Shown here piece after piece: positions 1 through 64,000 of a stretch of DNA of 64,000 nt; the first letter of the stretch is position 1; each line of letters begins with the position of its first letter. The notes below the pieces were generated by a model that ran no database searches, was not told the DNA's origin, and worked only from the letters and a program-made list of their open reading frames with translations. Made by a program: the position numbers and the translations under genes. This DNA is from Burkholderiales bacterium (lineage in GTDB: Bacteria; Pseudomonadota; Gammaproteobacteria; Burkholderiales; Burkholderiaceae_C), in NCBI GenBank assembly GCA_028864885.1, contig JAGWLR010000001.1, positions 62,001 to 126,000 of the forward strand, read 5' to 3'.

Positions 1-2
1 AT

Positions 3-527
3 CAAGTGCTGGTGGGGCGTGCCTTGCGTTTGCTGGAGGTGCGCCGCGATGAACGTGTCATAGACTGGTTCTGTGGTCTGGGCAACTTCACTCTGCCTTT
101 GGCCACCCGTGCGCGTGAGGTGCTGGGCATTGAGGGCAGCGAACAACTGGTCGCACGTTCTCGTGAGAACGTGGTTGCCAATGGCATCCAGACCCCGACC
201 AGCTTTGTAGCGCGCAACCTCTTTGAAATGACGCCGCAAGAGTTGGCCAGTTACGGCCATGCTGACAAGTGGCTGGTGGATCCCCCGCGCGAAGGGGCGT
301 TTGCCTTGGCCAAAGCGATGGCCGATCTGCATCAGGATCCGAGTCTGGTTCCGGATTGGGTGCCTCCCAAGCGGATCGTTTATGTCAGCTGCAACCCCGC
401 CACGCTGGCCCGAGACGCCGGCTTGCTGGTGCATCAGGCTGGCTATCGCTGTGTTGCGGCAGGGGCGGTCAACATGTTCCCTCACACGGCTCACGTCGAA
501 AGCATGGCCGTGTTCGAGAGGGCCTGA
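3..527 (+). CDS. rlmD: 23S rRNA (uracil-C5)-methyltransferase RlmD-like, C-terminal part (truncated by left window edge)
   Basis: Frame open to the left edge; SAM-methyltransferase motif [16 protein letters not shown] and catalytic-type [13 protein letters not shown]. Confidence 0.85.
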
Positions 528-534
528 GCTTGTG

Positions 535-1602
535 TCAGTTTCGTGCCCGTCGCTCGATGCGCACCGTCTGAGGCTGGGGCTGCATCGGGATGGGGTGGGT
601 CTGCTGACCTAAAGCACGAGCACGGAGTTGACCGCAGCCTCCATCGACATCTTGACCAGCTGAATGTCGAAGCTTGGTCAGAATGCCCCTTTGGTGCAAT
701 TGCCGAGCCAAGGCCGCTGCATGCTCCCAGTCAGGGCGGCGGTACGCGGTCCCCTCCACCGAGTTGAAGGGAATCAAGTTCATGAGGGCGTACTTGCCTG
801 TGAGCAAGCGCACGATGCCATCGATCTCATTCTGGGTGTCGTTGATGCCCTCCAGCAGCGTCCACTGATATTGGATCGGATACCCGGTGGTGCGCGCGTA
901 TTGCTCGCCCAGTTCGACCAAATCATCCGGGGTGATCCGCGGGGCTTTGGGCAGCAGCGAGGCACGCAGATCGGCCCGAGTGGTGTGCAGTGACAAGGCC
1001 AAAGCCGGTTTGACTGGGCCTTGCGGTAGCCGCTCGAACACCCGTGGATCGCCCACGGTCGAAAACACCAGGCTCTTGTGACCGATGCCGCCCGTGGTGC
1101 CCAGCAACTCGATCGCTTCCATCACGTTATCAAGGTTATGGGCCGGTTCGCCCATGCCCATGAACACCACCTTCTTGACCGGGCGGCGTGTGCGAGCCAG
1201 CGCCACTTGCGCCACGATTTCGGCACTGCTGACCTGCCTGAGCAGGCCATCTTTGCCTGTCATGCAAAACACACATCCGACGGCACACCCCACCTGGGTT
1301 GAGATGCACAGACCGTCACGAGGCAGCAAAACGCTTTCGACCATTTGTCCGTCAGCCAAACGCACCAACAGTCGCTCCGAGCCATCTTCTCCGGGGTGCG
1401 CTGACTGAAGGGTTGCCAAGGCGGTCAGTTCGCTTCGAAGCTGGGGGATCCAGTCACGGACCTCTTGCGGCAGGAAGTCTTCCGGCCGTCGTTTGCCGCC
1501 TTCAAAGGGCAAGGCTTGCGACCATTGCCTGAGAACACGTTGTTCATGGCAGGCCTTTGCGCCTCGTTTTTGAAGGCCATCTCGAATGTCTTGAATACGC
1601 AT
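535..1602 (-). CDS. RlmN/Cfr-family radical SAM RNA methyltransferase-like protein
   Basis: Radical SAM CxxxCxxC motif (GCAVGCVFCMTG), KVVFMGMGEPAHNLDNV and C-terminal GQDVDGGCGQL typical of the RlmN/Cfr family. Confidence 0.85.
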   Translation of the reverse strand: MRIQDIRDGLQKRGAKACHEQRVLRQWSQALPFEGGKRRPEDFLPQEVRDWIPQLRSELTALATLQSAHPGEDGSERLLVRLADGQMVESVLLPRDGLCISTQVGCAVGCVFCMTGKDGLLRQVSSAEIVAQVALARTRRPVKKVVFMGMGEPAHNLDNVMEAIELLGTTGGIGHKSLVFSTVGDPRVFERLPQGPVKPALALSLHTTRADLRASLLPKAPRITPDDLVELGEQYARTTGYPIQYQWTLLEGINDTQNEIDGIVRLLTGKYALMNLIPFNSVEGTAYRRPDWEHAAALARQLHQRGILTKLRHSAGQDVDGGCGQLRARALGQQTHPIPMQPQPQTVRIERRARN

Positions 1603-1624
1603 GGGGGCGAGTGTAAGCAAGGGC

Positions 1625-2659
1625 TCAGCTCAGGGCAGGGGCTCGCAGGGCACTGGGCGGGTGCCCTGTCCAGCGTCGGAATGCGCGGGTGAAGTGGGCG
1701 GGGTCTTCAAAGCCAACCCGCTGCGCAATGTCGGCGATCGCCAAGCCTGGCTCGGCCAGCAAGGCCCGAGCGGCGCGCATCCGAACGGTGTCCTGAAGAG
1801 ACTTGAAGGTACACCCTTCGCGCTGAAGGTGGCGCTTCAGGGTTCGTTCTGAAACGTGTAAAGCCGCCGCCATCTGGGCAATGGTTCTGGGGGCATGGTG
1901 TGCCTCTTGTAGTCGGACCAGCACCTGTTCGCGCCAGCTCCCCGCGATGCCGAGACGAACCAGTTCGGCCTCGCATTGTTCTGAAGCTTCGCGCAATGCC
2001 TGAGCATTGGCAGAAGGCAGACGCAAGCTCAGGGCATCCATCCGAATGGCCACCCGATTGACGGGGCTTCCAAACGTACAACGTGGCATTCGATCTCGGT
2101 ATAGGGCGAAGTAGGGCGGTTCAGGCATGTCGAAGAAAACCTGAAGTTGGTCCGGGTGGATCGGTGCCAGCGTCCGCAACAGCGTGCAGATCTCGGTGCA
2201 TGCCGACGTGATGCCAAAGTGCTGCAGCCCAGGCAATTCGATCCGCTCGTACACATCAATGTCAAGCCAGGGGCTCTCGGCGTGAACCTCGACGTCGTAA
2301 TAGGGCATGCGGGCGTGCTGGTAGCGGACGCCGAACTCCAAGGCCTGTCCCAGCGTGGCGCAACTCATCAAGCCGATTCCCAGCGCACCGTGCTTCGTTG
2401 GATAGCCTCGTAGCCCGGTTTCCACGCCCAGGGTTGGGCCGAATGCCTTCTGCGACAGAAGCAGCAATGATTCGTAATCTTGGCAACGCAGCCGTCCCGT
2501 TTCCCGAGCGAGAGCCAGGCCCGGATGCGTTTGCATCCAATCCTGCTCGATGCCGTTGTCTTTCAAGACCGATTCAACAACTGACCAGTACGAAAGCGAG
2601 ACCAAGGGTTTGGCCGAATCTGAATGAACTGTCTCTGAATGCATGGCCCGAAATGGCAA
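1625..2659 (-). CDS. AraC-family transcriptional regulator
   Basis: C-terminal double HTH (IAQMAAALHVSERTLKRHLQREG...IADIAQRVGFEDPAHFTRAFRRWTGHPPS). Confidence 0.9.
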   Translation of the reverse strand: MPFRAMHSETVHSDSAKPLVSLSYWSVVESVLKDNGIEQDWMQTHPGLALARETGRLRCQDYESLLLLSQKAFGPTLGVETGLRGYPTKHGALGIGLMSCATLGQALEFGVRYQHARMPYYDVEVHAESPWLDIDVYERIELPGLQHFGITSACTEICTLLRTLAPIHPDQLQVFFDMPEPPYFALYRDRMPRCTFGSPVNRVAIRMDALSLRLPSANAQALREASEQCEAELVRLGIAGSWREQVLVRLQEAHHAPRTIAQMAAALHVSERTLKRHLQREGCTFKSLQDTVRMRAARALLAEPGLAIADIAQRVGFEDPAHFTRAFRRWTGHPPSALRAPALS

Positions 2660-2741
2660 TCAATCTGGCGCGATTGTCTCTCACTTCCTGTCATGCCGTT
2701 CAACACAATCCATGTTCTCTACCTCACAAACAGGATGTCGT

Positions 2742-4226
2742 GTGAAGTTCGACGAATATCGCCAAAGGGATGCAATGGGTCTGGCCGAGTTGGTCAGAAA
2801 AGGCGAGGTCACGGCCACTGAGTTGTTGCAGACGGCGCTGAGCCGGCTGGAAGCGGTCAATCCGCAAATCAATTCGGTCGTGATTCGCTTGGACGAACTG
2901 GCACGTCGTCGTGCGCAGCAGTCTCTGTCTGGGCCCTTTGCGGGGGTACCTTTTTTAACCAAGGATCTCTTTCAGGAAATGGAAGGGGCGCCCAACTACA
3001 ACGGGTGCCAGGCACTTAAGCGGGCGGGTCACGTGGCGCCAGCCCACGCTGAGATCACCCGACGCTGGTTGGATGCAGGTGTGGTGATTTTTGGGCGAAC
3101 CAATACGCCCGAGTTTGGAGCCAAAGGAGTCACCGAGCCTCACTTGTTTGGCCCCACCCGCAACCCCTGGGATATCCGGTTGACCCCGGGGGGCTCCTCT
3201 GGCGGCTCAGCGGCTGCCGTGGCGTCGGGTGTGGTGCCCATGGCGGGCGCCAATGATGGAGGGGGATCGATCCGGATCCCAGCGGCCTGCTGCGGCCTGT
3301 TCGGTTTGAAGCCTGGGCGTGGTCGCAACCCTTGGGGGCCGGATTTGAGCGAGTACATGCACGGCGGGGTGATGAACCATGTGCTGACCCGATCCGTACG
3401 GGACAGCGCAGCCATGCTGGATGCCACCCAAGGGCCAGAACTGGGGTCCCTGGCGTTGATCACGCCGCCTGAGCGGCCCTACCTGGAGGAGGTGACGCTC
3501 CCTCCAGGCAAACTGCGCATTGCTTTCAGCACGGCGTCGCCGATCCAGGCGCCTGTGCACTCGTCGGCGATCGAGGCGGTGCGCAAGACGGCCCAGTTGC
3601 TGTCCGATTTGGGGCACCACGTCGAAGAAGCTCAGCCAGAGTTGGATCAAGTGCAGGCGGCCAAGCACTTCATCACCATCTGGTTGGTCAATTGCGCCCT
3701 TTTTGTGCAAGAGGTCAAGCAACGCACAGGCTGTGGCTGGGAAGGTTTTGAACCCGATACCCGAGCCATGGCCGAGTTTGGTCTGGCCATGACCGGGTTG
3801 GAGTACCTGTCGGCCCACACTGGCGCGAAACAATGCAACATGACCATGGCGAAATTCTTCCAGAAGCACGACCTTTGGCTGACGCCGACTCTGGCTGCTC
3901 CACCCGGGCCCATTGGTAGCGCCGACATCCCGGCTTGGCAGCGCCAGGCCCTGCGCTTGGCGTCGACCCTCGGGCTGACCCGTGTCGCCATGCGTGCCGG
4001 GGTATTGGATCAATTGGCACACGACAACCTCGAGTGGTTGCCGTTTACCCAGTTGGCCAACATCACCGGGTTGCCGGCCATGTCGATGCCATTGTTCACC
4101 ACCGAAACCGGGCTGCCCAGCGGTGTTCACTTCACCGCGCCGATGGGGCGGGAGGGGCTGCTTTATCGCCTGGCTGGACAGCTGGAGCAGGCCCAACCCT
4201 GGGCAGGGCGCTTTCCCAAGATCTGA
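2742..4226 (+). CDS. Amidase (amidase signature family)
   Basis: Amidase signature [45 protein letters not shown] 2742 or ATG 2775 are the likely starts. Confidence 0.9.
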
Positions 4227-4247
4227 GGTCAGTGATCGACCCATGAA

Positions 4248-4275
4248 AAAAGCCGAGGCGCAGGCCTCGGCTTTT
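4248..4275. terminator. Bidirectional intrinsic terminator between convergent amidase and phoH genes
   Basis: AAAAGCCGAGGC-GCAG-GCCTCGGCTTTT. Confidence 0.8.
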
Positions 4276-4296
4276 GCTTGATGAAAGCAGGTGGGT

Positions 4297-5991
4297 TCAG
4301 AGCACTTCGGATGCGAAATCCGCCAATCGTGAGCGCTCGCCCCGAGCCAGCGTCACATGACCACTGTGCGGCCAGCCCTTGAACTTGTCCACTGCGTAGG
4401 TCAAGCCTGAGCTGCCCTCGGTCAAGTAGGGCGTGTCGATCTGTGCCAGGTTCCCCATGCAGATGATCTTGGTGCCAGGGCCGGCACGGGTGATCAGGGT
4501 CTTCATCTGTTTGGGGGTGAGGTTCTGGGCCTCGTCAATGATCACGAACTTGTTGAGGAAAGTCCGACCCCGCATGAAGTTCATGCTCTTGATCTTGATC
4601 TTGCTGCGCACCAGCTCGTTGGTCGCGGCTCGCCCCCATTCACCCGCGCTGTTGTCGCTGCGGGCCAGCACCTCCAGGTTGTCATCGAAGGCGCCCATCC
4701 ATGGCGACATCTTCTCTTCTTCCGTGCCAGGCAGGAAGCCGATGTCCTCGCCTACCGGCACCGTCACACGGGTGACGATCACCTCGGTATAACGGCGGTC
4801 GTCCAGCACTTGACTGAGGGCGGCCGCCAGGGTCATCAAGGTTTTGCCGGTACCGGCCGAGCCCGTCAGGGTGACGAAATCGCATTCGGGGTCCATCAGC
4901 AGATTGAGCGCGAAGTTCTGTTCGCGGTTGCGTGCCGTGACGCCCCAGACCCCGTTCTTGGGCGTGGTGTAGTCCTTGACGGTTTTCAGCACGGCATGCT
5001 TGCCGGTGATTTCAGTGACTTTGCCGTACCAAGGGGTGGAGCCCGGGGCTTCCAGATAGACGAACTGGTTGACCATCAGGGCGGGCACCAACGGCCCAGA
5101 CACGCGATAGAAAGTCTGTCCGCCTTGCGTCCAACTTTCCATGCCTTTGGCGTGGCGTTCCCAAAAATCGGATGGCAAAGTGAGCACGCCGGTGTACAGC
5201 AGGTCACCATCTTCCAGGGTCTTGTCGTTGAAATAGTCTTCAGCGGGCAGACCCATCGCGCGCGCCTTGATGCGCATGTTGATGTCTTTGGACACCAGCA
5301 CGACTTCTCGGCTCGGGTGTTGCTCTCGCAAGGCCTGCACCACGCCCAGAATCTGGTTGTCGGCTTTGCCTTGTGGGAGCCCCATCGGCAACTGAACCGC
5401 CATCGCCGTGGTCTGAAAATAGAGCTTGCCGCCCGCTTCGACGTGGCCATTCTTGGAGAGTTGAATCCCGGCGACAGGATCCAGTTGGCGGTGCTGTCCC
5501 GCGTCGGTTGCGAGAGCATCCAGTTCTCGGCTCACCTGACGGGCGTTGCGTGCTACTTCCGTCATGCCCTTCTTGTGCCCATCGAGCTCTTCGAGGGTGA
5601 TCATGGGCAAGTAGATGTCGTGCTCCTCAAATCGGTAGAGCGACATCGGATCGTGCAGCAGCACATTGGTATCCAGAACGAACAGCTTGGCCGGGCCTGA
5701 ATCGGTGGGCTTGCGTTTGCGGCCGGAGGGGGCCGTGCTGACTTTGGCCTTGCCTTGTGCGGCGGCCGCAGGGGCGGTCATGGCAGCGTCCTTCTCGTTG
5801 ACGATGGGGGCGCTGCTCGCGGACTTGGGTTTGACCAGTTCGAGCATGGGAGGGGCAAGCACAGGCGCCGTCGGCTCGGGGGCCAATCGTTTGGTGCCTT
5901 TGCTCGTCTTCTTGACCGGTTTAGGCTGAGATGCGAAATCGTCAGCGGTCAGCATGTCAGCGCGTTTGGTGGGCGGCTTGGGCAGAGGCAT
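4297..5991 (-). CDS. PhoH-family ATPase with N-terminal PIN domain
   Basis: PIN start FVLDTNVLLHDPMSL; PhoH Walker A TGSAGTGKTLMTLAAAL and VIIDEAQNLTPKQMKTLITRAGPGTKIICMGN. Confidence 0.92.
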   Translation of the reverse strand: MPLPKPPTKRADMLTADDFASQPKPVKKTSKGTKRLAPEPTAPVLAPPMLELVKPKSASSAPIVNEKDAAMTAPAAAAQGKAKVSTAPSGRKRKPTDSGPAKLFVLDTNVLLHDPMSLYRFEEHDIYLPMITLEELDGHKKGMTEVARNARQVSRELDALATDAGQHRQLDPVAGIQLSKNGHVEAGGKLYFQTTAMAVQLPMGLPQGKADNQILGVVQALREQHPSREVVLVSKDINMRIKARAMGLPAEDYFNDKTLEDGDLLYTGVLTLPSDFWERHAKGMESWTQGGQTFYRVSGPLVPALMVNQFVYLEAPGSTPWYGKVTEITGKHAVLKTVKDYTTPKNGVWGVTARNREQNFALNLLMDPECDFVTLTGSAGTGKTLMTLAAALSQVLDDRRYTEVIVTRVTVPVGEDIGFLPGTEEEKMSPWMGAFDDNLEVLARSDNSAGEWGRAATNELVRSKIKIKSMNFMRGRTFLNKFVIIDEAQNLTPKQMKTLITRAGPGTKIICMGNLAQIDTPYLTEGSSGLTYAVDKFKGWPHSGHVTLARGERSRLADFASEVL

Positions 5992-6020
5992 GGTGTGGTC
6001 CGTGGCTGGAGTGGCACAAA

Positions 6021-6050
6021 CAAAAAGGCCGCACAGAACTCTGTGCGGCC
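6021..6050 (-). terminator. Intrinsic terminator hairpin, minus strand, about 30 nt upstream of the phoH start codon
   Basis: Minus strand: GGCCGCACAGAGTTCTGTGCGGCC followed by TTTTTG. Confidence 0.75.
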
Positions 6051-6269
6051 TGTACCTGAACGTCCTCGCAGACTTCGGCAGGTCGGGTTTCCTGGGTAGG
6101 ACTGAGTCGAGAAAAGCTCAGGTGCATGAAATTGATTATGCACACTTCGTGCCCGCTGGGCAGAGCTGTGAGCGTGATGCAACACGCACCTTGGGGGAGT
6201 TCCTCGTGAGGATTTCCCTGGGCTGATTGGGGCGCAAATGACGTTATTGTGCTGAGTCGACACGAAAAT

Positions 6270-6296
6270 CAAAGGCGCCTCATAGGGCGCCTTTTT
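6270..6296. terminator. Intrinsic terminator downstream of bcp
   Basis: AAAGGCGCC-TCATA-GGGCGCCTTTTT. Confidence 0.65.
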
Positions 6297-6321
6297 CATT
6301 TCAGCTGCGACTTGGCGTTCG

Positions 6322-6801
6322 TCAGGCGGCTTCCTGGTTCAGATTTTGAACAGCCTTGAGCACGTCATCGACGTGGCCAGCCACCTTGATGCCGCGCCAT
6401 TCTTCGCGCAGCACCCCATCGGGGCCGATCAGGAAGGTGCTGCGTTCAATGCCCTTGACCTTCTTGCCGTACATGATCTTGTTTTTGACCACGCCAAACA
6501 TGTGGCACAGCTTTTCTTCGGTGTCGGCAATGAGTTCGTAAGGCAATTCAAGGTTTTGCTTGAATTTGTCGTGCGAGGCCAGGTTGTCGCGCGAAACGCC
6601 GAACACCACGGCACCAGCCGCGACGAATTCGTCGTGCTTGTCACGGAACTGCATCGCTTCGGTGGTGCAGCCGGGGGTGTGATCCTTGGGATAGAAGTAC
6701 AACACCACGGTGCGACCAGCAAAAGCTTGAGGGGTGAATTTCACGCCGCCAGTGGCGATTGCTTCGAATTCGGGCAAAGATTTGTTGAGGGCGGGTGTCA
6801 T
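6322..6801 (-). CDS. bcp: Thioredoxin-dependent peroxiredoxin (BCP)
   Basis: AhpC/TSA fold, FYPKDHTPGCTTEAMQFRD active site. Confidence 0.92.
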   Translation of the reverse strand: MTPALNKSLPEFEAIATGGVKFTPQAFAGRTVVLYFYPKDHTPGCTTEAMQFRDKHDEFVAAGAVVFGVSRDNLASHDKFKQNLELPYELIADTEEKLCHMFGVVKNKIMYGKKVKGIERSTFLIGPDGVLREEWRGIKVAGHVDDVLKAVQNLNQEAA

Positions 6802-6898
6802 GTTCTAGTGATCAGCCTGCAGGAATAGCCTGCAATTATAAAGTGCTTAGAGGGTGCCCTGTCTGGCAGGCGTTACATGATGTGATTCATGGGATGCT

Positions 6899-7273
6899 TC
6901 AAGGTTCCAACAGCAGGGCTGCCATCACGCGTCGCCCCTCTGCAACCAGGATGTTGTAGGTGCGGCAGGCGGCTGCTGTATCCATCGTTTCGATGCCAAT
7001 GCGTGCAGCCATCAACGGCCGCAGCAGGCTAGGCGCAGGAAAGCGCAGGGTGGTGCCACTGCCGAAGATCACGACTTCAGGCTGCGCCTGTGCAATCTGC
7101 AAAAAATGCGCCTCTGTCAGATCGGCGAGCGACTGAACTGGCCAATCAATCATGTCACCCGACGGGGGCACCAAAATGGAGCGCGTATAGGTCTGGCCAT
7201 TGACCGAGACGGATTGGCGCGTGTAGGCGTGGATGACATTGACGCCTTCAGCGCGGTCGGCATGCAGTTTCAT
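6899..7273 (-). CDS. Mth938-like domain-containing protein
   Basis: VVIFGSGTTLRFP...GIETMDTAAACRTYNILVAEGRRVMAALL typical of the Mth938/DUF498 family. Confidence 0.8.
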   Translation of the reverse strand: MKLHADRAEGVNVIHAYTRQSVSVNGQTYTRSILVPPSGDMIDWPVQSLADLTEAHFLQIAQAQPEVVIFGSGTTLRFPAPSLLRPLMAARIGIETMDTAAACRTYNILVAEGRRVMAALLLEP

Positions 7274-7329
7274 GTGGTGAATGGATGGCTGTGGTTAAAT
7301 TGTAGCTTTCCCCAAATTTCCCTGTTTGC

Positions 7330-8607
7330 GTGGTCCGAATGCCTTTGTTCGCGCCGCCAGGGGCCCAGGAGATTGTTTTGAAGCCCATCGCCAAGTCCAG
7401 CAAACTCGCCAACGTCTGTTACGACATTCGTGGTCCCGTGCTGGAAAAGGCGCGCCAGATGGAAGAAGAGGGGCACAAGATCATCAAGCTGAACATCGGC
7501 AACCTGGCCGTGTTTGGATTGGAGCCCCCCGACGAAATCGTGCAAGACATGATTCGCAATTTGCCGGGCGCAGCGGGCTACACCGACTCCAAAGGCTTGT
7601 TTGCGCCACGCAAGGCCGTGGTGCACTACTGTCAGGAAAAGAACATCCAGGGTGTGACGGTGGACGATGTCTACCTGGGCAACGGCGCTTCCGAGTTGAT
7701 CGTGATGGCGCTGAACGCCATGCTCAACGAAGGCGATGAGGTGCTGCTGCCTGCCCCCGATTATCCGCTCTACACCGCTGCTGTGTCCTTGTCAGGCGGT
7801 CGCCCAGTTCACTATATCTGCGACGAAAAGGCGGACTGGAACCCCGATATCGCCGATATCCGAGCCAAGATCACGCCGCAAACCAAAGCCATCGTGGTCA
7901 TCAACCCGAACAACCCGACCGGCGCGCTTTACCCGGAAAGCCTACTCAAGGAGATCATCCAGGTGGCGCGCGAGCATCAGCTCATCGTGTTGGCGGATGA
8001 GATCTACGACAAGACCTTGTACGACGGCAACACGCACACCTCAATGGCCTCGCTGGCCGATGACGTGCTGTTTCTGACCTTCAACGGCTTGAGCAAGAAC
8101 TACCGCTCGTGCGGATACCGCGCGGGCTGGATGGTGGTGTCGGGTGAAAAACGCCACGCCAAGGATTACATCGAGGGCCTGAACATGTTGGCCTCGATGC
8201 GCCTGTGCGCGAATACGCCAGGCCAGTTGGCCATCCAGACCGCTTTGGGCGGCTATCAGAGCATCAAAGACTTGGTGGCACCGAGTGGCCGTCTGTGCAA
8301 ACAACGCGATCTGGCGTACGAGTTGCTCAACGCCATCCCCGGGGTGAGCGTCGTCAAGCCCAAGGGCGCCTTGTATATGTTCCCGCGCTTGGATCCCAAG
8401 ATCTACCCGATTGCAGATGACCAGCAGTTTGCCTATGAACTGCTGGCAGAAGAAAAAGTACTGATCGTGCAGGGTACCGGCTTCAACTGGCCGCATCCTG
8501 ATCATTTCCGACTGGTCTTCCTTCCCAATAGCGACGATCTGACCGAGGCCATTGGCCGCATCGCGCGCTTCCTGGAAGCCTATCGTAAGCGTCATGGCAC
8601 TGCCTGA
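7330..8607 (+). CDS. alaA: Pyridoxal-phosphate-dependent alanine-type aminotransferase (AlaA-like)
   Basis: Class I/II aminotransferase motifs NPNNPTGALY and FNGLSKNYRSCGYRAGW; true start uncertain (GTG 7330, ATG 7339 or TTG 7378). Confidence 0.88.
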   Translation: MVRMPLFAPPGAQEIVLKPIAKSSKLANVCYDIRGPVLEKARQMEEEGHKIIKLNIGNLAVFGLEPPDEIVQDMIRNLPGAAGYTDSKGLFAPRKAVVHYCQEKNIQGVTVDDVYLGNGASELIVMALNAMLNEGDEVLLPAPDYPLYTAAVSLSGGRPVHYICDEKADWNPDIADIRAKITPQTKAIVVINPNNPTGALYPESLLKEIIQVAREHQLIVLADEIYDKTLYDGNTHTSMASLADDVLFLTFNGLSKNYRSCGYRAGWMVVSGEKRHAKDYIEGLNMLASMRLCANTPGQLAIQTALGGYQSIKDLVAPSGRLCKQRDLAYELLNAIPGVSVVKPKGALYMFPRLDPKIYPIADDQQFAYELLAEEKVLIVQGTGFNWPHPDHFRLVFLPNSDDLTEAIGRIARFLEAYRKRHGTA

Positions 8608-8663
8608 GCGGCGTCTTGAAACTGCCTTTGTTTTGAACTGATCCCATTACACGTACAAACGTC

Positions 8664-10016
8664 ATGAGCCAAGATAACCAGAAACCTGTTCGCGTCGGCC
8701 TGTTGGGCATTGGCACTGTGGGTGGCGGCACCTTCACTGTTCTCAAGCGCAACCAGGAAGAAATTCGCCGTCGTGCAGGCCGTGGCATTTCCATCGACAT
8801 GGTGGCCGACCTGAATGTGGATCGCGCCAAGGAGCTGGTGGGCGATGCGGCCGAAGTGGTGAGCGACGCACGCCAAGTCATTGCCAACCCCAACATCGAC
8901 GTGGTGGTGGAGTTGATTGGCGGCTACGGCATTGCCAAGACCCTGGTGCTGGAAGCCATTGCCGCTGGCAAGCACGTGGTGACCGCCAACAAGGCCCTGC
9001 TGGCTGTGCATGGCACCGAAATCTTCGCCGCTGCTCGCGAAAAGGGCGTGATGGTGGCGTTTGAAGCCGCTGTGGCGGGTGGCATTCCCATCATCAAGTC
9101 GCTGCGTGAAGGCCTGACCGCCAACCAGATTCAATGGGTGGCCGGCATCATCAACGGCACCACCAACTTCATCTTGTCCGAAATGCGTGACAAGGGCCTG
9201 GACTTTGACGTGGTGCTGAAAGAAGCCCAACGTCTGGGCTACGCTGAAGCCGATCCGACGTTTGACATCGAAGGTGTGGACGCGGCCCATAAGGCCACCT
9301 TGCTGAGCGCCATTGCCTACGGCATTCCCGTTCAGTTCGACAAGGCTTATGTGGAAGGCATCACCAAGCTGTCGGCCGTGGACATCAAATACGCCGAACA
9401 ACTGGGCTACCGCATCAAGTTGTTGGGCATTGCCCGCCGCCAGGAGGTCAATGGCAAGGTTTTGGGCATCGAGTTGCGCACGCACCCCACCTTGGTTCCT
9501 CAACGCCGTCTGATCGCCAACGTCGAAGGCGCGATGAACGCCGTGATGGTGCAGGGCGATGCCGTGGGCACCACCATGTACTACGGCAAGGGTGCAGGCT
9601 CTGAACCCACCGCTTCGGCTGTGGTGGCTGACCTGGTCGACATCGCTCGGTTGACCGATGCGCCAGCGGCTTCCTACGTGCCGCCTCTGGCTTTCCAGCA
9701 CGATTCGATGTCCACTCTGCCGATCTTGCCGATCGAAGAAGTGGTGACCTCGTTCTACGTGCGTCTGCGCGTGGCCGACCAAACCGGCGTGCTGGCCAAA
9801 ATCACCGGCATCCTGGCTGAACAAGGCATCAGCATCGACGCCGTGATCCAGCGTGAAGCTGACGAGGTGAGCGGTGAAGGCGGCAACCAGACCGATCTGA
9901 TCCTGCTGACCCACGACACCAAGGAAGGCAGCATGAACAAGGCGATTGCCGCGATGCAAGCGCTGCCCACCGTGCTGGCCCCGATCGTGCGCCTGCGCAA
10001 AGAGGAGCTGGCATGA
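8664..10016 (+). CDS. hom: Homoserine dehydrogenase
   Basis: GLLGIGTVGGGTF NAD-binding start, GIINGTTNFILSEM, C-terminal ACT domain. Confidence 0.95.
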   Translation: MSQDNQKPVRVGLLGIGTVGGGTFTVLKRNQEEIRRRAGRGISIDMVADLNVDRAKELVGDAAEVVSDARQVIANPNIDVVVELIGGYGIAKTLVLEAIAAGKHVVTANKALLAVHGTEIFAAAREKGVMVAFEAAVAGGIPIIKSLREGLTANQIQWVAGIINGTTNFILSEMRDKGLDFDVVLKEAQRLGYAEADPTFDIEGVDAAHKATLLSAIAYGIPVQFDKAYVEGITKLSAVDIKYAEQLGYRIKLLGIARRQEVNGKVLGIELRTHPTLVPQRRLIANVEGAMNAVMVQGDAVGTTMYYGKGAGSEPTASAVVADLVDIARLTDAPAASYVPPLAFQHDSMSTLPILPIEEVVTSFYVRLRVADQTGVLAKITGILAEQGISIDAVIQREADEVSGEGGNQTDLILLTHDTKEGSMNKAIAAMQALPTVLAPIVRLRKEELA

Positions 10017-11434
10017 AATACATCAGCACCCGCGGCGATCAAACCCAGCGCAGCTTCTCGGAAATCTTGCTCGAAGGCCTGGCCCCCGATGGCGGCCTGT
10101 ACCTGCCAGTGTCCTACCCCAAGGTGGACGACGCCACACTGACCCAATGGCGCGGCCTGAGCTATGCCGAACTGGCGTTCGAAATCCTGTCGCTGTACAT
10201 CGACGACATCCCTGCGGCTGACCTGAAGGCCATTACCGCCAAGACCTACAACAAGCAGGTTTATGGTTTTGATGAGATCACGCCTCTGAAGCCGCTGGAG
10301 CCGGGTCTGGCGCTGGAGGCCTTGTCCAACGGCCCGACCTTGGCCTTCAAGGACATGGCCATGCAGTTGCTGGGCAATCTGTTCGAATACGAACTGGGGC
10401 GCCGTGGTGAGCAGTTGAACATCCTGGGTGCCACCTCGGGTGACACCGGCAGTGCGGCCGAATACGCCATGCGTGGCAAGAAGGGCGTGCGTGTGTTCAT
10501 GCTGTCGCCGCACGGCCGCATGAGCCCCTTCCAGCAGGCGCAGATGTTCAGCCTGCTAGACCCCAACATTCACAACCTGGCCGTGGAAGGTGTGTTTGAC
10601 GATTGCCAGGATATCGTCAAGGCCGTCTCTAATGACCTGGAGTTCAAGCGCAAGTACAAGATCGGTACCGTGAACTCGATCAACTGGGCGCGTTTGCTGG
10701 CTCAGGTCGTGTACTACTTTGCTGGCTATTTCTACGCCACCAAGTCGAATGCCGAGAAGGTGTCGTTCACCGTGCCATCGGGTAACTTTGGCAACGTGTG
10801 TGCCGGCCACGTGGCGCGCATGATGGGTTTGCCCATCGACCAATTGGTGGTGGCCACCAACGAAAACAACGTGCTCGACGAGTTCTTCCGCACTGGCACC
10901 TACCGTGTGCGCGGCAGCGCTGAAACGTATGAGACCTCGTCTCCTTCGATGGACATTTCCAAAGCCTCGAACTTCGAGCGCTTTGTGTTTGACCTGCTGG
11001 GCCGCGATGGTGCCCGTGTGAAGGCCTTGTTCAAGGACGCGGTCGAGCAAACCGGCGAATTCCATGTGTCTGCCGAAGAGTTTGCCAAGGTCGCGCAATA
11101 CGGTTTCGTGTCGGGCTGCAGCTCTCACGCGGATCGCTTGAAGACGATCAAGGACACCTTCGATCATTTTGGCATCATGATCGACACCCACACGGCCGAT
11201 GGCCTGAAGGTGGCGCGCGAACACGTCAAGCCTGGCGTCACGATGCTGGTGCTGGAAACGGCCTTGCCTGCCAAGTTTGCCGACACCATCGTCGAAGCCA
11301 CTGGCCGTCAGCCTGAGCGTCCCCACTGGATTGCCGGCCTGGATGGTCTGGAGTCGCTGCCCAAGCGCTTCACGGTCATGCCCAAGCTCACGCAAGCTGT
11401 GAAGGACTACGTCGTTCAACATTGCGCTGACTGA
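10013..11434 (+). CDS. thrC: Threonine synthase
   Basis: LAFKDMAMQLLGNLFEY, GATSGDTGSAAEYA; 4-nt ATGA overlap with hom. Confidence 0.95.
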   Translation: MKYISTRGDQTQRSFSEILLEGLAPDGGLYLPVSYPKVDDATLTQWRGLSYAELAFEILSLYIDDIPAADLKAITAKTYNKQVYGFDEITPLKPLEPGLALEALSNGPTLAFKDMAMQLLGNLFEYELGRRGEQLNILGATSGDTGSAAEYAMRGKKGVRVFMLSPHGRMSPFQQAQMFSLLDPNIHNLAVEGVFDDCQDIVKAVSNDLEFKRKYKIGTVNSINWARLLAQVVYYFAGYFYATKSNAEKVSFTVPSGNFGNVCAGHVARMMGLPIDQLVVATNENNVLDEFFRTGTYRVRGSAETYETSSPSMDISKASNFERFVFDLLGRDGARVKALFKDAVEQTGEFHVSAEEFAKVAQYGFVSGCSSHADRLKTIKDTFDHFGIMIDTHTADGLKVAREHVKPGVTMLVLETALPAKFADTIVEATGRQPERPHWIAGLDGLESLPKRFTVMPKLTQAVKDYVVQHCAD

Positions 11435-11454
11435 GTCAGCATCGAGTTTTCTGC

Positions 11455-12726
11455 ATGGCACCCAAGCCCCTGATGCCTCTGGACGAGGCATGGGCCCGGT
11501 TGCGCGACATGGTTGCGCAACACGTGGCGTCAAACCCACTGTCTTTGGAACAGATCGACAGCTTTGACGCCCTGGGCCGGGTGCTGGCGCAAGATCTCGT
11601 CTCCAGCGTGGCGGTGCCTCCGCTGGACAACAGCGCCATGGACGGTTACGCCGTGCGGGTGGCTGACTTGTCGGGCCCCGGTGCTGTGTTGCCCATGTCC
11701 CAACGCATTGCGGCAGGGCAGGTGGGGGCTTTGCTCGCACCTGGTACCTGCGCTCGCATCTTCACCGGTGCGCCAGTGCCTGCGGGCGCCGATGCCGTGG
11801 TCATGCAAGAGCACACCGAAGCGGCCGATGAGGGCCAGGTTCGTTTTACCGAGCCGGTCCGCCTGGGCCAGAACATTCGCCGTGCGGGTGAAGACATTCA
11901 ATCCGCCCAGACGGTTTTGTCTGCCGGCGTGCGCCTGACGCCAGCCGCGCTGGGCGTGGCTGCCTCGGTGGGCGCAGCGCAAGTGCCGGTGTACCGCCGC
12001 GCCCGCGTGGCCGTGCTGACCACGGGCAATGAACTCGTCATGCCCGGCCAGCCTTTGCCCGCTGGCGCCATCTACAACAGCAACCGACACACCTTGCGTG
12101 GCCTGGTGCAGGCCTGTGGCGCCCAAGCCGCTGACCTGGGGGTGATTCCAGACAATCTGGAGCAGACTCGCGCGGCCTTGCGCCAAGCCGCTGAAGGCCA
12201 TGACCTGATCATCACCAGCGGTGGCGTGTCGGTGGGCGAAGAAGACCACTTGCGCAATGCCGTGCTGGCCGAAGGTGGGCTGGAGTTCTGGGCCCTGGCC
12301 ATCAAGCCCGGCAAGCCCTTCGTGTGCGGCTGGATTCGTCGCCAGGATGGCTCGAAGGCGCTGTACATGGGGCTGCCCGGCAACCCGGTAGCCAGTTACG
12401 TGACCTTCCTGATGCTGGTGCGCCCGGTGATGGATGTGTTGGGTGGTTTGAGTTGGGTCTTGCCCCGACCCATCAGCTTGAAGGCCAAGTTCGAATGGTC
12501 CCGCCCAGACAAGCGCCGCGAGTTCGTGCGCGTGCGCCTGGATAGCGACATGGGCGTGATGCTGCATCCGCATCAAGGCTCGGGCGTACTCAGTTCGGCA
12601 GCCTGGTCTGACGGTTTGGTCGATCTGGCGCCCCAGCAGGTAGTTCAACCGGGCGATACCGTGGCGTATTGGCCTGTGGCAGAGTTGATGCAGCCGGCGG
12701 CCCATGCGCGCCAGGAGACTGCATGA
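11455..12726 (+). CDS. moeA: Molybdopterin molybdenumtransferase
   Basis: PPLDNSAMDGYAVR, FTGAPVPAGADAVVMQE, GGVSVGEEDH, MGLPGNPVAS. Confidence 0.95.
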   Translation: MAPKPLMPLDEAWARLRDMVAQHVASNPLSLEQIDSFDALGRVLAQDLVSSVAVPPLDNSAMDGYAVRVADLSGPGAVLPMSQRIAAGQVGALLAPGTCARIFTGAPVPAGADAVVMQEHTEAADEGQVRFTEPVRLGQNIRRAGEDIQSAQTVLSAGVRLTPAALGVAASVGAAQVPVYRRARVAVLTTGNELVMPGQPLPAGAIYNSNRHTLRGLVQACGAQAADLGVIPDNLEQTRAALRQAAEGHDLIITSGGVSVGEEDHLRNAVLAEGGLEFWALAIKPGKPFVCGWIRRQDGSKALYMGLPGNPVASYVTFLMLVRPVMDVLGGLSWVLPRPISLKAKFEWSRPDKRREFVRVRLDSDMGVMLHPHQGSGVLSSAAWSDGLVDLAPQQVVQPGDTVAYWPVAELMQPAAHARQETA

Positions 12727-12989
12727 AGATTTCTGTTCGATATTTCGCCTCGGTGCGCGAGCGCCTGGGGGCGGGGCAAGACCTGTCCTGGCCGGATGGC
12801 GCAGAGGGCGTACCCGCTACGGTCGGTGATTTGCGTCAGTGGCTCATCGGTCAATCGGAGGATCACGCCGATGCCCTTGCCATGACCAAAGGACTGCGTT
12901 CGGCCTGTAACCAGACCATGTGTGCGCCCGGTGAGCCACTGACCGATGGCGCCGAAGTGGCGTTTTTCCCTCCGGTCACCGGCGGGTGA
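12723..12989 (+). CDS. moaD: Molybdopterin synthase small subunit
   Basis: MKISVRYFASVRERLG ... FFPPVTGG ubiquitin-like GG C-terminus; overlaps the moeA stop. Confidence 0.92.
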   Translation: MKISVRYFASVRERLGAGQDLSWPDGAEGVPATVGDLRQWLIGQSEDHADALAMTKGLRSACNQTMCAPGEPLTDGAEVAFFPPVTGG

Positions 12990-13005
12990 CCCCCAGGAGG
13001 CCGCG

Positions 13006-13491
13006 ATGTCTTCTCACACCAGTCCATCGTTGCCCTGCGTGAGCGTCGGTCTCGAGGATTTTGATCTCACCGCTGAAGTGGCCCGCCTGCGAGCGGGCGA
13101 CACGCGAGTCGGCGCGGTCGTTTCGTTTGTCGGCACGGTCAGGGATTGGACGGGAACGACCTCCGCGTCCGCCGTGATGGAATTGGAGCATTACCCGGGC
13201 ATGACCGAATTGAGCATCGCTCGGATGATCGACGAGGCCAAATCCCGTTTTGATGTTCTGGGCGTGCGGGTCATCCACCGGGTCGGGGCGCTGGCGATTG
13301 CAGACCAGATTGTGCTGGTGGCTGTGAGCTCGGCGCACCGTGGTCAAGCCTTTCAGTGTTGTGAGTTCCTCATGGACTGGCTCAAGACCGACGCCCCGTT
13401 CTGGAAGAAGGAATTGGTTGACGGACAGGGGCAGTGGGTTGATGCCCGGGAGGCGGACGAGCACGCCATGGCGCGCTGGCGTCAGGGTTGA
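13006..13491 (+). CDS. moaE: Molybdopterin synthase catalytic subunit
   Basis: GAVVSFVGTVRD, LEHYPGMTE, HRVGALAIADQIVLVAVSSAHRGQAF, DAPFWKKE. Confidence 0.95.
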   Translation: MSSHTSPSLPCVSVGLEDFDLTAEVARLRAGDTRVGAVVSFVGTVRDWTGTTSASAVMELEHYPGMTELSIARMIDEAKSRFDVLGVRVIHRVGALAIADQIVLVAVSSAHRGQAFQCCEFLMDWLKTDAPFWKKELVDGQGQWVDAREADEHAMARWRQG

Positions 13492-13584
13492 CAGGGTGGA
13501 ATTACCCGATTTTTTTGGCTTCCTCTGTGGGCCAGTCGGTGGCATGCTGTACACATCTTTGCATTGACTTAGGTCGTTTCCCGC

Positions 13585-14802
13585 ATGATTCAGCTTGACA
13601 TGTACTCCAGCTTTGCCATTGGCGGGACGGCGTCGTTGCTGGGGCTCATCGGGATGTCAGTCACGCGTGTGGAACACACCCGCATGCAACATGCCCTGAC
13701 CTTGTTTCGCTGGGCATTCCTATTCATGGCGACCACGTGGCTGGCCATCCTGGCCCCGGCCGACCGCGCTCGACTGGTTTTTCAGGCCGTGCTGGGGTGC
13801 GTGGCCATGGGCATGGTGTTGCTGGGGTGGGGCACCCGCCAAATGCACGGCAAGCGCACGCCACCCTGGTTGGGATGGGGCCTGACCAGTGTGATTGGGA
13901 TGGGACTATGGTTGTCGGCCTGGGGAACATCAGAATCGATTTACGCCACGGTCTTGTTCGGCGTTTTGTCCCTGGTGTCCGTGGCCATCCTAGTGGATCA
14001 GGCATGGACGATGTATCGCGGGGCCAAGGTCAGCTACGGCGAATGGGCATTTCTGGCCTTGATTGCGATCAGTGCAGTTGATGGGCTGATCGGCTTGATC
14101 TACTCGGCGATTGAGCCTGGCCCGCCGCCCGAGCACTGGATCCGCGTACCAGCCTGGTGGGAGCTGGTGAGCGTCATCCTTCATGCCTTGTTCCCGCTGG
14201 CAGCCGCCGGATCGGTATTGGCCATCGTGAACGAGCGACTGGCTTTGCAATTGCGCACCCGAGCCTTGTCCGATGAATTGACCGGGGCCCTGTCGCGGCG
14301 CGGGTTGCGAGAGTTGGGTGAGCGCTTGATCCACCATGCGCGGTCACGCAGCCAGCAGGTGGCCGTGTTGATGCTGGACGTGGATCACTTCAAGAAAATC
14401 AATGCCACCTACGGTCATTTGGTGGGCGATGATGTGCTGCGTCACGTCGTTTATGTGATGCAAGAGCGACTTCGAGACGATGCGCTGTTGGCCCGCTATG
14501 GTGGCGAAGAGTTTGCTGTGCTGTTGCCGATACGGCATCCCCAGGAAGCTGCGGTAGTGGCCGAGCGCCTGAAAAACGCCGTGGAACACAAGCCAGCGCA
14601 GACGCTGGCTGGCCTCATTGAGGTGACCATCAGCGTGGGCGGGGCGTTCCTTCCCTCTGACGTGTCTCTGGAGCAGGCGCTCGCCACGGCCGATGCCCGT
14701 TTGTACGATGCAAAAAATCAAGGCCGCAATTGCATCGTGATCGATGGGGTTCCTCAGCCGGCACCCGCACCGAGCTCGGCGCCTGAAATCGCCCACACTT
14801 GA
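13585..14802 (+). CDS. Membrane-associated GGDEF-domain protein (putative diguanylate cyclase)
   Basis: Hydrophobic N-terminal half; DELTGALSRRG, LDVDHFKKINATYGH, ARYGGEEFAVLLP. Confidence 0.9.
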   Translation: MIQLDMYSSFAIGGTASLLGLIGMSVTRVEHTRMQHALTLFRWAFLFMATTWLAILAPADRARLVFQAVLGCVAMGMVLLGWGTRQMHGKRTPPWLGWGLTSVIGMGLWLSAWGTSESIYATVLFGVLSLVSVAILVDQAWTMYRGAKVSYGEWAFLALIAISAVDGLIGLIYSAIEPGPPPEHWIRVPAWWELVSVILHALFPLAAAGSVLAIVNERLALQLRTRALSDELTGALSRRGLRELGERLIHHARSRSQQVAVLMLDVDHFKKINATYGHLVGDDVLRHVVYVMQERLRDDALLARYGGEEFAVLLPIRHPQEAAVVAERLKNAVEHKPAQTLAGLIEVTISVGGAFLPSDVSLEQALATADARLYDAKNQGRNCIVIDGVPQPAPAPSSAPEIAHT

Positions 14803-14832
14803 TCTGAAGCAAGTGTCCAAACGGGCCCGGGG

Positions 14833-14860
14833 CTTGAAATGCCGACGGGTTCCCCCATCT
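14833..14860 (+). promoter_or_regulatory. Sigma32 (heat-shock) promoter of clpB
   Basis: CTTGAAA - 13 nt - CCCCATCT, near-perfect match to the sigma32 consensus, 55 nt upstream of the clpB ATG. Confidence 0.85.
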
Positions 14861-14914
14861 CCGTAAGCAATCGGCCCCGTCAGCAGTGTCAACCCTGGGG
14901 CAACAGGAGTGCTC

Positions 14915-17509
14915 ATGCGTTTGGACAAACTCACCACCAAGTTTCAGGAGGCACTGACCGAGGCGCAAAGCCTGGCAGTGACCCGCGACAACCCCTACAT
15001 CGAACCCGCCCACATTTTGCTGGCCATGTTGCAGCAGGACGAGGGCCCCAAGGCGTTGCTGGAGCGCGCCGGGGTGAAAGTGGCTCCGCTGGCGGCAGCG
15101 CTGACCAAGCAGATCGACAAGTTGCCACAGGTTCAAGGTGCCGAGCAGGTGCAGGCCGGGCGCGACACTGTCAGCTTGCTTCAGGGGGCGGAGAAAGAAG
15201 CCCATAAGCAGGGTGACTCTTACATTGCCAGCGAGATGTTCTTGCTGGCGTTGGCCGACCATAAGGGGGAGACCGGTGAGTTGGCGCGTGACTTCGGGTT
15301 GACGCGCAAGGCGCTTGAGTCCGCAGTCAAGGCCGTAAAGGGCGATCAAAAGGTGGACAACCCGGAAGCTGAAGGGCAACGCGAAGCGTTGAAGAAGTAC
15401 ACCTTGGATCTGACCGAGCGTGCCAAGCAAGGCAAGCTTGATCCTGTGATCGGGCGGGACGAAGAAATTCGTCGGGCCATCCAGGTGCTGCAGCGCCGCA
15501 GCAAGAACAACCCCGTGCTGATTGGCGAGCCGGGCGTGGGTAAGACCGCCATTGTTGAAGGATTGGCGCAGCGCATCGTGGCCGGTGAAGTACCCGATTC
15601 GCTCAAGAACAAGCGCGTGTTGGTGCTCGACATGGCGTTGTTGCTGGCTGGAGCGAAATACCGTGGAGACTTCGAGGAGCGCTTGAAGAACGTGCTCAAG
15701 GAAGTGGCCAAGGATGAAGGCCAGACCATCATGTTCATCGACGAAATTCACACCATGGTGGGGGCAGGCAAAGCCGATGGGGCGATGGATGCCGGCAATA
15801 TGCTCAAGCCCGCGCTGGCTCGCGGCGAATTGCACTGTATCGGCGCGACCACGCTCGACGAATACCGCAAGTACATTGAAAAAGACGCGGCCCTGGAACG
15901 TCGTTTCCAGAAGATCCTGGTCGACGAACCCACCGTTGAAGCCACCATTGCCATCCTGCGCGGCTTGCAAGAGAAGTACGAGGTGCACCATGGGGTCGAG
16001 ATCACCGACCCGGCCATCGTGGCTGCCGCCGAGCTGTCGAATCGTTACATCACCGATCGCTTCTTGCCGGACAAGGCCATCGACCTGATCGACGAGGCGG
16101 CTGCGCGCATCAAAATCGAAATCGACTCCAAGCCTGAGGCCTTGGACCGACTGGATCGCCGTCTGATTCAGTTGAAGATCGAGCGCGAGGCTGTCAAGAA
16201 GGAAAAGGACGAAGCCTCCATCAAGCGTCTGGGTTTGATCGAAGAAGAGATCACCAAGCTGCAGCGCGAGTACGCCGACCTGGAGGAAATCTGGAAGGCC
16301 GAGAAGGCTCAGGCGCAGGGCTCTGCCCACGTGAAGGAAGAGATCGATCGCATCAAGTTCCAGATCGAAGAGTTCAAGCGCAGGGGTGATTTCAACAAGG
16401 TGGCCGAACTGCAGTACGGCAAGCTGCCCGAGTTGGAAAAGCGTCTGCATGAGGCTCAGGCCAAGGAAACGGCCAAGGGCAAGGATGCACGCAAGCCTCA
16501 GCTGCTGCGTACGCAAGTGGGGGCTGAAGAGATTGCCGAGGTGGTGGCACGGGCCACGGGTATCCCAGTGTCCAAGTTGATGCAGGGCGAACGCGACAAA
16601 CTGCTGGCCATGGAAGACAAGCTCCACGAGCGGGTCGTCGGGCAGGATGAAGCCATCGTGGCCGTGTCCGATGCCATTCGTCGCTCTCGTGCCGGGCTGT
16701 CTGATCCCAATCGGCCTTATGGATCATTCCTGTTCCTGGGCCCTACTGGTGTGGGTAAGACCGAGCTGTGCAAGGCGCTGGCGGGCTTCCTGTTCGACAG
16801 TGAAGATCACCTGATTCGCATCGACATGAGCGAGTTCATGGAAAAGCACTCGGTGAGCCGCCTGATCGGTGCGCCACCCGGATACGTGGGTTACGAAGAG
16901 GGTGGCACGTTGACCGAAGCCGTGCGCCGCAAGCCTTACAGCGTGGTGCTGCTGGATGAGGTCGAGAAGGCCCACCCAGATGTGTTCAACGTGCTGTTGC
17001 AGGTGCTTGACGATGGCCGCCTGACCGATGGCCAGGGTCGCACGGTGGACTTCAAGAACACCGTGATCGTGATGACGTCCAACCTTGGGTCTCATCACAT
17101 CATGCAGCTGGCGGGTGAACCGGCAGAAACGATCAAGAACGCCGTGTGGGGTGAGGTCAAGCAGCATTTCCGCCCTGAGTTCCTCAACCGCATCGACGAA
17201 GTGGTGGTGTTCCACGCGCTGGATCAGCAGCACATCGAATCGATCGCCAAGATCCAGCTCAAGGCGCTCGAAGGCCGTCTGGCCCAGATGGAGATGAAGC
17301 TCGATGTGTCGCCAGAAGCCTTGGCCGAGTTGGCCAAGGTGGGCTTTGACCCGGTGTTCGGGGCTCGTCCGCTCAAGCGCGCGATCCAGCAGCGCATTGA
17401 GAATCCGGTGGCCAAACTGATCCTGCAGGGCAAGTTCGGGCCGAAGGATGTCATCCCGGTGAAGGTGGATGCGGCAGGCGAATTTGAGTTCGACCGCGTC
17501 GTGCATTAA
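14915..17509 (+). CDS. clpB: ATP-dependent disaggregase ClpB
   Basis: [14 protein letters not shown], two AAA modules ([30 protein letters not shown]), coiled-coil middle domain. Confidence 0.97.
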
Positions 17510-17550
17510 ACCTGATCCGCTCCTCCCCGTTTTTTGGGGGATGTAGTCCG

Positions 17551-17580
17551 GGTGTCGTGACGGTGTCACGGCACCTTTTC
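17551..17580 (+). terminator. Intrinsic terminator after clpB
   Basis: GGTGTCGTGAC-GGT-GTCACGGCACC-TTTT. Confidence 0.6.
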
Positions 17581-17647
17581 ATGCTGTGGTCTCCTCGAAT
17601 CAGTGCGGCCTCACGCAGTGTGACGCCCATATCACAAGGACTACATC

Positions 17648-18535
17648 ATGCGTAAACATGCTTTTGGGATGGCCATTGCACTGGCCGTCGTGGCGCCCTT
17701 TGGGCATGCCGCTTCGAATGCTTCGGCCTCGTTGGGTGACTTCCGATTCCAATTACAGGATCTGGATGCGAAGGATGGGGTGACGGCCTCCTACAACTGG
17801 CTTTCAGGTGCCCAAAGTGGCGTGACGTCGCTGGACGCCAGTGCCGCTGACCAAGATGGCGATGGCAGTGCCAGCAAGAGCAAGAATACCTCCTTCTTTT
17901 CGTACTCGCTGAACGGCAGCAGCGATCACGCCAATGCCCAAGCGTCAATCGGGGCCTGGTCGCAAGCGGCTTCTGGCTCGGCCATTGGGGGCAATTCCAA
18001 CTTTGCCGCTAAATCGGTCACGGGGCAGGGGGGCAGTGGGGTGTTGGGTAACCTCCAGTTGTCTGCACGTTCACGCCTGACCATCACGGCCAGTGCCTCA
18101 GTTCTGGCTTCTGCAGTAGATCCAGGCGGCTTGGCTTCTGACTGGTCCAAGGCCCTGGCTTCTCTGGGCTTGTCTTACGCTTACGGCTCCGGGAGCGGTG
18201 CGGTCAGCCAATCGTTTACCGACTCGTTGGCCGCCTCGACCAGCGCGGGCGGCTATTATGACTACCTGTTGAATCCAACCACCCATCGGATGGAAATGAC
18301 CTGGGTCGCGGGCGCCACCAGCACCGACTCACGCAGCCGTGACCTGACGGTGGTGTTTGAAAACACGAGTTCCATGACTCAGTACGCCACCCTGACTTTG
18401 CTGACGCAGGTCAGCGGAGTGGGGGCTTCCGTGGTGATGGCGCCTGTCCCCGAGCCCGCATCAGCCTTGATCGCGCTGGCAGGGATTGCCGCGATGGGGG
18501 TGGCTGTCCGGAAACGCCAGAACAGCGAAGCCTGA
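17648..18535 (+). CDS. PEP-CTERM sorting domain protein
   Basis: Signal peptide MRKHAFGMAIALAVVAPFGHA; C-terminal PVPEPASALIALAGIAAMGVAVRKRQ. Confidence 0.88.
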   Translation: MRKHAFGMAIALAVVAPFGHAASNASASLGDFRFQLQDLDAKDGVTASYNWLSGAQSGVTSLDASAADQDGDGSASKSKNTSFFSYSLNGSSDHANAQASIGAWSQAASGSAIGGNSNFAAKSVTGQGGSGVLGNLQLSARSRLTITASASVLASAVDPGGLASDWSKALASLGLSYAYGSGSGAVSQSFTDSLAASTSAGGYYDYLLNPTTHRMEMTWVAGATSTDSRSRDLTVVFENTSSMTQYATLTLLTQVSGVGASVVMAPVPEPASALIALAGIAAMGVAVRKRQNSEA

Positions 18536-18557
18536 TCTGGTAAGCGTTAAATGCAAA

Positions 18558-18583
18558 TAAAGGGGCCATGAGGCCCCTTTTTG
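18558..18583 (+). terminator. Intrinsic terminator after the PEP-CTERM gene
   Basis: AAGGGGCC-ATGA-GGCCCCTTTTT. Confidence 0.8.
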
Positions 18584-18692
18584 TTCATGACATCGTCAGG
18601 CCATGCTGACAACATCCAGGCTTGTGTCGGGATGCATGGGCCTTCGAAATCGTTCGATTGACCCGCATGCCTCCCCGCTGCCGGAGAGCGTC

Positions 18693-19499
18693 ATGTCTCG
18701 TTCAAACTGGATGTGCAGTATCGGTCGATCTGTTGTTGCAGGTCTGGTGTCATGGGCGTTCGTTGGCGGCGCACAGGCTGCTCTTCAGGGGCGAGATCTG
18801 GATGGCTCTGCCGCAAATGGCTACGAGGCTTACTATGACACCGTCTTGAATATCACCTGGCTGGCGGATGCCAATTATGCGAAAACTTCCGGGTTCGATG
18901 CTACCGGGGCCATGACGTGGGACAAGGCATCGACCTGGGCAGCCGGCCTGGATTACTTCGGCACGACAGGTTGGCGTTTGCCTACGGTCAAACCAGTGAA
19001 CGGTGTCAACTTCGTTGAATGGCCATCGACAAACAATGGCTCAACCGACATCGGATACAACATCACCAGCCCACAAAGTGAATTGGCCTACATGTATTAC
19101 GTCAACCTCGGGTTGAGCGGCGCATTCAAGGTGGACGGCAGTTTCAACCCGGCTGCTGGCGTGAACTCCTCGGGACTGCAGCCCATTCCCGACTTGGCCG
19201 GGTCCTTCATCCATAACTTCAAAAGCAATATGTATTGGACGAACGTCGTCAACACCGACGTTCTGAAGTCTTGGGGATTTTGGACGTCATCCTTTGTCGC
19301 TGGCGCGCAAGGCAAGGACTACCGTTACAACGACCATTTCGCTTGGGCCGTGCACGACGGCGACCCATTCAAGGTCGCTTCTGTTGGAGGCGGTTCCATC
19401 CCTGCAGTGGATGAGCCCGCCACAGCCTGGATGCTCTTGGCTGGCTTGGGCATCGCCATGCATGCCACACGCAAGCGCCGCGGGCTCAGCCGCGGTTGA
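18693..19499 (+). CDS. DUF1566/Lcl-type domain protein with degenerate PEP-CTERM-like tail
   Basis: Signal peptide; LNITWLADANYAKTSG...WRLPTVKP; C-terminus DEPATAWMLLAGLGIAMHATRKRRG. Confidence 0.75.
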   Translation: MSRSNWMCSIGRSVVAGLVSWAFVGGAQAALQGRDLDGSAANGYEAYYDTVLNITWLADANYAKTSGFDATGAMTWDKASTWAAGLDYFGTTGWRLPTVKPVNGVNFVEWPSTNNGSTDIGYNITSPQSELAYMYYVNLGLSGAFKVDGSFNPAAGVNSSGLQPIPDLAGSFIHNFKSNMYWTNVVNTDVLKSWGFWTSSFVAGAQGKDYRYNDHFAWAVHDGDPFKVASVGGGSIPAVDEPATAWMLLAGLGIAMHATRKRRGLSRG

Positions 19500-20556
19500 C
19501 GTGACGATCCGGAATCAGCAAGGTCTGGCCGATCGCCAGCACCCTGAACCGATCTGACACCACCCGGGCCCGGGTCAGAGCGTGAGCCAGAGCCCGGGGC
19601 GGTTCATCCAGCGCCTCGTCGGTCAGCTGGAACGTTCCCCAATGCACGGCCATGGCCAGTTTGCAGCCCAGGTCCTGGAAAATCTGAACCGATTCCTCCG
19701 GGTTGACGTGCTGGTCTTTCATGAACCAGCGTGGCTCATAGGCCCCGATCGGCAGCAAAGCCAGATCAAATCCGCCGCCAAGCTCCGGGCGCTGTGCTGG
19801 CGCGAAGTGCTGACGGATGTCGATGAAGTCGTGGCTGTATGCCGTGTCTCCGGCGAAGAACAGGTGGCAATTTCGGGTGATCACCGCAAACCCACCCCAC
19901 AAACTTTGCAGCGCGTCGGTGGCGGTCCTGGCTGACCAGTGCTGGGCCGGGGTGAGGGTGATCTCAATCCGTTCCGATCGCTCGGTCGCAGGCAGCGTGT
20001 GTTGATCCCACCAATCCAATTCCACCACATGGTGGATGCCTCGCTTGGCGAACCAGGCCTTGTGTCCCAAGGGGCAGACGATGAGCGGAGCCCCCCCGGC
20101 CTGCTGGGTCAGCCTCGCCAGCGATGGCTCGTCCATGTGGTCATAGTGATTGTGCGACAGCAGCACCACGTCGATTCGCGGCAACTGATCCAGTTGCAGC
20201 CCAGGTGGCGTCTGCCGCTTGGGGCCCGCCCACTGGACCGGAAAGCAGCGCTCGGAAAACACCGGATCGGTGAGGATGTTCAGCCCGGCAATCTGGATCA
20301 GCACGGTGATGTGTCCAATCCAGGTGGCCGCAGGCTGCATGCTCAGTCCTGCTTTCGCATTGGCCTGGATGAAGCTCAAGTCTGCTTCAATCACGGGGAT
20401 GGGGTCAGTCAAAGGGCGAGGATGCCCTGCACGCCAGGCCTGCCAGCGCCACCGCAGAATCTCATGCCACCGCTTGCCTTGGAATGACATGTAATTGTTT
20501 TGAAAACCGTCAGGCCTGTGATGCTTCTTGGCTGGGTTGTAGTAACGATTCTTCAT
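19486..20556 (-). CDS. MBL-fold metallohydrolase (NAPE-PLD/RomA-like)
   Basis: LLSHNHYDHMDEPSL, TPAQHWSARTATD, FAGDTAYSHDF, AVHWGTFQLTDEALDEPP. Confidence 0.85.
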   Translation of the reverse strand: MKNRYYNPAKKHHRPDGFQNNYMSFQGKRWHEILRWRWQAWRAGHPRPLTDPIPVIEADLSFIQANAKAGLSMQPAATWIGHITVLIQIAGLNILTDPVFSERCFPVQWAGPKRQTPPGLQLDQLPRIDVVLLSHNHYDHMDEPSLARLTQQAGGAPLIVCPLGHKAWFAKRGIHHVVELDWWDQHTLPATERSERIEITLTPAQHWSARTATDALQSLWGGFAVITRNCHLFFAGDTAYSHDFIDIRQHFAPAQRPELGGGFDLALLPIGAYEPRWFMKDQHVNPEESVQIFQDLGCKLAMAVHWGTFQLTDEALDEPPRALAHALTRARVVSDRFRVLAIGQTLLIPDRHVNRG

Positions 20557-20571
20557 TGGGCGGCCAGCGTA

Positions 20572-22098
20572 TCAGGCCACGGTCACCGGGATCTTGCCGA
20601 TCTTGGCTTGCCAGGTCTTGGGGCCTTCGATGTGGGCGCTGGTGCCACCCGAGTCCACGGCCACGGTCACGGGCATGTCGACCACGTCGAATTCGTAGAT
20701 GGCTTCCATGCCCAGGTCTTCAAAGCCGACGACCTTGGCGGCCTTGATGGCTTTGGACACCAAGTAGGCCGAGCCGCCCACGGCCATCAGGTAGGCGCTC
20801 TTGGCGTCCTTGATGACGGCAATGGCTTCGGGGCCACGCTCGGCCTTACCCACCATCGCGATCAGACCGGTCTTTTCCAGCATCATGCGGGTGAACTTGT
20901 CCATGCGGGTGGCGGTGGTGGGGCCGGCCGGGCCGACCACCTCATCGCGTACGGGATCCACAGGGCCGACGTAGTAGATGACGCGGTTGGTGAAGTCCAC
21001 GGGCAGCTTCTCACCCTTGGCCAACATGTCCTGGATGCGCTTGTGGGCGGCATCACGGCCAGTCAGCATCTTGCCGTTGAGTAGCAAGGTCTGGCCGGGC
21101 TTCCAGCTGGCGACCTCATCCTTGGTCAGCGTGTTCAGATCGACCCGCTTGGACTTGTTGTAATCCGGTGCCCAGTGCACGTCGGGCCACAGGTCCAGGC
21201 TGGGGGGATCCAGGTACACGGGGCCGGAGCCGTCCATCACGAAGTGCGCATGACGGGTGGCCGCGCAGTTCGGGATCATGGCGATCGGCTTGGAAGCAGC
21301 GTGCGTGGGGTAGGTCTTGATCTTGACGTCCAGCACGGTGGTCAGGCCGCCCAGGCCTTGGGCGCCAATGCCCAGGGCGTTGACCTTTTCGTACAGCTCA
21401 ATGCGCAGCTCTTCCAGCTTGTTTTGCGGGCCGCGAGCCAGCAGTTCGTACATGTCGATGTCGTCCATCAGGGCTTCCTTGGCGAGCAAGGCGGCCTTTT
21501 CGGCCGTGCCACCCACGCCAATGCCCAGCATGCCGGGTGGGCACCAGCCGGCGCCCATGGTCGGCACGGTCTTCAGCACCCAGTCGACGATGTTGTCAGA
21601 CGGGTTGAGCATGTAGACCTTGGACTTGTTTTCCGAGCCGCCGCCCTTGGCCGCCACCGTCACATCCACCTTGTCGCCGGGCACCAGCTCCATGAACACC
21701 ACGGCTGGCGTGTTGTCCTTGGTGTTCTTGCGCTCGAAGATGGGGTCAGACAGCACCGAGGCGCGCAGCTTGTTGTCCGGGTTCAGGTAGCCCTTGCGCA
21801 CACCATCGTCCACCGCTTCCTGGATGCTGCGGGCGCCAAAGCCCTCCCACTTCACTTCCATGCCGATCTTCAGGAACACGTTGACGATGCCGGTGTCCTG
21901 GCAGATAGGGCGGTGGCCTTCAGCGCACATGCGGCTGTTGGTCAAGATCTGGGCGATCGCATCCTTGGCAGCGGGGCTCTCTTCCCGCTCATAGGCACGC
22001 GCCAGATGCGCGATGTAGTCAGTGGGGTGATAGAAGGAAATGTATTGCAGCGCGGCTGCGACGCTTTCAACGAGATCGTCGTAACGAATGGTCGTCAT
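20572..22098 (-). CDS. Fumarate hydratase, class I (Fe-S)
   Basis: ICQDTGIVNVFLKIG; GPTTATRMDKFTRMMLEKTGLIAMVGKAERG; single polypeptide with both class I domains. Confidence 0.93.
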   Translation of the reverse strand: MTTIRYDDLVESVAAALQYISFYHPTDYIAHLARAYEREESPAAKDAIAQILTNSRMCAEGHRPICQDTGIVNVFLKIGMEVKWEGFGARSIQEAVDDGVRKGYLNPDNKLRASVLSDPIFERKNTKDNTPAVVFMELVPGDKVDVTVAAKGGGSENKSKVYMLNPSDNIVDWVLKTVPTMGAGWCPPGMLGIGVGGTAEKAALLAKEALMDDIDMYELLARGPQNKLEELRIELYEKVNALGIGAQGLGGLTTVLDVKIKTYPTHAASKPIAMIPNCAATRHAHFVMDGSGPVYLDPPSLDLWPDVHWAPDYNKSKRVDLNTLTKDEVASWKPGQTLLLNGKMLTGRDAAHKRIQDMLAKGEKLPVDFTNRVIYYVGPVDPVRDEVVGPAGPTTATRMDKFTRMMLEKTGLIAMVGKAERGPEAIAVIKDAKSAYLMAVGGSAYLVSKAIKAAKVVGFEDLGMEAIYEFDVVDMPVTVAVDSGGTSAHIEGPKTWQAKIGKIPVTVA

Positions 22099-22152
22099 GG
22101 CTGGGCCTTTGTGGGGCAGTGATTGGAATAGACCGACATTGTGCCAAACCCG

Positions 22153-22758
22153 TTAATGACTCTTCTCATCAGGGGTGTGGGCCGGATGAAGAATGCGGTC
22201 GGTGGCCGCGATGGCCATGGCCGACAGCAGGAAAGCTATGTGGATCGATGTTTGCGCAATCAGCGCCTTTTCCGAGTAATTCTCTGCGTTGATGAAGGTC
22301 TTGAGCAGGTGAATCGATGAGATCCCGATGATCGCGGTGCCCAGCTTCACCTTCAGCACCGAAGCATTGACATGATCAAGCCACTCTGGTTGGTCTGGAT
22401 GCTCGTGCAGGTTCATGCGCGAGACAAAGGTCTCGTAGCCCCCCACGATCACCATGATCAGCAGGTTTGAGATCATGACCACGTCGATCAGCCCCAGCAC
22501 GACCAGCATGATGGTGGTTTCGGTCAGGTGGGTGGGCGCAGAGTCCGCGTGTTGCCCGGACGCCTCAAAGACGGCTTTCAGTGCGTCCGGATTGCCCAGA
22601 GCCGCTTCGACCAGGTGGACCAGTTCGACCCAGAAATGGTAGGTGTACACAGCCTGCGCAACGATCAAGCCGATATAGAGCGGCAACTGCAACCAACGGC
22701 TGGCAAAAATCAGGTTGGGGATGGCGCCAAGTTTGACCGAGTTTGTAGGTTTATTCAT
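22153..22758 (-). CDS. YqhA/TIGR00645-family membrane protein
   Basis: [48 protein letters not shown]. Confidence 0.88.
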
Positions 22759-22892
22759 GCGTGATGTTCGGGATAGTCCGAGGTAATAAATGCCCGAGAT
22801 AGGAGCATGGTTCTATCTTGGTGCGCTTTTTACGTATGGTGCCACCAAGTCACAAGCAGGTGCCAAAAGCACCGGTATCAGGAGCTCAAGCC

Positions 22893-24872
22893 ATGTCTGG
22901 CCAGAATGTAAACACCCCCCCATCCCTTTACCCCGTCCCCGAAGCGTTTGCGGCCCAAGCCTACATCGGAAGCCGTCAAGCCTATGACCAACTCTGCGCA
23001 GAAGCCCAGAAAGACCACGAAAGCTACTGGGCGCGCCTGGCGCGCGAGTTCTTGTCCTGGAAGCAGCCCTTTACCAAGGTGCTCGATTCCAGCAACGCTC
23101 CCTTCTACAAGTGGTTTGACGATGGCTTGATCAATGCCTCCTACAACTGCCTGGACCGCAATGTCGAGGCAGGTCTGGGCGACAAGGTCGCCATCATTTT
23201 TGAAGCCGATGACGGCAAGGTCACCCGCTACACCTACAAGGAGTTGCTTGAAAAGGTGAGCCGCCTGGCCAATGCCCTCAAGGCGCAAGGCGTCAAAAAG
23301 GGCGATCGTGTCGTGCTGTATCTGCCGATGTCGGTCGAGGGCGTGGTGGCGATGCAGGCCTGCGCCCGTATCGGCGCCACCCACTCCGTGGTGTTTGGTG
23401 GCTTCTCGGCGCAAAGCCTGCGTGACCGCATCGAAGACGCTGGCGCTGTTCTGGTCATCACCGCGGATGAGCAGTTGCGGGGCGGCAAAGCCCTGCCGCT
23501 GAAGGCGATTGTGGACGAGGCCTTGGCGATGGGCGGGTGCGAATCCATTCGACAAGTGATCGTGTTTCAGCGCACCGGCGGCAACATCCAGATGCAAGCC
23601 GGACGTGATGTGTGGCTGCACGATGTGCTGGCCCAGCAAAGTGCCGAGTGCCCGCCTGAGTTCGTGAGCGCAGAGCATCCTCTATTTTTGCTGTACACCT
23701 CAGGCTCCACTGGCAAGCCCAAGGGCGTTCAGCACAGCACAGGCGGGTATCTGCTGCACGCAGCGCTGACCACCAAATGGACCTTCGACCTCAAACCCGA
23801 CGATGTGTTCTGGTGCACGGCCGACATCGGCTGGGTGACCGGGCACACCTATGTGGCTTATGGGCCGCTGGCCTTGGGTGGCACCCAGATCGTATTTGAA
23901 GGGGTGCCTACTTATCCAGACGCGTCTCGCTTCTGGCGCATGATCGAATCTCATCAGGTCACGATCTTCTATACCGCGCCAACGGCGATCCGCGCCCTGA
24001 TCAAGGCAGCCGAAACCAACGAGGCCGTTCACCCCAGAAAGTTCAACCTCACCAGTTTGCGTCTGCTCGGTACGGTCGGCGAGCCGATCAACCCTGCGGC
24101 ATGGGAGTGGTATCACCGAGAAATCGGCGGCGGCCGTTGTCCCATCGTGGACACCTTCTGGCAAACCGAGACAGGTGGCCACATGATCACGCCTCTGCCA
24201 GGCGCGCACGCGCTGAAGCCCGGGTCTTGCACCTTGCCTTTCCCCGGCATCGATGCGGCGGTGGTTGACGAAGCGGGTAAAGAGGTACCCTGGGGGCAGG
24301 GCGGTGTGCTGGTGGTGCGCAAGCCATGGCCATCCATGATCCGCACCATCTGGGGCGATCCCGAGCGGTTCAAGAAGAGTTACTACCCGGCTGATTTTGG
24401 CGGACAGTATTACCTGGCTGGCGATGGCGCCATCCGGGATGCCGAAACCGGCTACTTCACCATCACAGGGCGCATCGATGACGTCTTGAACGTTTCTGGT
24501 CATCGCATGGGAACGATGGAGATCGAATCTGCGCTCGTCTCTCACCCGCTCGTAGCCGAGGCGGCGGTGGTGGGGCGTCCAGACGATCTCACGGGCGAAG
24601 CCATCTGTGCATTCGTGGTTTTGAAGCGGCCGCGCCCAACCGGCGACGAAGCCAAGCAACTGGCCAACGAATTGCGCAACCACGTGGCGCAGGAAATTGG
24701 CCCAATTGCCAAGCCCAAGGACATTCGATTTGGCGACAATTTGCCCAAAACCCGTTCTGGCAAGATCATGCGGCGCCTGCTGCGAGTGATCGCCAAGGGA
24801 GAGGACGTCACCCAAGACACCAGCACGCTTGAAAATCCAGCCATTCTGGATCAGTTGGCTCAGAGCAACTGA
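22893..24872 (+). CDS. acs: Acetate--CoA ligase
   Basis: [40 protein letters not shown]-terminal [13 protein letters not shown] acetylation-type motif. Confidence 0.95.
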
Positions 24873-24898
24873 TATTCAGTCAATCTGCTTTGACCGAT

Positions 24899-24933
24899 AA
24901 AAGCCCGGCCTTTGATGAGCCGGGCTTTTTTTT
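24899..24933 (+). terminator. Intrinsic terminator after acs
   Basis: AAAAGCCCGGC-CTTTGATGA-GCCGGGCTTTTTTTT. Confidence 0.9.
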
Positions 24934-25074
24934 GGGGTGAAAACCCTGAACCATTTTTGTGCATTTTGCCCACGGTACTAAGCATTCACCCTCATTACAA
25001 AACTTTACTGGCCCCCTTAAATTGGGGGGTGAGGGTCACAAGCCCCACTGATTTGTCATCACGAGGAGCGCATC

Positions 25075-26730
25075 ATGGCGAGTAACAGCATCACGAATGC
25101 ACCCATGACGGCTGAGGAAAAAAAAGTTATTTTTGCCTCCAGCCTGGGAACAGTTTTTGAGTGGTACGACTTTTACCTGTACGGGTCCCTAGCAGCCATC
25201 ATTGCCAAGCAATTCTTCGCGGGCCTAGACCCCACATCCGCTTTCATTTTCGCCTTGCTGGCTTTTGCAGCTGGTTTTATCGTCCGTCCATTTGGCGCCT
25301 TGGTATTTGGGCGTCTGGGGGATATGATTGGCCGCAAATACACATTCTTGGTCACCATATTGATCATGGGTATGTCCACGTTTATCGTGGGTGTCCTGCC
25401 AAATTATGAACATATTGGTGTCGCCGCCCCAGTTATTCTGATTGCGTTGCGTTTGCTGCAAGGTCTCGCGCTCGGCGGTGAATATGGTGGGGCTGCCACC
25501 TATGTAGCAGAGCACGCGCCGCACGGGCGCCGGGGGGCCTACACCGCCTGGATTCAAACCACCGCCACGATGGGGTTGTTCTTGTCCCTCTTAGTGATTC
25601 TGGGTACCCGCACCAGCTTGGGTGAAGCAGCGTTTGCCGATTGGGGCTGGCGTATCCCGTTCGTTGTGTCGATTCTGCTGCTGGGTGTCAGTGTCTGGAT
25701 CCGCATGAGCATGAACGAAAGCCCTGCCTTCAAGAAGATGAAGGAAGAGGGCAAGACCTCCAAAGCTCCGCTGTCTGAATCCTTCGGTCAGTGGTCCAAC
25801 CTGAAGATCGTGATCCTGGCCTTGCTGGGCTTGGTCGCAGGTCAAGGCGTGGTCTGGTACACCGGTCAGTTCTATGCCCTGTTCTTCTTGACCCAGACGC
25901 TGAAGGTCGATGGGGCAACGGCCAACATCCTGGTGGCCATTTCCTTGCTGATCGCCACCCCGTTCTTCGTGGTGTTCGGGTCTCTGTCGGACAAAATCGG
26001 CCGCAAGCCCATCATCCTGGGGGGCTGTTTGATCGCCGCGCTGACCTACTTCCCGCTTTTCAAGGGGCTGACAGAAGCGGCTAACCCAGATTTGGCCCGT
26101 GCTCAGGCTTCGTCTCCAGTCTCCTTGGTGGCCGATCAGTCGGAATGTTCGTTCCAGTTCAACCCGACCGGCACCAAGAAGTTCACCAGTTCGTGTGACA
26201 TCGCCAAACAGGTTCTGGCAGGCGCTTCAGTCAACTATGAAAACGTGTCGGGCACCGGGGTGGCACAAGTGAAGATTGGTGACAAGGTCATCTCTTCCTT
26301 CAGCGCAGCCACCATGGCGCCAGAGGATGCCAAGAAGGCCGACGCGGTTTTCAAGAAGGAAGTGACTTCGGCACTGAAGGACGCTGGCTACCCTGCCAAG
26401 GCTGATCCAGCCAAGCTCAACAAGCCCGTGGTCATCGGTATCCTGACGCTGTTGGTCCTCTATGTGACCATGGTGTACGGACCGATTGCTGCCATGCTGG
26501 TTGAGTTGTTCCCGACGCGGATTCGCTATACCTCGATGAGCTTGCCGTATCACATCGGTAACGGATGGTTTGGTGGATTGCTGCCCACCACCGCGTTTGC
26601 CATCGTGGCCCAAACCGGCAACATCTACAACGGCCTGTGGTATCCCATCGTGGTGGCGGTGATGACCTTCGTGATTGGTTTGCTGTTTGTCGGTGAAACC
26701 AAAGACGTCGACATTTACGCCAACGACTGA
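25075..26730 (+). CDS. MFS transporter, metabolite:H+ symporter (MHS) family
   Basis: FEWYDFYLYGSLAAIIAKQFF, RPFGALVFGRLGDMIGRKYTF, QGLALGGEYGGAATYVAEHAP, SDKIGRKPI. Confidence 0.92.
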   Translation: MASNSITNAPMTAEEKKVIFASSLGTVFEWYDFYLYGSLAAIIAKQFFAGLDPTSAFIFALLAFAAGFIVRPFGALVFGRLGDMIGRKYTFLVTILIMGMSTFIVGVLPNYEHIGVAAPVILIALRLLQGLALGGEYGGAATYVAEHAPHGRRGAYTAWIQTTATMGLFLSLLVILGTRTSLGEAAFADWGWRIPFVVSILLLGVSVWIRMSMNESPAFKKMKEEGKTSKAPLSESFGQWSNLKIVILALLGLVAGQGVVWYTGQFYALFFLTQTLKVDGATANILVAISLLIATPFFVVFGSLSDKIGRKPIILGGCLIAALTYFPLFKGLTEAANPDLARAQASSPVSLVADQSECSFQFNPTGTKKFTSSCDIAKQVLAGASVNYENVSGTGVAQVKIGDKVISSFSAATMAPEDAKKADAVFKKEVTSALKDAGYPAKADPAKLNKPVVIGILTLLVLYVTMVYGPIAAMLVELFPTRIRYTSMSLPYHIGNGWFGGLLPTTAFAIVAQTGNIYNGLWYPIVVAVMTFVIGLLFVGETKDVDIYAND

Positions 26731-26753
26731 TCGCGTCAGCCACGCGAAAAATC

Positions 26754-26780
26754 AAAAGCCCCGCAGTGCGGGGCTTTTTT
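26754..26780. terminator. Bidirectional intrinsic terminator
   Basis: AAAAGCCCCGCAGTGCGGGGCTTTTTT. Confidence 0.88.
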
Positions 26781-26800
26781 AGTTTTGGTGTGAAAGCGGA

Positions 26801-27121
26801 TTACTTCAGCGACAAAACCCAGGACACCAACTGCTTGGCTTCAGCTTCGCTCACCTGGGTGTTGGCAGGCATGGGCACTTCGCCCCACACGCCCTTGCCG
26901 CCTTTCAGGACTTTTTCCACCAACTTGGCTTCAACACCTTTTTGACCGCGATATTTTTTTGCCACATCTTTATATGCAGGGCCGACAATCTTGTTGTCGA
27001 TGCCGTGGCATCCCAGGCAGGCCTTTTTCTGAGCCAGCTCTTGAGGGTTTTCGGCCAGGGCGGGGGTCAAGGTGATCGCGCTCAAGGCTACGGTGGCCAA
27101 CAGCGAGGGCAAGAATTTCAT
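26801..27121 (-). CDS. Small class I c-type cytochrome (c551/c552-like)
   Basis: Signal peptide, haem motif CLGCH, distal MPANTQVSEAEAKQLVSWVLSL. Confidence 0.9.
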   Translation of the reverse strand: MKFLPSLLATVALSAITLTPALAENPQELAQKKACLGCHGIDNKIVGPAYKDVAKKYRGQKGVEAKLVEKVLKGGKGVWGEVPMPANTQVSEAEAKQLVSWVLSLK

Positions 27122-27207
27122 GAATGATCCTTCCACAAGTGTCTACAGTTAAGACGAAGATCATTCTAGCGATCGATTGCTGTACAGAAAACACGAGGAA
27201 TCACAAT

Positions 27208-27489
27208 ATGTGGCTGGTAGCGGTAGGGGTTTTGATGTTGGTCATGAATTTCGCAGGCATTGGGCCAATCGGCGCCTGGACCTGGGGTGACCATTGGTTC
27301 GTGTTTTTGGCGCCATTTGCCGCCGCAATTGCATGGTGGGGCTTCGTTGATTCAACGGGCTGGACGCAAAAGAAGGCCATGGAGAAGGTGGATCAGAAAC
27401 GCGAAGCTCGGCGCCAGCAACATCTGGCCAACCTTGGGCTGGACGAAAAGTCGCGTGCCAAACGCAAGGATGCGCAGACCAAATCCTGA
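27208..27489 (+). CDS. Small Trp-rich protein (TIGR04438-like)
   Basis: MWLVAVGVLMLVMNFAGIGPIGAWTWGDHWFVFLAPFAAAIAWWGFVDSTGWTQKKAM... Confidence 0.75.
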   Translation: MWLVAVGVLMLVMNFAGIGPIGAWTWGDHWFVFLAPFAAAIAWWGFVDSTGWTQKKAMEKVDQKREARRQQHLANLGLDEKSRAKRKDAQTKS

Positions 27490-27560
27490 GGTACTGGCAG
27501 GGGTCAAGAGGGACGGGATAAAATTCGCGCCTGTTCCCGAATCCAGTCCGGAGTTTTTTC

Positions 27561-29411
27561 ATGCCCCAGTATCGTTCCCGTACCTCCACCGCCGGTCGCA
27601 ACATGGCGGGCGCTCGTGCGCTGTGGCGCGCCACAGGCATGAAGGACGGTGATTTCGAGAAGCCCATCATCGCCGTTGCCAACAGCTTCACCCAGTTCGT
27701 ACCCGGACACGTTCATTTGAAAGACCTCGGGCAGTTGGTTGCGCGCGAGATCGAAGCGGCGGGTGGGGTCGCCAAAGAGTTCAACACCATTGCGGTCGAT
27801 GACGGCATCGCGATGGGGCACGGCGGCATGTTGTATTCCTTGCCGTCACGCGATTTGATCGCCGACAGCGTCGAGTACATGGTCAATGCCCACACCGCTG
27901 ACGCATTGGTGTGCATTTCCAACTGCGACAAGATCACCCCGGGCATGCTGATGGCTGCGTTGCGCCTGAACATTCCGGTGATTTTTGTATCGGGCGGCCC
28001 CATGGAAGCTGGCAAGGCTAAGATCGAAGGCAAAGTCATTGCGCTGGATCTCGTGGACGCCATGGTGAAAGCAGCAGACAAATCCTGCTCGGACGAAGAG
28101 GTTGCCACCATTGAGCGATCGGCTTGCCCGACATGCGGTTCCTGCTCCGGCATGTTCACCGCGAACTCGATGAACTGCCTGACTGAAGCGCTGGGTTTGT
28201 CTCTGCCCGGTAACGGCACGATTGTGGCCACCCATGCTGACCGCGAAAAGCTGTTCCGCCAAGCCGGCCGGCGTATCGTTGAGCTGGCCAAGCGTCATTA
28301 CGAGCAAGACGACTACTCGGTTTTGCCGCGCAACATTGCCAACTTCAAGGCATTTGAAAATGCGGTGGCGCTCGATGTGGCCATGGGCGGCTCAACCAAC
28401 ACCGTCTTGCACCTGCTGGCGGCGGCTCGCGAAGCCGGTGTCGACTTCACCATGCAAGACATCGATCGCATGTCGCGCAAGGTGCCGTGCCTGAGCAAAG
28501 TGGCGCCAGCAGTGCCTGACGTTCACATCGAAGATGTTCATCGCGCAGGCGGCATCATGGCCATCCTGGGCGAACTGGCTCGGGGCGGCCTGTTGCACAC
28601 CGATGTTTGCACGGTGCACGCCCCGTCCATGGCGGATGCCATTGCGAAGTGGGATGTGAAAGTCGCGCAAGACGAGTCGGTGCATCAGTTCTACAAGGCT
28701 GCCCCCGGCGGCATCCCGACTCAGGTCGCGTTTTCGCAAGACAGCCGCTGGAAGGCGCTGGACCTGGACCGGGAAAAGGGCGTGATTCGCTCGAAGGAAC
28801 ATGCTTTCACCGCGGATGGCGGCCTGGCCGTTCTTTACGGCAACATCGCCGAGAAGGGGTGCATCGTCAAGACCGCCGGAGTCGATGAATCGATCTGGAC
28901 CTTCAAGGGCAAGGCCCGCGTGTTTGAAAGCCAGGAAGATGCGGTCGACGGCATCCTCGGCGAGGTGGTGCAGGCGGGCGACGTCGTGGTCATTCGCTAC
29001 GAAGGCCCGAAGGGCGGTCCCGGGATGCAAGAGATGCTGTACCCCACGTCGTACTTGAAGAGCCGTGGTTTGGGCAAGCAGTGTGCATTGCTGACTGATG
29101 GTCGTTTCTCAGGCGGGACATCTGGGCTGTCCATCGGGCACGCCTCTCCCGAAGCGGCTTGTGGTGGCGCCATTGCCTTGGTGGAGGATGGCGATGCCAT
29201 TGAAATCGACATTCCGAATCGCCGCATCCATCTCGCGATCAGCGACGAAGAATTGGCCAAGCGTCGTTCTGCAATGGAAGCCAAGGGTGCCAAGGCTTGG
29301 AAGCCAGCCAATCGTCAACGCCAGGTGTCTGCGGCGCTGCAGGCCTATGCCTTGTTGACCACCTCAGCAGACACCGGCGCCGTTCGCGATCTGACGCAAA
29401 TTCAGCGTTGA
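27561..29411 (+). CDS. ilvD: Dihydroxy-acid dehydratase
   Basis: [66 protein letters not shown]. Confidence 0.96.
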
Positions 29412-29415
29412 CGAT

Positions 29416-30672
29416 TCAAAGCAACTTGAAGCAGGTCAGGGCAACACAAGTTGGCAGCAGTGCGGCCAGGAACAGGCCCCCTGCGTGGATGGATGCATCT
29501 TCGAATTGGCTTTTGAGGATGGCTGCGCCAGCTGGGTTGGGGGCATTGGCAATGATGGTCAGACCACCGCCAGTCACGGCCCCTGCGACCAGAGCGTATT
29601 TGAATCCCTCACTCAAGCCTGGGACCAACGATCCCAAGTAGGTCAATGCAGCGTTGTCCGTGATGGCGGTCAAGGCTGTGGCACCAAAGAAGACGGCTGT
29701 CTCGTCCATCTTCATCAGAAGCGGCTCGAGCCACCACTGTTGCTGTCCGCCCAGTACCACCAGCCCAGCCAGGAAGAACGCCACCAGCAATCCTTCTCGA
29801 AGAATCAAGGGCGATTGATATCGCTCGTAAGCTGCCGTGAATCCCAGGAAGAACATGAACAAGCCCATGAAGACGGCTGGATGGTGAGCAAACACGACGA
29901 TGCCAGCGAGAAATACAAGGTGAATCAGCGTCACCAGGAGAGGAGGCGCAGCCTCAGCCGGTCGCGTCAAATTAGGAAGGGCTCTCAGTTCACGGTGGAA
30001 GACTGCAACCAAACCGATGGCATTGATGAGAATTGCCAGAGCCGCCTTGTCACCGAAATTGAAGAACATGTATTGCAGGTTCCAGCCCCAAGCCGAGGCC
30101 ACCATCAACACAGGTGGGGCTGCATAGGGGGTCAGGGTTCCGCCAATCGAGATGTTGACGAACAGCACGCCGAGTGTGGCGTACTTCAGGCGGGTCGAGT
30201 CAGCGTGCTGATACAGGCCCTCCCGCAAAAGCAACGCAGCCAGCGTCATCGCGGCAGGCTCGGTGATGAACGAGCCCATGAGCGGCACCACGGTGAGCAC
30301 CACAAAGGCAAACGCCCATCCCGAAGGCAGGGGAAGCAGCCGAGTCAAGGTGCGCGTGATCCAGCCGGCTGCCTGCAGAATCGGTTTGCTTGCCGCGGCT
30401 ACCATGATGGCAAACACAAACAGCGATTCGGTGAAATTGCGGGTGTCCAGATAGTGAATGGCTGAGGGTTTACCCTCCACGGCGAACATCGCCAAGACCA
30501 GCACGAACGCCCAAAAACCAAACACCACTTCGACCTCGCCAAGCAAATGCCAGAGGCCAGCATGTCGCGGGCGCGTGTGGGCCAAATGCTCGAAAAATTT
30601 GGTCGAAAACGTATGGATCAATGCCGTTGCGAATACCACGGCGCCGATCAATTCAATGGTCGTTGGATTCAT
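29416..30672 (-). CDS. Putative Na+/H+ antiporter-type membrane protein
   Basis: Multiple TM segments; [48 protein letters not shown]. Confidence 0.75.
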
Positions 30673-30717
30673 GCCGGAATCCTAACAGGAGCGTCAATTT
30701 GGGTTATCGTTCGCGCC

Positions 30718-31536
30718 ATGCTGATCCACCCTCATTTCAATCCGATCGCCGTGACCTTGGGGCCCTTGAAGGTTCATTGGTACGGGCTCATGTACCTCGT
30801 CGGTTTTGTTGCGTTTTATTTCTTAGCCAATCGGCGAGCGCAACGTGCGCCATTTGTCGGCGCAGGATGGGATCGACAGAAGGTCGAGGACCTCCTGTTT
30901 GTGGGTGTCCTTGGCGTTGTCTTGGGTGGTCGGCTCGGGTACGTCTTGTTCTACAAGCCCGACTACTATATTGATCACCTGACCGAGATCTTCGCTGTCT
31001 GGCAGGGTGGCATGTCCTTCCATGGTGGCTTTCTGGGTGTCATCGCCGCCATGTACCTCTATGGCCGCCGTCAGGGCATGCACTTCTTTGAGGTCGCCGA
31101 TCTGGTGGCGCCTTGCGTGCCAGTCGGATTGGCTGCGGGCCGCATCGGTAACTTCATCAACGGTGAGCTATGGGGGCGCGCAGCAGATCCCTCATTGCCA
31201 TGGGCCATGATCTTTCCCGAGTCGGGGTCCAATCTTCCACGGCATCCCTCGCAGTTGTACGAGTTTGGGCTGGAAGGTGTCTTGCTGTTTACGGTGCTGT
31301 GGATTTATGGCCGCAAGCCACGGCCTTTGGGGGCGGTTTCGGGCCTTTTCATGCTGGGATACGGTCTGATGCGGTTCACGGCCGAGTATTTCCGTGAGCC
31401 AGACAGCTTCCTTGGCTTGCTTGCACTGAACATGAGCATGGGCCAGTGGCTGTGTGTGCCCATGATCGTTTTAGGTGCGTTGCTCTTTATCCTGGCAAAA
31501 AAAGACGCCTTCCAACCCAAAGGTCGGAAGGCGTGA
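30718..31536 (+). CDS. lgt: Prolipoprotein diacylglyceryl transferase
   Basis: [46 protein letters not shown]. Confidence 0.96.
31497..31534 (-). terminator. Intrinsic terminator on the minus strand for the nrt-type operon, lying within the 3' end of lgt
   Basis: Minus strand ACGCCTTCC-GACCTTTGGGTT-GGAAGGCGT-CTTTTTTT. Confidence 0.75.
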
Positions 31537-31643
31537 AGAGGTCTGTGGAGCTTTCGCTGACCCACTGACCCCCGCTGAGGAAGACCGCCCGGCTCTGGCG
31601 ATTCGGACGGTCCATCTCACTCAAGCAAGGGGTGTGCCAGCGA

Positions 31644-33542
31644 TCAGTGCTGTCGGCCGCAATCTTCCAGGAAGCCGATGAGTTCTTCGCGCAACTCGTA
31701 ATAGCGGGCGTGTTCGACGAGTGCCTCGCGGCTGCGTGGACGCTCAAGTGGCACGTCCATGATCTTGCCGATCTTGGCGCGTGGGCCATTGCTCATCATG
31801 ACGACGCGGTCGGCCAGCAAAATGGCCTCGTCTACATCGTGGGTCACCATGACGGCCGTGACCTGGTTGCGTGCCCAGACCTCCATCAGCACCTCTTGCA
31901 GATCCCACCGGGTGAGTGAATCCAGCATCCCGAAGGGTTCGTCGAGCAGCAGCAGCTTGGGTTGCAAGGCAAAGGCTCGCGCGATGCCTACGCGCTGTTT
32001 CATGCCGTTGGACATCTCGGATGCGAGCTTGTGCATGCCTGAGCCCAGGCCGACCCGGTTGAGGTAATAGGCGGCCGTATCGCGGCGTTCAGCCTTGGAT
32101 GCGTGTGGGAAAACACGCTCCACCCCCAGCATCACGTTTTCATAGGCGGTTAACCAGGGCACCAAGCTGGGTGACTGGAATACCAATCCACGGTCGGGCC
32201 CTGCGCCCCGGATTTCCTTCCCATCGAGGATGATCACACCCTCAGTGATGTCGGTCAGGCCGGCAATCATGGACAGCACGGTGGACTTGCCGCAACCTGA
32301 GTGGCCGATCAGGGAGATGAATTCGCCCTTGCGCATCTTCATGTCAAAGCCATCCACCACGGTCTGGGGCCCCTTGGGCGTGGGGTAGACCTTGATGACC
32401 TTGGAGAAGTCCACATAGCTGTCATCGCTGATTTTGCGCGCGTCTGCGATGGCCAGATCGTCTGCCTGCTTGGGGATCAGGTAGGTGTCGACCAGTTCTT
32501 GTTCGATGGTTTCGGCCAGGGCGGCGTGCCGCATGCCAAGCAGTGAGGCCATGGTTGGCCGCCGCCCCTTGCCAGTCTCCTCGGGGGTCAAACTCGGTAG
32601 AACAATCTGCTGGCTGGTGTTGCCTGCGTCACGCTGGTGCGCCATGCCAATCAGATGCTGAGTGATTTCGCCGCGCAGATGCTGAAAGGTGGCGTCGTGG
32701 TTCATCGCTCGGCGATCACGGGGACGGGGGATGTCCACCTTGAAGGACGGACCCAGCGCGGCACGAGGGCCCACCTGCAAGGGGATGATGCGATCAGCCA
32801 CCATCAGGGCTTCGTCCACGTCATTGGTGATGAGCAAAACGGTTTTCTTGTCATCGCTCCAGATGCGAACGATCTCCTCCTGAAGCGTGGCGCGGGTCAG
32901 CGCATCCAGAGCAGACAAGGGCTCATCAAGCAGCAACACATCAGGGTTGGTGGCCAGGGCACGGGCAACGGACACACGTTGGCGCATGCCGCCCGATAGC
33001 TGCGCGGGCTTCTTGTCAATGGCTGCCGACAGGCCGACCATGGCCACGTACTTCTTGACTCGTTCCGCGCGCTGGGCAGAGGATTCGCTAGAAAACACGC
33101 GGTCGACAGCCAGAGCCACGTTCTCGCGCACCGTCAGCCAGGGCATCAACGAGTAGCTCTGGAACACGATGCCACGATCGGGGCCGGGCCCCGTGATGGG
33201 TTTGCCGTTCTTGAGCACTTCGCCGCTGTCGGGTTGAGACAGGCCAGCCAAGAGGTTGATCAAGGTGGTTTTGCCGCTGCCTGAGAAGCCCACGATGGCC
33301 ACGAACTCGCCCTGTTCGATGGTCAAGTTGATGTTGTGAAGGACTTCTGAGCGGCCGCTGCCTTGCCCGAAGCCCTTGCACACGCCACGCAACTCGAGGG
33401 CTGCGGTTTGGCTTGCACTCTGCGGTTGAATGGGGGCCTCTTTCCGGGGCTCAACGTGCACCATCGACATGGCTTCGGTGCTTGTGGATACCGGCACGTT
33501 GCCGTGCATCGGTAGAGCCATTTTCATGCTGGAGGTCGTCAT
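31644..33542 (-). CDS. Nitrate/nitrite-type ABC transporter, fused double ATP-binding protein
   Basis: Two ABC ATPase modules: Walker [11 protein letters not shown] and [10 protein letters not shown]; signatures [15 protein letters not shown] and [15 protein letters not shown]. Confidence 0.9.
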
Positions 33543-33555
33543 GAGTTGCCTCGTT

Positions 33556-34566
33556 TCATCGACGCGTGATCAGGTTTTGGAACACAAGCATCAAGCGATC
33601 CAGGGCAAAGCCGATCAGACCGATCGTGAACACCGCCACCATGATGCGGCTCAGCGATTCCGAGCTGCCGTTCTGAAACTCATCCCAAACGAATTTACCC
33701 AGGCCAGGGTTCTGCGCCAGCATCTCAGCGGCGATCAACACCATCCAGCCCACGCCCAGCGACAAGCGCATCCCTGTGAAGATGTAGGGCAGAGCGGAGG
33801 GCAGGATGATCTTGCGGATTCGTGTGCCCAGAGGCAATTGCAGCACCTTGCCGACGTTGACGAGATCCTTGTCCACCGAATTCACGCCCACCGCAGTGTT
33901 GAGCAACGTGGTCCACAGTGAACACAGGGTCACGGTGATGGCCGAGATCAAGAACGATTTCTCGAACATGGGCTTGCCCGTGGTGACATACACGGCGCTG
34001 ACAATCAGGGTCACGATGGGCAGCCAAGCCAGCGGTGAAACCGGTCGGAAGACCTGCACCAATGGGTTGATTGCCGACTGAAACAATGGCGAGGCGCCGG
34101 CCATGATTCCGAGCGGCACGGCCACGAGGGTAGCCAGTAAAAAGCCAACGAATACAGTCTTCAGGCTGGTCAGGATTTGATCCAGGTATGTGGCCTTGCC
34201 CGTCCATTCAAAATGACGGGGTTGGTAATTAGGGTCTTCCGCCAAACGCTCCTGGTTGCGCTTGTCCTGGCGTTCATAGAATGCGGCGCGCTTTTGGCGC
34301 TCGGCGATGTGGTCCTTCACCAGCAGCACGGCTTGGTTGAACACCTCGGTGGGGCCGGGAACCGCACCCAGTGAGGTCTGGATGCGGGAGGCCGAGAACG
34401 ACCACAGCATGAGGAAGACCACGAAGGCGATGACCGGCACGCCAACCGAAGTCAGGAAGGCGCGAGCCAGTTCACGTGGATGGCCACCACCTACGAGTTT
34501 GAGGACTTGTTCCATATCAGTTTCCTTTTCCAGCCAGCCTTGTGAGCCGGCCGGATACGCCAACAA
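33556..34566 (-). CDS. ntrB: Nitrate-type ABC transporter permease (NrtB-like)
   Basis: Binding-protein-dependent permease with TM segments, [39 protein letters not shown]. Confidence 0.88.
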
Positions 34567-34593
34567 CGCCGGGCCAGACTTGGCCCAGTCGGG

Positions 34594-35967
34594 TTACACC
34601 TTGTCTTTTGCCTTCAAGCCAATCTTGAGTTGCTCCAGATAGGCATTGGGTTTGCGCCCGTCGTAGGTCATGCCGTCGATGAACCCACCTTGCGCCCCCT
34701 TGAAGCCATCGGTCACGGGGAAATCGCTGGCCTTGGCTTTGCCTTCTGCAATCAGGGCCTTGGCAGCTTGCATATAGACGTTGGGACGGTAGACCTCCTT
34801 GGCCGTGTTCATATACCAGCTGTCGGGCTTCGATTCCGTGATCTGACCCCAGCGACGCATCTGGGTGAGGAACCAGATGGCATCGCTGTAAAACGGGTAA
34901 GTGGCGAAATTGCGGAAGAACACGTTGAAGTCCGGCATAGGGCGCTTGTCTCCCTTCTCGTATTCAAAGGTTCCCGTCATGCTGTTGCCAATCACGGCAG
35001 CATCGGCGCCAACGTAGTTGGGCTGAGACAGAATCTTGACCGCCTCAATGCGATTGGCCATCGATGCGTCCAGCCACATGCACGCCCGAATCAATGCTTT
35101 GACCACGGCGACGTGGGTGTTGGGGTTCTTGTCGGCCCATGCCTTGGAAACACCGAATACCTTCTCTGGCTTGTTCTTCCAGATTTCGAGGTTGGTGACG
35201 ACAGGGACGCCGATTCCCTTGAACACAGCCTGTTGGTTCCAAGGCTCGCCAACGCAATAGCCGTTGATCGTGCCTGCTTCGAGTGTGGCGGGCATCTGTG
35301 GGGGCGGGGTGACCGACAACAGCACGTCAGCCTTGCTTGTGCCTGTGATGTCAGTCGATGTGTAGAAGCCTGGGTTCAGGCCGCCGGCTGCCAGCCAATA
35401 GCGCAACTCGTAGTTGTGTGTCGAAACAGGGAAGACCATGCCCATCTTGAAGGGCTTGCCCTGCGACTTCCACTTGTCCACGACCTTCTTCAGGGCGTCA
35501 GCCTTGATCGGGTGCACCACTTTTCCACCTTCCTTTGGAAGGTAAGGTTTCATCTCGTTCCATACGGCGTTTGACACAGTGATGCCATTCCCGTTGAGGT
35601 CCATGCAAAAGGCCGTGACGATATCGGCCTTGGTCCCGAAGCCAATGGTTGCGCCCAGTGGTTGGCCTGCCAGCATGTGGGCACCATCCAGTTGCCCGTC
35701 GATCACTCGATCCAGCAAAACCTTCCAGTTGGCTTGCGCTTCAAGGGTGACGTTGAGACCTTCGTCCTCGAAGAATTGCTTCTCATAAGCGATGACCAGC
35801 GGTGCGCAATCGGTCAGCTTGATGAAGCCAAACTTCAAGCTTTCCTTTTCCGGCGCGGTGCCCTTGGCCATGGACAAGCCGGGCAGACCCATGGCTGCGG
35901 TGCCGACCAGGGCGCCTGCTCCAGCAAGAAACTGGCGGCGTTGGTCGCGTCGAGATTGTGATGACAT
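34594..35967 (-). CDS. CmpA/NrtA-family ABC transporter substrate-binding protein, Tat signal
   Basis: [25 protein letters not shown] twin-Arg leader; [30 protein letters not shown]. Confidence 0.9.
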
Positions 35968-36201
35968 GAAGAATCTCCTTTTCGGTGCGAGCGTGTTGGA
36001 AGAGGGATGCGATGGTTTTGGTTTTGTCGCCTTGTTCACACGGCGACCGAAAGGTCATCTGCGTGAGTGGAGAACTTGTCTGCTTAGTCAGCGGGGGAGT
36101 GAGCCATTTCACGTCACGCCGTCAATGGGCGTGACTGTGCGCAAGGCTCGTGCGGTGAGGGGTGGCAGTTCATGGTTGGTAATGGGGCAGAGTGGTTTCG
36201 G

Positions 36202-36269
36202 AAAACAAAAAAGGTGCCTGCGTCAACTGAATGCACCGAGTCAGGCCTTCAGTTGACGGAGACACCTTT
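36202..36269 (-). terminator. Leader intrinsic terminator upstream of the nrtA-like gene
   Basis: Minus strand AAAGGTGTCTCCGTCAACTGAA ... TTCAGTTGACGCAGGCACCTTTTTTGTTTTC. Confidence 0.88.
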
Positions 36270-36333
36270 GTCTTGATCCCGAGGAGCGACGTCCTTGCCA
36301 TTTCCCGGGGACGACACCGCCGTTGGCGTCGTC
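36260..36333 (-). promoter_or_regulatory. Candidate ANTAR-target two-hairpin antitermination element (P1 36310-36333, P2 36260-36273)
   Basis: P1: GACGACGCC-[AACGGC]-GGTGTCGTC (9 bp incl. one G-U). P2: AGAC-[AAAGGT]-GTCT. Both hexaloops have A1/G4, and P2 overlaps the 5' arm of the terminator. Confidence 0.7.
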
Positions 36334-36344
36334 ACAGAATCAAA

Positions 36345-36360
36345 AGCAAACGCTGTGCCA
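36345..36360 (-). promoter_or_regulatory. Sigma54 (-24/-12) promoter of the nrt-type operon
   Basis: Minus strand TGGCAC-AGCGT-TTGCT; predicted +1 near 36334, adjacent to P1. Confidence 0.75.
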
Positions 36361-36477
36361 GACTTTTTGAGTCGCGATGGTGCATGGCCTCGCGGCGAGT
36401 TCGCGGCGAGTTTTTGCGGCGAGCAAACCTCGGGTGGGGCAAGAGTCGTCCCTGTGGCGTCCGTCTACACTTGCGGC

Positions 36478-37569
36478 ATGTCCCGTCTTTCTCCATCGAC
36501 TCCATCTGATCGCCTGATACTGGGGATCGAATCCTCTTGTGACGAAACAGGGGTCGCCCTGGTTTCTGTGCCACCCGAAGGCCCGGTGTCACTGTTGGCC
36601 CATGCCTTGCACAGTCAAATTGATATGCACCAAGCCTACGGTGGGGTGGTTCCAGAGTTGGCGTCTCGCGATCACATCCGCCGGGTCGTTCCCTTGGCAA
36701 GGCAAGTGATGCAGCAGTCAGGGCATCAGTTGGCTGAGGTGGACACGATCGCATTCACGCAGGGGCCAGGCTTGGCTGGCGCGTTGCTTGTCGGTGCTGG
36801 CGTGGCTTGCGCGCTGGGCGTGGCCTTGGATAAGCCCCTGTTGGGTGTGCATCACCTGGAGGGGCATCTGTTATCGCCATTCCTTTCTGCGGATCCTCCC
36901 CAATTTCCATTTGTGGCGTTGTTGGTGTCGGGGGGGCATACCCAGCTGATGCGGGTGAGTGGTGTCGGAAGTTATGAGTTGCTGGGGGAGACGGTGGACG
37001 ATGCCGCGGGAGAGGCCTTTGACAAGTCAGCCAAGCTGATGGGGTTGCCCTATCCCGGGGGCCCACATTTGGCCAAATTGGCGATGAATGGACGTGCAGA
37101 TGCTTTTGACCTGCCACGCCCCATGCTTCACAGCGGGAATCTGGACTTTTCTTTTGCTGGATTGAAGACGGCGGTCCGCACGCATTTGGTGCGTCTTGGT
37201 TGGTTGGATGCACTGCCGCCCGCCGAAGATGAGGCCGCTCAGCTCGTCTTGGCAGATCTCGCCGCTTCGACGCAAGCGGCGATTGTGGATGTGTTGGTCA
37301 AAAAGACCCTCGCGGCACTAAAGCAAACAGGGCTCAAGCGAGTGGTTGTCGCGGGCGGGGTTGGGGCGAATGCAAGTCTGCGTTATCAGCTCAATGGGGC
37401 ATGTAAGCGCAAAGGGATCCGTGTGCACTACCCAGAACTTCACCTTTGCACGGACAACGGCGCCATGATTGCCTTGGCGGCCGGTATGCGTCTGCAGTCC
37501 GGGTTGGATCACGCGAGTCGGGCCCCCATTTTTCCGGTCAAGCCCCGTTGGGAGTTGGGGCGGGGGTGA
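36478..37569 (+). CDS. tsaD: tRNA N6-adenosine threonylcarbamoyltransferase
   Basis: [54 protein letters not shown]. Confidence 0.96.
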
Positions 37570-37572
37570 TTT

Positions 37573-37601
37573 TTGCAATGCGGGCGTGAATTTGCTATAC
37601 T
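37573..37601 (+). promoter_or_regulatory. Sigma70-type promoter of rpsO
   Basis: TTGCAA - 17 nt - TATACT immediately after the tsaD stop codon. Confidence 0.65.
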
Positions 37602-37732
37602 TATCAGCTTAGTCCTCTGAAAAGAGGTATCGCACGGCCCAGGTTGGTTTCACCCGGCGCCGCAAGTCAACGCGGAAACCGTGGCTTTGGATTGATCCAG
37701 AGTTCGCGCGACTGCATTTTTTTGGAAACACC

Positions 37733-38002
37733 ATGTCCGTCGCAGACATCAACACCTCAGCCATCGTCAAGGACAACGCACGTAGCGCCAATGACACCGG
37801 CTCCCCCGAAGTGCAAGTCGCCTTGCTGACTGCTCGCATCAACGAACTGACCCCTCACTTCAAGGCCAACAAGAAGGACCACCATGGTCGTCGCGGCCTG
37901 CTGCGCATGGTCAGCCGTCGCCGTAAGCTGTTGGACTACCTCAAGTCCAAAGACGCAGCCCGTTACGTTGCTCTGATCCAGAAGCTGGGTCTGCGCAAGT
38001 AA
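37733..38002 (+). CDS. rpsO: 30S ribosomal protein S15
   Basis: [49 protein letters not shown]. Confidence 0.97.
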
Positions 38003-38016
38003 GGACTGCATGACGA

Positions 38017-38059
38017 CAAAAAGCCTGTCTGGTCTACCAGCACAGGCTTTTTGTTTTTT
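38017..38059 (+). terminator. Intrinsic terminator after rpsO
   Basis: AAAAAGCCTGT-CTGGTCTACCAGC-ACAGGCTTTTTGTTTTTT. Confidence 0.85.
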
Positions 38060-38178
38060 CACGCCGGACACTCTCGACTAGCGACCGCTGTGTCATTCCA
38101 ACGAGGCTGCTGCCTCAACCTCGCTGGAATGGCATCGCGACAGAGTGAAGGCATCTACAAAAACTGGAGATCTCACAC

Positions 38179-40443
38179 ATGAGCATGTTCAATAAAGTTA
38201 CCAAGACCTTCCAATGGGGCAAGCACACCGTCACCATGGAGACCGGTGAAATCGCCCGTCAAGCCAGCGGTGCTGTGCTGGTTGACATCGAAGGCACCAC
38301 TGTTCTGGCCACCGTCGTCTGCGCCAAGAGCGCCAAACCCGGTCAAGACTTCTTCCCTCTGACGGTCGACTACATCGAAAAGACCTACGCGGCAGGCAAG
38401 ATCCCTGGTAGCTTCTTCAAGCGTGAAGCCAAGCCGTCTGAGTTGGAAACCCTGACCTCGCGTCTGATCGACCGTCCCATCCGTCCTCTGTTCCCCGAAG
38501 GCTTCTTCAACGAAGTGCAACTGGTCATCCACGTTGTCTCGCTGAACCCTGAAGTGTCGGCAGACATCGCCGCCATGATCGCCTCCAGCGCCGCGCTGTC
38601 GATCTCCGGCATCCCGTTCAACGGTCCCATCGGCGCCGCTCGCGTGGGCTACATCAATGGCGAATACGTTCTGAACCCGAGCCAGGCAGATCTGACTCAG
38701 TCCAAGATGGACCTGGTGGTGGCTGGCACGGAAACCGCTGTGCTGATGGTCGAGTCTGAGGCTGATCAGTTGTCTGAAGATGTGATGCTGGGCGCCGTGG
38801 TCTTCGGTCACGACCAAGGCAACATCGCCATCCAGGCCATCCACGAATTCGTGCGCGACGCTGGCAAGCCTGAATGGGATTGGCAGCCTCCTGCCAAGGA
38901 CGAAGACTTCATTGCCAAGGTCAACACCTTGGCTGAAGGCCCTCTGCGCGCCGCCTATCAGATCCGTTCCAAGCAGGCCCGCACGCAGGCTTGCCGTGAG
39001 GCCTATGCATCCGTCAAGGCTGCTCTGACCGCCGAAGGCGTGGCGTTTGACGAAGTCAAGGTTGAAGGCTTGCTGTTCGAAATCGAAGCCAAGATCGTGC
39101 GCAGCCAGATTCTGGCTGGTGAGCCTCGTATCGACGGCCGCGACACCCGCACCGTTCGTCCCATCGAAATCCGCACGGGTGTGTTGCCGCGCGTTCACGG
39201 CTCGGCTCTGTTCACCCGTGGCGAAACCCAGGCCCTGGTGATCGCCACCCTGGGCACCGAGCAAGACGCTCAGCGCATTGATGCGCTGGCTGGCGACTTC
39301 CGCGACACCTTCCTGTTCCACTACAACATGCCTCCGTTCGCCACCGGCGAAACGGGCCGCGTCGGTTCACCCAAGCGTCGCGAAATCGGCCACGGTCGTT
39401 TGGCCAAGCGTGCCTTGGTGCCGTTGCTGCCTGCCAAGGAAGACTTCGCCTACACCGTGCGTGTGGTGTCTGAAATCACCGAGTCCAACGGCTCTTCCTC
39501 CATGGCTTCCGTCTGCGGCGGTTGCTTGGCCATGATGGATGCTGGCGTGCCGATGAAGGCCCACGTGGCGGGTATCGCCATGGGTCTGATCAAGGAAGGC
39601 AACAAATTCGCTGTGTTGACCGACATCCTGGGTGACGAAGACCACCTGGGTGACATGGACTTCAAGGTGGCCGGTACCACCTCTGGCGTGACCGCCCTGC
39701 AGATGGACATCAAGATCCAGGGCATCACCAAAGAAATCATGCAGGTCGCCCTGGCGCAAGCCAAGGAGGCCCGTCTGCACATCCTGGGCAAGATGACCGA
39801 AGCCATGTCGGGTGCCAACACCGAGGTGTCGCAGTACGCGCCTCGCCTGTACACCATGAAGATCAATCCCGAGAAGATCCGTGACGTGATCGGTAAGGGT
39901 GGCGCCACCATTCGTGCGCTGACCGAAGAAACCGGCACCCAGATCAACATCGACGAAGACGGCACCATCACCATCGCTTCGACCGACGCCGACAAGGCCG
40001 ATTTGGCCAAGAAGCGCATCGAAGAGATCACCGCCGAAGTTGAAATCGGCAAGGTCTATGAAGGCGCCGTGACCAAACTGTTCGATTTCGGTGCGCTGGT
40101 GAACCTGCTGCCCGGTAAGGATGGTCTGCTGCACATCAGCCAGATTGCCCATGAGCGTGTCGAGAAGGTGTCTGACTACCTGTCTGAAGGCCAGATCGTC
40201 AAGGTCAAGGTGCTGGAAACCGACGAAAAGGGTCGCGTCAAGCTGTCGATGAAGGCTTTGGTTGAGCGTCCTGAGGGCATGCCCGAGCGCGAAGAGCGTG
40301 GTGACCGCGGTGATCGCGGCCCACGTGGTGAGCGCCGTGACCGTGGTGATCGCGGTGAGCGCCGTGATCGTGCGCCACGTGCTGAGCAGGGTGCTGGCGA
40401 CCAAGGGTCCCAAGAGGATCAGGAACAGCAACAGCAGCAGTGA
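38179..40443 (+). CDS. pnp: Polyribonucleotide nucleotidyltransferase
   Basis: Two RNase PH domains, KH ([29 protein letters not shown]) and S1 ([33 protein letters not shown]) domains. Confidence 0.97.
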
Positions 40444-41198
40444 TGGCCATGAAAAAGCTTGTGGTTGGTAACTGGAAGATGCACGGTAGTCGTGCATCCA
40501 ATGCCGAGCTGATCAAAGGCGTGTTGGCGGCTGACTTGCCCAAGTCGGCGCCTCATGCCGACGTGGCCGTCTGTGTGCCCTTTGTGTACTTGTCCGATGT
40601 GGCGGAGATGCTTCGTCACACGACGGTCGCTTGCGGTGCGCAGGATGTGTCCAGTCGGGCCCAGGGTGCTTACACCGGTGAGGTGTCTGCTTCCATGATC
40701 CGTGAGTTCGGTGCCCGTTATGTGATCGTCGGGCACTCCGAGCGCCGTAGCTACCACGCAGAAAGCAGTCAGCTTGTCGCGGACAAAGCCAAGGCAGCTC
40801 TTGCCGAAGGGCTGACGCCCATCGTGTGCGTGGGTGAAACCTTGGCCGAACGCGAAGCCAACCAGACCGAGTTCGTGGTGGCGGAGCAGCTCAAAGCGGT
40901 GATTGACACCCTGGGGGCGCAAATCGCTGAGGTGGTGGTTGCTTACGAGCCCGTCTGGGCCATCGGCACCGGTAAAACGGCGACGCCAGAACAAGCGCAG
41001 GCGGTGCACGCGTTTTTGCGCGTCCAGTTGGTGGCGGCGCATCCTGATGCGGCTCGCGTCCCCTTGCTTTATGGCGGCAGCGTCAAGCCTGACAATGCCC
41101 GCGAATTGTTTTCTCAGCCAGATATTGATGGCGGTCTCATCGGTGGGGCGTCATTGAAGGCGGCCGATTTTGTGGCGATTGCTCAGGCGGCAGTCTGA
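40443..41198 (+). CDS. tpiA: Triosephosphate isomerase
   Basis: [48 protein letters not shown]. Confidence 0.97.
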
Positions 41199-41229
41199 CC
41201 GTATTGCCAGTTTTTCAGGAGTTCTAGAC

Positions 41230-41592
41230 ATGCAAGCATTGATGACCTTCGTCCTCTTGCTCCAGATTGTTGCTGCGCTGGCCATGATTGGTTTGGTGCT
41301 GGTGCAGCACGGCAAAGGGGCGGACATGGGTGCCTCCTTCGGGAGTGGTGCCTCCGGTAGTTTGTTCGGGGCTACGGGTAGTGCCAACTTCCTGTCGCGC
41401 TCGACGGCCGTAGCAGCCACCATCTTCTTTGGCGCCACGCTCACACTGGCTTATTTCGGTAACCACCGTGGGGGTGCATCGAGTGACGAGTCCAGTCTGC
41501 TGGAGCGTGCTCCGGTGGCGGCTTCGGCTGCTTCGGTTGCGGCGCCAGCCTCGGCTGCAGCTTCTGGCGCGGCACTGATTCCGGTCAAGTGA
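41230..41592 (+). CDS. secG: Preprotein translocase subunit SecG
   Basis: VLVQHGKGADMGASFGSGASGSLFGATGSANFLSRSTAVAATIFF. Confidence 0.93.
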   Translation: MQALMTFVLLLQIVAALAMIGLVLVQHGKGADMGASFGSGASGSLFGATGSANFLSRSTAVAATIFFGATLTLAYFGNHRGGASSDESSLLERAPVAASAASVAAPASAAASGAALIPVK

Positions 41593-41724
41593 CGACCCAA
41601 TGTGGCGCGCAATGTTGTCATTGTGTCGCCATGTTTCGGAAGCGCTTTGATTTTCGGTTTAGAATATAAGTCTTCGGTGAGCAAGCCTCATGCAAGCCAA
41701 AGATACGGGGCCTTAAAACCCTAT

Positions 41725-41809
41725 GCCGACGTGGTGAAATTGGTAGACACGCTATCTTGAGGGGGTAGTGGCGAAAGCTGTGCGAGTTCGAGTCTCGCCG
41801 TCGGCACCA
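41725..41809 (+). tRNA. tRNA-Leu (anticodon GAG)
   Basis: Acceptor GCCGACG/CGTCGGC, anticodon arm CTATC-TTGAGGG-GGTAG, long variable arm, GTTCGAGTC T-loop, encoded CCA. Confidence 0.95.
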
Positions 41810-41910
41810 ATCAAAATTTCAACTGAGTCTTCGTGCGGTCATCACATGTGCAGCCCAGATCAAAGCATCCAAGCTGGCATGGTGATTCAATACACGAAGC
41901 GCTACGGTGG

Positions 41911-41974
41911 GCGCGCTGAAGGTAGGGTGTTCGGGTGGATCCTTCCACTTGGCCTGAGCCAAGCGCGCTTTTTT
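41911..41974 (+). terminator. Structured intrinsic terminator between tRNA-Leu and nuoA
   Basis: GCGCGCT-GAAGG...CCTTC...AGCGCGC-TTTTTT with inner CTTGGC-CTGA-GCCAAG. Confidence 0.6.
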
Positions 41975-42028
41975 GTTGTCTGAATGTGATCCAATCACGC
42001 GACTTGTTCAATCTGAAGGCCCAAAGCA

Positions 42029-42391
42029 ATGATGAACATTGAGCAATACCTCCCCGTCATTCTGTTCATTCTGGTTGGTGTGGGGGTCGGTGTGGCGCCT
42101 CAGGCACTCGGCTTTTTGCTGGGCCCCCGTCGCCCTGATCCTGAGAAGAACTCCCCCTACGAGTGCGGTTTCGAGGCGTTTGAAGACGCGCGCATGAAAT
42201 TCGATGTGCGCTACTACCTCGTGGCCATTCTCTTCATTCTTTTCGACCTTGAAATCGCGTTCCTCTTTCCGTGGGCAGTTGCTCTGAAAGAAGTGGGGAT
42301 GGCAGGTTTCTTGGCGATCATGTTGTTCCTGGGGATTCTGGTCGTGGGTTTTGCTTACGAGTGGAAAAAAGGCGCCCTTGATTGGGAATGA
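42029..42391 (+). CDS. nuoA: NADH-quinone oxidoreductase subunit A
   Basis: [44 protein letters not shown]. Confidence 0.96.
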
Positions 42392-42423
42392 ACGCAGCCA
42401 GGACTCTCAAGAGGTAATTTCAA

Positions 42424-42900
42424 ATGGGTATCGAAGGCGTCTTCAAAGAGGGCTTCATCACCACGTCGGCTGATGCGCTGATCAACTGGTCCAAAACCGG
42501 TTCGCTTTGGCCGATGACATTCGGCCTGGCTTGCTGTGCGGTCGAGATGATGCATGCCGGTGCGGCTCGCTACGACATCGACCGCTTCGGCATGTTGTTC
42601 CGCCCCAGTCCTCGCCAGTCTGACTTGATGATCGTGGCGGGCACCTTGTGCAACAAGATGGCGCCAGCACTGCGCAAGGTCTACGACCAGATGGCTGAGC
42701 CTCGCTGGGTGCTGTCGATGGGCTCGTGTGCCAACGGCGGTGGCTACTACCACTACAGCTATTCCGTGGTGCGTGGCTGTGATCGCATCGTTCCGGTTGA
42801 TGTGTATGTGCCTGGTTGTCCCCCGACGGCTGAGGCTTTGCTGTACGGCATCCTGCAATTGCAGGCCAAGATCCGTCGCGAACACACAATTGCCCGCTGA
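42424..42900 (+). CDS. nuoB: NADH-quinone oxidoreductase subunit B
   Basis: [54 protein letters not shown]. Confidence 0.97.
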
Positions 42901-42915
42901 TCAGGAGCCCATTGC

Positions 42916-43527
42916 ATGAGTCAGAAACTTGCCAATCTGCAAGCTGCCCTGGAAAGCATCCTTGGCGACAAGATCAAACGACTGGACAACGCCCGAGGCG
43001 AATTGACCCTCACGGTTGGTGCCAGCGATTATTTGGGCGTTTGCCAAACCTTGCGTGATCACGCTGATCTGCGGTTCGAGCAATTGATGGACCTCTGTGG
43101 GATGGACTACTCCACCTACAAAGATGGCGCCGAGAGCATCTATTCCGAGGGCCCACGCTTCTGCGTCGTTTCCCATCTGTTGTCGGTCAGCAAGAACTGG
43201 CGTGTTCGTCTGAAGGTCTTCGCTCCTGAAGACGACTTTCCGATTGTCGCCTCCGTCAATGACATCTGGAACAGTGCCAATTGGTACGAGCGCGAAGCCT
43301 TCGACTTGTACGGCATTGTTTTCGATGGGCACACCGATCTGCGTCGCATCCTGACGGACTACGGCTTCATCGGGCACCCCTTCCGCAAAGACTTCCCCAC
43401 CTCCGGGCACGTGGAAATGCGCTATGACCCCGAGCAAAAGCGCGTCATCTATCAACCCGTCACCATCGAGCCGCGCGAGATCACCCCGCGCATCATCCGT
43501 GAAGACAACTACGGTGGTCTCCACTGA
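42916..43527 (+). CDS. nuoC: NADH-quinone oxidoreductase subunit C
   Basis: [49 protein letters not shown]. Confidence 0.96.
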
Positions 43528-43540
43528 TCGAGGCTGAGCC

Positions 43541-44794
43541 ATGGCAGAAATCAAGAACTACACCCTGAACTTCGGTCCACAGCACCCTGCCGCGCACGGC
43601 GTGCTGCGTCTGGTCCTCGAGCTGGACGGTGAAGTCATTCAACGCGCCGACCCTCACATCGGCTTGCTGCATCGTGCCACCGAAAAGCTGGCCGAGTCCA
43701 AGACCTATATCCAGTCCTTGCCCTACATGGATCGACTGGATTACGTCTCGATGATGTGCAACGAGCACGCCTACTGCCTGGCCATCGAAAAGATGCTGGG
43801 CATCGAGGTGCCGATTCGCGCCCAGTACATCCGAGTGATGTTCTCTGAGATCACCCGGGTCCTGAATCACCTTTTGTGGTTGGGTTGTCACGGGTTCGAT
43901 TGCGGCGCGATGAACATCCTGATTTATTGCTTCCGTGAGCGTGAAGATCTCTTCGACATGTACGAAGCGGTTTCCGGCGCGCGCATGCACGCGGCGTACT
44001 TCCGTCCTGGTGGCGTTTATCGTGATCTGCCTGACACGATGCCTCAGTACAAGGTCAGCAAGATCAAGAACGCCAAGACCATCGCCAAGCTGAATGAAAA
44101 CCGTCAGGGTTCGCTGCTGGATTTCATTGATGACTTCACTCAGCGTTTCCCCAAACTGGTCGATGAGTACGAAACCCTGCTGACCGACAACCGCATCTGG
44201 AAGCAGCGGACTGTGGGCATTGGCGTGGTCTCGCCTGAGCGTGCCTTGCAAATGGGCTTGACCGGCGCCATGCTGCGCGGTTCGGGCATCGTGTGGGATC
44301 TGCGTAAGCATCAACCGTACGACGTCTACGAAAAGCTCGATTTCGATATCCCTGTGGGCACCAACGGCGACTGCTACGACCGCTACGTCGTGCGCGTGGA
44401 AGAACTGCGCCAGTCGAACCGCATCATCAAGCAGTGCGTTGATTGGCTGCGCGCCAACCCCGGTCCGGTCATCACCGACAATCACAAGGTGGCTCCCCCT
44501 TCACGAGTGGAAATGAAGTCCTCCATGGAGGAATTGATCCACCACTTCAAGCTGTTCACCGAGGGGTTCCACGTGCCGGAATCGGAGGCTTACGCCGCTG
44601 TCGAGCACCCCAAAGGTGAGTTCGGTATCTACCTCGCATCGGATGGTGCCAACAAGCCATACCGCTTGAAGATTCGTGCACCCGGCTTCCCCCATCTGGC
44701 TGCTCTGGATGAAATGTCTCGTGGCCACATGCTGGCTGATGCCGTGGCCATCATCGGCACGATGGACATCGTTTTCGGTGAAATCGACCGCTAA
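43541..44794 (+). CDS. nuoD: NADH-quinone oxidoreductase subunit D
   Basis: [35 protein letters not shown]. Confidence 0.97.
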
Positions 44795-44804
44795 GTGATC
44801 GACT

Positions 44805-45290
44805 ATGTTGAGCGAACAAACCAAAGCGCGCTTTGACCGCGAACTGGCCAAATATCCCGCTGACCAGCGTCAGTCGGCGGTCATGGCCTGCCTGTCCATC
44901 ATCCAGCAAGAGCGCGGCTGGGTCTCTCCCGAGAGCGAACAGGAAGTTGCTGACTACATCGGCATGCCCGCCATCGCGGTGCATGAAGTGGTCACCTTCT
45001 ACAACATGTACAACCAGCAACCGGTCGGTCAGTTCAAGGTGAACGTTTGCACCAACCTGCCTTGCCAATTGCGTGATGGTCAGAAGGCGCTGCAATACCT
45101 GTGCGACAAGTTGGGGGTCGAACCAGGCGGCACCACGGCCGACGGTTTGTTCACCGTCCAACAGTGCGAGTGCCTGGGCGCCTGCGCCGATGCGCCTGTC
45201 GCCCTGGTCAACGACCGTCAGATGGTCAGCTTCATGAGCAACGACAAGCTGGATCAGCTGGTTGACGTGCTCAAGGCTCAGGCCAAGTGA
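44805..45290 (+). CDS. nuoE: NADH-quinone oxidoreductase subunit E
   Basis: VCTNLPCQLRDG, VQQCECLGACADAP 2Fe-2S motifs. Confidence 0.95.
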   Translation: MLSEQTKARFDRELAKYPADQRQSAVMACLSIIQQERGWVSPESEQEVADYIGMPAIAVHEVVTFYNMYNQQPVGQFKVNVCTNLPCQLRDGQKALQYLCDKLGVEPGGTTADGLFTVQQCECLGACADAPVALVNDRQMVSFMSNDKLDQLVDVLKAQAK

Positions 45291-45302
45291 GGTACAGACA
45301 AG

Positions 45303-46646
45303 ATGCTTGACCTTTCCCAATTCCAGGCGACCGGCAAGGAAACCGTGTTCCACGGTCGTCACATCAATCCTCAAATCTACGCTGGCATCGACGGCAACAA
45401 CTGGGGACTGAAAGATTACGAAGCCCGAGGTGGCTACGCTGCCTTGCGCAAGATCCTCGGCAAGGACGGTGGCCCTGGCATGACCCAGGATCAGGTCATC
45501 GCCGAAGTCAAAGCCTCGGCTTTGCGTGGTCGTGGCGGTGCAGGCTTCCCCACCGGTTTGAAGTGGAGCTTCATGCCCCGCGCCTTCCCCGGTCAGAAGT
45601 ATCTGGTCTGCAACTCCGACGAGGGCGAACCCGGCACCTGCAAGGACCGCGAGATCCTGCGCTTCAACCCGCACACTGTGATCGAAGGCATGGCGATTGC
45701 GGCCTACGCCATGGGCATCACCGTGGGCTACAACTACATCCACGGCGAAATCTTCGAGGTCTACGATCGCTTTGAAGAAGCGCTCGAAGAAGCTCGCGCG
45801 GCGGGCTATCTGGGTAACAACATCATGGGAAGCGACTTCAGCTTCCAGTTGCATGCTCATCATGGTTTTGGCGCCTACATCTGCGGTGAAGAAACCGCGC
45901 TGCTGGAATCGATCGAAGGCAAGAAGGGGCAACCGCGTTTCAAGCCGCCGTTCCCCGCCAGCTTCGGCCTGTACGGCAAGCCCACCACGATCAACAACAC
46001 CGAAACCTTTGCGGCCGTTCCCTGGATCATCCGCAACGGCGGCGAGGCCTTCCTGAATGTTGGCAAGCCCAACAACGGTGGCACCAAGCTGTTCTCGATT
46101 TCTGGTGACGTCGAGCGTCCTGGCAACTATGAAATCCCCATGGGCACCCCATTCAGCACGCTGCTGGAGTTGGCGGGGGGCGTGCGCGGTGGCCGCAAAC
46201 TCAAGGCTGTGATCCCCGGTGGATCGTCGATGCCTGTGCTGCCTGCGCACATCATGATGGACTGCACGATGGACTATGACTCCATTGCCAAGGCTGGCTC
46301 CATGCTGGGGTCTGGCGCCGTCATCGTGATGGATGAAACGCGCTGCATGGTCAAGAGCCTGCTACGACTGTCTTACTTCTACATGCACGAATCCTGCGGC
46401 CAATGCACGCCTTGCCGAGAAGGCACTGGCTGGCTGTGGCGCATGATGGACCGCATCGAAAACGGCAAGGGTCGTCCTGAGGACATCGACCTGCTGAACT
46501 CTGTGGCAGACAACATCCAGGGCCGCACCATTTGCGCACTGGGTGATGCTGCCGCCATGCCGGTGCGCGCTTTCATCAAGCACTATCGCGATGAATTCGT
46601 GCACCACATCGAACACAAGACCTGCATGGTCCCTGCCTACATCTGA
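45303..46646 (+). CDS. nuoF: NADH-quinone oxidoreductase subunit F
   Basis: [47 protein letters not shown]. Confidence 0.97.
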
Positions 46647-46660
46647 GCGGGGCAAAAATC

Positions 46661-48976
46661 ATGGTTGAAATCGAACTCGACGGAAAAAAGGTCCAGGTCT
46701 CTGAAGGCTGCATGGTGATGCACGCCGCCGAGCAGGCCGGTACCTACATTCCCCACTTCTGCTATCACAAGAAGCTGTCCATTGCGGCGAATTGCCGCAT
46801 GTGCTTGGTTGATATCGAGAAGGCACCTAAGCCCATGCCCGCGTGTGCCACTCCGGTGACCCAGGGCATGATCGTTCGCACCAAGAGCGAAAAAGCCATC
46901 AAGGCCCAACAGGGCGTGATGGAATTTCTGCTCATCAACCACCCGCTTGATTGCCCCATTTGCGATCAAGGCGGCGAGTGCCAGTTGCAAGATCTGGCCG
47001 TGGGCTACGGTGGCTCTTCGTCTCGCTACAACGAAGAAAAACGCGTGGTCTTCCACAAGGAGGTCGGCCCGCTGATCTCGATGGAAGAAATGAGCCGCTG
47101 CATTCAATGCACGCGCTGCGTCCGCTTCGGCCAGGAAATCGCTGGCGTGATGGAGTTGGGCATGGTCAACCGCGGCGAGCACTCCGAGATCGCGACCTTC
47201 GTGGGCCAATCGGTTGACTCTGAGTTGTCGGGCAACATGATCGATCTGTGTCCGGTGGGTGCGTTGACCAGCAAGCCTTTCCGTTACAGCGCTCGAACCT
47301 GGGAGCTGTCGCGTCGCAAAAGCGTCAGTCCTCACGATTCCACTGGGGCCAACTTGATCGTTCAAGTGAAGAACGGCAAGGTGCTGCGCGTTGTGCCTTT
47401 TGAAAACGAGGCTGTCAACGAATGTTGGCTGGCTGACCGTGATCGTTTCAGCTACGAAGCGCTCAACAGCGACCAACGACTGACCAAGCCCATGTTGAAG
47501 CAGGGCGGTCAGTGGCGTGAGGTCGATTGGACCACTGCGCTCGAGTACGTTGCGAATGGACTCAAGGGCGTGAAGAACGACCACGGTGCTGCAGCCATCG
47601 GTGCCTTGGGCACTGAGCACAGCACGGTTGAAGAGTTGTACCTGTTGGGCGAACTGGTGCGCGGCCTGGGTAGCGACAACGTCGATACCCGCGTGCGTCA
47701 GGCTGACTTCACGACAGGTCAAGGCGTCCGTTGGCTGGGCATGGCCATTGCTGACCTGTCCAACCTGGACCGCGCCTTGGTCGTGGGTTCGTTCCTGCGC
47801 AAGGATCATCCGCTGTTTGCGTCGCGTTTGCGTCATGCAGCCAAGCGTGGAGCCCAGATCTCGGCGATCGGTGCCGCCCAAGACGATTGGTTGTTGCCGC
47901 TGGCTCAACGTGTGACTGTCGCTCCTAGTGCTTGGGTGCAAGCGCTGGCGGATGTGGCAACCGCGATCGCAGCTCAAACTGGGGCGTCTGCTCCCGCCCA
48001 GGGAACTGCTACCGAAGCGGCGCGCGCCATTGCGGCTTCCTTGCTTTCGGGTGACCGTAAGGCCGTGTTCTTGGGTAACGCCGCTGCCCAGCATCCCCAG
48101 GCGTCCTCCTTGCAGGCACTGGCTCAGTGGATCGCAGCGCAAACTGGCGCCAAGCTGGGCTTCCTCACCGAGTCTGCCAACACGGTTGGCGCTCAACTGG
48201 TTGGCGTACAGCCCCAAAAGGGTGGTTTGAATGCTGGCCAGATGTTGGGTGGCGCTGGCCTGAAGGCTGTGCTGCTGTTGAACGTCGAGCCCGAGTTCGA
48301 CGCCGCCAATCCAGCCGCAGCCCGTGCAGCATTGGCTGGCGCTGAAATGGTGGTGGCCATGTCCGCCTTCAAGACCGCAGCGATGGACTATGCCGATGTA
48401 CTGTTGCCGATCGCACCCTTCAGCGAAACCTCGGGCACTTTCGTCAACGCCGAAGGCCGTGTGCAGAGTTTCCATGGCGTGGTCAAGCCTTTGGGCGAAA
48501 CTCGCCCGGCCTGGAAGGTCCTGCGCGTTCTGGGTAACCTGCTGAGCATCGACAGTTTCGAGTTCGAGACTTCAGAAGAAGTACGCGCTCGCGCCTTGGG
48601 TGACGTGGCTGCATTGCACGCTCGTTTGTCGAACGAAACGCAAGCGACGATCGCCTCGGTGGCAGCTACTGGTGGTTTGGAACGTCTGGCCGATGTGCCG
48701 ATTTACAGCGCGGATGCCCTGGTTCGCCGTGCTGAGTCGCTGCAACAAACGGCCGATGCCGCTGCTCCGGTGGCCAGCCTGCCGCAAGCCCTTTGGGCCG
48801 AATTGGGTCTGAGCGAAGGTGCTCAGGTCAAGGTCAGCCAGGACGGTGCTTCCGCTGTGTTGCCCGCCGTTCTCGATGCCTCGTTGCCTGCCAATGTTGT
48901 GCGTGTGCCTGCTGGTCACGCTGCCACCTCGACGTTGGGCGCCATGTTCGGTGCCATCCGCGTTGAGAAAGCCTGA
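46661..48976 (+). CDS. nuoG: NADH-quinone oxidoreductase subunit G
   Basis: N-terminal 2Fe-2[35 protein letters not shown]. Confidence 0.96.
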
Positions 48977-48996
48977 GCGCAGGGAAGGGAATACAC

Positions 48997-50055
48997 ATGA
49001 TTGATGCCCTGTATACAGCCGGCGCCAACACTCTGGGCGGCGCCTGGCCCGTGGTCTGGTCGCTGATCAAGATCGTCGCCTTGTTGCTGCCTTTGCTGGG
49101 GTGCGTGGCTTACCTGACCTTGTGGGAACGCAAGGCCATTGGTTGGTCGCAGATCCGTCCTGGCCCCAACCGTACCGGTCCAGGTGGTTTGCTGCAACCG
49201 ATCGCTGACGCGGTCAAGCTGATCTTCAAAGAGATCATCATTCCGTCTGCCGCGAACAAGGGTCTGTTCTTCTTGGGCCCGATCATGACCATCATGCCGG
49301 CTTTGGCGGCGTGGGCGGTGGTGCCATTCGGCCCTGAAGTCGCGCTGGCCAATGTCAACGCGGGCTTGTTGTTTTTGATGGCCATCACGTCGCTTGAAGT
49401 GTATGGCGTGATCATCGCCGGTTGGTCTTCCAACTCGAAGTACGCCTTCCTCGGGGCCATTCGGGCCTCGGCTCAGATGGTGTCTTATGAAATCGCCATG
49501 GGCTTCTGCTTGGTGATTGTCTTGATGACCGCCGGGTCGCTCAACATGACCGACATCGTCCTGAGTCAGGCCAAGGGCACCTTTGCGCAAGCCGGCTGGA
49601 ACTTCCTGTCCTGGAACTGGCTGCCCTTGTTGCCGATCACGGTTGTGTACTTCATCTCCGGCTTGGCTGAAACCAACCGCCACCCCTTTGACGTGGTCGA
49701 GGGCGAGTCGGAAATCGTGGCTGGTCACATGATCGAGTACTCCGGCATGGCGTTTGCCATGTTCTTCCTGGCTGAATACGCCAACATGATCCTGGTGTCC
49801 ACATTGGCTGCCGTCATGTTCTTCGGCGGCTGGCTGCCTCCGGTAGAAGCCTTGAGCTTCATCCCCGGCTGGATTTGGCTGGGTTTGAAGGCCTTCATCA
49901 TCGTCACCCTGTTCCTGTGGGTTCGCGCTTCTTTCCCCCGGTTCCGCTATGACCAGATCATGCGCCTGGGCTGGAAGATCTTCATCCCTGTCACCTTGGT
50001 CTGGCTGGTGCTGGTCGGTGGCTGGATGATGTCGCCCTGGAATATCTGGAAATAA
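48997..50055 (+). CDS. nuoH: NADH-quinone oxidoreductase subunit H
   Basis: [53 protein letters not shown]. Confidence 0.97.
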
Positions 50056-50066
50056 GGGGCCACCAC

Positions 50067-50558
50067 ATGTCTACGTCCCTCAAGCAATTTGTTTCGAGCT
50101 TCTTCCTGATCGAGCTGTTCAAGGGCATGGCCCTGACCGGCCGGCACTTCCTGAAGCCGCACATCACGGTGCAGTTCCCCGAAGAGAAGACGCCTATGTC
50201 GCCTCGTTTCCGTGGTTTGCACGCGCAACGCCGCTACGAAAGTGGGGAAGAGCGCTGCATCGCCTGCAAACTGTGTGAAGCCGTTTGCCCGGCCATGGCT
50301 ATCACGATTGAATCGGCTGTGCGTGAAGATGGCCAGCGTCGTACCACGCGTTATGACATCGATCTGACGAAGTGCATTTTCTGCGGCTTCTGCGAAGAAA
50401 GCTGTCCGGTTGATGCCATCGTCGAAACTCACATCTTCGAATACCACGGCGAAAAGCGTGGCGACCTCTACTTCACCAAGGACATGCTCCTGGCGGTGGG
50501 TGATCGCTACGAAAAGGAAATCGCTGCCAACAAGGAGGCGGATGCGAAGTACCGCTGA
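50067..50558 (+). CDS. nuoI: NADH-quinone oxidoreductase subunit I
   Basis: [29 protein letters not shown]. Confidence 0.97.
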
Positions 50559-50585
50559 TCTTCAGGGGTTCTCGCAAGTCAAACC

Positions 50586-51224
50586 ATGGATACCTTAACC
50601 GCTCTGTTTTACGTTTTTGCTTTTGTGCTGGTGTATGCGGCTTTCCGCGTCATCACGGCCAAGAGCCCTGTGGCTGCAGCCTTGCACCTGGTGCTTGCCT
50701 TTGCCAACGCTTCCTGCATCTGGATGTTGTTGAAAGCCGAGTTCTTGGCGATTGCTCTGGTGCTGGTCTATGTCGGCGCCGTGATGGTGTTGTTCCTGTT
50801 CGTGGTGATGATGCTGGACATCAACATCGATTCGCTGCGGCAAGGCTTCTGGAAGCACTTTCCCGCAGCGGGTTTGATTGGTGCCTTCATCGCCGTGGAA
50901 ATGTCCTTCGTTTTGTTGCGTGGTTTTGATCGCACCGACGCCAAGCCGATGGCTCCTGATGTAGCCAAGTTGGCTAACGCCAAGGCGCTGGGGGTCGATC
51001 TGTACACGAATTACCTGTTCCCTGTGCAGGTGGCTGCGGTGATTCTGTTGGTCGGCATCATCGCTGCGATTGCCTTGACGCTGCGTCGCCGCAAGGATTC
51101 GCATTATCAAGATCCCTCTGAACAGATTCGGGTCAAGAAGGCTGATCGCCTGCGTGTGGTGAAGGTGGCTCCCCAGGTTGAAGTGCCTGTGGCTGAAGCT
51201 TCGAACAATGGAGGCCAGGCATGA
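50586..51224 (+). CDS. nuoJ: NADH-quinone oxidoreductase subunit J
   Basis: [29 protein letters not shown]. Confidence 0.95.
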
Positions 51225-51532
51225 ACACGATTTCGTTGGGCCACTACCTGTCTTTGGGTGGGATTCTTTTTGCGATGTCTGTGGTGGGGATTTTTCTCAA
51301 CCGCAAGAATCTGATCGTGTTGTTGATGGCCATCGAGCTGATGCTGTTGGCTGTGAACCTGAACTTTGTCGCCTTCTCCCATTACCTGGGTGACATGGCA
51401 GGGCAGGTGTTTGTGTTCTTCATCTTGACGGTGGCGGCTGCCGAATCGGCAATTGGGCTGGCCATCCTCGTGGTGTTGTTCCGCAATCGCCAGTCGATCA
51501 ACGTGGATGAACTCGACTCGCTCAAGGGTTGA
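51221..51532 (+). CDS. nuoK: NADH-quinone oxidoreductase subunit K
   Basis: [43 protein letters not shown]. Confidence 0.96.
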
Positions 51533-51555
51533 TCGGCGCTAGGAGAACCACAAGA

Positions 51556-53556
51556 ATGTCTGAGCTTTCTCTCAACTCCCTGCTGGCGGTGCCGCTTGCA
51601 CCCCTGGTCGGGTCCATCGCGGCGGGCCTGTTCGGCAAGACGATCGGCCGGCGAGGAGCCCACCTGATCACCATCCTCGGTGTCCTGATCTCGTTCATCA
51701 TCTCGGCCATGACCTTGCACGCCGTGGCCACCGAGGGCGCGCGGTTCAATCAGACCGTGTACGAGTGGATGACACTGGGATCCCTCAAGATGGAAGTCGG
51801 CTTCCTGGTCGACGGCCTGACCGCCATGATGATGTGCGTGGTCACTTTCGTGTCGTTGATGGTGCACATCTACACCATCGGCTACATGGAAGAGGATCCA
51901 GGCTACCAGCGCTTCTTCAGCTACATCTCGCTTTTTACCTTCTCGATGCTGATGCTGGTGATGAGCAACAATCTGCTGCAGCTGTTCTTCGGCTGGGAAG
52001 CAGTGGGTCTGGTGTCTTACCTGCTGATCGGCTTCTGGTTCAAGAAGCCCACCGCCATCTTTGCCAACATGAAGGCTTTCTTGGTCAACCGCGTGGGTGA
52101 CTTTGGCTTCATCCTGGGCATTGGCTTGATCCTGTCCTATACCGGTAGCTTGAGCTACAACGAGATCTTCTCGAAGGGTTCCGAGCTGGCCGCCATGACC
52201 TTGCCGAAGACCGATTGGTCGCTCATCACGGTCATCTGTATCTGCCTGTTCATTGGCGCCATGGGTAAGTCAGCACAGTTCCCGCTGCACGTCTGGCTGC
52301 CAGACTCGATGGAAGGCCCAACCCCCATTTCTGCGCTGATTCACGCGGCGACGATGGTGACCGCCGGCATCTTCATGGTGTCACGCATGTCTCCGCTGTT
52401 CGAACTGTCTGACGCAGCCTTGAACTTCATCCTGGTCATTGGCTCGATCACCGCCTTGTTCATGGGCTTCCTGGGCATGATCCAGAACGACATCAAGCGG
52501 GTGGTGGCTTACTCCACCTTGTCGCAATTGGGGTACATGACGGTAGCCCTGGGTGTGTCGGCCTACAACGTGGCGCTCTTCCATCTGATGACGCACGCCT
52601 TCTTCAAGGCCCTGCTGTTCCTCGGTGCCGGTTCCGTGATCATTGGCATGCACCACGATCAGGACATCCGCAACATGGGTGGCTTGTGGAAGTACATGAA
52701 GATCACGTGGATCACCTCCCTGATCGGCTCGCTGGCCCTGATTGGTACGCCGTTCTTCTCGGGCTTCTATTCCAAAGATTCGATCATTGAGGCGGTGCAT
52801 GCCAGCCATTTGCCTGCAGCAGGCTTTGCCTACTTTGCCGTCATCGTTGGCGTCTTCGTGACTGCTTTCTACAGTTTCCGGATGTACTTCCTGGTCTTCC
52901 ATGGCAAGGAACATTTCCACCACAAGCCTTTCCCCGGTGAACACGATCACCATGATGATCATGGGCACGATCACACCCCGCATGAGTCACCTTGGGTGGT
53001 GACGCTACCGCTGATCCTGCTGGCGATCCCGTCTGTCCTGATTGGTTACTTCACTATCCAGCCGGAGTTGTTCGGTGGCTTCCTCAAAGACGCCGTGACT
53101 GTCAATCTGGCAGCTCACCCGGCCATGGAAGAATTGGCCCATGAATTCCATGGCGCCACTGAGATGGCATTGCATGGATTCACCACGCTGCCATTCTTCC
53201 TGGCTCTGGCTGGTGTCGTCTGCGCATACGTCTTCTACATGGTGGCGCCTCAAATTCCCGCCATGTTCGCGAAAGTACTGCGCCCCTTGATCGTGATTGG
53301 GGAGAACAAGTACTTCCTGGATTGGTTCAATGAAAACGTCATCGCAGCCGGTGCACGTCTGCTCGGCCGTGGCCTCTGGAAGGTCGGTGACGTCACCCTG
53401 ATTGACGGTCTGATCGTCAATGGTTCGGCTCGCCTGGTTGGCTTGATTGGCTCACTGGTGCGACTGTTCCAGACCGGTTATCTCTATCACTACGCGCTGG
53501 TCATGATCCTGGGGGTCTTTGCCCTCATGACTTGGTTCGCCTTCATGCACCACTGA
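51556..53556 (+). CDS. nuoL: NADH-quinone oxidoreductase subunit L
   Basis: GWEAVGLVSYLLIGFW, MGKSAQFPLHVWLPDSMEGPTPISALIHAATMVTAG. Confidence 0.97.
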   Translation: MSELSLNSLLAVPLAPLVGSIAAGLFGKTIGRRGAHLITILGVLISFIISAMTLHAVATEGARFNQTVYEWMTLGSLKMEVGFLVDGLTAMMMCVVTFVSLMVHIYTIGYMEEDPGYQRFFSYISLFTFSMLMLVMSNNLLQLFFGWEAVGLVSYLLIGFWFKKPTAIFANMKAFLVNRVGDFGFILGIGLILSYTGSLSYNEIFSKGSELAAMTLPKTDWSLITVICICLFIGAMGKSAQFPLHVWLPDSMEGPTPISALIHAATMVTAGIFMVSRMSPLFELSDAALNFILVIGSITALFMGFLGMIQNDIKRVVAYSTLSQLGYMTVALGVSAYNVALFHLMTHAFFKALLFLGAGSVIIGMHHDQDIRNMGGLWKYMKITWITSLIGSLALIGTPFFSGFYSKDSIIEAVHASHLPAAGFAYFAVIVGVFVTAFYSFRMYFLVFHGKEHFHHKPFPGEHDHHDDHGHDHTPHESPWVVTLPLILLAIPSVLIGYFTIQPELFGGFLKDAVTVNLAAHPAMEELAHEFHGATEMALHGFTTLPFFLALAGVVCAYVFYMVAPQIPAMFAKVLRPLIVIGENKYFLDWFNENVIAAGARLLGRGLWKVGDVTLIDGLIVNGSARLVGLIGSLVRLFQTGYLYHYALVMILGVFALMTWFAFMHH

Positions 53557-53572
53557 GCGCGGGGACCAGCAC

Positions 53573-55060
53573 ATGCAAACCATGTCCAACATTCTTTCTT
53601 TGGCCATCTGGATCCCGGTGGCTTTCGGGATCCTGCTCCTGGCGATCGGACGCCAGGAAAACGCCACGGTGACCAAGTGGGTTGCCCTGATCGGCGCCAT
53701 CATCGGCTTTGCGGTCACCATCCCGGTGATGACGCATTTCGATGGCGGAACGGCTGCCATGCAGTTCGTTGAGCAAGCCTCTTGGATCGAGCGCTTCAAT
53801 GTGTTCTACCACCTGGGGGTGGATGGCATCTCCATGTGGTTCGTCCCGCTGACCGCCTTCATCACAATCATCGTGGTGCTGGCCGGTTGGGAGGTCATCG
53901 AAGACCGTCCACACCAGTACTACGGCGCTTTCCTCATCCTGTCTGGGTTGATGATCGGCGTCTTCTCTGCTTTGGACGGCCTGCTGTTTTACGTCTTCTT
54001 CGAGGCAACGTTGATCCCGATGTACATCATCATCGGGATCTGGGGTGGTCCACGCCGGGTTTACGCGGCTTTCAAGTTCTTCCTGTATACCTTGCTCGGC
54101 TCTTTGTTGATGCTGATCGCCCTGGTGTACCTTTACTACAAGTCGGGCGGTAGTTTCGACATCCTCACCTGGCAGAAGTTGCCGCTGCCCGCCACGCCGC
54201 AAGCTCTGTTGTTTGGCGCGTTCTTTGCTGCGTTTGCGGTCAAGGTGCCCATGTGGCCGGTCCACACCTGGTTGCCGGATGCTCACGTTGAGGCGCCTAC
54301 CGGTGGTTCGATCGTGCTGGCCGCAATCATGCTGAAGCTGGGTTGCTACGGTTTCCTGCGTTTCATGCTGCCCATCGTTCCCGATGCTTCGCACGAATTC
54401 GCACCAGTCGTGATCACCCTGTCTCTGATTGCCGTGATCTACATTGGTCTGGTGGCGATGGTTCAGCAGGACATGAAAAAGCTGGTGGCTTATTCATCGA
54501 TCGCACACATGGGCTTTGTGACCCTGGGCTTTTTCATCTTCAACGAGCTGGGCATTGCCGGCGGTCTGGTGCAGATGATTTCCCACGGCTTCGTGTCGGG
54601 TGCCATGTTCCTGAGCATTGGTGTGCTGTACGACCGCGTTCACTCGCGTGAAATCGCCAGTTACGGCGGTGTCGTGAACACCATGCCCAAGTTCGCCGCG
54701 TTTGCGCTGCTGTTCTCCATGGCCAACTGCGGTTTGCCAGGGACTGCGGGTTTCGTGGGGGAGTGGATGGTGATCCTGGGCGCCGTGAAGTTCGATTTCC
54801 TGATCGGCCTGCTCGCAGCCACTGCCTTGATTCTGGGTGCTGCCTATACCTTGTGGATGTACAAGCGGGTGTACTTCGGCGATGTCACCAACGATCACGT
54901 ACGTGAACTCAAGGACATCAATGCACGCGAGTTCCTGATTCTTGCCCTGCTGGCAGCAGCAGTCTTGTGGATGGGGGTTCAGCCCAAGCCCTTCACCGAC
55001 GCCATGCATGTGTCGGTGACCGAGCTCATCAAGCATGTCTCCATTAGCAAGTTGAACTGA
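53573..55060 (+). CDS. nuoM: NADH-quinone oxidoreductase subunit M
   Basis: FFEATLIPMYIIIGIWGG, KVPMWPVHTWLPDAHVEAPTGGSIVLAAIMLKLG. Confidence 0.97.
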   Translation: MQTMSNILSLAIWIPVAFGILLLAIGRQENATVTKWVALIGAIIGFAVTIPVMTHFDGGTAAMQFVEQASWIERFNVFYHLGVDGISMWFVPLTAFITIIVVLAGWEVIEDRPHQYYGAFLILSGLMIGVFSALDGLLFYVFFEATLIPMYIIIGIWGGPRRVYAAFKFFLYTLLGSLLMLIALVYLYYKSGGSFDILTWQKLPLPATPQALLFGAFFAAFAVKVPMWPVHTWLPDAHVEAPTGGSIVLAAIMLKLGCYGFLRFMLPIVPDASHEFAPVVITLSLIAVIYIGLVAMVQQDMKKLVAYSSIAHMGFVTLGFFIFNELGIAGGLVQMISHGFVSGAMFLSIGVLYDRVHSREIASYGGVVNTMPKFAAFALLFSMANCGLPGTAGFVGEWMVILGAVKFDFLIGLLAATALILGAAYTLWMYKRVYFGDVTNDHVRELKDINAREFLILALLAAAVLWMGVQPKPFTDAMHVSVTELIKHVSISKLN

Positions 55061-55073
55061 AGGCCAAACCGAT

Positions 55074-56555
55074 ATGATTAATTTGAATTGGTTGGCGGTG
55101 ACGCCCGAAATTGTGTTGCTGGGGATGGCCTGTCTGGTCGCCCTGGTCGATCTGTTCGTGACGTGTCCTCGTCGCCGCCCGACATACTGGCTGACGCTGT
55201 TGTCTCTTGCTGGCGTCGCAGCACTGCACTTTGGTCACATTGACAATCCGGCTTCGTCTTATGCGATGCAGGGCATGGTCGTGACGGATCCCATGTCGCA
55301 TCTGTTGGCGTTCTGCGCCACGTTGGCCGTGATGGCGACGTTGGTCTATGCCCAGTCCTATGCCGGCGACCGAGAGATGCTCAAAGGCGAGCTGTTCACA
55401 CTGAGCATGCTGGCCCTGCTGGGTATCTCGATCATGATCATTGGCAACAATTTCTTGACCATCTACCTGGGTCTGGAGTTGATGTCTCTGTCGCTGTACG
55501 CACTGGTGGCGCTGCGCCGTGATCACGCGATGGCCACTGAAGCTGCCATGAAGTACTTTGTGCTGGGCGCGCTGGCTAGCGGTTTCATGCTGTACGGCCT
55601 GTCCATGATGTACGGCGCCACCGGGTCGCTGGATCTGGGCGAGGTGTACAAGGCAACCTTGACGGGTCAGATCAACAAGCAGGTCCTGGCCTTTGGCCTG
55701 GTCTTCATCGTGGCCGGTCTGGCTTTCAAGTTGGGTGTCGTGCCCTTCCACATGTGGGTGCCTGACGTCTACCAAGGTGCGCCGACCGCTGCCACCCTGC
55801 TGGTCGCTGGTGCACCCAAGCTGGCTGCGTTCGCTATCACCATCCGTTTGCTGGTCGAAGGCTTGATCAACACGGCCACCGATTGGCAACAAATGTTGAT
55901 GATCCTCGCGGTGCTGTCGATGACGGTAGGCAACCTGGCTGCGATTGCACAGACCAACCTGAAGCGGATGCTGGCATATTCCGGTATCGCGCAGTTGGGC
56001 TTCATGCTCCTGGGCTTTGTGCCGAGCGTGGTGTCTGGCAACACGGTGTCAGCGGGTAACGGCTATGGCTCCTCGTTGTTCTATGTTCTGGTCTATGTCT
56101 TGACCACGCTGGGCACCTTCGGTCTGATCATGCTGCTGGCTCGTCCGGGCTTTGAGTCTGAGCAGATTTCGGATCTGGCGGGTCTGAACAAACGCAGCCC
56201 CTTGCTGGCAGGCGTGATGGCGATCTTCATGTTCTCGCTGGCCGGTATTCCGCCGACTGCGGGCTTCTACGCCAAGCTGGCTGTGCTGCAGGCGCTGATC
56301 ACCACCAATTCGCCCTTGCTGATGCAAGTGTCCATCTTGGCCGTTTTGTTGTCTTTGGTCGGGGCGTTCTACTACCTGCGTGTGGTCAAGGTCATGTACT
56401 TCGACGAGCCAGTTGACAGCACGCCTTTGAACGAAGGCAGTCAGGCTCGCGCTTTGTTGTCCTTGAACGCTTTGGCGGTGTTGATTCTGGGCGTGTTGCC
56501 GGGTGGGTTGATGGCCCTCTGTGCTCGCGCCATCACACAGTCCTTGGCTGGTTGA
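55074..56555 (+). CDS. nuoN: NADH-quinone oxidoreductase subunit N
   Basis: FKLGVVPFHMWVPDVYQGAPTAATLLVAGAPKLAAF, LAGIPPTAGFYAKLAVL. Confidence 0.97.
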   Translation: MINLNWLAVTPEIVLLGMACLVALVDLFVTCPRRRPTYWLTLLSLAGVAALHFGHIDNPASSYAMQGMVVTDPMSHLLAFCATLAVMATLVYAQSYAGDREMLKGELFTLSMLALLGISIMIIGNNFLTIYLGLELMSLSLYALVALRRDHAMATEAAMKYFVLGALASGFMLYGLSMMYGATGSLDLGEVYKATLTGQINKQVLAFGLVFIVAGLAFKLGVVPFHMWVPDVYQGAPTAATLLVAGAPKLAAFAITIRLLVEGLINTATDWQQMLMILAVLSMTVGNLAAIAQTNLKRMLAYSGIAQLGFMLLGFVPSVVSGNTVSAGNGYGSSLFYVLVYVLTTLGTFGLIMLLARPGFESEQISDLAGLNKRSPLLAGVMAIFMFSLAGIPPTAGFYAKLAVLQALITTNSPLLMQVSILAVLLSLVGAFYYLRVVKVMYFDEPVDSTPLNEGSQARALLSLNALAVLILGVLPGGLMALCARAITQSLAG

Positions 56556-56570
56556 GGCAAGGGCGCGTCG

Positions 56571-56876
56571 ATGCCTGGGCTGGTTCCCATGTGGTCGGTG
56601 GTCACGGTCTTGCTGGTGACCGTGCTGCTGGCCAATTTGCCTTTTTTGAACGACCGGATTTTTCTGGTTGGGCCCTTGCGCTCACCCAAGTCGATCGGGT
56701 GGCGACTCATTGAGCTGCTGACCTTTGCTGGCCTGACGGCCGTCCTGGGCCGCGTGCTCGAAGGCTACCTGGGTCAAGTCAGCCCCCTGCGTTGGGAGTT
56801 TGTGGCGGTGTGGCTGTGTGTCGTGGCCACATTGGCATTCCCCGGTTTTGTCTGGCGTTATCTTCGGCGCCACTGA
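56571..56876 (+). CDS. DUF2818-like small membrane protein
   Basis: About 100 aa hydrophobic protein directly downstream of nuoN (LANLPFLNDRIFLVGP, WRLIELLTFAGLTAVLGRVLEGYLGQV). Confidence 0.75.
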   Translation: MPGLVPMWSVVTVLLVTVLLANLPFLNDRIFLVGPLRSPKSIGWRLIELLTFAGLTAVLGRVLEGYLGQVSPLRWEFVAVWLCVVATLAFPGFVWRYLRRH

Positions 56877-56890
56877 TCGAGGTGCCCTGG

Positions 56891-57490
56891 ATGTCTGGTG
56901 CAGAGATCAGTTGTGACGATGACGCCCATCTGAGAGAGACCCTTGTCAGCTCCCAGACGGTGTACCAAGGGCATTTCTTGACCCTGAAGCGCGATACCGT
57001 GGCCTTGCCTGACGGTAAACAAGCGGCTCGTGAATATGTCGTTCACCCGGGGGCTGTGATGATCGTCGCGGTGTTGCCCGATGGCCGCCTGGTGATGGAA
57101 CGGCAGTATCGCTATCCCGTAGCCCAGACCATGCTGGAGTTTCCCGCTGGCAAACTGGACCCCGGCGAGGGGGGGCTTGCTTGCGCACAACGAGAGTTGT
57201 GGGAAGAGACAGGCTACCGTGCACAGCGATGGGCCAAGGCGGGCTTGTTGCATCCCTGTATCGGCTACGCCACCGAAATCATCGAAATCTGGTTTGCAGA
57301 GGGGCTCAGCCTGAGCGAGCGCCATCTGGATGAGGGCGAGTTTCTCGATGTCTTCGCAGCCACCCAGGAAGAGCTGGAGACCGCATTCGATCGTGGCGAA
57401 CTGACCGATGGCAAAACCATCACGGGATTGATGTGGCTTCAGCGTTGGCGATCTGGACTTTGCCGGCTAGACTGGCAACAGCCGCTTTGA
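56891..57490 (+). CDS. NUDIX hydrolase (ADP-ribose pyrophosphatase-like)
   Basis: Nudix box GKLDPGEGGLACAQRELWEETGYRA. Confidence 0.9.
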   Translation: MSGAEISCDDDAHLRETLVSSQTVYQGHFLTLKRDTVALPDGKQAAREYVVHPGAVMIVAVLPDGRLVMERQYRYPVAQTMLEFPAGKLDPGEGGLACAQRELWEETGYRAQRWAKAGLLHPCIGYATEIIEIWFAEGLSLSERHLDEGEFLDVFAATQEELETAFDRGELTDGKTITGLMWLQRWRSGLCRLDWQQPL

Positions 57491-57509
57491 TCCTGGCTGG
57501 TGGTTACCC

Positions 57510-58001
57510 ATGTTGGTTGTTGACTTGGTTTGTGCCCATGGGCACACGTTTGAAGGCTGGTTTCAGTCTGCCGATGACTTGGCAGACCAACAGTCTCGCG
57601 GCCTGTTGTCTTGTCCGATGTGCGGCCACACAGAGGTTCAGCGTCGCCCCTCTGCCACGCGGTTCAATCGCTCAGGTGTAGGCGAGACATCGGGCCAGCC
57701 CGCAGAGCGCTGGGCGCAGGTCGAAGAGCCTTCGCGGACCACCGGGCTCAGTGCTGACGCGAACGATGTGGTTCGCGAGTTGCAGTCGGTTTATTTGCAT
57801 GCAATCCGTCAGGTGATTCAGTCCACCGAAGATGTGGGCGAGCGCTTTGCGGACGAGGCGCGAAAGATGCACCACGGCGAAGAGCCTGCACGCCCGATTC
57901 GAGGTCAAGCGACTCCTGACGAAGCGGAGGCCTTGAAAGACGAGGGCATTGACGTGGTGAGCTTTGTCGTGCCCGACGTTCTCAAGGATCCTGTTCAGTA
58001 G
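57510..58001 (+). CDS. DUF1178-family protein
   Basis: MLVVDLVCAHGHTFEGWFQSADDLADQQSRGLLSCPMCGHTEVQRRPSA. Confidence 0.85.
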   Translation: MLVVDLVCAHGHTFEGWFQSADDLADQQSRGLLSCPMCGHTEVQRRPSATRFNRSGVGETSGQPAERWAQVEEPSRTTGLSADANDVVRELQSVYLHAIRQVIQSTEDVGERFADEARKMHHGEEPARPIRGQATPDEAEALKDEGIDVVSFVVPDVLKDPVQ

Positions 58002-58002
58002 A

Positions 58003-59469
58003 TCAGTCGACCAAGCGGCCGGGGTTGAGTCGGTTGCCGGGGTCCAGTGCTTGCTTGATCAGGCGCATCCACTGCAGGCGTGCAGGATCGGCACGTTCTG
58101 CCAGCTCCAGCTTCTTCAGTTGGCCAATGCCATGCTCGGCCGAGATGGTTCCCTGATATTGCTCAACGAGGTCGTACACGATGCGGTTCACCTCTGCTTC
58201 GTGGCTTTGGAGGAAGGCGTCGTCCGGCATCTCGCGGGGGCCTTGCACGTTGTAGTGCAGGTTGCCGTCGCCCAGGTGCCCAAAGCAGACGATCCGGCAG
58301 CCCGGAAACGCTTGGTGAAGAGCCGCGTGACAGCGCGAAGCAAATGCGGGAACCGCTGAAGTGGGGACAGCAATGTCGTGCTTGACCATCAGGCCTTCGA
58401 TCTTCTCAGCCATAGGGATCGTCTCACGCAGTTGCCACATGGTCCGGTATTGCGTGTGGCTCATGCTGAGTTGCGCCTGGCCCACCCATCCCTGATCCAT
58501 CGCATGCTGGATGGTGTTTTCGATCGATTGTTGCAAGGCTTCCGCGCTTTGCGGGCTGCTGGCATCCAGAAGAATCAGCCATTCGGGTTGCACGGCTGAG
58601 GCCGCAGTGGACATGAGTGCGTCAGCCGCCCGTGCCTGAGTGGACATGTGTTGCTGTGCCAGCCGAATGGCATCTTGGTGCATGACCTCAAATCCGGTGA
58701 GGGCTGAATCCAGTTGACTTTGTGCGTGGGCCAACAGCTTGACAGCGCATGCGAGATCCGGGCAAGTCAACAAGGCGGCTTGCTGTGTTCGTGGACGCGG
58801 ATACAGGCGCAAAGAGGCTTGGGTCAGGATGCCGAGGGTGCCTTCTGAGCCAATCAACAGATTCTTGATGTCGTAGCCAGTGTTGTCCTTACGCAGGCTT
58901 TTCAAGGCGTGAATGACTTGGCCGCTGGCCGTCACGGCTTCGACACCCAGACACAAATCTCGCGCGGTGCCATAACGAAGCACCTGGGTGCCGCCTGCAT
59001 TGGTGGCCAGATTGCCGCCGATCGTGCAGGATCCTTCAGAGGCCAAACTCAAGGGAAAGAACAAGCCGGCATCCAAGGCAGCGTCTTGCACTTGCTGTAG
59101 CGTACAGCCTGCCTCGACTGTGATCGACAGATTGGCTGGGTCGATTTGTCGGATGCGGTTCATCCGGGTCAGGTTCAAGACCAGTTGCGACTGGCTGCAG
59201 TCGGGTACGGATCCGCCGACCAGACTGGTATTGCCGCCTTGCGGCACGATGCTGACGTTGAAGTCGGCGCACAGTTGCACGATGGACTGGATTTGCGCGG
59301 TAGAGGTGGGAAAGGCAACGGCCAGAGCCTGCCCCCGATACCGCTTGCGCCAGTCTTGCTCGTACGGCAGCAAGGCATCGTGTCCGGCGGAAGCTGGGAG
59401 CAGGTGAAGCTCGGGGTGTCGACTGAGCAGCGCCTGCAGCAAGGGGGCGGAGGGCTCAGCTGTCATCAC
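58003..59469 (-). CDS. FAD-binding oxidoreductase (GlcD / D-2-hydroxyacid dehydrogenase-like)
   Basis: VPQGGNTSLVGGSVPD, GGNLATNAGGTQVLRYG, CFGHLGDGNLHYNV, SAEHGIGQLKK. Confidence 0.9.
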   Translation of the reverse strand: MMTAEPSAPLLQALLSRHPELHLLPASAGHDALLPYEQDWRKRYRGQALAVAFPTSTAQIQSIVQLCADFNVSIVPQGGNTSLVGGSVPDCSQSQLVLNLTRMNRIRQIDPANLSITVEAGCTLQQVQDAALDAGLFFPLSLASEGSCTIGGNLATNAGGTQVLRYGTARDLCLGVEAVTASGQVIHALKSLRKDNTGYDIKNLLIGSEGTLGILTQASLRLYPRPRTQQAALLTCPDLACAVKLLAHAQSQLDSALTGFEVMHQDAIRLAQQHMSTQARAADALMSTAASAVQPEWLILLDASSPQSAEALQQSIENTIQHAMDQGWVGQAQLSMSHTQYRTMWQLRETIPMAEKIEGLMVKHDIAVPTSAVPAFASRCHAALHQAFPGCRIVCFGHLGDGNLHYNVQGPREMPDDAFLQSHEAEVNRIVYDLVEQYQGTISAEHGIGQLKKLELAERADPARLQWMRLIKQALDPGNRLNPGRLVD

Positions 59470-59893
59470 GCTGACTCTTTCCGGGCAAAACTTTGAGCCT
59501 TAGCCGAACGTAAATGGCGCAGCCGCAGAACAAGAGCACGCTCAAGACGGTTTCTGCCATGGCAAGTTGTTGTGAGACACCGTGGTCACTGGTGGCGCGC
59601 ACGACGCCCTCTGTGAAGTACAGCCAAACGAGAAGGGACAGCCAGCGATAGGTGTACAGCTTGTGCTTGAGCAAGCCGGATACAGCCAATGTCAGGGGGA
59701 GCACCTTGAGTGCGAGGGCTCCGCTGCCGCCCGGTAAAGGCGCCAGCTTGAGTTCCCACGCCAGACCCAGGGTGATCAGCAGGACCACGCAGGCAAGGCA
59801 CAGGCTGCGTAATTGATGGATGGCCCGAAGTCGCTCGGGCGGATGCTGGCCTGCGAACGGCTCGTTGGGAATCGGGTGGGCTGACATGGGCAC
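59456..59893 (-). CDS. DUF2069-like membrane protein
   Basis: About 145 aa with multiple TM segments; YTYRWLSLLVWLYFTEGVVRATSD. Confidence 0.75.
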   Translation of the reverse strand: MPMSAHPIPNEPFAGQHPPERLRAIHQLRSLCLACVVLLITLGLAWELKLAPLPGGSGALALKVLPLTLAVSGLLKHKLYTYRWLSLLVWLYFTEGVVRATSDHGVSQQLAMAETVLSVLLFCGCAIYVRLRLKVLPGKSQRDDS

Positions 59894-59950
59894 TGTCTCG
59901 GATCTACTTCAGGGCGGAACTTTAGCCGTTTCGACTGGCATCATAGCCAG

Positions 59951-61195
59951 ATGATTTCCAAATGGACCGATTGGCGCGCGTCGCGACAGCGATGGGCTCT
60001 TTTGTTTTCCACCCTTCAGCAATGGCCCTGGGTGCAGACTTATCACACCCTTCGGCATCGATTCCGCGAGGATCGGCTGGGTTTAACCGCCAGCAGCCTG
60101 ACCTTCACCACGACCATCGCCCTGGTTCCCCTGGCCACCGTGATGCTGGCCTTGTTTTCGGCGTTTCCGGTTTTTGCCCGATTTCGCAAGACGGTGGAAC
60201 AAGAGTTCATCACCGCCTGGGTGCCGGATGCCATCGCCAAGCAGGTGTTGCTGTCGATGGGGAAATTCACCGGCAAGGCCAGTCAGCTCGGCGGGGTTGG
60301 GCTGATCGCCCTGGGTTTCACTGCCATGGCCTTGATGTTGACGATCGACCATACGCTGAACGGCATTTGGCGGGTGCGGCGCGTTCGGCCCATCGCCCAG
60401 CGTGTGCTGGTGTATTGGGCAGCCCTGACCTTGGGGCCCTTGATGGTGGGCGCCAGCTTGTCAGTCACCTCGTATTTGTTGTCGGCATCGCGGGGGTGGG
60501 TCAACGAACTGCCTGGCGGGATCGGATTTTTGTTGAGCCTGGTGGTGTTCTGCATGCAAACCGCGGGTTTTGCAGCGCTGTACAAATACGTTCCCAACAC
60601 GTTTGTGCGCTGGGAGCATGCCTGGGCGGGGGCGATCTTCACGTCGATTGGCTTGGAATTGGCGCAACGCGTGCTCGCCCTGTACCTCACGAAGGTGCCT
60701 GTTTACACCACAATTTACGGAGCCTTTTCGGCCGTCCCCATTTTCCTGATCTGGATGTACGTGAGCTGGCTGGTGGTGTTGATGGGGGCTGTGGTGGCCG
60801 CTTACACACCCAGCCTGTTGTCGCAGGTCAAGCGCTGGCCAGATACACCTGGGCATCGTTTTCAGCTCAGTTTGGCGATTTTGAAGGCGCTTGCTGCGGT
60901 GCAGCATGACAACGACAAAGGCTACAGCGCCGAGCGACTGGCCAACATGCTGCGCACCGACCCTCTGCAAATCGAGCCCTTGCTGGAAATTTTGATCGAC
61001 TTGGACTGGGTGGCGCTGCTGGACGAGGCGGACGCCGAGGGGGGCGGGCGTTACATCCTGTTGTGCGATCCCCCGTCGACCGCGTTGGCACCGTTGGTGG
61101 GGCGGGTCTTGTTACAGCCTGACGGGTTCACGGTGGGGTTTTGGTCGGCGGCTCGACTGGATGACATCAAGCTGGCCCAGGCGTTACGGGATTGA
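59951..61195 (+). CDS. YihY/BrkB-family inner membrane protein
   Basis: SLTFTTTIALVPLATVMLALFSAFPVF, VYTTIYGAFSAVPIFLIWMYVSWLVVLMGAVVAA. Confidence 0.9.
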   Translation: MISKWTDWRASRQRWALLFSTLQQWPWVQTYHTLRHRFREDRLGLTASSLTFTTTIALVPLATVMLALFSAFPVFARFRKTVEQEFITAWVPDAIAKQVLLSMGKFTGKASQLGGVGLIALGFTAMALMLTIDHTLNGIWRVRRVRPIAQRVLVYWAALTLGPLMVGASLSVTSYLLSASRGWVNELPGGIGFLLSLVVFCMQTAGFAALYKYVPNTFVRWEHAWAGAIFTSIGLELAQRVLALYLTKVPVYTTIYGAFSAVPIFLIWMYVSWLVVLMGAVVAAYTPSLLSQVKRWPDTPGHRFQLSLAILKALAAVQHDNDKGYSAERLANMLRTDPLQIEPLLEILIDLDWVALLDEADAEGGGRYILLCDPPSTALAPLVGRVLLQPDGFTVGFWSAARLDDIKLAQALRD

Positions 61196-61384
61196 ATTCG
61201 GGGCGGGATCAGGGACAACCCTTTTGAAATAACAACCATTTAACAAAGTTGCCAAACTGATTGCATTCAGATACCCGGGTTTTCTGCGTTGGCTCCCGCT
61301 AGTCCTATTGGCTCATGCTGCGGCTTGAGGCAAGATGTGGTTGCAGACCCAGCGATCCCCATTTTTCTATTGAGGAGACAGAGC

Positions 61385-61852
61385 ATGAAAGTCAGCGATA
61401 TTCTGCGTGTCAAAGGCAGTACTTTGTTCACCGTCATGCCTGAGCAATCCTTGGCGCAGGCGGCTGAAACCATGGCCGAGCATGACATCGGCTCCCTGGT
61501 CGTCATGGAGTTCGGGGAGTTGGTTGGCATGCTCACTTTCCGTGAGGTGATTCAGGCGGTGGTGAAGTCTGGCGGCGTCGTTAACGGAACGGTGCGCTCG
61601 GTGATGGATGATCACCCCTTGATCTGCACCCCCGAGACGGAAATCGACGAAGTGCGCCGAATGATGTTGAACCATCACTCCCGCTATATGCCGGTCATGT
61701 CCAACAAAACTTTGATGGGCGTGATTTCTTTCTACGACGTTGCCAAGGCTGTGGTGGACAGCCAGGACTTCGAAAACCGCATGCTCAAGGCCTACATCCG
61801 CGATTGGCCGGTTGAGGACGAGACCGCAGCGGAGCGGCGCGTGCTGCTTTAA
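61385..61852 (+). CDS. CBS-domain protein
   Basis: Two CBS repeats (DIGSLVVMEFGELVGMLTFREVIQAV; YMPVMSNKTLMGVISFYDVAKAVVD). Confidence 0.9.
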   Translation: MKVSDILRVKGSTLFTVMPEQSLAQAAETMAEHDIGSLVVMEFGELVGMLTFREVIQAVVKSGGVVNGTVRSVMDDHPLICTPETEIDEVRRMMLNHHSRYMPVMSNKTLMGVISFYDVAKAVVDSQDFENRMLKAYIRDWPVEDETAAERRVLL

Positions 61853-61880
61853 TCCGGGTTGACGACCCCGATGTGTTTCT

Positions 61881-61905
61881 GACGCCCGGCCAGTCCGGGC
61901 GTTTT
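61881..61905 (+). terminator. Intrinsic terminator after the CBS-domain gene
   Basis: GACGCCCGG-CCAGT-CCGGGCGTTTTC. Confidence 0.7.
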
Positions 61906-61949
61906 CACGAGACAATAGCGGTTTCGCGTTTGGATTTCTGGTTGGCGCT

Positions 61950-63047
61950 ATGTCTGGCAGCTCATTTGGTCTTCTCTTCACCGTCACCAATTTTGGCGAA
62001 TCGCACGGCCCTGCCATCGGCTGTGTGATCGACGGGTGCCCACCCGGCATGGCGTTGTCCGAGGCGGACATCCAGCCCGATCTGGACCGTCGCCGTCCAG
62101 GTACCTCCCGTCACGTCACCCAACGCAATGAGCCTGATGCCGTTGAGATCCTCAGCGGGGTCTATGAGGGCAAAACCACGGGGACCCCGATTGCGCTGCT
62201 GATTCGCAATACCGATCAGCGCAGCAAGGATTACGGCAACATCGTCCAGACTTTCCGCCCAGGGCATGCTGACTACACCTATTGGCACAAATACGGGATC
62301 CGCGATCCGCGCGGGGGCGGGCGTTCTTCGGCGCGTTTGACCGCCCCGATGGTGGCTGCCGGCGCCGTGGCCAAAAAGTGGCTGAAAGAGCACTTCGGGA
62401 TCGAGATCCGTGGTTGCATGACCCAATTGGGGCCCGTCGAAATCGGGTTCGAGGGCTGGGAACATGTGCCCAACAATCCATTTTTTGCCCCCAATGTGAG
62501 CCAGATTGCGGCACTTGAGTCCTACATGGACGAGCTGCGCAAAGCGGGCGATTCCGTTGGGGCCAAGCTCTCGGTCGAGGCCAGCGGATTGCCTGTTGGC
62601 TGGGGACAGCCTCTGTTTGACAAGCTCGATGCTGACATTGCCTACGCGATGATGGGCATCAACGCTGTCAAGGGGGTTGAAATCGGTGCAGGCTTTGGCT
62701 GTGTGACCCAACGCGGCAGTGAGCACGGTGATGAACTCACTCCACAAGGGTTTGCGTCCAATCATGCTGGTGGCGTGCTGGGCGGGATGTCGACTGGCCA
62801 GGACCTGCGGGTGTCGATCGCCATCAAGCCGACCAGCTCAATCCGCATCCCCCGGCAGTCAATCGACTTGGAAGGCAACCCCGCTACGGTCGAAACCTTT
62901 GGTCGTCATGACCCCTGCGTTGGAATCCGCGCAACCCCGATTGCCGAGGCCATGCTGGCTTTGGTGTTGATCGACCACGCCTTACAGCATCGTGCGCAAT
63001 GCGGGGATGTGAAGGTGGCCACGCCCGCTATCCCTGCCCATCGTTGA
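61950..63047 (+). CDS. aroC: Chorismate synthase
   Basis: [50 protein letters not shown]. Confidence 0.97.
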
Positions 63048-63085
63048 GGCCAAGGGGGCCGGCGCTCGACTGCCGGCCTTCGAAC

Positions 63086-63505
63086 TCAGTCGGTGAGCTC
63101 TGATGCCGCCTCGGGGCGCTCAATCAACTCGATCTTGTAGCCATCCGGATCGGTGATGAAGGCGATCACGGTGTTGCCGCCTTTGACCGGGCCCGCTTCG
63201 CGGGTGACGGCGCCACCCAAAGCCGAGGCTTTGGCGCGAACGGCATCACAGGTGGTTGCGGCGTTATCCACCCCGATGGCGATGTGGCCGTAGGCGGTCC
63301 CCAATTCGTACTGGCTGACCCCATAGTTGTAGGTCAACTCGATTTCGGCGTGCTCAGGGTTGCGGCCATAGCCCAGGAAGGCCAGCGTGTACTGCTGATC
63401 GGGGCGATCTGTGGTGCGCAGCAGGGTCATGCCGAGCACTTGGGTGTAGAAGTCGATGGAGCGCTGGAGGTTGCCAACGCGCAGCATGGTGTGCAGGATT
63501 CTCAT
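63086..63505 (-). CDS. gloA: Lactoylglutathione lyase
   Basis: [64 protein letters not shown]. Confidence 0.95.
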
Positions 63506-63509
63506 GGGT

Positions 63510-64000
63510 TCACTGTGAGAGAGATGGCAGCATCAGCTCAACGGGTAACCATTCGCGGACGCTGTTGATCAAAGCCAAGCCGGTAGCCTGCGGCAGCTCA
63601 TCCAGGGTGACGACGCGTTCTTTCAGTTTGCCTTGATTGAGCAACGTCTGGCGCATCACCCCCGGCAGCAGGCCGCATGACAAGGGCGGAGTCCACCATT
63701 GTCCGTCGAGTTCAATGGCCACGTTGCCAATCGTGAATTCACTGAGCTCCCCCGCTCGGTTGAACAGCAAGGTGTCGAAAGCCCCCTGCTGTGGCGTGTG
63801 CGGTTGATACGCGTCGCGGCGGGTGGTCTTGTGCCAGATGAATTCATCCGCCAAGGGCATGGGGGTCTGGGCCAGGCCGACTTTGACCGACAGTGGGTTG
63901 GCCGGCAAGGCTGCCGCCTCGACCCGGATGCCGCCATTGGCACTCACCAGCACGCGCACCTTGAAGACGCCTGCAGGATGTTCCCCTTGCAGTTGTGCCA
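63510..64000 (-). CDS. PabBC-like aminodeoxychorismate synthase/lyase, C-terminal class IV aminotransferase-like region (truncated by right window edge)
   Basis: Reading frame stays open to the window edge (...[21 protein letters not shown]); [39 protein letters not shown]. Confidence 0.75.

Follow-up and report, generated by a model that had tools for sequence, protein, structure and literature searches.

A probable three-hairpin ANTAR antitermination leader of a nitrate/nitrite-type ABC operon in a Burkholderiales genome

The nitrate/nitrite-type ABC operon in the window, i.e., the whole analysed stretch of 64,000 nucleotides of a Burkholderiales genome, is very probably preceded by a 5′ leader that acts through nitrate-responsive ANTAR antitermination, belongs to a three-hairpin subclass and has NasR as its likely reader, all taken as one joint reading. 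This kind of switch is already known; the new aspects are the three-hairpin variant, the re-identification of an Rfam motif and the missing nasT gene.

In the proposed mechanism, sigma-54 RNA polymerase, presumably activated by NtrC, would start just upstream of the first hairpin (P1) under nitrogen limitation. By default, the RNA would fold into the terminator and transcription would halt before nrtA. In the presence of nitrate or nitrite, a dimeric ANTAR protein would bind two hexaloop hairpins with A at loop position 1 and G at position 4 (A1/G4), one of them being P2; with P2 held closed, the 5′ arm of the terminator would be removed and the polymerase could read through. The middle hairpin would be the partner of P2 at normal ANTAR spacing, while the strong P1 might be an additional or alternative site. 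With the nasT gene that adjoins this leader in genus mates lost here, the NIT-ANTAR protein NasR, encoded beside nirBD, would be the likely regulator.

Promoter, hairpins and terminator of the leader

The features of the leader and of the operon behind it are collected in Table 1.

Table 1. Coordinates of the leader, the transporter genes and a neighbouring candidate small RNA within the window.
Feature	Position	Strand	Evidence or remark
Sigma-54 promoter CTGGCACAGCGTTTGC (−24/−12)	36346–36361	minus	in 56/56 genuine family leaders; equals 5′ block of narK consensus
P1 GACGACGCC-AACGGC-GGUGUCGUC	36310–36333	minus	9 bp, A1/G4 hexaloop, closing C-G; stem covariation in relatives
P1–P2 linker, imperfect helix CCCGGGA../UCC-CGGG	36276–36309	minus	fold
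Middle (third) hairpin UGGC-AAGGAC-GUCG	36287–36300	minus	A1/G4 hexaloop, closing C-G, tip of linker helix; fold and relatives
P2 AGAC-AAAGGU-GUCU	36260–36273	minus	4 bp, A1/G4 hexaloop, closing C-G; sequence and relatives
Intrinsic terminator, long stem and U6 tail	~36205–36274	minus	fold
nrtA-like substrate-binding protein (NMT1_2)	34594–35967	minus	Shine-Dalgarno AAGGAG before ATG 35967
ntrB-like permease	33556–34566	minus	follows the nrtA-like gene
Fused double ATPase, ntrCD-like	31644–33542	minus	TIGR01184, 610 bits
Candidate sigma-54-dependent small RNA	31495–31640	minus	right after ntrCD
Promoter of candidate small RNA, TGGCACACCCCTTGC	31625–31639		

The first-pass annotation had described P1, P2 and a terminator with a U-rich tail, and all of these elements are present: both hairpins lie exactly where it had put them, with six-nucleotide A1/G4 loops and, in addition, a closing C-G pair in each. 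Absent from it were the sigma-54 promoter, the match to Rfam narK, the third hairpin and any mention that nasT had been lost from this locus. The predicted mutual exclusion of P2 and the terminator also holds, in that the terminator 5′ arm takes in the P2 loop and the P2 3′ arm. Folding of the whole leader (36195–36345) gave −67.5 kcal/mol, whereas shuffles averaged −46.2 (z −5.3; 0 of 200 shuffles as low), and the main source of this stability is the terminator, which alone reached −36.8 compared with −17.4 in shuffles (z −6.8). Without the terminator, the segment of P1, linker and P2 has an ordinary folding energy relative to shuffles (z −1.07), and the case for P1 and P2 therefore rests on comparison.

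The motif TGGCACRN4TTGC occurs twice in the window against 0.2 occurrences expected. A sigma-70-like site was sought at the leader and none was found, the sole strong promoter there being the sigma-54 site just upstream of P1, which would place the RNA 5′ end just before P1. Pairing of A1 with U6 is possible within the P2 loop AAAGGU; this pair forms in the single-strand fold, which leaves an AAGG tetraloop. At the outer pair of P2, the window has A-U, most relatives have G-C and the genus mates have a C/A mismatch, so that this pair appears to have been kept or restored; the form CGAC-AAAGGU-GUCA is common to the genus mates, Aquabacterium soli and a second Aquabacterium genome.

Published ANTAR elements comprise two hairpins, each of at least 3 bp and with A1/G4 hexaloops, of which P2 overlaps a terminator (Ramesh et al. 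2012, PMC3369931). Hairpins of this kind are bound by ANTAR dimers, with the result that the terminator is suppressed, and in the case of NasR this happens in the presence of nitrate or nitrite (PMC3369931, PMC7496416); for NasR, a closing C-G was preferred in SELEX and a two-hairpin RNA was bound in a nitrate-dependent manner (PMC7496416). The window likewise has stems of at least 3 bp, A1/G4 loops, closing C-G pairs and terminator overlap; P1 covaries in relatives, and an ANTAR protein is encoded in the genome.

The narK motif, the relatives and the third hairpin

An Rfam scan matched the narK RNA (RF03032) at 36286–36359 with 45.1 bits, compared with a gathering cut-off of 43.2; other matches in the leader (a miRNA and P11) were discarded with scores far under cut-off. 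The narK consensus opens with GGCaCAgcucUUGCU, which is a sigma-54 −24/−12 promoter and not RNA, its sole annotated hairpin has the loop AACGGC of P1, and its end CGACAAAGACGUCG can be read as an unannotated 4-bp hairpin with the A1/G4 loop AAAGAC. On this reading of the consensus, the narK RNA would consist of a sigma-54 promoter, an ANTAR P1 and a P2. In the window, the 3′ end of the Rfam alignment falls on the middle hairpin, not on P2; this hairpin was rejected as the true P2, as the terminator-overlapping hairpin in relatives corresponds to 36260–36273. The search of the openly accessible literature found no paper naming the narK motif. RF03032 would gain a concrete and testable function: with most of the motif read as sigma-54 promoter and ANTAR target, its model could be built anew and used to annotate many more leaders.

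The name of this Rfam entry could suggest a ligand-binding riboswitch that senses nitrate or another metabolite directly, and the narK score was indeed passed for a family listed in the Rfam output merely as cis-regulatory. Such a riboswitch is scarcely credible, considering that the consensus has one annotated hairpin and its other conserved parts are the promoter and an A1/G4 hexaloop, that the sequence between the hairpins is not conserved across leaders, and that leaders were found only alongside ANTAR proteins in a family sample of 201 genomes.

In this family sample, a search with the narK model returned 60 matches in 55 genomes, which were then inspected; 56 are genuine leaders and four were rejected as false (G144 L041, G082 L045, G185 L046 and G046 L048). 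The model is a weak detector, four of its 60 matches being false, and it exceeded its cut-off in only 1 of the 201 genomes; two leader-pattern matches in named genomes (L141 and L165) exceed it as well. All 56 genuine leaders have TGGCAY-N7-GC. Nearly every one shows a P1 with an A1/G4 hexaloop, at about 36 nt from TGG or shifted, G093 being a leader without a clear A1/G4 P1. In every leader, GGAC-AAMGGC-GUCC or a sequence close to it runs into the terminator. P2, which the first-pass annotation had regarded as the weakest part of its case, is indeed only 4 bp long yet is the most conserved element of the leader, with GGAC-AAMGGC-GUCC in nearly all relatives. Position 1 of the P2 loop is G in six long leaders (G084, G097, G169, G198, G053 and, judged by eye, G104). 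In two loci of these genomes (L033 in G097 and L058 in G198), the P2 loop is GAUGGC, and an overlapping A1/G4 hairpin, CAUCG-AAAGGA-CGAUG or CGUCG-ACAGGA-CGAUG, could substitute for P2. Of the 45 hexaloop hairpins with 6 bp or more in the family leaders, 44 are A1/G4.

The family leaders are linked to ANTAR genes: for 46 of the 56, an ANTAR gene in the same orientation is found 32–235 nt upstream. Moreover, leaders occur in 52 of 161 ANTAR-positive but in 0 of 40 ANTAR-negative family genomes (p = 1.5e-6, with related genomes not independent). Three genomes, G023 (L042), G151 (L044) and G149 (L049), have two leaders per nasR-linked cluster, 3–4 kb apart, which suggests small regulons.

Named genomes scanned with a promoter–P1–P2 pattern yielded at least 120 loci. 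The matches listed include Burkholderiales, Rhodocyclales, Pseudomonas, Methylobacter, Azospirillum and the enterobacteria Kosakonia and Buttiauxella, and in Kosakonia the same DNA pattern picks out the leader adjoining nasR. Two further matches (L157 and L183) are in MAGs assigned to Verrucomicrobiales and Sumerlaeota and are possibly mis-binned or due to chance. Covariation was counted in 102 distinct sequences among the named-genome matches listed, with the arms anchored on the loop motif alone because a MAFFT alignment of P1–P2 shifted P1 by three columns. In this set, P1 pairs 2–5 are standard in 84–94% of sequences, compared with 45–51% when the 3′ arms are shuffled, and each of these pairs occurs as six pair types. 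P2 was judged on its outer pair, as the inner three pairs were preset by the search pattern; this outer pair is standard in 86% of the same sequences compared with 76% after shuffling. The A1/G4 loops and the P1 covariation accordingly hold in relatives, as would be expected from the original proposal of an ANTAR leader.

Conservation also bears on the idea that the terminated leader acts in its own right as a sigma-54-dependent small RNA, nrtA regulation being secondary. Stopping at the terminator would yield a stable RNA of about 130 nt with a high degree of structure; however, conservation centres on the ANTAR loop positions and the P2/terminator overlap, and the place before transport genes, together with the ANTAR gene linkage, is what antitermination predicts, so that a small RNA is very unlikely to be the main product.

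Returning to the antitermination leader, 23 leaders of the family sample, that of the window included, are long, i.e., they have a long promoter-to-P2 distance. An extra A1/G4 hexaloop of at least 4 bp is present in 12 of these 23, again including the window, while dinucleotide shuffles of the same stretches gave a mean of 0.66 and a maximum of 4 (1000 runs). Among the named-genome matches listed, 24 of 58 long leaders carry an extra A1/G4 hairpin, and the three-hairpin leaders listed come from Janthinobacterium, Massilia, Collimonas, Rhodoferax, Limnohabitans, Methylobacter and others. In the window, the hexaloops lie 36, 64 and 91 nt after TGG, and the linkers are 36 nt between P1 and P2, 9 nt between P1 and the middle hairpin and 13 nt between the middle hairpin and P2. 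In the eut leaders of E. faecalis, native linkers are 5–12 nt long, and a linker of 14 nt was enough to impair induction (PMC3369931), while 2–25 nt were allowed in curated ANTAR RNAs (PMC8164766). The P1–P2 linker exceeds the 2–25 nt range and the two shorter linkers fit it; the middle hairpin would therefore restore normal ANTAR spacing by splitting 36 nt into 9 + 13 nt. With its two G-U pairs, the middle hairpin of the window is weak alone, but it sits on top of a longer imperfect helix. Its counterpart is GCCC-AAUGAC-GGGC in genus mate G160, and in genus mate G034 the loop starts with G, not A.

Judged by its sequence, the window leader is a member of a three-hairpin ANTAR subclass. No mention of a third ANTAR hairpin was found in the openly accessible literature, by which its absence is not proven. 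The three-hairpin form raises the question of how an ANTAR dimer picks its two hairpins, as current models have exactly two.

NasR, the missing nasT and the operon

Two ANTAR proteins were found in the window's genome. NasR is a 457-aa NIT-ANTAR protein on contig C122, between nirD-like and nirC-like genes, with NIT at 169 bits and ANTAR at 73.5 bits, and its best PDB match is the nitrate regulatory protein 4akk (E 7e-44). The first-pass annotation had supposed a NasR/NasT-like protein encoded elsewhere and had named nasT, nasR and nasS as genes to look for; a NasR-like NIT-ANTAR protein is indeed encoded in the genome, while neither a NasT nor a NasS could be recognised in this 194-contig draft (completeness 99.99%), where a gap could hide nasT. 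A REC-ANTAR protein on contig C34 was rejected as NasT, being divergent and marginal (27.4 bits) and adjoining a histidine kinase, and the small ANTAR protein of G034 was rejected as AmiR-like. As well, a second NMT1_2 protein was rejected as NasS, the sole other NMT1_2 protein belonging to a different ABC operon.

The gene order in genus mate G160 is tsaD, nasT, leader, nrtA, and nasT is also directly upstream of the leader in two Aquabacterium loci (L164 and L172, A. soli and the second genome). Together with the P2 form that these two genomes share with the genus mates, this hints, short of proof, that the window comes from Aquabacterium. Genus mate G034, like the window, has tsaD right next to the leader, and nasT is missing from the locus in both. 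Among the named-genome matches listed, position 3 of the P2 loop is C in 30 of 32 nasR-adjacent leaders and A in 20 of 29 nasT-adjacent leaders (p 4e-7, kinship ignored). The window loop AAAGGU is the NasT-linked form, and NasR may therefore read the window P2 poorly.

It is conceivable from these observations that the leader was built for NasT and has been unread since the adjacent nasT was lost, persisting as a relic that terminates most transcripts. The position of nasT in G160 and both Aquabacterium loci, its absence beside the leader in the window and G034, the NasT-linked loop and the missing NasT and NasS agree with such an orphan, but the leader retains an intact promoter, P1, P2 and terminator, the A-U outer pair of P2 has been kept or restored, NasR is encoded in the genome, and intact transporter genes in a permanently shut operon would be unexpected; the orphan leader is thus considered unlikely. 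The preferred reading is that NasR, as the sole nitrate-related ANTAR protein in the genome, is the likely regulator after nasT loss and would now serve a NasT-type leader, the P2 loop form being the specific weakness of this proposal. Since nasT was lost naturally beside a kept leader, the locus lends itself to testing whether targets of NasR and NasT can stand in for one another.

Alternatively, the nirBD-linked NasR may serve its own sigma-54 leader at nirB. Upstream of nirB in the window's genome (L225, contig C166), there is a separate sigma-54 site with the hairpin UCCGCU-AACGAC-GGCGG, which has an A1/G4 hexaloop and a U-G closing pair, is followed by a terminator-like stem and is conserved in G160 (L208:3709–3920). 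This hairpin is a possible NasR target of another type; a scan of the nirBD–nasR regions for standard leaders found none.

A wider joint reading, in which a three-hexaloop class of beta- and gammaproteobacteria has neighbouring loops about 20–30 nt apart, P2 functions as a pair with the middle hairpin, the first hairpin is a separate site (for two ANTAR dimers or stepwise loading) and the leader was handed from NasT to the NIT-ANTAR protein NasR after nasT loss, is offered tentatively and is rather doubtful as a whole.

The transporter at 31644–36039 is of a type unlike that which the genus mates carry at this site beside tsaD (here with fused ntrCD), and its NrtA is closest to those of L114 and L009. 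The operon was therefore probably replaced behind the leader, or together with it. In addition, the candidate small RNA right after ntrCD (Table 1) is about 125 nt long and comprises three strong hairpins followed by a terminator (z −6.4). It is kept in G160 (85%) and Aquabacterium soli (80%), with compensatory changes at six pairs among the three sequences, was not found in the other family genomes sampled and matches no Rfam family.

Comparison with known systems

The closest parallels are found in nitrate assimilation. The nasF leader of Klebsiella oxytoca, read by the NIT-ANTAR protein NasR, resembles the window in its A1/G4 hexaloops, closing C-G pairs, P2–terminator overlap, nitrate assimilation operon and NIT-ANTAR protein (PMC3369931, PMC7496416). 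Compared with nasF, the window has three hexaloops and a 36-nt P1–P2 linker, its nasR lies away from the operon, and this operon is an nrtA/ntrB/ntrCD transporter. For the NasS–NasT system of Paracoccus denitrificans and Bradyrhizobium diazoefficiens, in which NasT is a REC-ANTAR protein, nitrate-dependent antitermination by NasT has been published (PMC3795266, PMC6759348); the likeness lies in nasT being directly upstream of the leader in genus mate G160, whereas the window's genome has no recognisable nasT or nasS. Rfam RF03032 shares with the window leader the promoter, P1 and a P2-like loop in its consensus, but counts the promoter as RNA and annotates P1 alone. Finally, the EutV-controlled eut leaders of Enterococcus faecalis likewise have dual A1/G4 hexaloops and a P2 that is mutually exclusive with the terminator, but they respond to ethanolamine/AdoCbl and have two hairpins with a linker of 5–12 nt (PMC3369931).
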